Part shown: one piece after another, positions 1 through 64,000 of the stretch
How the letters are laid out: every line of letters starts with the position of its first letter
How positions within the stretch are numbered: position 1 is the first letter of the stretch
DNA from: Siniperca chuatsi
Taxonomy: Eukaryota > Chordata > Actinopteri > Centrarchiformes > Sinipercidae
NCBI RefSeq assembly: GCF_020085105.1
Contig: NC_058052.1
Coordinates: 8,479,733-8,543,732, forward strand
Length of the DNA stretch: 64,000 nt
Direction of reading: 5' to 3'
Notes under the pieces: generated by a model
Database searches by the model: none
Seen by the model: only the letters and a program-made list of their open reading frames with translations
What the model was told of the DNA's origin: nothing
Made by a program: the position numbers and the translations under genes

Positions 1-252
1 TTTGTGGATTGTTTAAGGCTTACAGCCAAGAAAATCCACTCAGGATCTAAAGCAAACAATTTGCCCTGCTCTCAATCAAATGTTACAACAGAACTTATGT
101 CAAACATAAAGAGAGTTAGTCTACATTGTCTGGGTTCAAACAGTTAATGCACAGAGGGTGGACACAACATCACTAACTCCTGTAAAATACACAGATTCAC
201 TGCAGTAGCCATGCAGCAACTACTACCACAATGGAGCTTAAAATATCACATT

Positions 253-808
253 TTTATTGAGACCCTTTCAGAGAGGATGTTGATTTAAATCTGGTCATTT
301 TGAGGCCAGTGTTTGGATTACATCATATTTTGAAGTGTTTCAGATAAATCTCTCCACCAGTATAGACATAAGACAGACACATCTCACTATGCCGTTACAT
401 TATAAGCTTCAGAAAGGTAGTGCTACTGCATTTCATTAGATTTTACAGGTGTTTATGTTGCTGTATGCATGCCCTGTGGTGTGTATACCAGTAGTTTGCT
501 CCATCATACTTGTCATATCCAAACTTGAATAAAAGCATATCTACAAGAGCAATATCAAATGTGAATGGACTTGTAATAGGGCATTAAATATTGTGATGGC
601 ATGGAAAAAAGCTGGAAAATCAAAGTCAAGATTAACGTGAAAGTCTAGACATCCAACTCTTAATCATTTCTAGTATCATGTGGCCTCCTCCTCTTTCCAC
701 CCAGTGTTCAATTCTTACAGCAGGATTCAAGTCTGCGAAGCAAAACATTTGGGAATGTGGTTGCCATCAACAGTCTGGACATCGAGTTCTAGGCATTTCT
801 GTGTACTA
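253..808 (-). other. herc4: herc4 3' UTR with candidate poly(A) signal
   Basis: The stretch after the herc4 stop codon is non-coding. On the minus strand an AATAAA hexamer (TTTATT at 253-258) lies about 550 bases downstream of the stop and is the best candidate poly(A) signal. The true transcript end is not known from sequence alone. Confidence 0.45.
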
Positions 809-3800
809 TCAGGCAAGATTAAAGCCTTGATTGTGATCTATAGCCTGTAGAAGTTTCTCACGGAGTGTTTCTAGACTCGTGTACTTGGGCAGGTCCAGCA
901 GGTTGAAGCAGGTGTGGGCCACAGGTAAGTAATGCTCCCCTCCACCGGTGGGCTGGATCACCAGCTTCAGGCTTTTCATGCCCAAGATGGGTATGCGGTC
1001 ACTTCCTGTGAGGAACACTGTAGAGACGAGACATCGTTTCACTTTGCCAGCTGACCATAAAACATGTCAGTACATTCAGCTTGCCAAAACAACAGCTTCT
1101 CAGATATTTTCAAGTCATGCATGGTGGGCAGCACTTACACAGAAACTGTTTTTTCTTCTCTAAAGGAAGATCGTGGAACACTTCCCAGAAGAGCCTGATG
1201 GTGGGATGGTCTGTCCAGTACTCCCCTTTGTATTCAGTACTCTGAAGAGTGGACACAAGTTTTTTTTTTTAGGTTTTTTTTTTTTTTTTCAGTTTCTACA
1301 CAGGTAAGAGTGGACACGTCGTATTTAGTTATAGATACTTAATTTTGTTATCATGTTCTGTGATGCTGTTTTCATACAAAACCCAGAAAAATGCCCTCGA
1401 GGTTACATTACAAAGTCCAAAATGAGTTGATGAGATGACTTATTTTCATGAATTACTATTTGAAACAAGACCTTTTGGAGCTCCGTCCAGTCATAGTTGG
1501 TGTTGCCAATGACCATGGCTTGCAGTTCATTAGGCTGGAACAGCTCTAGAACCTTTCCACCGCACACCTTATGGAAGCCTGCATAGAAGCACTCAAACAG
1601 CGGGGCCACTGATGAGTTGAAAACATAGTCTACGTATGCACTGACAAAGTCCTGCCTAGAGGAAGAAAAAAGGAATTAATATAAAAGTAAAATGATTTTT
1701 GTAAACATGTAAAATACAGTGGGAAGACAGCAATATGACCAGATTTCTAAAACTGAAAGAGTTCAGCAAACAATAAAGAAGCTGATTCTAAAACAGATTT
1801 TTTCAGGTTTTGTCAAAACGATTTACTGGTTAAAGGTTCGGAACACTTCAGCAGAGAGACTTCACTAAACACAATAGTTTGACATTTTGGGCAATGTCCA
1901 GATTTCTAAAAACGTGTATTTTTGATACTTAAATCTAAGCAAACTACAGGGAATGTTTTAATTTGTGAGCTTTATAGGTGGTAGGTGGATTCTGTTACCT
2001 TTGGACAGAGCCATGCTAGCTGTTTCCAGTCTTCATGCTAAGCTAACTGGATCCAGCAACAGACATGAGAGTGGTATTGATCTTCTCGTCTAACTCTCAG
2101 CAGGAAAGCGAATAAGCCTCTTTCCAAAAATTCCAAACTATTCATTTAAACGACATCTGCTATTGGTTAAGAAGAGAAAATTTTACCTGTTTGTTTTATT
2201 GACATTGATGTCTTCGCCATTTGGTACAAGTTCCAAGACCTCTGTGGCACCATAGTTTTCCTCTGTGATCTGAAAAAATAGTGTTTAGATTTTTTTTTTT
2301 TTTACAGATATCACAACTATTTATTTTACACTTCATGCACCACAGAGACGTTTGTTTGACAATCATCTTACTGTGAAGTTCAAGCAAAAGGTTTCCTCAA
2401 GGTCATCTTCTGTGTAGTCCAGTAACTGCTGCAGACTCCTAGTTTAAGAGGAGACAGAAAGAGACATATTTTACAATATTACAAAACAGACATTTGTTGA
2501 ACACTTGTGCCATCTTTAATTTAACGCTCTGTGTGGTCATATAACTGCAACATTGAAAGATTCCATTTTAGATGCAGTTAAGACAATATACCAAGGCAAA
2601 ACTGACATTCATAAACATGTTAAATGGGAACCTCAGATGACTGTTCCTTGATCTGACCTTCCCACATCTGGCATTAGCTCTTTCAGGTCATCTAGTGTTG
2701 GCTTCCTCTTCAGAAGCTTCTTGTAAAGGGCCACCGGGAAGTGGAGCTCCACTATAGTGAGATTGTAGATGGCCAGACCACAGATGATCCCGATGAGGTT
2801 GAACAAGTCAATGTCCTCAAAGGTCTGCAAGGGACAGTCATTGATCGTCATCAGAAATTTTTATAGAAGGCAGGCTCAATGTGTCTCGTACATTCAATTA
2901 TCTACAAGCAAACAAAAATAAGACACATATAAAGAATGTATGCATGTACTGTATGTGTCCCTGCGATTATTTAGCTACTCAATATAGTTACAAGCACACT
3001 GGCCTTGCACAGATTATAAAGTACTAACAAAAAACAAGATAATGTTGTTTACCCATTTGTAAGCTACATAGAATAGGAAAATACCGTACTAAGGTTTTTG
3101 ATAGGGTACACTTCAGATTCAGACCTTACCTGTTTTACTGTAAACGGGAGATGGCATTAACATGTACCAATTCATAATACAACCACTTCACCGTTCCCAG
3201 TATTGAGAGTGTTTTAGAGTGCTCTTAAATATAGCCAGTGTTATTTCAGCAGGGTGAGCATACAAAGGTGAATTATGCAGTAAGTACCTTGTTTGAAAAC
3301 CAGATGAGCCTGGACTCCTCGTAGTAACGAAACATCCCATATTTGGGATCCAGCAGCTCTTTCATGATCAGGAGGAAGAACTCCTTTCTCACGCCTCCTG
3401 CATCGACGGCCTCTTCTCCCACGAAGATCACCTGCCACGAGTGTCGCAAACATTAGAACGGCAGGACCTTTTATGTCTTAATCTAAATGGCACCACAGAT
3501 TTGTAAATATACTGCTGTTCTGCTATATTTCAGTAGCAGAACACTTGAAGCTACATACTATTTGATGAACCTGTCACTTTTATGAAACAGCTTATAATAT
3601 AAACCTACATTAACAGATGTTGGGTCACTTGGGGGCTGTGGAAACAAGCTGTTAATGCAACACTGACATATTATCACCTTAGAAAGCTCATATGTCAAAC
3701 TTGTTAGCAAACAACTTGTGTTTGTGTCCACCTGGTGAATGTAAGTCAAGTAATTACTCTCTTTTTAGCCCTGTTTTAGTTTCCACACACACCTGAGGGC

Positions 3801-6800
3801 AGTATATCTGTCTTATCAGGTAAGTGCTCCACTATGTTCACCAGCTAGTCGCTAACTTTCTCTGTGTGCTGGATGGTGCTGGGCAGGCAGCTTAGAATGT
3901 GGGTTTTTAGCTGGAAACGGCTGCCTGCTGCAGTGAGACCGAACCAACACAGTTTGGGGCCGTAAACCAAAACAAGCTGAAAGATGCTAAAACGCTCCGT
4001 AGAGCTGAGGGGAACGGCAGAGTCACAGAGTAAGTTTCTGTGGGTTCGTCACTATGAGCAACACCTTTCATATACACGGCAGTCATTTGATCCATTGTTA
4101 GTATAAAAATATTGATTATAGCAGCTTTTACCTTGAGTGGTTTCTTGTAGTCAACATTCTTGGACTTCCTGAGGACTTCCATGGTGTCTCCAACAATATT
4201 TTCCCTCCGAACAATGAGGATGAGGCATGGGTTGACGGATTCCACTGCTGGCAGGAACATGGAGCTGAAGTTTTGCATCTGTGCCTGATCCACTGCCATC
4301 TATCAATATAACAAGGGAAGGATGAATGATGACATGTTTATATGTTTTAAAGATACAACAGTGCAGTTGGTATAGTCCCAAAATCATTTGACAGCACTAG
4401 ATTTGTTCCTTTATGTGGAGTGAAACCAATGGAATGGAGGAAACGTTAAGTGATTTACTCTATATTACCTGCATCTGTATGACAGCATCCGTTTGAAGCA
4501 GTGTTGTCTTCGCTTGGGCATCAAATACAAAGGGATACCTGCACAGAGTCACCACACCATCATGACCCTGAGGATACAGAGGCATAAACAAATGGTTCAT
4601 ACCAATGCCTAAACATAGACAAATGTAATGATGTGAATCGTGGAACAGCACATCAACAGTAGACTCACCATTGGGTACATCTGCCTCTGAATCCATGTGA
4701 CGTAGTCATTTCTGATGTCTATCAGGTTATCCAACTCATGGATGTAGAATTTATCGTACTGAATGATGTGTCCTGCTCTCTCACTCACCTGAAGCGACAG
4801 GAAAATGGATGTTATCAACAGTTCTTCAATGTACTGTATGATGTACTGTATGAATTTGACATGCGACAGCTGTTGTAACACAAATCCATGGATTTTTTTT
4901 ATTTCTCACCGCGTGCAGGATTTCCAGGAGTCGGAGGGACGTGTCCAGGAAACAGGTGAAAATTCTCTGCTCTTCTGAAGGAATGCCCACCTTGTGCATC
5001 TGAAGCAGATACACCACCACTTCCTTGTACAACTCAACCAGCCGCTGGAAGACTGGGGGCTCAAATGTAGACCACCAGTTTCCTGACGCAAATACAAGAC
5101 CAAACAGTTAGTGAAAAAAAGGTGAAAAGCAAATATTGTCGGAGAAATCGTTGTGTCACGTGTGGCATAAAGCATAAAAAATGTCTTTATCCTACCTAGC
5201 ACCTTCAGTGGAGCCTCTTTCAGGCTGATGAGGGATTTGGCAAATGGGATAGCGATAGTCACGTAATTATTTCGGTCACTGAAGAGAGGGCATTCTGGAA
5301 GAGTGAGGTAGAGTCTCAGGGCTTCAATGTCTGGAGGAGAGTTGCCTAGTCTGGGAATTAGGTTCTTCTCCAGACTGGCAGCAATCTGAGGGAGACAGAA
5401 AAAAGTATATAGGTCTGTTATAATTAACGTAATAATCCCTAATTGATGCATCTCATGACTCAGTGCTTGTTTCACAAACACTGATTAGAAGATGGTTGGG
5501 CAAAGTGCTAATGGTGGCAGAGGCTAGAGCTGGACTCGAGACAGATCAATTAAAGCTGACACAGTAATAATGTGTTAATTGTGGAGCGTCGTAGGGAAGG
5601 GAATAGTGGCACTAAGTACCCAGGGTCCCAACATGGGGAGGCCCCTTAAAAAAGCCAGGACTTTTTATCCTTAAAGTACATTATTACATTACATTATTAT
5701 TATACATTATTAGCATTTTGAGTAAACTATTACAGTACTCTTGGCTGAATAGTTTGACAGGCTACTTGTCTCTAAAACAATATTAGAGCCTCTCATTTTA
5801 CTGAGGATGTCAGACAAGGTGAGCTCATAAAGTGGCTAGACTGGCTGCTAAAAGTCATTGCAAGCAGTCATTTGCAGCAAGGAGATGTGCACCATTAACA
5901 TCAAGTTGTCTGATTTATTGTATATTATGAGTATTATACAGTATTATACAGTTAAGATGCTTGTGATGTACAGTGTTTCTCAAGTAATAACCTTTGAAAT
6001 ATGATTGGTTTACTACACTATATGATTTAAGGTTGAACTCTGCTGTCAAAACATAATACAGGATTTAATTAAAGCTGCAATAAATCAATCTTGTATTATT
6101 AGCAACAAAATCGCAACGTGAAAGCAGTCACTCACAGTGACAAACCCACAGAGAAGCATCCAGCTCTCAAGAACCCACAGCTCTATAAAGCATCTTTTAA
6201 GTCATTGTTTTTGTTCACTCTCAACCTTCTTATCAGCATAGTTTCCAGATGCAGCAGGCAGCTGTTTTCAGAGAAAAAGCTCTGATAAACCTACTGTACG
6301 CTACATCCCCGTATTTCACCAATTTTAGCTTCACTTCATTGGCTTCCTATCCATGTCAGATCGGACTTTAAGGAGCTTGTGATGACTTTAATTAATTAAT
6401 TTTCACATTAAAATTGTAAATGGGCTGCCCCATTTGAATTGAGGGTCTATGGACAGAGGGTGTTGTATGCTGTACACATTGTAAAGCCCCTTGAGACAAA
6501 TTGTAATATGTGATATTGGGCTATATAAATAAAACTGACTTGGTATGTTTCTAAAATAATGACTTTTACAGTTTACTATTGTATTTTGAATAGTTTTATT
6601 ATTTTGTTTACAAACAAATACACCTTCAGCAGCATCAGAAAAGTTTAATAACTTAAAGGGACAGTTCACCCCAAAATCAAAAATACATATTTTAATACAT
6701 ATTTATTTTTATTGCTGTGAGCAGTTTCATGTAGGAACTAACGGTAGAAAGAAAATAGTTCCTACATGAAACAGCTCACAATAAATCTGTGGATTATCTT

Positions 6801-9800
6801 GACTAATCAGGTCATGATTTCTGGAAAGAGACGTTGCTGTTGAGTTTTTCAAATGTATTTTTTTGGCGCTTGAGCACCACAAGCCGAGTGCTGTATAGTT
6901 CAATTATATCAAAACTCGTCAATTCACACCAAAACAATCTAGATGGATAAATAGCACTACAGGTAAGAGGAAAAATATGTATTTTTGATTTTGGGGTGAA
7001 CTGTCTCTTTAAAAGTTTGTATTTGACATCACTCCCTGTAGACCAGTCAGTCAGTCTGAGAGTGATAACAGGTTCTAAGCCTGTGTTAAGTTAACTGGGG
7101 CTACGTTTTTTGTATATACAGTATATGTACTGTGCCTTTAAGTTTCTTAAGTTGTATCATGCTACTTCTAAGTAAGATGGCTTTCCACCTTTGTCTTACA
7201 GGGCCCAGGGTATAATGAAGACCAAAACACACACACACACACAAAAAAACTATGGAGGGAATAATGTTCTATAATGTTGTAAAACCTCATAGTTACCTCC
7301 ACAGTAATCGCAGTAATTACAGTATGTTGAAAAAAGACGGCTGAAATACGCTGAGATTTTAGACTGTGTAGACTTAAAGACTCTTAAATGTGTTAAAACC
7401 CGAATAAACACTAGAGATGCATGTATTTACTTTTTAAATGAGTTTTATGTACAGGTGTGCCAATAGATGCATCAGAAGGGAAAGCTAAATCCAACTGTTT
7501 CCAGGCACCAAATCAAAATTACAAAAGGAAAACAAGACAAGATCAGGTGAGCCCAGTTCAGCCAGACTGCTGAAGAGATTGTGAGGAATATTGGTTTATA
7601 GAAACAGCAACATAATACATGGATAAGGTGCTCCAACAGGATTTTTTGTGACCACTGACCTGCTGAGCGATCTCAGGGTGATCTTGTTGGACCACTCTGT
7701 GAAACAGGAGGCGAGCCATGTTCATATCCACCCCTGAACATTTGCTGCTGGTACTGTAGTGATCTGGATGACTGCGTAAAAGAAACAGACAGTTAATATG
7801 AGACTGTATAGGTAGCATTCCAAAAAGTCAAGCCGCAAAGTCAAACACCCCCACTCACATAAAAGAGGGGGATTAAATATTATAAACTCCTCTTAATATA
7901 GTACAATCCAATACGACACCACCACTGACTACAACTCCAAACCATTGAAACCAGTTGAATCAACATCTCTCTGACAGTGTCAACAGAAAGTGAACATTAT
8001 AAGGCTCACAAAGACTGGATGCATTGCAGGGCTATTGTACTGGATTGCATTAGATTGTCTACCTAATAACTGGTAACTTAGTGTGACTCTGGTAAATTAA
8101 CTTGGCAGCATTCCTCTCCCAGCTGTTCGTAAAATGGCTAGCACAAAGAAAATACACACAGAGTGTGACAAATGATCTGTCTGTGATTTTGTATTGGTCA
8201 AATCTATGATGTTAAAACACCCTTAAAACAGTAAAACTGATTAAGGTCAGTTGAAAAATGACATGGATATCAACTAGCAGAACACAATGAATTTCAAAGA
8301 GCATAGACCTGTGAGTAGGTCTGATACTTCTAGGTTACTAACAAGTGGTAAGGATTTCTCAGTTTTGACATATATCTGTAAATAGTGTGTGAATAAGAAA
8401 GATCAAATCAGTGAAGAAAATGCCTTGGATTTGATAATAATGAATTAATACTTTTGTACCAGACTGTAGATAAAAATGGACTTAATCTAAAATGTGATTA
8501 CCTCGTTGACAGAAAGGATCCATTGAGGCAGCTTGCTGTGGAGAACACGAGGTCAATCTCACTAAAGGAATCATAAAAGACAAGTAATTAGTGTGACTAC
8601 TTTTCACAAGCAAATGAAGAACTTACAGAATCACGACAACTTGTCCAATTGTAAAAATATGTCTACAATGAACTAAAACCAGCAATAACACCAATAACAT
8701 GTGGTCAGCCAAGGTTCTTGTGAAGAGAGGACTTTACTTGGAGATTTCCAGTGGGACTCTTCCTGGTGAGTGGTTCAACCATTTTTGAATGATATCCTCA
8801 TTCAAGGTGCAAATCTTTCTGTGGGGATCTTGTATCCTTACGTCATCTATGTTCTGTTCTAGGTTCTATGACAACAAAAAAATGTAAAGTTAAAAAAAGA
8901 ATTCAATGAAAAGTATGAACCTATGTAACTTAAAAAAGTATGAACTTATGTAACTTAAGGAGAGGGCAAAGCTCAGAAATCAATGTTTTAAATGTGAATA
9001 ATCTATGTGGTATTCACTTCAACCATGTAGTATCTTGAGATATTTAAGGAAAATAGACAAAATAGAAGAAGCGCTACTTGAAACCAACCAAAATAAATCA
9101 CAAATAAGCAGGTGCTCCTGAGCCAAAGATCATACTAGAGAGAGAACACAATCATGCAAAAAACATACTGCTTCAGTGTAGTACAAAAAAGTTATAAAGC
9201 CTTTATACACATTAAACACAAGACCAACATGTATCGTGCAGGATCGGGTGACGCAGTCTCCCTTAATTTGTACGGGGAATTACATTTCCTCTCCTGTATG
9301 ACACAGTTCTGCCATGTTCATTTGAAAATGTCTTAGTATGGTTGTTAAAAAAGTCCCATGCACTTTTTTTTGTCACCAAATCAGGGGCTAACAAATAATT
9401 GTATTACTTGTTAAGAGATACAATTCGTACAATTTACTAAAAATTCTCTAAGAAACTTCAATGACTGAGGTCTCAAAATGTAAGAGGCCCTTTATTTTTG
9501 AAAACTTACATTGGCAGTGCAATAGTGAGCAAAGCTCTGGTCTCCTCCAGCATAAATCCTCTTGACACAACAGCCCTGCTCCGAGTCTGCAATGTAATGT
9601 AATGAAAGCAAGAAATAAATGTATGGATAAAGAGGTTGGGATAACCTAAGTATATATATAGAGAGAGTAGAATGACAACATAATCATCTTAAAGCTCCAT
9701 CAAGTAATATTTTTGAAATTAACATGATATGAAATGACTCACTGTAATGTGAAAGTGTTACTACTTCAGATTCCACTGAGAATCAACAAGCAACCCTGTA

Positions 9801-12800
9801 GCTTTCTACAGTTTTCAGCTCATTGTTTTGGTTCAGCAGCCTGTATGGTTCAGTGCCTATGTTACATTATCTGCCATGGTACAGAGCTGAACTAAATGAG
9901 CAATGAAGAAAGTAAAGATCTAGCAAACCAAAGAGACCCAGATATTTTTCTGAGGAGTTAGTGAACCAAACCAGGAATAAAATGATGAAATGTTGGACTT
10001 CCATTCAGTAGACGGAGAAAAAAAACAACTCCAATGAGATGCTCTGTTTCTGCCATGAGAGCTTGATAAGCTAGTTGCTGTATCAATTCTTTGCTGCTGT
10101 GAGTTTTGTTGTTTCGTTCTGCCTTCTAGTCCTCAGAAAGTACTTGATACAGCTTTATTTACTGTGTTTCACCTGTATTCGTTGAGGCATTGGAGGCTAC
10201 CCAGGGGCCTTTGACGGGGGCGGGGCTTTTCCTGTTGCAAGTGGAGCGAGTACCAAGCTGCCCGTTACCACCAAGCCCAAATGAGTCCATCTTTCCAGAG
10301 GAGGGTGTGAAAGCCAACGTGTGCTGCCTTATAATTGCACAGTATATTGAATTTTTTTTAGTTGTTTTTAAATAAAATTTAATTATACCCATTTACCTGT
10401 TACACTGATTATCTACTACTACAGTATGTACACTGATGTCAATACACAAAAAAAAAATGTTGTTTGTATTCCATGTTTATAATAAAATGTGTAAAAATAC
10501 ACATTGTAAATTTTACCTTCCACATGAAATCTGCGTAACTACATTTCCCATGAGCTCAAACACTTTTCTAGGGTTGATTTCATGGTTTGTAGAGTTATGT
10601 CCAAGTTGTCCGTATCCTCCTGCTCCGAATGTAAACACACCTCCTTCCTGCAAAATCAGCAACACCTGTTATGCTAACCTTCCCAAGGACAAGAGTACTG
10701 CAAGGCCAAAATGTTAGCAGACACCACAGTATACAGGGCTGAGACAGACTGAGAAAGCATGTAGAATGCAATCATTCTAGTGTAGTCCAGTTATTTATTA
10801 ATAGGAATCATTCAGCTCCATCACAGGGTATATTTTAACCTGAAAGTCTTAAGGCATGGATTCTCCTCTACAACTATACTAAATTAAGGGAATTTTTTTG
10901 TTTTTGTACAACTGGGGTCTTACTTTTTAAAATTATGTCCATCATTCACATTAATTAGATTACTTTCATTAATTAGATTACTTACCAGCTTAATTGCTGA
11001 GATATGGGTAATTTGTAAGAGAAGATTAAGCTGGATGTTAAGATGACTTACTAAATTACCTATTGATAGTTATATAATTAATTAGTAATTAATATATATA
11101 ATGTGAATGACAAAACAGTGACTAGGGCTACTTCTTGGTTCAACATTTACTACTGCACTTAGCATAATTATGCCATACAAAGTTTAACAATGCAACTGGC
11201 GAGACATTCACCTTCATTCATTTGTTTGCCTTAATCTTCACTTCCAAATTAGTGGTTTAGCTATCTTTATCAGAATGGCCTGAAAGGTTGAATTTGCAAA
11301 GCCCTGAAGGCTCCACTGTAAGGCTATGTTAAGTGGAGTCCTTGTGATCCCATATCTCAGCCATTAAGCTGGCCGATTAAATATAATCAGAACAATTAGG
11401 AATGATGGTCAAACTCAACAGCCAAGGCTGTAAAAATAATTAATTCACCACCACTAATCACAGACCACTTTGATTCAAGTCCAATTCAAATCAAGGTCTT
11501 CCACACATTACACTGCAGATTTATCAAATAACCAAAAAGTATGTAACTTAACTTGGTCAGTGCTGCTGTGTGATCTTCTCCACAAGAGATGTAAATCACT
11601 CTCTGCGATCTAAGGGACTTCAGCAGGGCTGGGAAAGACCGATCTGAAAAAGACCTTCTGACAATTAGTCTGAGTTGAGGGCTTGACCACTCACAAGTTG
11701 TTTAGGGTTTTGACCACCCACCATTGCTGTCATTGAGACCCAGCTGGCCAAACTTGTTGCGCCCCCAGCCAAACACCGCTCCTGAGAGAGTGAGGGCAAA
11801 GCTGTGAGCACCACCTGCTGATATCTGAGCAAAAGGAATGCCCTGCAGAGACTGAATGATTTGGGGTGTGGAAATGCTCTGTCCGTTTATTCCTATCCCA
11901 AGTTGTCCATATCGATTCTGGCCCCAAGAGAAGACTTGGCCCCCTATGTAAAGAAATAGACATAACATTGAATGTGGAAAACATAATAAACTGAATGAAT
12001 AAATGTGCATAATGTGGGTATAAACCATCCTCACCTCTTGAAAGTGCATGGGAGTGCCAATACCCACAGGCTACCTGAGCAATTTGTACATCTGACAAAC
12101 TCTTGATGTTTCTGGCATTTTTACAGGGAGAGAGAAATTAGTATTGTATTTTTTTTGTAAGAAATTAACATGTTTAAATAAGTCCCATCATGTGCACCTG
12201 AATTTAACTAAAGAAAGATATTTTGATATTTAAATAAACATATGCCGATACAATTAGATGTTTGAATTACACGTGTCTTTAAATAAGAAAGCATGAGCAA
12301 ATAATGTGTTATGCAGACATAACAGTTTCTTCCCATCTGCAGCTGGCCTCATCAACAAGGCCGGGGACCCCCACCGACTCCCCCCTCCCTTAGAATATTT
12401 TAATGTAAACTCTACACACCTGACTCAATGCATCACATTAACGCACATCTTCTGGACTATGCTCTTGTACATTGCAAATCTTATATGTCATACTGTGAAC
12501 TTTTGCACATTCCGTGGTAAATATTTTGCACATCCCTGTCATATATTACATATTTATTATTTTATTTTTATATATCTTATTGTCAGTTCTCTATTTATGC
12601 TTCTTGACTTGCAGTACTTGCTTTATCTTTCTTTATATGTTCTACTTACTATGTTTATTGTTATGCACCAAAATACCAACGCAAATTCCCTGTATGTGTA
12701 AACCTACTTGGCAATAATATTTCATGCAAATCAGTAAACATTGCCGAATTTACCTAGGCACACGAACACATTCTTCAAAGTTATTTAGACCCAACTGCCC

Positions 12801-13259
12801 ATCTGAGCCCAGACCCCATGAGAAAAGCTGCCCTTTGTCATTCAGGGCGACTGTATGGGACTCTCCACATGACACCGCCACTATGATCTGTGCATCCAGA
12901 GCCACAACCTGTTCTAATAGAAGACAAAGAAAAATATTTATCTGATGATAATGAAAATTTAAAGTGTGTCACAATGTGTCACAAAGTGCTATCATAAAAC
13001 AAAATACATTTATTTAAAAAACAAAACACCAACCTGGTTTCTTTCTGGACTTCTCATGTCCCAGCTGCCCGAGGTCATTGCAGCCACAGGTGTATACTGT
13101 CCCATCCTCCAGCACGAAGGCTGTGTGTCTGTGGCCACACCCCACATCACACACTTGCTTCCCGTGAAAGAACTCACATTTTCGTGGCTCAACCACAATC
13201 TCTTCATCAATCCCACCCAAGCCTAACTGTCCGTAGGAAGCATTTCCCCAGCACAGCAT
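809..13259 (-). CDS. herc4: HERC4-type E3 ubiquitin ligase, complete, 23 coding exons
   Basis: Cytosolic HECT ubiquitin ligase: the RCC1-like N-terminal half is a seven-blade propeller and the C-terminal HECT domain carries ubiquitin as a thioester. Coding exons, low to high: 809-1017, 1139-1241, 1472-1655, 2187-2269, 2372-2438, 2658-2824, 3288-3431, 4132-4299, 4469-4567, 4669-4788, 4910-5082, 5196-5385, 7660-7771, 8502-8561, 8738-8865, 9510-9586, 10173-10327, 10517-10647, 11552-11643, 11722-11943, 12035-12111, 12754-12913, 13034-13259. They sum to 3147 nt (1048 aa; human HERC4 about 1057). The start reads [19 protein letters not shown]1 repeats run to about residue 370; the HECT catalytic cysteine is in [10 protein letters not shown] near residue 1016. 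The opening and the [18 protein letters not shown] stretch fit HERC4, not HERC3. Oddity: the intron after exon 11552-11643 starts TTAAGT, not GTAAGT; the frame only holds if that site is used or the base is an error. Confidence 0.95.
1870..2152. repeat. Dispersed teleost repeat in herc4 intron
   Basis: This intronic block contains phrases I recognise from a very common percomorph interspersed repeat (the part with 'ggacagagccatgctagctg' and the 'ctaagctaac' motif, ending in an 'aaactattcatttaa' tail). No coding potential. Family name and borders are not certain. Confidence 0.5.
5880..6545 (+). mobile_element. L2-like LINE 3' fragment in herc4 intron
   Basis: Lies in the 2.3-kb intron between herc4 exons 5196-5385 and 7660-7771. 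The stretch around 6310-6395 translates to [20 protein letters not shown], the conserved C-terminal signature of fish L2/CR1-type LINE ORF2. It is followed at about 6475-6545 by the usual tail (TGTAAAGCCCC...GGGCTATATAAATAAAACTGACTTGG in parts). The upstream reverse transcriptase is missing and the frame breaks nearby, so this is a dead 5'-truncated copy. The left border is approximate. Confidence 0.6.
6653..7012. mobile_element. MITE with terminal inverted repeats
   Basis: A 360-bp element in the same herc4 intron. The left end TTAAAGGGACAGTTCACCCC and the right end reading inward as TTAAAGAGACAGTTCACCCC form near-perfect terminal inverted repeats, and both continue into AAAATCAAAAATACATATTT. 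Inside, 6716-6780 is a second hairpin with arms of about 25 bp. No ORF. This is a non-autonomous DNA transposon of a kind common in fish. Confidence 0.75.
7231..7251. repeat. Short (CA)n microsatellite
   Basis: About ten CA units within a herc4 intron. No further function is visible. Confidence 0.6.
12320..12724 (+). mobile_element. LINE 3'-end remnant in herc4 intron
   Basis: The start translates to [14 protein letters not shown], resembling the terminal motif (N-S-F-F-P...I-N) of fish non-LTR retrotransposon ORF2. It is followed by an AT-rich 3' UTR-like stretch and an ending like 'cttggcaataatat'. There is no intact ORF2. Lies between herc4 exons 12035-12111 and 12754-12913. Clade not determined. 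Confidence 0.45.
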
Positions 13260-14325
13260 TGTAGCTCTCCCCTTTGGCTATACACGCCAGCAGGATCCCC
13301 GTCTCTGTGAACACGAGAGAGACACCTCGGCTAATATACCCTTACAGAGCACATTCAGATATCCAAAGCTTTGGTTGCAGAATACACTTCAGCTGGTATT
13401 ACCTAGCAAGGTAGCCAAATAACGTTATGGCTAAGTAACATTACTATATAAAATAGACGCATACGTGTGGTTTGCTTAATTACAGTATTTAGGATTTAAT
13501 GATATATTTATATAACCCAATAACAATACAACGAACTCGTTGCTGTTCAGGTAACATGTAAACAGATTAGCCAAGTAAGCTACAGTAAAATGTAGACATC
13601 CATGGGGTAGATGGGATACGTAAGCTAAAATCATCAAATAGCACGACTTCCGTTTTGGGCGTCTTGAATTCCAAATTAAAGCACACGTCTAATCGTGCTT
13701 AAATAAATGCATTGCTAATATTTGTATTTAACCATACTTAACCCACAACTAAGAGCTCAAAGAAATTACCGCTGTCATAAAAATAATAACTGCCGTGTTT
13801 CTTTTCAGATGTATATGAATAATTCAAAACGGAAGTATTATTCTTGTTCTGACAGGAGGATCGCGGATAAAGACAGCTAGCATGCCTCTTAACGTTCATA
13901 TTCCATGATGATTACAAGCGAGGCAGATCTGTCATGATTGATGCAACTTGACCAAGTTAATTTGGCATTACTTAACGTAATAGTATTACAATTAGCAATG
14001 ACTGTTAACGATTTATGGAAACAATTTGGAGAAAAGGCGTTGGACACGTGGGAACACCAATATAACGTTAGCATAACTGTAACTTAGTCTTTATCTAACA
14101 GTGCTGTCATGTTAGCAAGCTAACGTTAGTCAGAACACAATGTAATTAACGTTAACGTTAGTTAGCTAAGAGTTAATTTAGTAAGGTGACTGCATAGCTA
14201 AGTATAGCAACTGAAATATCTGTTATTGTCCTGTCATTTACGTTCTGCGAAAGCAGTTAGCTAACAAGTTAAGTACAACCAGGTCTAAGTCTTCTATAAC
14301 GTTACAACCAAATAGCAAATCTTAC

Positions 14326-14600
14326 CAAACCCGCCAGATCTGACAATTACTACCTTCCAGTGTATTGCTCGCTAGCTGGTCCAACTGCTAAAAACACACA
14401 TAACAGCACATTTTCAGTTTTTAATATCAAAAGCCAACTACCAGTTAGTTGTAACAATTCCTACCCAATCCCTTCACTCCAGTGCTCTGTCAACAACTGC
14501 TCTACGGTGCTGCTGAAGAAATCCGTCAATGTAGCCGTACTAGGCTCTGAATGTCCGGTTTTGCTTTTAGAAATAAAACTCGTCTTGAAATAGCGGCAAG
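14326..14600 (-). other. herc4: Likely non-coding first exon of herc4
   Basis: On the minus strand a strong donor (GGTTTG followed by GTAAGA) ends a possible exon at 14326. The start-codon exon has a good acceptor at its upstream side (TTCACAG, exon from 13304), so a spliced 5' UTR is expected. The transcription start (about 14.6 kb) is a guess. An ETS-type CCGGAAGTG motif at 14759-14767 just upstream fits a TATA-less housekeeping promoter. cDNA would be needed to confirm. Confidence 0.4.
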
Positions 14601-14758
14601 GTATACAAAACAGCGCAACTATGCATTCTAGTTTCACTAGACACTGAGAGTACTGTCAGGATGATCTGAACACCTTCTTATTTACAAAGTGTAGTGTAAC
14701 TGTAGTGTAGCTTCAGTGTAAATGTGGTGACCTTTAAACCGAAGGCACACTCATTTAA

Positions 14759-14767
14759 CCGGAAGTG
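14759..14767 (+). promoter_or_regulatory. ETS/GABP-like site near the herc4 5' end
   Basis: CCGGAAGTG matches the ETS-family core consensus. It sits just upstream of the inferred herc4 first exon, a usual place for such sites in housekeeping promoters. Two further GGAA-type motifs in CGGAAGT context occur at about 13645-13652 and 13830-13836. Assigned by motif only. Confidence 0.3.
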
Positions 14768-15654
14768 GAACTGCTTTTAAATACACTTTACTTGATGGAG
14801 GTGAAGAAATGTCGCGACGCATCTACAATGTTCTAGATGGGACGCACGCGCGTTGAGTCTCCTGCAGCTATATATGTACACATACTGTATGCACAAAAAC
14901 ACTCACTCACCCCAATACACACACACACACACAATGTATGTATGTGAATGTATAGCCTACACATCATGTATACACGTTGTATATGTTCTGTGTGTAACTA
15001 AAAGGAAAGGTGAAAGTAAAAGTGCGAGAGACGATATAGCCTAATTATACCGTATACAAATATAAATACCCACAAAATTAAATACAACATAATACGGAAA
15101 ACTATGCTACAGGAAACATAAGAATGTAGCCTGTTCCAAAACATCTATTTAAAGGCACCTAAGAGTAGTAGCCTAAAGTTCAAAAATATACTATAAAGAA
15201 CACTACAGTTCAAATATATGAGATGAGATTAATGTTATGCAAAATACCCCGTATATTACAATATTGACATCATATGATATAATCATTTTTATTATATTTA
15301 AATGTTGTTCACCTTGTGCAATTATGGGTCTACTGGAAGGATCTGGAACTTATCTGCTGGATCTTATTTGCCTTTTTCAAACCATATTTGCCAACCTGAT
15401 TAAGTGGCACATAAGTCTTTGACACATTTGGCTCCCTCTGGTGGAAATTATACATAAATAAACTCACTCACCAATGCACTCAGTTTTATAGAGAAAAAAA
15501 AAAGACTAAGGAAATCATATAATAGTGTTTACTCACATTTCAGACCAACTATACTAACTAGCTTGGCTAACAAAGAATATCTAGAAGAGTATGTCTTTGG
15601 TGATATGGACAACAATTAAAAAAAACAAAACATCTTTGCCTCCCTCTGGTGGGG

Positions 15655-16135
15655 GTGAAAGTAGCAGTACAATATTTCATAGAAACTCCATTACAAGTAA
15701 AAGGGATAAAAATCTTATTTAAGTAAATGTACAGATCATCATCAAAATTTTACTTAATTTATTAAAAGTAAAAATAGCCTATTTGTTATGCTGAAATATG
15801 GCCCTGGAGAATGTTACAGTATCATTAAATATATGATTGGATTGTTTATGTACATAGGCAAGATTTTCATATTGTAGCAGGTCAAGGTGGAGCTAAATTG
15901 AAATACTTTTTATACTGTCGGGTAGTTTTATAGACTATTTTATAGACCCGTAATATTTTAAGTAACTACAGCTGTCAGATAAATGTAGCAGAGCCAAAAA
16001 GTACAATATTTCCTCTTATTTGTCGTGGAGTAAAAGTTTAAAGTGACAAAATAATAAAAGTACTCAGGTAAAGTGCCTCAAAACTGTATTTAAGTACTGT
16101 ACATGAGTAAATTTACTTAGTTACATTCAACCCCT
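15655..16135. mobile_element. MITE-like dispersed repeat
   Basis: The block begins with 'gtagcagtacaatatttc' and ends with 'gagtaaatttacttagtt', full of AAGTACT/AGTAAAAGT words. This is the pattern of an abundant percomorph MITE whose ends read as AACTAAGTAAATTTACTC. No ORF. The family name is not asserted and borders are approximate. Confidence 0.5.
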
Positions 16136-16839
16136 GGTGCTTCATAACACCTGACATTAAAATTTGAGTGGACAACCACCATACAAAGGGCTTTACTGGT
16201 GTCAATTTCATGAATAAATTAGTAAAAAATCTATCACAACACAGATTTTAGGTTATGCACTATGTCACAGAATATAGCCCGCGGTAGTGCTACATGAAGC
16301 ATTTCAACCCTAATAAATGATCACCTTATTGTATTCTGTCTATAGGTCAGAACCTGATTTTTTGCAAATTACAGCAATACACTTTCAAAGTATGTTAGAT
16401 GTAAATGGAATTCATATGGACAGTTGGCGTTTTATCTTATCTTTTCCAGTGTTTTTCAATGCTGCATTAAAATGTGAAACCATAGACCACGGGCCAGTCA
16501 TAACTCTTCTCTTATATTGTTATTTGCAGGTGACAAAGAGATACAATCTAAATTGGAAACTGCTTTCACACTGAAAGCCAATAATAGCCCTCTTTTTATA
16601 ACAACAGCCCATTTTACGCAGACATCTGCGTAACAGCACATTTATCTGATGATTAACATCTTTCAGGCGTAAGAGGTTCTTCTTGAAATGCAGTGTATCC
16701 TGTACTGCTGGTTCTTCATGGGTGTTTTCCCATTTGTGACTTACGCACTGTAGTCTGCTGTCTCAGAGCAGGAGGAACTTATTTTACTCAGTAAGTTACA
16801 AATCAGTGCACATGCAGGACAGAACCAAGAGAAATACAA

Positions 16840-17481
16840 ATGTTGCACTTGCTGGGAGTAAGTAAAAACCTCTTTATACCTTATTTTCTTTTCTTTTAGC
16901 TGTGAGTAAACATCAGTGTCGACTAATCAAAGTTTTTATCTAACGAGGACTGTGACATATTGACTGGTGTTTTCTTTTAACTCAGACTGTTGTTGGCCTT
17001 CTCTTCATCATAATGTGCTTTTCAAAAGGACTCAAAGAGGTGAGTCAACCTTTACAGTGTTTTCTCTTGTGCATGATGGAATATTTTTTGTTTTAAAATG
17101 GAATTTGGATAAAGAATAAGGCATAATTCAACCTTTAAAAGACAGAAACAAACATACACAACTGCAATGTGACCTAGGAAGTAGGAAATAAAGTGGGATT
17201 TTCTGAAATGATGATTATCTTTGACAGGGAAATAAACCTCAAAAAGTACAACTACTTGAATCATCTGCCAACAACAAGAAGGTGAGAAATTATCCAAAGT
17301 TAAATTCTTGAATTATTCATACTAATTGAGATTAAATATTTTACATTCATCTCTTGAACAGAAGGATCTGAGTGAAGAAGATGTACATTTGTTGGCCAGG
17401 ATCCTTTCAGTTGGCTTGGTGGATGCAGACCCAAACTATCTCCACCATCTTAAAGGCTTCAGAGACTTGCATGGTGGATGA
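16840..17481 (+). CDS. Unassigned small secreted peptide precursor, 4 exons, 81 aa
   Basis: Exons 16840-16857, 16986-17039, 17228-17281 and 17362-17481 join in one frame; all three introns are phase 0 with clean borders (GTAAGT/CTCAG, GTGAGT/GACAG, GTGAGA/AACAG). The product has a strong predicted signal peptide (MLHLLG joined to TVVGLLFIIMCFSKG), a short basic spacer (LKEGNKPQKVQLLESSANN), a KKK cluster at a possible convertase site, and a 38-residue tail starting DLSEEDVHLLARILSVGL and ending LKGFRDLHGG. There is no cysteine after the signal peptide, no transmembrane segment and no amidation signal. The tail looks helical and amphipathic. Its layout recalls peptide-hormone precursors (signal, pro-part, basic site, peptide), but I recognise no family. 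The exons are too short to appear as ordinary ORFs. What is seen: splice sites, frame and signal peptide. Secretion and processing are inferred. Confidence 0.65.
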
Positions 17482-18696
17482 TTTTCTTTTAAAAAATCTG
17501 CCCACTTACAGTAATTAATGGACAAAACACAGCTGTTCCTGGATATATCGATGGATTTGTGATGACATCAAATCAAAGCTCTTCAGCATTGTGTGTTGGA
17601 TTACCAAATCAAGTTCTTCTTGCAACCCCTGCAGATGTTCCATGATTAATGGAAAAATATGCACTTTATTCAGGTTAAACACGACATTGGTAACGAAGTA
17701 GGAATGACCTCCCCCTTGCATGAAGGGGAAGTCAGTGGTGCTTAATATGGATCTTATCATTTTGATGGTGTATCCTTAATGCTTCATTTATTGCCTAACA
17801 GCATAATTTGAAATGTGTGAATATGTGAAAAAAAGAGCATCTGATATATTACATTCAACATCTGCCTCTTTTTAAATCAGGAAATGCATAAAATGAAAAT
17901 ATAGAAACTAGCTTTATTAGGCTTGTTTTGACGTTTAAATTGCATTATTCAAGTGTTTTGCAATGTTAAATACCACTTTGTTGAACTGTAAAACTAAACT
18001 AACATTTAGCCTACATCTGAGGTATTTGTGTTACATAATTTAGCTGTTGTAGGCTGTTTAAGTACAGAGAGCAATTAATCCCTTTAAAGTTAGACTATGT
18101 AACGTTTGCTTAACAGCGGCTACTGTGGCTACAATTGATTGTAATGGAATAATACTGGATAGATTTGAGCTAAATGCTAAACAGTAGTTTACTGTTGGCT
18201 AAACAGTAGTTTAGCATTTAGCTAACATGCTGAACTAATGTAACAGTAGCACAAGTGGAGAAGAATCATGTAGTTAGAAAAGTGACACTAATGTGTGTTA
18301 TACAGCAATATTTACCTAAGGTTTGCTAACTTTAGCCAACATTACCTTAAGCTACTTCCATAAACTACCCATAACGGTAACCAGACCAACAACGGCTGTA
18401 GCAGGCAAAACCCCTGACCAATGGTGCGTTTTATTGTTTATAAATTTAACTTTTCATCTGTAAAAGGAAGAATGTGTTAGTTCTTTTTTCAAAAGTTACA
18501 GTCTTGCTTTAAGGGATTATTGTTTGACCATTTTTATGTGGCAGAGAGGCTGAATTACTTTGCTTCTGCTGTCATTTTGTTCATGTCCTTACCTAGAGTA
18601 AAGGAGACAAAAAAGAGAGAGAGAGAGGTAGACAGACAAAGAGAGAGATTAGAGACAAATGAACATATGATCCTTTGTTTGTCTCCAGTGGTAAAC
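17482..18696. other. Intergenic region with MITE
   Basis: Between the convergent peptide gene and adtrp. It contains the 3' flank of the peptide gene, the MITE at 18079-18516 and a purine-rich GA stretch at about 18609-18655. No further gene is supported. Confidence 0.5.
18079..18516. mobile_element. MITE with imperfect terminal inverted repeats
   Basis: The left end TCCCTTTAAAGTTAGACTATG and the right end read inward as TCCCTTAAAGCAAGACTGTA are imperfect inverted repeats bounding about 440 bp of non-coding DNA. An internal perfect palindrome (GCTAAATGCTAAAC and its complement, about 18170-18228) gives a second hairpin. Rich in GCTAAC/GTTAGC words, as usual in fish MITEs. Confidence 0.6.
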
Positions 18697-20211
18697 TTAA
18701 TGTCTCTTACTCCAGACAAGGCGGTTGAGCTTGTTCCCTAGCGCGTAGAGCAAGGTCACCAGTGACATGTTAAAAAAGAAGAAGCCCACCAGACCAGCAG
18801 TGCTGAAGTGCCCAAGAAGGGGATACACCCAAATCCCAACTGATAAGTACACCCATATAATCCTGCAGAACATGTTTAGAGAGAAAAAAAAAGAAAGAAA
18901 AGAAACTGTCAGTATCACTGTATCTGTCATATCATCTTGTACTGTCTTGTCTCAAAGAACTAGTATGCCTTGTGCAAATATTCACTGGCACAGAGTTTCC
19001 ACCCACTGACACTGAGGACGCTGATTGTAAGATTGTAACAGCAAAACACTCAGCATAATAAAACAATCTCATCCACAACATACAGTATATTTATGGTTTG
19101 TACCATCAGACACAGGAGGATCTGTAGGCAGCATTACAGTATGTGAGGCAGAACTATTGAAGGTTCAAAGGAAGCGTTTACCCCTCAAGCTGTTTGCATT
19201 ATGAACGCATAAATGCTGCTGCACTGGACTAGTTTAGACTAGTTACAGTAGGAACATAGCCCCATTAAGATATGTGAATGATTCAGTCAAGATAATGACT
19301 ATAAGCTGTGCTATTTGTGTGTTAGCTACATGCCTATTAAAGTTTGGACATGTTTTGTCATAATTCTAATGTTTATGCTGACTTAACACTTACCAAAATA
19401 AGTAAGCCAAGCCCACAACTCCTAATGCTGCCAGCGCATGTTTAGTCTGTGGGTAGATGTGAGGCTGCACCAGCACTTCTCCAAGTAAAATAGGAAGGAC
19501 AAATGTGTGCTGAGAAAACAGTGTAGGAATAATTCATTGTGTGATGGTTTATGACAGGAAAATCAGGATTATTTAAATTTTGGCATACGGTTGTTGAAAA
19601 TGCAGATTTACAGACCATAGCATGGTTTATCCAGGGGGGGAAGAAGGTGTCAATAGTAGCTGGGTAGACTAATTCTCTGTCATAGGCAAAGATCGTCCAG
19701 AAAAGTAGAACAACAAACTAAACAAAATGCATAGAACATGGAGTTATTGTGTAGCACAAATCTTATTTTATGATTTAAAAAAAAGCAGGATTTCAAAAAT
19801 GTGTTTCTCACCATGCCCACAGGGAAGGCAAAGATAGAGAAGAGAAGGTCTTTACATCTGTTCAGAGCACTCTCAGACTCTTTCCCAAGTTGTAGATCAC
19901 TCACTGCCGCCAGTCCAAAGAATGCCATTTGTAATAACTGAAATATTAAAAGCAATGTTATTGTTTTCCATTATTACTTTTTCATATCTGCAATAGATAT
20001 TTTTGTACACTAATGTATTACTACCATTATTACTAGGTAATATGGGTAATGTACACACCACATTCAAAAAAGTAAGGTATTTCCAAGGTCCTCCATAAAC
20101 AAAGATTCCTGGTGGTAACTCCTCTCCAACCTTAGCAGCAAGACTCTTAACAACAAAAGCATACCAGCTGAATGCTGTGATGTGGTACGCTCTCCTCAGG
20201 GTTGAAGTCAT
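18697..20211 (-). CDS. adtrp: AIG1/ADTRP-family multi-pass membrane hydrolase
   Basis: Exons low to high: 18697-18862, 19394-19509, 19616-19717, 19812-19937, 20059-20211; 663 nt, 220 aa (human ADTRP 230). The family are integral membrane threonine hydrolases that split fatty-acid esters of hydroxy fatty acids; ADTRP also raises TFPI in endothelium. The catalytic threonine is in [12 protein letters not shown], and here it is residue 47, the number known for human ADTRP. The partner histidine lies in the NHAMHT motif, about residues 124-129. Five to six hydrophobic segments are visible. [20 protein letters not shown] and WVYPLLGH are family landmarks. The start codon is the first in the exon. 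ADTRP is preferred over AIG1 by the opening ([13 protein letters not shown]) and residue numbering, but the choice is not certain. Confidence 0.85.
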
Positions 20212-20814
20212 TCTAATGTAAGCTTATATTGACTACCAACAAACAACAAAATTAATTAAACACTGGCAAAAACTCCTCTTCACACTGTGAGTTTCCCCTT
20301 CAAACGTGAGGTACTTCAGGCAGTGAAGGTTCTTTAAAGATTAGTGTAATTACGCACAAGCTTATCAAGACATTTGTGAGCAGTGGAGGAAAAGCGGCAC
20401 AAGAGGCCCACTGTTTCTTATGAAGCACAGGAGTCCTTCTTTCATAACCGACACACTGTAGCATGTGACAGGGTGGTAATATCATTTACAGCGAGGGCTT
20501 AATCGGTTTCATAGTGTTTTGCAAGAGAAGCCCCACAAAGTTGAGTAAGTAAATCAGTTCAAGTAAGTCATATCATTTGAAAAATAGTAGCTTCGTTGTT
20601 GTCATAAAGTGTCCAGAAATCCTGAAGTGTCCTGAGCAACACACTAAATCCCAGCCAGCATCAGGTATGCTATTTAGTAGTTGACCTTGACCTCTGACCT
20701 CCCTGTGGAGAGACACACATTTTTGTTGTCAAATTTTGGAAATGAAAAATATTACACTGCTACCTTTTGTTCCTTGTATTATATATTAGACCATGAGGTA
20801 GAAATACACCCCTT

Positions 20815-21580
20815 GCAATTTAATTCAGTTAAGTTTTATTTATATAGTGCCAATTCATAACAGAAGTTATCTCATTGCACTTTTCCTAGAGAGCAGGTAG
20901 ACCGTAGTCTTTATAATATTATTTACCGAGACCCAACAAATCCACCATGAACAAGCACTTGGCGACAGTGGCAAAGAAAAACTTCCTTTAAGAGGCAGAA
21001 ACCTCAAGCAGAACAATACTCAGGGTGGGTGGCCATCCGCCGCTGGCGGTTCAGTTAAGAGAAGCGAGAGAGAAAGAGAGACAGAGAGAGAGAAAGAGAG
21101 GAGGAAAGAGAGCATAGAGTAGCACAATACAAATTCCACATAGGATTTTCACCAGTGCTGTCTCTGTGCTCTGTGCACTCTAAATCCTCACTGAAAATCC
21201 TCAAATAAACTATTGGGATGTAGAAAGTCACACAACTGATTGGCAACTGCTTTCTCAAGGATCTTTGAGAAAGGAAGGTTAGATATAGGTCTATAGTTGG
21301 CTAAACCCTGGATCAAGAGTGGGCTTTTTAAGAAGAGGTTTAATTACAAGCTACTTTAAAGGTCTACGGTACATAGCGTGTTAATAAAGACAGATTGATC
21401 ATATCTAGTAAAGAAGAGATGTGATGAATTTTATCTCTAATAATTAGAATTTTATCATTAAAGAAGCTCATGAAGTCGTTACTACTGAGGGCTATAGGAA
21501 TACATGGCTCACTGGAGCTGTGATTCTCAGCCTGGCTACAGTGCTGAAAAGAAACCTCCCCCCTGTTAAAAATTAACAAA
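20815..21580 (-). mobile_element. L2-like LINE remnant
   Basis: On the minus strand, 5' to 3': an RT-domain part with SSNDFMSFFNDKILIIRDKI (about 21420-21500), then IKPLLKKPTLDP, then a broken match to the 'FLSKILEK...EDFQ.GFRVH' region, a GA-rich purine stretch, and a 3' tail ending TATATAAATAAAACTTAACTG at about 20822. Several stops and shifts break the ORF, and the middle of the RT gene is deleted. This is a dead LINE copy next to the fam83h 3' end. Confidence 0.65.
21062..21112. repeat. GA-rich simple sequence
   Basis: Imperfect (GA)n/(GAGAGAAA)n tract inside the LINE remnant. Confidence 0.6.
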
Positions 21581-21709
21581 TCGCCTACTGATTATATATG
21601 TACATGTATTTTGCCTAATTGAATTAACTGAACCAGTTAAGCTTCTCTCAGTAACTTCCTTTTCCAACATCAGACACACAGAAGTCTGAAAAACACATTT
21701 GTGAGAAAT

Positions 21710-23046
21710 TTTATTTACATATGGCATAAATCAATTATAAAAAGTATAACTTTCAGAGCACAATTCTACATACTGTTATGTAAGTTCTTTACAGTTTCAG
21801 AATTTTTTGTTTCAATGTACAGGTATGACATTAAGTTTTTATTTAAAAAAGGCACATTTTCAGAGAGAATTACAGGGTTGCTTTCAGCTAATTACAAAAG
21901 ATAATTCTATTTTGTCACTTACCCCTAGTGGAATCCAGCCATACAGGTAGCTTTGGCTTTACATGGCCAAAAAATACATTTAAACACTTAAAAAAGCAAC
22001 ATATGTTTCCTTACATTTGTTTGTTTGTTTCACAAATCATCTAAATAAAAATAATTAGGGGAACTTGGGTGAACTGACCTTTTAAGGCAACCAGGTACAT
22101 CTTGGAAAATTGACATTTAACCTCACTGGTTAATGTTCAATAGACAAAAGAAACAAAAAACATTACATACTGTATGGTGTGCAATGATTTACACAATAAT
22201 ATTGTAGGTACATCATGTTTAAGATGCAATTCTGTTTCAATCTCAGGTTTGTTCATCATTTTTCACTTGAATGTTTAATTCAGATTACAAAGAATTAGAA
22301 GTTACAATTTATTTACACCAGAACAATAACAGTGTGCATGGATATGAATTTATATATCGACTTGATTCACAAGCATGTAATTATCAACATCTTTGTTTAA
22401 CGTGATTGTGAAATACTACAATATAAACTACAGTATATTACAGTTTTACAGACTCAGACAACTTTAGATAATCAATTACACTTTAACATCACATTTTTTA
22501 ACATTAATGTAATAGCTGTCAGTGCCGGAAAAAAAGGCAAGGACAGACCTCATCACAGAAACAGCCTGTTGCAAACATTGCACTTAACCCATGCAGTCAA
22601 TAAAAAAATATTTGATTACACACATCTAGTCTCACACTTGTAGCAACTTGATGATTCACCCACAGTAAGAAGTCCATTGTAGGTTGTGGCACATGTAATT
22701 TGAACATCAGGTTTGTATTACTGGTAGTTTTACCCTTTAAAGTTCAGTGCCACTGATACAGGTACCCTGCCTCTTCTTTGCATAATATGCCTCGTTTGCA
22801 GAGAACCCACAGTGAAATCCCATTTCTATTAAATGTCTTTGGTGAGAAATTTTTTTGGTCATCATTTCAGCTTTTTATTTGATTTTGCTTATTTTTACAC
22901 ATAATGTATGCACTGATTATTCTCTCAACTTTCTTTGGATCCCATTTAAGGTGCCATGTGTGAAAGTTACAGACATAAAATGATTTACTACAGGGGCAAT
23001 CAAACATGCATTTAAATAGATAATAGTGGCAACGGTGTTATTGTAT
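21710..23046 (-). other. fam83h: fam83h 3' UTR, candidate poly(A) signal at its end
   Basis: AT-rich non-coding DNA follows the fam83h stop. A minus-strand AATAAA (TTTATT at 21710-21715) may mark the transcript end. An alternative is an earlier TTTATT near 22306. No ORF of note. Confidence 0.4.
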
Positions 23047-26000
23047 TCATGCCTCAAATCGACTGTAAACTTTCCTCTCCTTCCTCATGCTTTGAATCCT
23101 CTCCAGCAGCTTCTCACGCTCCTGATTAGACTTAGGCTGTCCTCTGCTGAGTGACTTGATCCCTCTTTCTTTCTCCCTTTCGGCATTTTTGTCAGCTTTG
23201 TCTTCTTTCTCATCATCAGTGACAGGAGACTCTTTGGTAGCCTCGTTCCTGCTTTGGCTATTAGCAGAAATCTGCTCTAGAAGCAGCTTTGTATCGTCTC
23301 TGAGGTTGCTGCTTGAGAGCACATTGGCTGTTGATGAGTGGTAGCGAGACTGGTTTGATTTTGGCTGCTTGGACTGTGGTGATGGAGCAACAACTTCATC
23401 TGATGTGGTCTCTAGCAGTTTGGAGCAGTTATTTTGCCTTACTTGGTCATTTGTATTCTCACTGCAGACCGATTCCTGTTTAGTAATTTTATTAACCTTA
23501 TTTGCGGCCTCTGTATCATCTGTTTTTTTCTCACCATTGTCAGGCATTTCAGGCTCTTTGCTTACTTCATTCTGACTGTCCATCCTACTATTTTCAGCAG
23601 GTACAGGTGGCTCTGAAGGGTGGGTTTCAGAAGTCACAGATTCAGGTGTTTTGCATGGCAGATCAGGCTCTGGTGGGACTTCTGAGGTAGGCTCAGTTGG
23701 GCTAGAAGTTTCTGTTGATTGGAGCATTGGAGTTTCATTTGAGTCTGTTGTAACCTGCTTGGGAAGAGAGTTCTTGTCTGAGGGGCTGTGCAATGCAGAC
23801 AATGTTTTTTCAGTCTTAGGGGACAAAACTACACCAACTGACTCAATTAGAGGAGAAGAACATGATACTATTTCAGCAGGAGTGGGAGTGACAGGTCCTG
23901 GCAGATTAAGTTCGGAGGGAAGGGTCGCTTGTATTGGTACATCTTGAGGAGATGCAGCTGTTTCTGACTGGGAAGCAATAGGAGTAAAGCCTGGATGGAC
24001 AGGAGAACTTGTTTCTGCTGTGGAATGCTCAGGTGGAAGGTCTGCTGGGGAGGGGGTAGGAGTAATAGTTTCATTTTGATCAGATCTGGATTTACTTTCC
24101 AGATCAGATACATTAGGTAAACATGACTCAGGCAATGAAGGGCTAAGGCCAGGAGGTGTGCTATCAGCTTTGACATCCTTTGATAATCCAAGAACCTCAC
24201 ATTCTTCTCCCACACCCTTGTGGTTTTCTGATTCAGCATCTTTTTCTGAAGGTGTAGGAGCACAAGATTCTTCAGAGTCTGTCTTTGTAGTGGACTGTAA
24301 TGAGGATGTGTTTGGCTCTGAATCAGCAGCATATGTGCCAGGAGAAATATCAGTTTCCACTTGTGCAGAGTCAACTGCTGAAGGGGTCTCAGGTGACGTC
24401 AATTGGGAAACAGAATCTAGATGAGCTTGGGTAGATTCTGTTTGGCTGATAGAAGAAGCTGTAGATTTTTCCGAAGTTTCCTCAACTGATTTGGAGGGTT
24501 CTCCTGGTGGGGGGCTGACAGATTCCTGTGCATTTGGGGACAATATGCTGGAAGTTAGGGCTGAGCTTGAGTCATCTGGGGTAACAATAAAAGATATGGG
24601 CTCTGCTGGAGTGGAAAGAGGAACAGAACTAGAGAGTGAAGGACTTGGACTGATCTGTGAACCAGAATCTGGCAGAATGTGATCAGAGGAAGAGCTTTGT
24701 ACTGATGGGTTAGAAGAGCTGAATTCTGATCCAGTGTGCTGTTCAGATAGCTGTGGAGAAGAGGAGATGCTGGTTTCTAACTGAACTGATTCAGGATTTT
24801 GGGTGTTAGAATCCAATGCAGAAAATGCAGAAGATGGTGCTACCTCCACTGGATTGGAAATGTGTGAGCTAGTGTGCTTTAAGGTAGAATCAAGGCATGG
24901 GCTTTCCCTTTCAGCAGTAACTTGTGCAAGAGAAGGAACATTAGCAGGAGTAGCATTTGTTGGTGTAGGTGGATGACCGGGGCTACTCTTTGTTACAGCA
25001 GAATTTGACAGTTTTGGTTCTTCTGGTGGTTTGCTCTGAGGTGCTTCTGTTTCTGCAGAAACAGGCAGAGTTGCTGCAGACTGGCTGTTCTTCAGCTCTA
25101 TCTTCTCTGAATCTCTGGTTTGTTCTTCTTTACAGCTTTGGGAGTTATTGGGATCATTCTTGACCAGACTGTCCTCTTTGGTAATCTTATCACTGCCATC
25201 TAAAGATAGACTGACTGACTCGCATGCATCTGTAGATTCTGTTTTTCCTGCATCCTCTGCAGTAGCATTTTTTTCCGATAAACCCTCAGATGCTGAAGTA
25301 TCAGCCATCTTTTCTGAGGTTTCTTTTGGTACAGGTTCCTCCTTTTTAACAGTAGTATTGTTTTTTAGTTCAGTTGGTGGTTTCATTGGAACCTTCTCTT
25401 TGCTCTTTTTAGCTTCTGCAGCCTTGGCAGATTTGCGTTTTGCTGCCAACTCTTTGAAAAACATGAGCCTCTTATCAGGATCACTCATATCTACATACAA
25501 TGGACTGGTGAGCAAAGATTTGGGTGGTTGTGTTGGTTGATCAGTTTTTGGCTGTTCAGCTTCAGAAGGCTTGGATTGGGGCATTGATGGTGAAGATGGT
25601 GCTTGCTCTACATCTGGCAGTTTTAATAACTCTTGTACTTCATGTTTTTCTGAAAGATCCTTTGAATTTTCGTCCTTTGATGAATCTTTATCATCTGCTT
25701 TACTGTTTCCATCACCTGGTTTGGATGAGTCAGTGGCAGAGTTATCAAAAGTGGCTGACCTTATGTAACGGCTCCATTCAAATGGTTCTCTAGACCTCTT
25801 TTTCCCCAAAACTTGAGAAACAAAAGGCAGTTTTGTCTGTTCGGCCTCATTTTTGTCACTTTCCTGATCCTGTTGGCCTGGAGCAGTTTTGGTATCTTGA
25901 GAAGTATGCTGCTGCTCCAGAGAGCTGAATATCAGAGAGGACCTTAACCTAGAGCTCCTCTGTACTGCTGCATTGTATTTTCTACGGAACGAGTCCTCCC

Positions 26001-29000
26001 TTTGAACAACAGCAGTTTTTGGTTCCTTTTGCTCGGCCTCCTCTGTCTTTTCCCCTTCAGTTGTGGATGATGATTCTAAAGGTGTTGGTATTTTGATTTC
26101 TGCTGCCAGTGCAGTAGGTTCATCAGGCAATTTCTTTGTCTGCTCTCGTGCAGTGGTTTTGGCATAACTTGGCATCTGACTTGCCCTGGGTATTGTAGGA
26201 ACCTTAAACTCTCTGACATTAGTGATTTTAGGGACTGATAAATCTATGCCTGGTGCTGTTTGCTGTATGAGGTTAGAGGGCTCTTCAAAAGGATCTGGTG
26301 CATTAGGTGGCACCGATGGCAGGCCTTCATCTCCTTGATTATCATATGCACTGAGGTATGACCTAATCCTCCAGTTTCTTAGCCCCTGTTTCACCATAGG
26401 ATCCTTGTGGACAGTGTTAGGCTCCTGGAAAAACTGCTTCTGATCAGTTGGATTTGAGGGGGTGGGAGACGTTTGACAGGCATATAGCTGGCCTAAACTC
26501 AATCTTCTAGGGTGAGATGAACTAAATGGTAAATCTGCTGCAGGTGGTAATTTCTCTGAGCCCTGGTCAAAGTCTACATTTCTGGTAGATGATAAATAGT
26601 TAAGCACAGGGTCAAAGTTATCAGGTGGTCCCATCTCTTGTGGTAATCCAGGTTCAGAATATTGATCTGCTGAATGATAGTCTTGGTTCCAGAACTTGTC
26701 ATAGCCACTGTAATCTGCTTCTTTTTCTGTTCCTGGTCCTGGATACAGCAGCTGCCCCCTGTGAAACTGACTTCCCTGGTTCTCAGGTTCTGGCATTCCC
26801 TGTTGCTGCAGGAATGGGTAAGAATATCTAGCATGAACACCTTCAGCATAACTGTGACGTTGGAAGGCAGGATTTTCCTTCATAGGCATCCTGGAGGGGC
26901 CCTGATCAAAAGACGGATCCATGCATGATTGCTTGGATGGAAACCTGCTGTACATATCTGCAGGGCCGTGCAAGGATTCCTGCCTTTTAAGGGGCATCAT
27001 TCTCCAATCCATATCCATACGTTCATCATAGGAATGTCTTGCCCATTCCTCTGGATGAGCGGTGTCCAATGATAGAAATTTCCTTGGCTCTCTGTACAGT
27101 GAAGTTATTTCACTTGTGAACTGCCTCTTTTGTAAAAGGCTAAAATCTTCCATTGGAGCGACCACATTTTCAATCATCAGCGGTTGGGACTGAGCAAACA
27201 GAATACGAAACTCTTCATCAAAGGTCGATACAAGCTGTCCAAGGAAAAGGTGTGCCATACAGCGGTGGAGCTTCTCAAAAGACCACATGAAGCTGGACAA
27301 AAGACATGACAATAAGTAAGAATTAATCAATTGCATGTTAGTTCATTATTCAAACAGATACAAACTGAATATATTCATAAAAACATAAATTAATCGCTTA
27401 AATCCTTATGTGGTATGAAGTGTAGAGGTATGGCTTTCTGTGGCAGTTTTGAATGGGCTCACCTGTAGTTTCCACTCAGCACAGCCCTGCAGTCTGTCAA
27501 CAAGAAGCGATCCATCATCTGACCTTTGAAGGACTTCCCTGAGCGGCAGTGATACGTGATGCCAGACACTGTTCTCACACGTAAAAACTGCAAGACACAC
27601 ATCAAATCACCTAAAGATGAATATTAAGCTGAAGCAGTACATATAGTGGTATTAATGTTTTAATTGCAATCCAAGCTAGGTGGCAGCATTGCGCTACCAC
27701 TTCCAAAATAGGGAAATAGAAAATGGCTGCATTTCAAGTTCCCTTTTACAGTAATATGCAGTGATTGCATTTTATATCAATGGGAAAATACTATCTATAT
27801 TTACTGTATATATCAGGGACAATACATTAACATCAATTTGATGTAAATGTGTCAGATTTGTTCAAATGGCTAAATTTAATCTGAGCAGGCACGTAAAAAC
27901 TGACAAACAAGATAAAGCTACACACAAGAAAAAAACATCATAGGCAGCCTTGAGGTTTATCGCTATGATATATATATATATATTTTATGATATATAGCAT
28001 GTGAGATTCACATTGCTGGACAAAGTAAGATGAAGGTGTTATTAAATAACTTGTTCACTGTTGTTTAATACATTTCTAATAGTTCTAATAGTTCTCTCAA
28101 GTCAGTTGCATGCCAGCCAAGTGATGTTCGGAAAGAAAAGGCTGATATGTTTTCTTTATTTGTAAGATGAGTCACCTCTAGCAACAGCTGAAGTTTACCT
28201 ACTGTTCTTAAGTTATGTTAATATGGATGGAATATATATATGGAATATATATATATATATTTTTTTTATTTATTTATTTTTTTGTTAATGTCAACTTAAC
28301 CCATGAAAAAAGACCACAACCAACCGTGTGTTAGTTTGTCTCTCAATACTTTGTGACTTCCCTACTCTGTCTTTGGCTCTCAGCCCCAAACCCATTTGTT
28401 CCTACTGAAGATGTAAATCTTTAAAAATGGGTCACAAATACAGTATATAGCTGGTCACTGTAGTATTTAGCAAATGTTTCTCAAATCAGGAGTAAGTAGG
28501 GCATTTGTTGGGGACTATTTTCAGCTGCAGATTAATACACATTTGGTGCTCTAGTGAGTATTTACAGCAGCAGAACAGTGACTATAGTGCCCATGTTCAT
28601 CGTAATAAAGGAGAACATGAAACCCAGTGAAACATTGTGGTTCAATAATATGTTTCAAAGAGTTTTTCAAGCTCTATGGCACAGAGAAATAATCTACATC
28701 AAACTTCAGATACACAGACAGTTCCCTGTTAGAAGGATCAAATAATTGTTGTTTTTGATCTTTTTGTTGCAAATAGGATTTTACAGAATATCACCATTTA
28801 TGCTTTAAGCATTTAAAAATCTACTGTAACATTGCATCAGCATATTTCATGTTTTTCAGCTTCTGTAGTCAAACTGTAGTCAAACTGAGATGAATATTAA
28901 AGTAGTTAGTTAAATGTTACTGCATTCATAACTTGGTTGGAACCTGTGTGCTATGGTGAGTGGGCTGAGCTGACTGGAAGTATATGAAAGAAAGGGAAAG

Positions 29001-29853
29001 AAATGTAATACAATTTAAATGTGTAAGCAGCCTTTTCTGTTTTGTTTATTGAATTGAATAGAATTGAATTATAATACAGCTTTATTACAGTGCCTGTACC
29101 TAAATGTACATTTTTTTAAAGGACTATGTACTCACTTGAATGCTCTGGAGATTGACCCTGCAGTTGGACACCATGTTGACGAAGTGATGTGCATTCTGCT
29201 TGTCTAGAATAATGTAGACGGCAACATTCCTCTTGGCAGCATTGAGAATATCCGCAAACATGTCAACATCAGTAAACATGTCCATCACTATAGCAATCAC
29301 CTGAAGACAGAAGAGACCAATGTAAAAACAACACTGTCAGGAGAATGACACTTCAAAGACAAGTTTGGCATGAAGTTTCCTTCCATCAAGAAAGTGAAAG
29401 ATCAACCTGCTGAGCATTCTTGATAAGTCGTCGGGCCTGCTCCTTGATACTTGGCATGTCAGGCTCAGGGGGGTTGACCAGAGTGGTGACCTCTGTGGGG
29501 ACCCCAATGAAGTGATGCAGCTGAGGCCAGCCAAGGTCCAAACCTGGGGCGTCCAGGTCAGAGTGAATCGGCCAATAAGTGTCTGAGGAGCCATCTACCC
29601 CAGTCTCTAGAAAAGGTCGTTCTGGATGGCTGCTCTGCTCAGGGACCTGAACAGAGCTCTGAATATAATGAAGCTCAGGTGAGGACAGGAAGTCCACCAC
29701 ATCTGCGTTTTGGAGGAACTGATAGTATCCCTCCAAGTCCTCCTCAATCAGTGCGTCAATAGCCAAGCGGTACTCTTCCCGATAGTGAGGAGGGAGGTAG
29801 TTGGGGTCCAGAGGGTTATCCCCAGCAGAGGAACACTGAGAGCGACGCGCCAT
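23047..29853 (-). CDS. fam83h: FAM83H, CK1-binding keratin scaffold, complete
   Basis: Exons low to high: 23047-27292, 27463-27587, 29136-29300, 29407-29853; 4983 nt, 1660 aa (human 1179). FAM83H binds casein kinase 1 and recruits it to keratin filaments; in humans, last-exon truncations cause amelogenesis imperfecta. The N-terminal DUF1669 (about residues 15-285, pseudo-phospholipase D fold) reads MARRSQCSSAGDNPLDPNYL, then DGSSDTYWPI, GLDLGWP, VMDMFTDVDMF and SGNYSFMWSFEKLHR. The F-x-x-x-F-x-x-x-F motif FDEEFRILF falls at residues 270-278, the same numbers as in human. The rest is Ser/Thr/Pro/Glu-rich and disordered, with a conserved patch (QRSSRLRSSLIF) and a conserved C-terminus (NLRDDTK..LEQISA, then RMRKE-like IQSMRKERKVYSRFEA). 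The chain ends right there, so the extra human C-terminal tail is absent. The start-codon exon has an acceptor 8 bases upstream of the ATG, giving a spliced 5' UTR. Confidence 0.95.
28237..28262. repeat. (AT)n microsatellite in fam83h intron
   Basis: Short AT-dinucleotide tract followed by a T-rich run in the 1.5-kb intron between exons 27463-27587 and 29136-29300. Another short TA tract lies at about 27969-27981. The rest of that intron shows no exon-like sequence. Confidence 0.5.
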
Positions 29854-29959
29854 ACTGTAGTCTAAAGAGAGGGCGAGGGTAAAAGGAGACATATGATTAA
29901 TGCACTGTATATAAAATGAATCATTTTCACATTACACATCTGTTTCAGTGTCAGAATAC

Positions 29960-30290
29960 CAGCTAGATAGTTCAGAATGATAATTCAATTGATCAAAAAT
30001 GAATCTGCAACAATTTTGATAATCAGTTAACTGTTAAAAATCCTTTTTCAAGCAAATATTTGCTGTTTCCAGCTTCTCAGATATGATTATTTACTGTTTT
30101 TCTATGTCTTATATGATAGTAAATTGGATATCTTTCGGTTTTGGACAGTTTGTCAAAAAAAAAACAAAAAAACACAAGACATTTTGAGGACATCCCCTTG
30201 GGCTTGGGCTCTGGGAACTTGTGATTCTCTGACATCTTATGGACCAAATGATTTATCGATAGAGAAAATGAGCATAGTTTGTTGTCTTTT
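29960..30290. mobile_element. Decayed hAT-type MITE
   Basis: Carries the same order of words as the better copy at 61766-62063 (AATCAGTTAACTG-like end, 'gctgtttccagcttctcagat', 'ctgggaacttgtgattctctgacat', 'gatttatcgataga'), but both terminal repeats are degraded. Lies in the first intron of fam83h. Confidence 0.45.
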
Positions 30291-31036
30291 AGAGAATTAT
30301 ATTGTGATACACATCCTGTTGTCATTTTACACAATTATTTGTATGTAGTGCACAACAGTGGCACAAAGTTAATTGGACTGAGCATCATTTGGACTATTTC
30401 ATATGTGATTTTGCATCCATTTGCCATGCTATGATATATATTATCAGAAAAATTATCTTATTAATATAATGCTATTTATTCCAACCATGTCACCCAGCCC
30501 TACAGCTAATTTCACCCTAAAAACCTTAAATGAAAGGGTTTAACTCATTCTGCTCAGATATGTAGCTTCCATACAAGAGATGGAGCCCTTTCCACCGGGA
30601 TCCTCTCAGTTATATTTCAGTAGCCTACTTGTAGGAGCACAATGAATGAGAGAAGATGGACTCAGGACAGATGGGTTAAGGGTGTGGCTCCTCCCTTTGG
30701 CCAAAGATCTCTCCATTTGCAAGTTCATGTAAAGCCACAAATATGAGAAGTGCCGACGGGAAACATCACAGTCCAAACGAAACACCAAAAAAAAAAAAAA
30801 ACCCACAGACAAGTCAGGACAACGAACTACACAGAATAAATCACTCATTAAGCGGCTGTTGTTGCTAAAAGTCCAATCCAGAGTGTATCTACAAACTTTT
30901 TGTTTCACTTGTCCGAAAACACTGTAAGGTAACCCTGTAGCACAAGTCAACATGCGCTGGCCATATGTTAAACTTCATATCCTAAACTCCGTAGGCCTAT
31001 TCATAAAACCGTGCAGGCCTACTTTGGTCAACTTAC

Positions 31037-31180
31037 CCTGTGATATCTAGTCGTCAAGCTTTTCGTCGGTTAAACTTTAAGCCAGTCATCTTGCCTTCCT
31101 CGCTATGTTCTCCGCCACAACTGCGCCGTTCTTCTAGTCCAGGTGGGACTTGTCGAAAGTTTTCTGTTACATTGCTTTCC
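31037..31180 (-). other. fam83h: Likely non-coding first exon of fam83h
   Basis: On the minus strand the sequence TATCACAGG is followed by a perfect GTAAGT donor at 31036. It pairs with the acceptor just upstream of the start codon (CTTTAG at 29862). The upstream exon end is a guess. Confidence 0.4.
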
Positions 31181-31768
31181 CCCCGTCACCCAGCTAAACC
31201 AGTTTATTGTCATGCTTGAGGCATGTTGGCGAGAATGTTATAGAGACAGAGCACACAGAGAAAACCCGCTGTCGACAAATCTCGCCCCGCCTCGGCTGTA
31301 GCTCCACAGTTTGTTCACTTCTGCTCTTGACAGCTCTGTGTCCATGCTTGTCCCGAGGAAGCTGAACTCTGCACATCTGTTATCTGTCTGCTGAAGCTAG
31401 TAACTGACGTTACTGCTGCTATCAACTGTGATGAAACTGCCCAGTGGCTAATTAACGGCACATCAGGCAGTGCTTGGCTGCTCCATAAACCCCTGTACTC
31501 ATATTCATGAATGACATTCTCACTTGCCTCCCTCCTTTAAATGTATAAACTTTATTGTGTAATATCTGGAAAAAAATATTACAGTGTCGTTCTTTTGTAT
31601 TAAATTAAGTATAGACGGATAGAGCTAGGCCTTCTGTCATACAAAGTGACCAAAAGGACAAGACTTTCTAATGAGGTACTCTAGAAAGGGTTTATAAGCT
31701 GTAACTAATTTAGCTTTTTTAATGGTTAATAAATAATTTACTAAAGCTTTTTAGATCAGTTATTAGCT

Positions 31769-31770
<2 letters not shown>

Positions 31771-31804
<34 letters not shown>
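31771..31804. repeat. (AAT)n microsatellite
   Basis: Perfect AAT/TAA trinucleotide array of about 11 units. Confidence 0.85.
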
Positions 31805-33823
31805 TATGGTAAACTATGTGGCAATAACTTTGTGGTAGTTTGATTAATTGCAAATTTATTTGGTCATATCTACCACTAAAGCACAATATGAACTAAAATA
31901 AGGTAACTATTGTAGGCCTCTATATGTTTCAGTTTATATTTTGTGTACATGGTCCGTGTTCCTAAATACATTTTTGCTTAGTTAAATCACCAAAAACTAA
32001 TGATTAACTTTTGTATATGCAAAAAACGGTGGTCAGTAGGGGCCCACAGCTCATTTTTGCCCAGGGGCCCCATAGCAAATGATTCCAGTCCTGCTTAAAT
32101 GACGACTTATCGGACAATACTTTGAAAAAGGGTGGCACCTAATTAAAGGCATTAAAAAGTCATACCTAATCATAATTGCATTTGGAGAGGAGGTTGAATA
32201 GCAATAGATAATTAAATTATCTATTATCTATAACCTCAAACCTCTTAATGTGATGAGGATATCAACAAACAATGGAGGTGAGGATGATTATTATAAAGAC
32301 TACGCTGCCATCCTTTGATGAAGGCGTAGTCTACTAACACAAACAAAAGAGTGGAGCAGGAGAAGGTGGCCAGAACAAAGCCAGAAAGCCTGCAGGAAAG
32401 GCTTCTTCTGCCAACATGCATGCTTTAGTTTATTTTCATGGTTCATTAACAATCTGTCTTGCACCATTTACAATAATGCCCACAGACTGAAATAACATTA
32501 TCTCACCAGAGAGGCTGCGATGTGTCGTTACTCTGTGGTTTAGTGAGTGTGCATGTGGAAACCTGGAGGAAGGTCATCTGTATTTCCAAGAAAGGACCTT
32601 GTAGCACATATTTTCTGAAACCATTAAAGGAGAGAGTGAGAGAGAGAAAGACTGAATACAATGATTTTCCTTTAATGGTTGCTCCACACTAAGACCAAAA
32701 GTAGCCTGGTCAGGATGAAATCTGATGTAACTAAAATAAAGGAAGTGATGCAACGCAGCTACTCAAGTGAATACTAGAAGACAATCCTGCATTGTTCCCT
32801 TCAGGCACCACCCATGGCACACAGAGGAGCAGCTGGAATAGAAACATCAAAATGAATGTTCACCAAGTTCATAGATAGTTGCTACACTACATACCACAGG
32901 GCATCATTCACCGCTGCATTCTTTTAACCCCCGTTGCTCTCAGAAAAACACACATTTGGTGTCCTGCCTTTTGGTTTTGTGACTGACAGCTCTGATTACG
33001 AAACATGAACTTGGCCAAACACTGAATCAGAGCTGGAACCCTCCCCCTTCATAAAACATCTCCAGGAATGTATGAATCAAACAAACACACAAAGTGTAAC
33101 CAATTTATTATGTGATAACACAATGTCCTTCAAAATGAACCTTTATTGTTAAAAGTGAACAAAGACACAGTATCCCTTGGGGTAAACACATAGTAGACAA
33201 AAGAGTAGATTAGATTATACTGATAACTGTGGAGGCACACATGGAGGCCTTGTAGAATAAGTCTGGTTTACTCTAAGTCTTAAGAGATACAGTTCATAAT
33301 GTGCATGCCTGTTAGACACAGTCTTATACACCTGGTCAGATTTATGACATTTTACTGTACACAGTACATTTGATCAAACTGAGGGCTGTGCTTCCAATAT
33401 GCCACATGTACTGTAATAAAGACTATTATCCTGCTGAATAACTGTCGACATCTTTCACACCAATGCAGATGTGACAGATGCCAACCTTACAGGTTTGGGT
33501 TTCAACGACCATCCAGCGTGCATCCCATGACCCCATGAAATGAAAGCAAAACAGAACCATGAAGCTCCCATGTATTTCCTGAAAGAGCTCAGCAAATAAA
33601 ATATTTATTTAATAAAATATTGAGTACTGTACTTGTAGCTGGTCATGTGAATATAATCTTTAAACTTTTGGTGTGGGTGAATGAACGGTCACACAGTGGA
33701 AGGGTGGGGTCGGACCAGGGTTGGACAGGTGTCGGCAGGTCTTTTTTAATATGGGCACTCACGTGCCTAAACAAATGACAAAAGAAGATGGTTTTTAGCA
33801 ACGCTAGCTGCATGACTCTAGGG

Positions 33824-34262
33824 ATGGCAATGTCGGTCAGTTGGTGTGTCCACTACAATTTTTGGATAGATTGTCATGACATTTTGTACAGGCATTCATG
33901 GTCCTCAGAGGATGAATCTGACTGTGATGATACACTGACTTTTCCTCTAGCGCCACCATGAGTTTGACATTTGTGTTTTTTTATACTGAAATGTCTCAAC
34001 AACATGGATGGATGGATTGCCATGAATTTATACTTTTCATCTAGTGCCATCGTCAGGTTGAAGTTTGAATGTGTCCAATACTTTGGTTTATGACTAAATA
34101 CCTGCAAAACTAATGATATTCCCATCAAATGTTAGCATGCTAACAAGCTAAACTAAGATGGTGAACATGGTAAACATTATACCTGTAAAAAACATCAGCA
34201 TTTTAGCATTGTCTTTGTGAGCATATTAGCACGCTGATGTTAGCATTTAACTTACAGCCTCT
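33824..34262. repeat. Dispersed teleost repeat
   Basis: Contains the block 'gattgtcatgacattttgta', 'ggatgaatctgactgtgatg', 'tgttagcatgctaacaagct' and 'cacgctgatgttagcattta', a word order that recurs across percomorph genomes. No ORF and no clear terminal repeats. Family not named. Confidence 0.5.
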
Positions 34263-34911
34263 AGCATAGAGTGGACTCCATCTACAGATTATCAATGTGC
34301 AAGTTTTAAACGGAATAATTTGTATCTTTGGTCAGAAGAACGACTGAACAGCCGCTGTTAAAATACTTGTATTCCGCAGTACCACCGCTTTTTTGTTTAC
34401 CTATGGAAGTATGTGTTCATCTTTTGTTTATAACATGTCTCTAGGCTTTTGTCGTGCTGATAAGGAGAGAGCAGGAGAAGGAAGAGGATGGGAAAACAAA
34501 GGAAAAAGGAAGAGCTGCAGAATCCATTTGATGCATCATTTGATGGAGCGAACAGGAAGTCTTAGCAGTTCTCAAGGAGGTGAGCTCATGCTTGCCTAGA
34601 GAGATGATGAAGGTGGAATTAAGAGGACGATGAATTAGCACAGTTACAAATGAGTCCAAGTCACTAGACTTGGACTATTACTTGCAGTGTGGTCATGACC
34701 ATGTCCATAAGTACATAATCAACCAGTGATTCAGTTTGTACATGATTTAAAAGTAGAGGAGAACTCATTTAATTTGATTTTAGATTAGTAAATGTGTGAG
34801 AGACCACCCTTATCATTAGAGGAGAAGACAGGCTCCTCTATACTTGTCACTTGGCAAATTCCACAGATGATTGTATTCCCACAACATTTTGTGATACTGT
34901 TCACCTTTCAG

Positions 34912-35034
34912 CCCTCCTGCAATGGGGTTTGATGGCAGTGATCACTCTGCAGCTTTTTGTCAGAGGAAGCTGGGGGGAGGGTTGTCCAGCCCATCACCTC
35001 ACTGGTGGAGAAAGGAGCAGATATAAATACACAG
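34912..35034 (+). other. Exon-like open stretch, unassigned
   Basis: Flanked by a good acceptor (CACCTTTCAG) and a donor (ACACAG then GTGAGA). In one frame it is open and reads a hydrophobic, signal-like MAVITLQLFVRGSWG followed by EGCPAHHLTGGERSRYKYTG. No partner exons were found on either side, so it may be chance or a relic exon. Confidence 0.15.
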
Positions 35035-37846
35035 GTGAGACAAAACCACAGCAGTAGAAACAACGGGCTGTTGTCAGTGTGGAATGTATAGACACACAGC
35101 AGCATTGAGGTGTGGGATGATTTCAGTTTGTGTTTAAACTAAGGTGTATTTGGATGGGCACGTCTGTTTTAAGCTGTATTTGGAGGCCATGTTGGGGCGA
35201 CTGCAACTTGGTGCTGATCTCGTTCCACACAATGAGTGTACTGCAGCAGCAGGTGTGCATTTGTATCTCATTTTGCTTGTCGACAGTGTTTGTGCATTCA
35301 GGAGTGCATTCTGCTCTGTGCATCTGTAGGTTATTACAAGATTTATAATCTCTTTTAAAAAAATCCTCTTCAGCCACATTTAGTTTCTTTTTCTGTTCAA
35401 GGTGCGTGTATGCTTGCGTGCACCTGCAAGGGGGTGCGCAATCACATTAGCATGCGTGCTTGTGTGTGCCTGTCATTGCATGTGGCAAGTCGCTACAGGA
35501 GAGGCTGCTCTTTGAAACAGTTGTAATCTGATTTTAAAAAAAAAAGGAGACCATAAAATGCTACGAGAAGGATAGGAGCAAAAGAAAAAAGAGGCCTTTA
35601 GTGACCTGTGAGATACACAACCAGTTGTGACCCCACCCAGACTCATGTTGGTTGAAGCGTTCCATAAGACGTTGTTTACACTTTCATCCTTTCAAAAGGT
35701 AAATGAACACAGATAGAGAATAGCTGCATACAATGACATCATAATTGCTGCCTGACAGCAGAAATGATGAAGGACAGGGCACAGCAACTGTGCTTTACAT
35801 TTTGCAATGCTGTCTTCCTTTCATCCGTTTTTTTATTTGCCTGATTTCTTTCCAGTTCTATTGTATTGTATCCTGTGGCACATCCTGCAGCTACAGCACA
35901 CACTGGAATGTCCTGCACTGAGTCAGGGACACAGGTCTCAGAATAGACAGCAAATCTCCCTCAATACATCTTAGATGCAAAGACAACACAATGGCAGGCC
36001 TTTTCCCTCGGCCTAAAGGGAGAGGTGGCGCAACTTAAACGAGAACGTGATCAATGCCGGAGTGATATAGCACACATCTGGATTTAATGATAGCATAGTT
36101 AATATAGGGAAATGTGCTTGACATCATAGTGATGTCACTTCTATCTTTGTGGGAGAATTGTATGATTCAGCTGCAGAAAGAGCCTACACAGAGCTGAATG
36201 AGCAGATCACTGAATGCAACAACTGCATAAAGTAGGACATGGATTTATCAGAGATTCACATTTCTGCCACTTGTTTGTTAGTTCTAAGCTGACTTCATAA
36301 TTCCAGTGACTTTTCAGGTTGTATTGTTTGCTTTTGTCTGCCTGCTGGTTCGTGGCACTGAAGTCGTGTTGGCAAAGGCTCAAAGAGCTGCACAACAAGC
36401 TGCTGAACTACTAAACTGTGCCCAGCTAGCTCTCACGGCTGCCTGGTATAGGCTTATGCTTTTGTATAAAATGTGGTATAGGTTACACAGAAACACCCAG
36501 TTTTATAGCTGAGCTTCCCTTGTTCAGATGCTGTCCTGCTATGTGGTGGGATTTGCAAGATCCAAAAAGATCCAGGTCAGAAGTATGATACTACTGCATG
36601 AGAGAGTGAACTTACTCTGTTTCTCTCCTTGAGTTTCAAACCCAAACATCAAAACAAGCTTTCTAAAGTTGAAATAAAATTATATTTTGTTTGACTGCTA
36701 CATTTAATCCACATTTGGATTGCCTTGTCTGGTGGAGTCTACTAACTAGGCTCCAACACCTCTCTGCCACAAAGACCCTAACTACAGATATGTAGCCAGA
36801 AAATCAAATCATCCTGGTTTTCTCAAATATGCATAATAATAGTCTATATTCTTTTCTGTTTCATTCTTAAATTCAACAAAAATATCGAATTGAAAATTTA
36901 GGATTGAGTTTTAAATATAGACTGGTAAAAACCCAGATTTATTTTTCACTTCCTGTCCTCAGTGTATTTGTTTTCTTTATGCAGGTACAGTATTTGAAGA
37001 CAGTGTGTTCCTCTGATGACTCTCATTAAGCCAGAACTATGTTCAGGTTGGACTGCATTGAGAAGCTCTGCCTGGTCATGACACCCAAACAGCACCACTC
37101 CCCGGATGGCCTACTCACAGCATTTTATTCTGTTGAGGTCACTGTGCCTGAGGCCAAAATTTAGCAGCCTAGCAACATTTTGGCACCTACTGTAACAATC
37201 ACAGAGGATAAGTATAGCGTAGATTCATTTTCATTTTAAAAATAAAACCATCCTCATAAAATATCACTGAGAAAATGTGTATTTTGGCAGATTTTGGACC
37301 ACCGCAGTTCTGCTGATAGAAAATCCCCAAAAAAGACATGTGGCTCTGTGAGGAATGCAGAGACATATGTGGTCTGGCCAGCTATGTGCACAGTGGAAGA
37401 TTACAGTGAATCCCTAATAAGTGAATGTGCTGAGGAAGGCAATGCAGAAAAACTGCGTAACAATTCAACTAATAATAGAGTTTTTCATGTTTTTCCCACA
37501 TTTTTCAAATAGTTTTTTATGTTAAAAGATCGAATTTTGTAATCTTTTTTTTCTGGCCATACTTAAGATAGTAAACAATGGAGATTAGCCATAATGGGCT
37601 AGTTTTTCTGGTGGGAGTGAATCCGCTTTACATACAAAGGTTTTGGTTGGAATGTCGTGCATATAGATTAATGGACCTGGAATGTGGACTTTTCATTGTG
37701 TTACTGTTATATATACACTAAAGTCTTCAATAGCTCACAATTGAAAGAGGCAGTAAAACATTGATAATACCTGGACAAAGATTAATTTAATATTTTTTCA
37801 AGAGATTAGCTTTAAAAAAATACAGTATATACAGTATATATATACT

Positions 37847-37848
<2 letters not shown>

Positions 37849-37880
<32 letters not shown>
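37849..37880. repeat. (CA)n microsatellite
   Basis: About 16 CA units directly after a short TATATA stretch. Confidence 0.85.
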
Positions 37881-37882
<2 letters not shown>

Positions 37883-38456
37883 AACAATTTGGTAATTATT
37901 GACAAGCATAGCAGTATTGATCTGTAGGCCTAACTGATTCTGACCTCTGACCTTTTTGCAGACCAAGCAAAAGTTACCTTCCCCAGGGGGACACTTGACT
38001 TTATCTTGTTACTTTGTATGATGGCCTAAGTAGCCACTTTAAAGAGCAATGTTCCAGAGTTGGACACGCACACTTATCAGTGTATTATCAGTACTGAGAG
38101 ATCAAAAAGAAGAAACTTCAGAGGTAAAATAACGTTTGTTATTAAGTTTAAGTTGTTTAGTAATGTTTAAGTGATTAAACATATTAAAGAATTAATGTGT
38201 CTATTATTCTACAACAGAAATTGCAAGCTTACGATTATTATGTACTGTTATATATACAGAGGGGTGTATACAGAGAATATATTGATAGAAATGACATTAT
38301 TCTTGACTTTCGGCAAAAGGTGTGGTATAATGTGGAAAGATAATGTAAATGTGCCTCAAAGAAAACACATTGTTAATCCATCGTTATGGAGCGCTGTGCA
38401 TATTTCGAAGCTACGATGTTCCAAAATATTTACCAGAGAAGAAGACGTTCAGCGAA

Positions 38457-38491
38457 TGACGTCCTCCTACTGCAAGACGCAGGCCCCGCCC
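38457..38491 (+). promoter_or_regulatory. CRE-like and GC-box motifs upstream of mlh1
   Basis: TGACGTC (38457-38463) and CCCCGCCC (38484-38491) lie about 430-460 bases upstream of the mlh1 start codon in a locally GC-rich patch, with no TATA box in view. This suits a housekeeping promoter. Motif match only; the transcription start is unknown. Confidence 0.3.
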
Positions 38492-38916
38492 TCACGCTTT
38501 CTCCCCGCGCCGTATCATCAAAGATTGTGTATAATTGAGAAGATGAATCACCTGATCGTGAGAAAGGGGTAGTTGAAACAACATACATTTACTAAATAAA
38601 TAAACTTCGTGCGATTTCATCTTTTTTTGTGGGGAAGTGAAGTACTTTAACTTTCTCAATAACGCCCATACAGCGGTTATTGGGAGAGTTGAGCGAATGA
38701 CATGATGACTTTCGCTGTGCTCTGACATTTTGAGGAAGAGTGAGACATCTTCCTATTTTCTCCTCTTTGGTCCAGTGCGCGCTCTGTTTCTTGTACATGT
38801 TGTGATGCTACATTTAAGCCTAAATATATAACGTTACCGTTTTATCCATATGTGTGTATTCACAGCTATCACCAGCTGTTTAACTACTCTGAAACTAAGT
38901 CGGCAGGCCTGTAAAC

Positions 38917-44889
<5,973 letters not shown>

Positions 44890-44953
44890 ATCTGACTGAA
44901 AAATCAACCATACACGCTCCTCTTTTATACTTTGATGTAACATTTTGGCTGTA

Positions 44954-44959
44954 AATAAA
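44954..44959 (+). terminator. mlh1: mlh1 poly(A) signal
   Basis: AATAAA 65 bases after the mlh1 stop codon. The short 3' UTR ends before the Tc1 element begins at 45024. Confidence 0.65.
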
Positions 44960-45175
44960 TTCTTTATAGGAAACGAGACTTCAGATGTTTGTCTTTGAGT
45001 GAAAAACCATATTTCATGATGTACAGTGGTGTGCAAAAGTGTTTGCCCGCTTCCTGATTTCTTTTTTTTTTTTGCATGTTTGTCACACTTAAATGTTTCA
45101 GATCAAACAAATTTAAATATTAGTCAAAGATAACACAAGTAAACAGAAAATGCAGTTTTTAAATGAAGGTTGTTA

Positions 45176-45457
45176 TTAAGGGAAAATAAAATCCAAACCT
45201 ACATGGCCCTGTGTGAAAAAGTGATTGCCCCCTAAACCTAAGGTTAGGCCAACCTTAGTAGCAACAACTGCAATCAAGCATTTGCAATAACTTGCAATGA
45301 GTCTTTTACAGCGCTGTGGAGGAATTTTGGCCCACTCATCTTTGCAGAATTGTTGTAATTCAGCCACGGAGGGTTTTCGAGCATGAACTGCCTTTTTAAG
45401 GTCATGCCACAGCATCTCAATAGGATTCAGGTCAGGTCTTTGACTAGACCACTCCAA
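45176..45457 (-). pseudogene. Inverted second copy of the transposase C-terminus
   Basis: The minus strand reads [20 protein letters not shown] and on through the end of a Tc1 transposase, followed by element tail sequence. It duplicates, in opposite orientation, the region at about 46190-46400. It is part of the element's left arm, not a gene. Confidence 0.8.
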
Positions 45458-45619
45458 AGTCTGTCAGCTTCACTACAATGCTGTATCAAATTCACATCTG
45501 AATCCATATAAGGTTCGGCTATTATGCAACAGATGTTGAATAAACATTTGCAAACAGTTTGCTCAACTTATCTCCACTAGTCCACTCCAAAGTCTTCATT
45601 TTGTTCTTCTTCAGCCATT

Positions 45620-46240
45620 CAGAGGCCCCACAACAACATCCAAAGAACAGCAGGCCTCACTTGCTTAAGGTCAGTGTTCATGACTCCACCATAAGAAAGA
45701 GACTGGGCAAAAATGGCCTGCATGGCAGAGTTCCAAGACGAAAACCACTGCTGAGCAAAAAGAACATTAAGGTTGGTCTCATTTTTGCCAGAAAACATCT
45801 TGATGATCCCCAAAACTTTTGGGAAAATACTCTGTGGACTGACGAGACAAAAGTTGAACTTTTTAGAAGGTGTGTGTCCCATTACATCTGGCATAAAAGT
45901 AACACTGCATTACAGAAAAAGAACATCATACCAACAGTAAAATATGGTAGTGGTAGTGTGATGGTCTGGGGCTGTTTTGCTGCTTCAGGACCTGGAAGAC
46001 TTGCTGTGATAAATGGAACCATGAATTCTGCTGTCTACCAAAAACTCCTGAAGGAGAATGTCCGGTCATCTGTTTGTGACCTCAAGCTGAAGTGAACTTG
46101 GGTTCTGCAGCAGGACAATGATCCAAAACACACTAGCAAGTCCACCTCTGAATGGCTGAAGAACAACAAAATGAAGACTTTGGAGTGGCCTAGTCAAAGT
46201 CCTGACCTGAATCCTATTGAGATGCTGTGGCATGACCTTA
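45620..46240 (+). pseudogene. Tc1-like transposase remnant
   Basis: Plus-strand frames show second-HTH-like VSVHDSTIRKRLGKNGLHGR, then LWTDETKVELF with the first catalytic Asp, VMVWGCFAASGPG, and after a frameshift with an in-frame stop (46093-46095) the [11 protein letters not shown] block with the second Asp, and [18 protein letters not shown] with the third acidic residue. The first DNA-binding helix region is replaced by the inverted copy of the 3' end. Not functional. Confidence 0.8.
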
Positions 46241-46619
46241 AAAAGGCAGTTCATGCTCGAAACCCCTCCAACGTGGTTATATTTATAACAATTCTGCAAT
46301 GATGAGTGGGCCAAAATTCCTCCACAGCGCTGTAAAAGACTCATTGCAAGTTATCGATTGCAGTTGTTGCTGCTAAGGGTGGCCAGTTATTAGGTTTAGG
46401 GGGCAATCACTTTTTCACACAGGGCCATGTAGGTTTGGATTTTGTTTTCCCATAATAATAACAACCTTCATTTAAAAACTGCATTTTCTGTTTACTTGTT
46501 ATCTTTGACTAATATTTAAATTTGTTTGATGATCTGACACATTTAAGTGTGACAAACATGCAAAAAAAAAATAAAAATAAGAAAGCAGGAAGGGGGCAAC
46601 ACTTTTGCACACCACTGTA

Positions 46620-47807
46620 TGAAAGGGTGTCACTTGCAGGAAATCCTTGTTCTGAATAGCTTATTTAAATGTGCCAAGCCTCCACATGGTTTTCTAAAAG
46701 TAAGACTTGGGACATGCAGCCAGGAAAAATAGAATCGGGTCATGAGTCCCATAACCATACCTAAAATGTGCCAGCACACAAGCTTGACTTTTATTACAGC
46801 TACATTTCCCCTGTCAGTCTGAGACATGTCTGCAGTGTGGAGGGATCAGAGCTCAGTGTAAAGGAAATTAACACCGCCACTACTGTTTCCAAATACCTTA
46901 CGGACAATTACAAGTTTGTAACACCTGTATAAACCTGGAAAATTGAATGAGCGAGTGAAGGAAATCTGCAAAATTGTACTTCCATGATTTATGCTATAGC
47001 ACATTGGTTCCTAACTGTGGCTCACTTTATTTCAGTCAGAATAACTAACCCATATCCACACTTCACATTTTGATGATTCGAAAAAGTAGAAAATAGCAAA
47101 ACTGCATCATGAAAAAAAGGATTCCGATTGTATACACACTTCTGTAAATTACACATTTATTTTCAAGAAGTCTTTTAAATATTTGAAAAATTTCAATGAA
47201 ACCGCAGCAGACACAGTTGGTTCTACATATTTTCAAATAATGACTGCACCATTTTAAATACATCATTCTGTACCTGTTAAAACGATTATTGTTTCATTGA
47301 GCAGTGCAGTCCCCCAGTCTCCTAGTGTGAAAAGGCACTTCACTGTGTGGGGGGACGCCGGGAAGGTGCGGGGCCGTAGCAGCCGTGATGGTTGAATAGT
47401 TGAAAAGCAACATTATAGTCATTCATGCAACTTATCAAAAAACAAAACAAAAACAAAACAAAGTACAGCCAAGCACCCAGGCCAGAGAGAAATAAAATCT
47501 CGTGGATAACATGATGTAGTACAAAGCTCTGAAAAATGAAGTAGTGACTAGAGAAATTTCCTCATGTATCTCCCAGCAACTTTGTAGTTTTATTAGTTAA
47601 GTTTCTGAGTCATTCCTCCAAAAACACTGGCGGCTTGCCAGACAAAAGCAGTTTTTCGCCTGTGCTACAAGTTTTTTTTAAAGTGTTTTTGGTTAGCTAC
47701 AAATCTTAAAGTGTTACAGCTAAAATGGAAATGTGCTCCAGACACAATATGGCAGTCAGAGGTCTGATGTGTGAGTTTAAGGGCTTCTGTGGTGACGCTG
47801 CGTTGCC
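46620..47807 (-). other. lrrfip2: lrrfip2 3' UTR and spacer
   Basis: Non-coding stretch after the lrrfip2 stop. A minus-strand AATAAA (TTTATT, 47156-47161) is a plausible poly(A) signal about 650 bases downstream of the stop; a second TTTATT is at about 47028-47033. No ORF of note. Confidence 0.45.
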
Positions 47808-50800
47808 TCACTGCTGTGACAGAAGGGCGTTCCTGTTGGCCTTCATCTTCTCGAGGCGCTTTACTAGGTGGTTGTTGGTCATCTCCATCTCCTCTATCTT
47901 ATCTAGAGCTGTGCGCAGCTGTGGGGGAACAGAGGGGAGCAGTTACATTCAGCCTGCTAGTGTTTCATATAAAATGCAAGCCTGTGTCTTTACCTCTCTT
48001 TGAAGTTTCCGTTTTTCTGCCTTAAGTTCATCTTCTACTTTCTCTGAGTTGTCTGCTGATGCCTTGTACCTGGACACTTGCCCTTCAAGTCTGGCAATCT
48101 GGAAAACACACAAAAGAGTATAATTCGGTGAGTTAAGAGCTCTAAAACTTACAACTCTATAATTTAATGTGAGCTATTATTTAGTTTGACAAGACATTTC
48201 TTTTTAAACTTACATTTTGTTCCATTGTACCCATTTCCTGCTCTGCCTTGGAAAGCTTGAATTTGTATTCACTAATCTGTCTGTTGGCATCTCCTTCAGA
48301 GAAAAACAGAAACCAGTTGAGTTTGTAATACATAAAATGTTCAAAAGATCATTTCATGTGTGCCGATACATAATTGTAAGGCCAACTTACTCTGCATCTC
48401 AATAAAGTGTAGGTCTGTACCGTTCTCCATCTTCTCCCCGTCTGTGTATGCACTGTCCATCTTTGAGTGTTTCTGTCTCTCCTCCTCCAGCTGATTCTTC
48501 AGCTTCCTGATCTGAGCCAAGAGTTCATCTTTCTCCTCTGCCAACTTCCGTAGCCTGACATCTACAAACCAGAGGGAAAATACATTAAACTGATGCAATT
48601 TACCGTGACATGCAGGATAACTTTGTGTGTTACAGTTGCAGGAGGGATATATTTTCAGTTCTCTATGGACAGAAACAATATCTCTGTCTCACCCAGCGGG
48701 CCCTCTCCTGCAGACTCCAGCACCTGAGCGGCCTCCTGGGAGACCACAGTGATCCCTGAGGACTGAGGCTCATGGTTGACATCTCCATTTGGTGTGCCGT
48801 CTGGGATGATGACGAGCCCATGTGTCTGTGGTGAGAGAACACACATTACTGAGGACTGGCTCCACTCTGGCAAAACCATCACAGTACAGAGGCTATACAC
48901 TGATGTCACTTTTTCATATGATACCACCACCCTCACCACCCCTGAGTGACCAAACAAACCAACAGTTGGCCGCTACTGAATGGATAGAGCTTCAATACCA
49001 AAAGGAAAACAAAACATGTGAAAAAGTAAAGGCCACTGTAAATGACAATGATCTGTATGACATACTGAACAGTCATCGCTCTGTGGATGTTGAAATGTAT
49101 GGATCCACCAGTAGACTTTGAGACTGAGACCAACCAGCCTTTCCTCTCTACCTGCAGTGAATGTCTTCACATCAGCAGCAGAGGGAGGAGGACAGAGGAG
49201 AGGATGAATGATGCCATAGGACTGTTAGCCAGTTTTTTGTAAACAGTGGAGTCCAAGGGCTTCAGATAACCATTAGTTAGTCCAGCAGTATGTAAAGTTA
49301 TTCTAATGCTTTTTGTAGCCTATACATGCTTGTCAAAAGTAGATAAGGTCTGGCATTAATTAGTCTACAGAGTAAAAAAAATAAACTAAGGTTATTACAA
49401 ACAATTTTACGATATTTTCTAGGGATGGTGGATGGAAGGCTCTCTAAATATTGGTGTTGTATTAGTAAAATAACTTGTCAGTCTAAAAATTTGTATTTAT
49501 TAAGTATGAATGTTATCAGTTATCCTGACACACATGTATATATGTTCATGTTCATATAAGTAGCTTAACACTGGGGGCCTGACGTTGCATTAATCAAAGC
49601 CTGAAGGCACAAACTAAAGACCCCTTGTCCTATTTTAAAGCAGGATGTGTCAGGATTTGCCTGATCAAAAATAATAAGAACTTTGGACAGGTTTGTAAAA
49701 ATACTTGAATTATATTACAAGTCTAATTTTCAGAAAACCATGTGGTGCCTTACTTCACAATTCTTATTTTAGCCTTTGGCAGTCTATAAAAAATTATATT
49801 CTTTCTGAATCTGCTGTATAGTCATTTGCACAACAGTTCCTGTTAATGCACAAAAGCAGATGCTGACTGTTGTGTTTGCCACTGTGGGATGTTGCCGTGG
49901 TAACGTCTATGTAAAGTGACTTTACGCGCATACCCTCTAAACAACAAATCTCCCAGTAATTTGATATAGTACACTATAATCATGGTCAAGTAGCGATTAA
50001 CATGTACCAAATGAGTAATGCAAAACCAGCAAGTAGTGAAAAAGTTGACAAGAAAATAAAATGGAAAGAAAAACGAAGAGGCAGAAGTGAAAAGTACAAC
50101 AAAGTAGCAGGTTGGATAGCATTAACTGGCTTAGTTCCAACCAAAAGGAAAAGTATAAAAAGTAGTTTTGGGCCAGCAACTCATTCCTCTAACCTTGGTT
50201 TTTCTTCTGGGACTTTAGGAAGACCTACCTCTACTGCTTTGGCCTTCCCCTTGATGTCAGCGAGCTCATCTCTGAGCTCATCCCTCTCATTCCTAATGCA
50301 ATCAAAGTACTCTTTCTGTCTCTCTAGGGCCTGGCCACACACACGAGAAAAAACAAGAGAGAGGAGAAGAGGCAGAAGAGAAGTTGGATAGACTCTGGAC
50401 AGACATGCAACACCACAAGACATCTTCCATGCACAAACATGCACATCAAGCTAACAAGGACATAGAAACAAACAATACACAGAGACGAGAACAAGGCTAC
50501 ATGCTAACAGAGGATGTTATTGGGAAAAGTTAAGAGGTGTGGTAGAGCACAGGGACTAATGATATAGAGTCTGTAAGGAAGGTAGATCTTTTTGACTGAA
50601 ACTACATACAAATATGATGTTTCCATCATTACGAGTCTGACTTCATCACCTAACAAACTAACTGATCCACAGGTGGAACCATGCATGTCATGCTAGAATA
50701 TATGGATATGGATAGCATTTCTCTTTAAGTTTACAAGACAATCTTAAACAAAAAGATTTTTATTTCACAGGCTGTCCACTGCAGGCCTTAACACAGTGCC

Positions 50801-53800
50801 AGTGGACTTGCATGGTTAGTGGATGTTACAGGATCCAAACCGAAACCCCTATTATTTCGACATGCAAAAATCCAAACTGTGAATGGGTCCAAGTATGTGC
50901 TAATGCCCAAGGGTCTCCATCATGCAGAGACAGCATGAGAGGCAAAAGAGATGGATGGACACTATGTCTAAAGGCTGAAAAGCAAAGCCATGTATTGCCT
51001 CTCATGTTCTGTCAGAGCACCCACGTGGGACCTCCTACCCCAATCTTTTTGTCCTTCCAGTTTATCGTTTCCTGCAGGTCAAACACCTCTCTGGTGAGGT
51101 CATCTAACTTAGTCTGCATTCGCTGGCTCTCCTGAAGCGGTGTTGAGCAGTAACAAGATGACAGTACGGTATAAGAACAGAATAGGAAAAATTGAATAGA
51201 ACAAAGACAAAAGAGGTGAAAATGCACATAAATACATACAGACACAAAAATGAGAGAAACAGAGCGAGGAGAGACTAATTTGAGGAGATAATGCTGAGAA
51301 AGGAAAAAATGATAGTGTTCTGAGTCAGATATGACAATCAAATAAGCTAAATGTCAGAAGGGACAGAAAAGTAGACTGGGAGAGGACCTAGAGGCAGGCC
51401 AGTGCCAATCATTCCTTATCAAGTTCCTGCAGAAGAGAGCCTTCTCTGCAGCCTGCATAGAGGCACTAACAGCTTTCAAGGTGTTGACAGAATAGCGGTC
51501 TGGCAGAAACAGGTTGTTTTTCTAATGCAAGGGCAGCCTTACCTCTATAAGCTCATCTCTCTGGCGGATTCCCTCTTTCAGTTCTTCTTGTTTATGCTGC
51601 AGGACTGTACATGTGTGCTTTTGTCTTTCTAGTTCCTGAAACCATAGTCAGAACAATTCAGCCACAACCCTTCCATATTAGTATTTTGTAACTTTACCAA
51701 CATGAAATTGATTTCTGAGGTGATTTAATGTAACTTTTATTTGACCGATATTTCACCTTTGACTTTTCTTCCAGCTCCCTCTTCATCTCAGCCATTTGTT
51801 CCTCCATCTCCTCTATGACATCCTTTAGTGTGTCCACTTGATAGATGAGGTTGCCTTTGTCATTGTCCAGCTGTGCGTTCGACACCATGGCTTTCTTATA
51901 CTTCTCCTCCACCTCTGCAAGTGACTCCTGATAGGGGTAGGAGCATGTTCATAAACAGAGTATACTTATTTAAAACACAGCTCACCTACATGAATCAGGT
52001 GGGTGCTTTGGTATAAAAATAATTAGTTTCTGGGACACATTTAACACACATTGGCCAAACATCACGATTGTAAAACATGTATGATTAAGTAAAGGTATAG
52101 TTCTGTCCCACCTTTTGTGGTATTTTTCCATTTTAAGCAGGTCATTTGGGACTAACGTGATGTGCAAGTGGTGATATTGATCACACAATAATTAGAATGC
52201 GTTGAATCACTTTTAGAAGTGAAACAACGCAGTGGACCAGGAAACAACATGATGAAAAGTAATCTAGCCAATACTAGTAAGTGCATCAGCTGTATCAAAC
52301 TCTACCAAGAACAAGCCAGGAGTCAGGTTTGTTAGTAAACTACTCTTATCAATAAAACATACAGTGTCCTTTCAAAGAGAACAGGAAGCTGCTGAAGGTG
52401 ACTGCAGAGCCAGAAGGCCGTCAAACGCTGTGGCAATGAAAGCCTGGGTAGAAGAAGAGCCTTAAAATTGAAAGCATGACTATTATCTGTCAGCAGGTGG
52501 AGCATTTTAACTAATATTCTTACAACTTTGAACCCAGCTGAATCGTGGGAGTGTCTTCATTTCAGGACACAACCAGTGAGTTGGATCAAAACAGGAAGTG
52601 AGGGAAGATCATGCAAAAGAAGGATCATTACGCAATTCAGACTGGGAGCACGCAAAGACACGGCTGTGGTGTTAGGAGCTACAGGAGGGGGTACAGAGGG
52701 GTATGAGTGGGGAGGCAGGGGGGTTAGTGACGCCATACTGCTCCCAGAGAACAAGAGAAGGCATGCTGTGAACTCAAGCCCCTCTACCTTCAGCTCTTTA
52801 AGCCCTTGCATGTATCGCCCTTCTACATCCTGAATCTGGTCCTTTAGTTCATAGATATCCTGTAGAGCAGATGGAAGGAATGGTTGGGGTGAACTGGGGC
52901 ATCAGAGAGGGTGGGGGGTATCAAGGAGACATAAAGCACCCGCACTGCCATCTCAAAAACAGTCCAGCTGGCATACACATGACCAGCGCACCCAGATATA
53001 AGGAACAGCTTCACAGGACACATGTCACATTCAGTCCTCCCGTGCATACATCAAGAAAAACAGTTTAAGCAGACACTTAGAACAGCAGGGAAGGCACAAA
53101 AGAGGAAATGCTGTGGGGAGGTTCATATGCAGAAGGAACAGATACATAAATTGCTCAGACATAGAACATGTGGATTAGCATTTAAGCTCTATGATAATGT
53201 GATGATGAACATCTAGAGCTCAATTTACAAGCACAATTTAATACATATGCTAGCCTTTTTCATAAGTTTATTCAGTCACATGTACAGTTTAGAAGGGTGA
53301 CACTGTGTGTATTGTACACCTTACCCTAAGTTCACTCAGGCTGGTGTCGGGCTCATAGATGCTACCAGTGTCTGCGCTGCCCCGTCGTGATGAGGTGCCA
53401 CCCAGTGTTGCCAATGTGGCTGCTGAGAGGCCTGGGGTGGCACAGCGGGAAGATGGCTGAGAACACAAAGTGCCACAGAACTCCAGTCAGAAATACACGA
53501 ACACAGCACAATACAACACAACTCTGACATGTTATTCAACACCATCATGTGATACTGCAGGGCTCTTAAGTGATCCTGCCCAGTCCAAATCCTCCTGAGG
53601 GAGGTACTGTCACTGTCATGTGCTTGACACACCGGCTCACAGTCTCCACAGGCTTTGTGCATAAAAGCCAGATAATGTTTCTTTGCTGATGTGTTGTGGT
53701 TACTTGGCAATTGCCTAATATGGCATAGATATCAACTGACTACTGCATTGTCACGCATATAAAATGCAAAATAATGGTGCACTCACCCGACTATAATCTG

Positions 53801-54377
53801 AATACTGCTTGTCACATTTTTCATCCAGCTGAAAGAAAGAGAAGAAATATTTTGAGAACACACATCCTGTGTGGTCATGCTTGGAGCTGTTGTCTCATCT
53901 GTAAATCAGGGAGTTAGTCCAGAAGTTAATATGAGTCTGGGATGAGTGCTGCATGTTCACAGATCATTAAGAGTTGACAACCAAACAAGCAAATGAAACA
54001 CTGAGTGAATCACACCAATCCATTAAAGAATATACCAGAAGTCCATGCTGCTGCACACTGCAGCCACATCCACTTCAGCTTACCTCATATCACACTACTC
54101 ATTTATAAGGTTGTCATAAAAAAAAAACAGACTGTGGTATGAGTTTTGAAAACCAAATGTTATTTTTACTCATGCATCAGTTATACAATAATTCATCCAT
54201 CACTGGCGTTGCACTGCACTTCCCAGCCCACTGTGAACTTAGCTAAGCCACTTACAGCGTCCAGATCTGGAATGCTCAAATCATCAAGGTCAGACACAAT
54301 ACTGCCTCTTCGGTTGGAGCGGCTGAAATAATCAGCAGCCGACTCGCTAATGTCCGAGAAGTCAGACGACTGTTTGC

Positions 54378-54431
<54 letters not shown>

Positions 54432-57400
54432 AGATGAAGAGGATAGTGATAGAGGCAGAGGAAAAAATAATAATCGAGGGCCAAAGAGTAAAAATCATCA
54501 TAGGAAAAGGACAGAAGAAAACAATGACATATACAGCCAGAGGAGATCAATCTTCAAGGTCAAGGCATTTAAAAAGGTATGATAGGTATTAAGCTGATAC
54601 TCTTATGCAGTACAATACAATAAAAGAAACTGTTGAAAAAGCTTTGATTATTAGATCATCAACCACTGTGACAGAACAGCATCAGTCTAGATTTTGTACA
54701 GCCCAGTCCCTACAGCTCACCGCACTATCCCTGCGGCCTCTGCTGAAGCGCTCCTGGGACACGCTGCTGACAGTGTCATCATCTGAGGAAGACTGAGAGG
54801 AAAACGCACACATACAAAACACACACGCACATGATGAGGAGGCAAAGTAATGTAGGATGGCTGCATGCCCAAGGCTTTCTCTGACACACACACACACACA
54901 CACACTTCTTGTTCAAACAGCAATCCGTAGACATCCAGTAGCAGTTTCTGTATTAAAACAGATTATTGGATTACTCCTAAGACTGTAACCCTAGAAGTAA
55001 TGCCAATTCAGTTTATTCAATTCATTCATGCAATTAGGATAATTTTGTCAAATGCACCAACTGGAGCTAAGTCAGATTGGACAACCTTGCTACAACATCT
55101 TAGCCTGCACAGCACTGCAGAAGAAATTATTAATTCAAACACTTTAATGTCAATCAGTGATGCTGTTCCCTAAAGCAAGCTCTAGCTAGTTTGGTATGGG
55201 TGATCAACATTGTACCTAGGAGGAGGGAGACCTGATGCTGAGAGGGGGGTGAGGGGAAGCTTGTTAGTAGCGGGCATCTGTTTGTGGTGTTGGCTGTCAT
55301 CATGCAGGGTAGCGGTGGTTTTAAGGTGCTCACCACAGGGCTGCTGCGGGTGGAGCTGGCTCCTGAGGAGTACCAGCTGTATTCAGAGGGCTGCGACAGG
55401 AAAGGGGATCAACATGAAGACAGACGCCAGGCCACAGGCACAACAGTAAGCTGCTGTGGTGGTGACATTGTAGAAACGCTGTTTGACAAACATTCAGAAG
55501 ACTTACAGCTCTTGAACTGTACCCCGAGCCATAAAGACCGTTGTCATCGTAAATAGAGGCCTGAGGGCACACGTGGGAGACAATGCAGGACTCAGCAAAA
55601 CACAAGAGGGAGAATAAATCTTTGACGCACTAGCTAAGTAGGCTGAGTAGAATGACTTTCTCTGGGCCATGCAATAAACAGAAACACTCTGTATTTCCAA
55701 CATCAAGTAGGCCATTTGTTTCGATGTTCTACAACAAAAGCCCTGGCTTCACACAAACTCCTGCCTTATCTCACTGAAGCACAAATGTCTGGCCACAGTG
55801 CTCAAGAGTGTCCAGGAGCTAAATATAAGCAGTCCCAGCCACCCTGGGCATCCTATCAGATATATGTGGCCACAAGAGAGGGGGGAGGTCTACTTCTGAA
55901 GGTAACTAGAGGCATGCAGAGAGATGCTGGCCACTCAGTGGACAGAAACTGACCATGCTGTAGCTGCGAGATAGCCCCGTGCCAGTGGTGGAGGACGAAG
56001 AAGTGGTGGCCTGTCAGAGAGGAGGGGAGCAGGGAAATGTCAGTTTAGAGGCCAGAGGAAAGCTGTGGCAGGAATGTGAGGTGGAGGGAGACTCAAGAGC
56101 TGCAGCAAGTGGAAACAGGATGAATGTTTTGCTGACCCTGTAACATTTAGGGCCAAAAGTGTTGAGAGGAGTAGTGAGGTCAGGTAACACTGTCCCTGTT
56201 GACTGTTTTAATACTGGCAGAGCACCACCTTTGTCAGTCAGCGACTAATTTACATAAATTCAAACGATTACAAGAACTGTTTTACAGTGAAGAGAGATCG
56301 CAATCTAAAAGTCAAGCTTTGGATTTCTATGACATACTAGGGGCTATCAGCTACACTAACTACAAAACCATTCTCTCTTTGCGTTGATGCTTTTATGACA
56401 CAGACAATATCCCCTCCCCAGTTATATAACAAGTTTCCTAGGCATATAAATGTCCAATAAACTAGACCATGCAGATAGGAATATACTGCTTCAACTGGCT
56501 CTGGTTTCACTGAGTGTCCTTTAACCACATCAGCCTGTGTATAACAGGATTGAAAGTTGAACAGCACTGTCAGGGGGACCGACCCGAGGCTGATAGGTGG
56601 AAGTGGAAGGAAGAGGCGGTGCTTTGGTCTTCGTTAGGCTGGTGTAGTTCCTTTGATCATGGTACAGTCCAGTCTGGAAGGGTAGCAACATAATATGACC
56701 TCAAACAAACACTGACATAACACATTTTATCCTCAAGTGTCAGACTAATATCTATTTCAGATACATTCAACACGGCTTTTCAACATTTATGTGACGTTTC
56801 ACAAGACAATGAATAGTCAATCTTACCAGGGGTTAAGGCGATCAACAGTAAATCACCACTGCAAGCCACTATGATTAGTCTACACTGCCTCCATGCATGA
56901 GGCTGCAGCAAAGACACCAATACTAAAGGAGTCCACTGACCAGCAGGTCCTTCTTCGAGGAGCTGGCCTTTTTATAGCCATGCAGGTCATTGTACACAGA
57001 ACTCTGTTTGCCCAGAAAAAAATTTTACAAAATAAATAAATAAATAAAAAATTTGCTAAAATGGGACAAAAAGGACTAGAGGAAAAGCGTAGAATCAGTG
57101 ATAAACAGATAATCATCACATAGGTACATACAGTGGATCGGGAAGTCTTGAGGGTGGAGCTAGTGGAGAGGCCATCCTGAAGAGAGAACAGGAGTCACAA
57201 GGATTGTGATCAGAAGAAGATCAATTATCTTGTTGTGTCTACTAACACTAGGTTAGTAATCCAACACAGCAATTGATCAAGCAAACCATTTATTTTTCTA
57301 CACCTTGCCAAAGCCACAGCGAAGGAAAAAATACATTTGTCAGTGTCACTCTGCCCATTATGGTGGTTGTGTGATATTATTAAGTAAAGAAAATATGATG

Positions 57401-59772
57401 TTGAAAACGCAGAGTCAGCCTAAAGTATAACTTTTTTGTATTAACAGGTACAAATGCAGACGTTCCCTATATAATCCTGTTGAAAACAGCTATTGGCAAT
57501 ATCCTTTGAGTCCATACTGTTGATTGTATAATTTGACAGATTCTATCAGATAACTGGCCAAATATCTTGTCAAGGTACAAAAAAGTCCATCAGAATCACA
57601 CAGCAACACATTCAAGAATAATACGGGGAGAAATTCAACGTGGAAAAGAAAGTGAAACAGATGCGTCCTACTGCCGCCTCAATATTATGTCTCCTTCCAG
57701 GTATTACCTAATCATATACAATAGTCATATACAAATCTCCAGTATGAAATGGGTATAATTGCAGCAGAAGTAGATGAAACGGACTGAAGGAAAGTGGATA
57801 CACCAAGAAAATTTTAAATCTGAAAACAGTTGGTTGCTATTGAGCACATCCTTTGGAATTTAAGTTAGTTCTGCTTAGCACAATAAAGTTAGCCACATCT
57901 GAACTCTGGTTACATGCTAAGAATCCAGGTATTCAATCAGTTGCCAACCTCCCGCGAATATACATCATGCTCTCACACACATGCACACACAACGCACCAA
58001 GGCATCTTTTCTACGGGAACTGGATCGACTCCCCAAGTCACGCATTGCTGATGAGGTTGACTTAAAATAAAAAACAGACAAAGTATTTTATGCTATATGA
58101 CCCAAATGAACACTACCAAATAAAAGTATTTCATGTATTGCTTAATACACTATTTTAAGTGCTTTCCTAACAAAAACAATGGCTTACACACATCATTGTG
58201 CCCCTATGAGAGCACAGTCTTAATAAAACTGGCAGGGACGTATTATGTACGCACCCTGTAGCTGCGGACTGACATGACATCATCATCCAGCCCCTGTTGA
58301 TGTGGAAACATGGAGTCACAGCAGAAAAGCAGACAGAGAGGAACATGGGTGATGAGAGATTAACTGCAGGATTAAAGGAGAAAGAAGAAAGGAAATACAG
58401 GCAGACAAAGAGGATGTGTGTGGGGGAGATACAGACCCGGCGATGATGGCTGCTAGATCTACTACTACTAGAGGATCTGGCCTTTTCTGTATCAGCCTGG
58501 AGTAAGGAAGGAAAGTTGGAAAAGATTACAGAGTGAAAGTAGAGAGGCTCAATCACAGGGGTGAGTAAGGTCACTACAATGCTCAACAGTTGCTATGCAA
58601 AGTCCAAATCATGCAAAACAACTTCTGTCATCATGTTTATAACCAAATGGATGTCATAAACATTTGCAAATGTTATCCTCTTCAAGCAGGATTAATGATA
58701 TACAACAACAGCTAATATATTGCACATTTTTGTCTCATCTGTTCTTTTAAAAAGGCAATATAAAACAACAATAAAAAATCTCTGCTTCTCTTTACTGTGT
58801 CGATACACCAACTCACATACAGATTCATTCCATGCAGAAGTTGTTCATTAACATTCAAAAGCATCCATCATTACTGAAGTAGCTGGAGGTTGGACATCCA
58901 AACCAACGTCTTTCATGCAGACTCACCCACCCTAAATAAAGTCAAAGGCCAATGCTTGCTCTACGAATACACACAGCTACAGATTACGGTGTCTCCAAAG
59001 CAAATACACTGCTGAGGCATATTTCCACAGTGAGGTACAGTGTAGTCTGTAAATCAAGTGCAGCTAAATGGTCAGGGTTGACTGGGGCTCAATGCCACAC
59101 AACAGGCTGTGTCAGTGAAGTGAGAGGCTGCAACACTCTCTTGCGCTCGCCTACCATCCACTGGTGGATCTGACCCCATTTTCTGTTGCTACCACTGGAT
59201 GAGCGGTAAGAAAGCTGGACAGAGGGAGGAAGTGCCAGGAAAAACATACAATCATATTCACTGAAACTGCTGAAATGTAAAAACTGGGTGACATTTACAT
59301 CAGAAATAGAACTTTTGGTTTCATCTGTGGACATGCAGCACTTTCTGTGGGTTTGGACTGTGGTATTTTTGTGTATGAACTGTCAGATTTATCTAAAAAA
59401 ATATATTTCAAGGTATAGAGCCAAACAACTCCTCTGTACCAGTGACTATGGATGTAGATTAACAGCTTGCAAACATTGAGTCAGCTACTGTAGTAACTGG
59501 TTCATGTAAAAACAACAAATAAAAGAAAAAATACACAGAGGAGAAAACAGGACAGTTTCCATGTTCAAACTACAGTTGATCTGTGGTGAGAGCAACAGTT
59601 ATGGGGCATTACACTAGCTCCCTTGATGGGTCGAATAATGGTCACAGTGCATCTTTACCAGTCAGGTCCATTTTGCATTATATACCTCTTTCTGCTGCCG
59701 TTCAAGTTCCCTCATTCGAATATCCCTGGCCTCTGCTCGAGCCGCCCTCTTCGCTGCCAGCCTCGCCTCTGC
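47808..59772 (-). CDS. lrrfip2: LRRFIP2, coiled-coil adaptor, 5' end beyond window
   Basis: Binds Flightless-I and MyD88 and Dishevelled in mammals, acting in TLR4/NF-kB and Wnt signalling. Exons seen, low to high: 47808-47918, 47994-48098, 48214-48293, 48391-48561, 48693-48825, 50229-50330, 51039-51131, 51543-51635, 51757-51927, 52788-52859, 53325-53456, 53787-53828, 54256-54369, 54721-54792, 55334-55390, 55507-55560, 55954-56010, 56584-56673, 56941-57003, 57132-57176, 58255-58293, 58437-58496, 59155-59214, 59686-59772. The first one seen encodes [20 protein letters not shown]; the usual MGTPG-type first exon is not in the window. Then come many small Ser/Arg-rich exons, the coiled coil ([20 protein letters not shown] onwards), [15 protein letters not shown], and an end at LAKRLEKM-like [28 protein letters not shown] and the tail separate it from LRRFIP1, as does its place beside mlh1. 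Confidence 0.93.
54379..54427. repeat. (CA)n microsatellite beside a splice acceptor
   Basis: About 24 CA units. In the lrrfip2 transcript this is a UG repeat that ends 7 bases before the acceptor AG of exon 54256-54369. Confidence 0.9.
54884..54905. repeat. (CA)n microsatellite in lrrfip2 intron
   Basis: About 11 CA units, 90 bases upstream (transcript sense) of the acceptor of exon 54721-54792. Confidence 0.75.
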
Positions 59773-60344
59773 CTGTGACACACAACATGAACATACTTGT
59801 TAGCCATGAATGGAAACTCATAAAGGTGCCTTTCTCTGAGGACACACCCAAGGAGTGCAAGAAATAAACACAAGAAAGGGAATAGCTTCAATCAAAAAAC
59901 AATCACAAAGTAGAATTTACATGAGCATATATGGGTACTCAAGTCATCAGTTTCCTGTAAGAGAAAAGAGACAGTGGAAAATGTACACTAATTAACCAAA
60001 TTAACCAGCCTTTGATGTTGACTTTATGGTAACACTGCATAAAAACACTATAGTTTCTTGTTTAGATATATAAAACAAATCAAACAAAAAAAAATGAAAA
60101 CAATGTGTAACTGCTTTGTTTTCTCAGATATACAATCTAGTTTAGAGGACAGTTATATGCAGCATCAGAATAATGTGTCAAGTCTATAATACCTTTTCTG
60201 CTGATAAAAATTGATATACTTGCAATAGTTATACTGCCTTTTAAATGCTTTTCTAAAAACAACTGAATATTCAACAATAGACCACACAGTTTTAGAGACT
60301 TGGTGGTAACCTCACACTAGGAATGAATGCAGTTCACCAAAAAC

Positions 60345-60720
60345 AAACTAGAACCCAACCGATAAATCCGTATTACTGAAAGTTTCAGCCCATAAGTAAC
60401 AAGAAACAGTACAGTACAGAAATGCCAAACATATATTCGAGGTAATGTAGAAACAGTAATTCAGTCACACAGTTTATCCACCAGAGAGCACTGACAAATT
60501 TATTTATCAACTGTAAAATGTTCCACTCAGTACATATCTTGGTCTTTAATAGACAAATTTAGGGATTCCTTATAAAAAGTGTTTGTTTATCCTTTGAGCT
60601 TATGTAAAAAAAAAATAATAATTATTGGCTGATATATCGTTATCAGATTTTTTTTTAACTCTCAAAGTCAGTATCAGTCTAACAAACCCACTATTAGCCA
60701 GGCTATAATATGGACACTGT
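60345..60720. repeat. Decayed dispersed repeat
   Basis: Ends recall a fish element with 'gaacccaaccgataaatcc' at one side and 'gctgatatatcgttatcag' inside, the pattern of ATATCGG-rich MITEs. Strongly diverged; borders uncertain. Confidence 0.3.
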
Positions 60721-61765
60721 ACAGCGTAACAGTACAGTCCATACTGTACGGTGTGCCCTAGCTGACCAGTTTTGTCCATGAGTCACAGCTCTGTAGTGCT
60801 GTCCAGAATGAGTGTTTGGGATGCCTCATCACCAACAACATGTGCTAACCATCAGTTTCAGGAGGGCTGATTTAAAGACCCTGTGGGGGAGATGGCAATA
60901 GTGCACAAACAAACAGCGTAGCACAGTATCAGAGCAAAGAGAAAACAAAGAGAGTCACAATAGTGTGGTTCTGCTCAGTCTGTAAATATGGAGGCGATTT
61001 CAAAATATCTAACTAGCTAGCTAAGTCAAAACTAAGCCCAATAAACTCTTCTCTGGGGAGAAAGTGAGAAGAGTCATCACACAATTTGCCCCCAACTGAG
61101 TCAGAATATGAACAAGAGCTAATGTTACAGAGTACCTCAGCAGAAGGAGCTAATTTAGGCGAGCCCCTAGGAGCCACACAGGTGACTATGTAGACTATCC
61201 TTCCATTACGTCCATAATACCAATTACATTCCATACATGCTCTGAAACTGAACATCCCACCTCATGGAGCCTAGCCCTTTATCTCTAACTAAAAGACAGT
61301 CCATAAATACAGTGTGTGTGTTGTGTACAGTATCTCACTGCAGACAAACACTGTCAGCATTCCAGCAATTTCTTATCTGCATTGCCAGAATAGTAGGCCT
61401 GCGGGTATAGACTATTCCTGTTTCAATAACAGCCTGGAATGAACAAACACTGTTTTATAGTGATGCTATATGTAGTGTTGTGTAAAATAGAAATGATTAG
61501 TTATTGTTATTTCCAAAAACATTTTAAAAACAGAAAAAAAGACACTTGTGTCTGAGGCTAAGGCAGAGTTAAATAGTAGGAGGAATTGACCTGTACTCAG
61601 TTGGACAGACCATAGTTTTAGTTAAACAGGAGTATAATAACTATCTGGTTTTAATGATAAGATACCTTAACCTCCCAAGATAGGCAATGAGTGAAAACCC
61701 TGACCCAGTATGTTATAGTCAGAGCAAAGTTGGGGTGATGAGTGAGATACAGTAATGACCATGAC

Positions 61766-62063
61766 AAGAGCTGCAACGATTAGTCGAACGAAAGAAAATT
61801 AATTGCCAACTACTTTGATTAGCAATTAATCGTTTCAGTCATTTTTCAAGAAAAAATGTCCAACATTTGCTTGTTCCAGCTTCTTAAATGAAAGGATTTA
61901 CAGCTTTTCTTTTGAAGCCATTTGAAAACGTCACTTTGGACACTGGGAAATTGTGATGAGCATTCACAATTCTGTGACATTCTGACACAACGATTAATCG
62001 ATTAATTGTGAAAATAATCTGCAGATTAATCGATAATGAAAATAACTGTTAGTTGCAGCCCTA
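61766..62063. mobile_element. hAT-type MITE with 8-bp target duplication
   Basis: A 298-bp element. The left end AAGAGCTGCAACGATTA and the right end GTTGCAGCCCTA match as terminal inverted repeats. It is flanked on both sides by ACCATGAC (61758-61765 and 62064-62071), an 8-bp duplication as hAT transposases make. Internal subterminal repeats ATTAATCG/CGATTAAT are typical of the family. Confidence 0.8.
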
Positions 62064-64000
62064 ACCATGACATAAAATATGCATTTTTAGTAGCTAATAC
62101 ACAAATCTTAAAAAGGCAGAATAAATAGGATTTTCCTAAAAAAAAAAAAAGAAAGAAAAGAAAAATGTATGGACTCATACAAAAATAATCCCCTTCAATC
62201 ATCATTTATGACCCACTATAAGTGTGTGGCGGTGTCTGTATCTGCAGAGACCCTCCTCATTTCATCATCACTAATAAATGTGAACAAAGGAGTATCATCA
62301 ATTTTCCTATGGCTGCTTTGTGTGATTTTGAAGTATAACTGATGGTCATACAATGAAACATGCTTTGTACGAGGTGAAAAAGGAAATAAAGTTGCAAGTG
62401 TATGAGGAGAAAGAGCAAATGAGAAAGCAAGAGAGACGGCTGGCCCTGTGCTCTGCACCTGTTGAGCTGTCTGACAGTGTGCCCTGCTCTGCACAGCAGC
62501 ACAGCTGAGCTCTCTGTCTCTGTCCTATCTATAGCCTGGCCCATCCGGCCCCAGCTCTCTGACAGCCATGTCATGGGGCTGGGAGGGTAACCTGAGCAGA
62601 AGAAGTTCAACATCAAACACACCTACAGCACTCTGGGCAATAAGTGTCCAGCAATGCAGCATGAGATCACCTGGAGCACTCCAACACTGAATTGCGTATG
62701 TACACTGAGAGTACCAGCTAATACCCCAGTTAGGGTAGTTCCAATGAAATGTAAATTATATTAAAAATAACTATTTTGGAGTGTTGGACTGTTGGTTTAA
62801 AAAAAGCAACTTGAAGACATCTGGGCTCTGGGAAATTGTGATGAACTGCACAATTCATCAAAAAAGTAATCACCACAATATTCCAATATTGAAACTGAAA
62901 CACAACATGCAGTGTCCAACAAATAATGAAATTAAATAAAATTTTAAATAGTAAATGGAGTAAGGCATCTCCATTACTGTGGTCAATACTGCTGCATTTA
63001 TGATCTTAATACTCTGCTACCTAACAATAATTGTACTTTTAGGTCACTCTCTCTGTTTTTAATGCTTGTTTGTGTACATACTTTTGCCTATATTGTTACT
63101 TGCCCTTATTTTATATTTATGCTGCACACTGCTGAAGCGCTGCTAAATAGTTTTTCATTGTTCTGAATACAATGATAATAAAGATATATCTATAAATTGA
63201 AAAAAAAATTGTAACAAATAAGCCTATAATGTATATTAAATGGAAGGTGCAGATATGTAAATGGAATACTTTAACATCCTCAATTTGAAATAAATGCATA
63301 AAAGCTGAATTTTATTTAGCAATAATCTGCAGTCTCCTAAACGTATACAGAAAAAGAAAGTGACACTTTCCATTGCAATAATGACTTGTTGATATCACAA
63401 ATGAAAGCATATGGACTATGAACTATAGCTTCCACATAAACACACACCCTCTATACACCGAGGAAAGTCAATGATTGCTTTGTTCAAGCACCTTTAGTTC
63501 CCTTAGATCCTAATCTGAGGGACAACGGGTATGAGATGATCATCTAATTCTAACACTTGGCCACTGTCAGATTTGTAAGCAAGCTGCTGGTATTCAGAAG
63601 GACTGACTGCCCAGTAATGTAAGAGGCCTCAGAACTGGGCTGGTGACGGTGCAGGCTCAAATTCACAGTCATTCTCAGCAGTGATCCGTGCCAAGCACAG
63701 GCAGGCGGGCTGTAATTTTTCTTAAATCAGGCACATACAACACGAAGCAGAAGCAGCAATGTTTTGAAAATTTGTTTGGGAGGGTGGTGATGTGCAACAA
63801 GTTAGACACTGACCCCTTGAACTCCCAGCACAGTTGATTTAATCTCTGGTTTGCTCCACAAAGATTTTCAGATTTAGGACCTGACTGGGAGGGTCGGATG
63901 ACTCATGTTTCTATGATCGGCCTGCATGACTATAAAGAGAGCAAATAGAGCCTTGTGCTTAGTGCCCAAGAATGAGGCACCGCACAGCTTTCAAACAACA

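Follow-up and report, generated by a model that had tools for sequence, protein, structure and literature searches.

Anatomy and surroundings of a four-exon candidate gene

Within the window, the whole 64,000-nucleotide stretch of Siniperca chuatsi DNA analysed here, four plus-strand exons of 18, 54, 54 and 120 nt join across GT-AG borders and three phase-0 introns to give an 81-aa product. Exon 1 (16840-16857) contributes the start codon and the first part of a hydrophobic leader (MLHLLG) and ends in the donor GGA/gtaagt, the slash marking the exon border. The remainder of the leader and a lysine-containing flank (TVVGLLFIIMCFSKGLKE) are encoded by exon 2 (16986-17039; donor GAG/gtgagt), followed by a spacer or pro-segment, GNKPQKVQLLESSANNKK, in exon 3 (17228-17281; donor AAG/gtgaga). 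Exon 4 (17362-17481) opens with the third lysine of a KKK site and encodes a 38-residue cysteine-free tail, DLSEEDVHLLARILSVGLVDADPNYLHHLKGFRDLHGG, up to the TGA stop at 17479-17481. The introns, also on the plus strand, measure 128 nt (16858-16985), 188 nt (17040-17227) and 80 nt (17282-17361), and the last of them falls inside the KKK site (residues 41-43), splitting it as KK/K between exons 3 and 4. Residue 17, in the leader, is the sole cysteine of the product. The tail is acidic (7 acidic and 3 K/R residues), and no N-glycosylation sequon occurs in the 81 residues. The layout given in the original prediction, four exons joined at phase 0 with GT-AG borders to encode 81 aa, was reproduced at every position, and the KKK site and cysteine-free tail described there were both found.

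We took the window plus 40 kb on each side as the neighbourhood, judged its long open frames by eye and tested some of them against Pfam. The candidate gene on the plus strand sits between a herc4-like gene, with RCC1 repeats and a HECT domain by Pfam, and an adtrp/AIG-like gene (Far-17a_AIG1, E = 3e-55), both on the minus strand. Further to the right, Pfam matched fam83-like (SACK1), mlh1 (Mlh1_C) and lrrfip2 (LRRFIP) genes, and in the left flank it matched a piece with a SIR2 domain. Two of the eight neighbour pieces, one herc-like and one mlh1-like, had no Pfam match. The domains were tested in this way, and the names herc4, sirt1 and fam83H are presumptive. Genes of the herc4, SIR2, adtrp, fam83 and mlh1 types presumably lie elsewhere in the human genome than the secretin locus considered below.

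The same neighbourhood holds other elements. Tc1/Tc3-type transposase frames occupy 45179-46092, between the mlh1-like and lrrfip2-like genes, and the part at 45544-46092 matched HTH_Tnp_Tc3_2 (E = 7e-14). A repeat in the left flank (L027, L026) is present in three copies at joined positions 17739, 19669 and 21599, spaced 1930 bases apart. These copies are at least 98% alike over a 100-base probe and carry long open frames on both strands, and the two frames tested had no Pfam match. Similar frames lie near 22904 (L026) and near 35514 and 36715 (L025). On the minus strand of the left flank, at joined positions 24713-26608 and 26996-30139 (L026 and the start of L025), a 632-aa frame with many GAPQQAA-like repeats adjoins frames that by eye look like LINE reverse transcriptase, and the minus strand of the right flank contains a 635-aa open frame (L031:643-2547). 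For the AIG family, the only match outside the locus among the matches listed at E ≤ 0.001 was at G000:C16:25198951-25199097 (53% identity, E = 1e-8).

Splice sites, start codon and 3′ end

Scored with a generic consensus matrix, the candidate donors reached 2.0, 8.0 and 6.7 bits and the acceptors 3.5, 1.2 and 2.0 bits. For comparison, the herc4-like and adtrp-like genes offered 11 exon pairs, in 10 of which best-fit junctions were located, with donors from -4.3 to 7.4 bits and acceptors from -2.6 to 4.2 bits; taking best-fit junctions favours the neighbouring genes here. Two of the 10 pairs look misfitted, both with negative donors, and once they are left out the neighbour donors span 0.9 to 7.4 bits. 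The candidate splice sites are moderate and in the range of the neighbouring genes' introns. What had been called consensus splice sites have GT-AG borders and scores like those of neighbouring introns, although the wording was generous for sites of this strength.

The Kozak context of the start codon is weak, with C at -3 and T at +4, and an out-of-frame ATG is located at 16812, 28 nt upstream of it. On the plus strand, neither AATAAA nor ATTAAA was found from the stop to 19057, about 1.5 kb past the stop. The nearest of the variants sought, CATAAA at 17887-17892 (plus strand), could act as a non-canonical poly(A) signal.

Chance tests of the exon chain and coding signal

To score the exon chain against chance, we searched for chains of four exons that encode 60-150 aa with a leader-like start, the score being the sum of splice sites and codon usage. 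Controls were two sets of dinucleotide shuffles of the window (n = 60 and n = 100) and 28 real 10-kb loci (280 kb), of which 20 came from elsewhere and 8 flank the window; one segment was left out of the training set for codon and periodicity scoring. When introns were limited to 250 nt, the candidate chain scored 23.6 and was one of two chains in the window scoring at least 20. The other, at 48181-49076 (37.3), coincides with lrrfip2-like coding frames. At this setting, compact chains with a leader and a score no lower than the candidate's were found in none of 160 shuffles (0/60 and 0/100), and such a chain was found in 1 of the 28 control loci, where its product by eye resembles fibronectin-type coding sequence. 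These favourable figures are optimistic, since the candidate's values were in view when the limits were chosen (23.5 for the score, 3.0 for the leader and 250 nt for the introns).

Allowing introns of up to 400 nt gave equal-score chains in 1 of 100 shuffles and at four places in the 28 loci, and at up to 1000 nt the counts were 4 of 60 shuffles and 17 places in these loci (280 kb). When the leader was also required to score 3.0 or more, no shuffled window remained at 250, 400 or 1000 nt, and the control places in the 28 loci numbered 0, 0 and 1, respectively. In the window itself, at least 18 chains outscored the candidate at the 1000-nt limit (nine per strand among those listed), most of which, by position, sit within known genes. 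By splice score alone at the same limit, 16 window loci reached at least 23 (7 on the plus and 9 on the minus strand); the candidate is not among the loci listed, probably because the length limits were applied just to the best extension. As such chains are not rare at 1000 nt but are rare at 250 nt, it is compactness that carries the argument. The earlier claim that frames joined in this way have a small chance of arising is supported at the compact setting but not for introns of up to 1000 nt.

A coding signal was also sought in periodicity, that is, in position-specific base composition trained on the exon pieces of neighbouring genes. Exons 3 and 4, whose periodicity lies outside the leader criterion of the chain search, scored 6.2 bits, compared with -3.5 ± 4.0 bits for a null of stop-free pieces drawn from parts of the window presumed to be noncoding (p = 0.005), and exon 4 alone gave p = 0.010; these p values are approximate because the null pieces overlap. 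Codon usage was neutral (0.17 bits over the CDS). GC content was 42% in the exons versus 30% in the introns, and the exon value was reached by 9% of noncoding draws. The 642-bp locus matched itself alone in the 719-Mb genome (65 contigs), indicating a single copy and ruling out a dispersed repeat. Together, the compact-chain statistics, the periodicity of exons 3 and 4, the single genome match and the neighbour-like splice sites probably reflect a multi-exon coding gene, and we consider it likely that the locus is a real short coding gene.

Searches for relatives

The 81-aa product had no match in Pfam (E ≤ 10) or NCBIfam, and its one match in PDB, to the chromatin remodeller ISW1 (E = 1.3), was taken as chance. 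Within the libraries searched, this agrees with the original prediction, which knew of no family for the sequence. A search of its own genome with the protein as query (E ≤ 10) revealed no paralog, as the three matches among the best candidates scored were all exons of the candidate locus. Rfam had no hit in the whole window at the gathering threshold, and none of the 24 pattern matches in viral contigs or the 374 in prokaryote contigs was confirmed as a relative. Neither a 14-letter stretch of the tail nor any of five shorter ones was mentioned in a full-text literature collection without most subscription journals, and the available portions of papers on synteny or new fish peptides (including PMC8394805, PMC4992253, PMC3009671 and PMC12714231) contained nothing tied to the candidate gene. 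Fish annotation may well list the gene already as an uncharacterised locus.

Leader and tail

The leader passes a crude rule that asks for a hydrophobic core and suitable residues at -3/-1, with possible cleavage after residue 17. Its uncharged core is short, covering about residues 4-19, and its hydropathy peaks at 2.25 over 19 residues. No K/R stands ahead of the core, and K20, K23, K27 and K30 follow just behind. The clear signal peptide of the original prediction is plausible by the crude rule, but the charge pattern also fits a membrane anchor.

For the exon-4 stretch (39 residues, single sequence), AlphaFold2 modelled helices at 5-22 and 26-37, with a mean pLDDT of 75.1 and a pTM of 0.36. 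Single-sequence structure models favour helices, and the model therefore carries little weight. Helix amphipathicity of the tail was not above that of shuffles (p = 0.19 and 0.36). With this result and with 7 acidic residues to 3 K/R, a cationic antimicrobial peptide was rejected.

Comparison with hormone families and membrane microproteins

By eye, the tail resembles class B ligands, with LHHL as in PTHrP and HLL as in CRH, and we therefore ran an alignment test. Local alignment of the tail with PTHrP, PTH and TIP39 gave p = 0.11, 0.42 and 0.25, respectively (3000 shuffles each; PTH sequence provisional), and alignment with CRH and UCN1 gave p = 0.12 and 0.18 against shuffled tails (UCN1 sequence provisional). 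As all scores lie within the shuffled-tail range, we do not claim membership of a class B family. Both the PTH/PTHrP/TIP39 family and, with no Pfam match at E ≤ 10, the CRH/urocortin family were rejected for the tail, the alignments being not significant and Pfam giving no match for either.

The likenesses to these families are ones of layout. With PTH, PTHrP and TIP39, the candidate would share a leader and pro-segment exon or exons followed by an exon that opens at basic residues, and a helical, cysteine-free peptide of 34-39 residues. The exon border ahead of the tail agrees, whereas the candidate leader and spacer span three exons, KKK stands where the family has KR or RR, and the similarity to PTHrP is limited to an FLHHL/YLHHL match. 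Convertase sites of the KK type or KKK are less usual than KR or RR. With CRH and urocortin, it would share a peptide of about 38-41 residues behind a basic site, a short HLLxxxL match and a C-terminal glycine compatible with amidation. The CRH-family coding sequence lies within one exon, whereas that of the candidate is spread over four. The peptide-hormone layout proposed originally can be kept as an analogy, but its KKK site is of a less usual type and no significant relation to the five class B peptides was found.

Single-pass membrane microproteins, as a general type, have in common with the candidate their small size, an N-terminal hydrophobic stretch, a basic flank and a short helical tail, whereas no specific family of this kind was matched in Pfam, PDB or NCBIfam. 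Compared with fish secretin, the neighbourhood appears to differ: frames judged by eye and by Pfam are of the herc4, SIR2, adtrp, fam83 and mlh1 types around the candidate. As described in PMC12714231, zebrafish secretin (si:zfos-2372e4.1) was missed by earlier searches and reported in 2025, after tblastn bridging through gar combined with synteny, the locus being traced from human chromosome 11. That account offers a precedent for a fish hormone gene that has diverged strongly and escaped annotation.

A putative precursor and its rivals

We read the locus as a compact single-copy gene whose 81-residue product is a precursor that gives rise to a small secreted peptide, a reading to which we give an even chance and whose functional part we infer from the layout of the product. 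Exons 1 and 2 would encode a leader that directs ER entry and is removed near residue 17-20, and exon 3 would serve as a short pro-segment. A proprotein convertase may cut at the KKK site, where exons 3 and 4 meet, and exon 4 would then yield a 38-residue acidic, cysteine-free peptide with two short predicted helices, the C-terminal glycine of which is a possible substrate for amidation. Such a peptide would have an extracellular role, perhaps that of a receptor ligand. The whole course, from putative transcription and translation through secretion, KKK cleavage and amidation to signalling, is proposed from the sequence and its models. Its parts differ in strength: that the product is a precursor taken into the secretory pathway and cleaved is evenly balanced in our judgement, and that it is a processed signalling peptide is a tentative proposal. 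Improbable, in turn, is a new lineage-restricted (for example, teleost) family of peptide hormones in which a 38-residue helical hairpin acts as ligand for a receptor of its own; annotation would then have missed the gene because it has no detectable paralog, lacks cysteines in the mature peptide and resembles no known hormone.

The strongest structural rival to this secreted precursor is an uncleaved N-terminal anchor, because no K/R precedes the core, lysines follow it (K20, K23, K27 and K30) as the positive-inside rule would have it, and a hydropathy of 2.25 is high enough for a membrane segment. The product would then be a membrane microprotein whose helical tail regulates a partner in the cytosol, and KKK would not be a processing site. 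The missing sequon and a tail modelled as a helical hairpin are consistent with this, but the uncharged core is short and the -3/-1 residues are acceptable to the crude cleavage rule, and we hold such an anchor to be rather unlikely. Neutral codon usage, a weak start context with an upstream ATG, the missing canonical poly(A) signal and the frequency of equal-score chains at introns of up to 1000 nt (17 places in 280 kb and 4/60 shuffles) all speak for open frames and splice-like sites that aligned by chance in noncoding DNA, or for a noncoding spliced RNA with no functional peptide. Both the compact setting, with 0/160 shuffles, and the periodicity of exons 3 and 4 (p = 0.005) argue against this, making it unlikely.

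That the gene is the ortholog of a known hormone (of the PTH/TIP39, CRH or secretin type, for example), evolving so fast that the sequence of one species does not reveal it, appears very improbable. None of the alignments with PTHrP, PTH, TIP39, CRH and UCN1 was significant, no Pfam match was listed at E ≤ 10, and the candidate's neighbours presumably lie elsewhere in the human genome than the secretin locus, which PMC12714231 traces from human chromosome 11. In its favour, zebrafish secretin had escaped earlier searches, according to PMC12714231.

Small secreted peptides are easily overlooked by annotation; secretin of zebrafish was not reported until 2025 (PMC12714231). If the product is merely an uncatalogued microprotein, its importance would be modest. 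If it is expressed and conserved, the candidate gene would provide a concrete candidate ligand for a fish orphan receptor.
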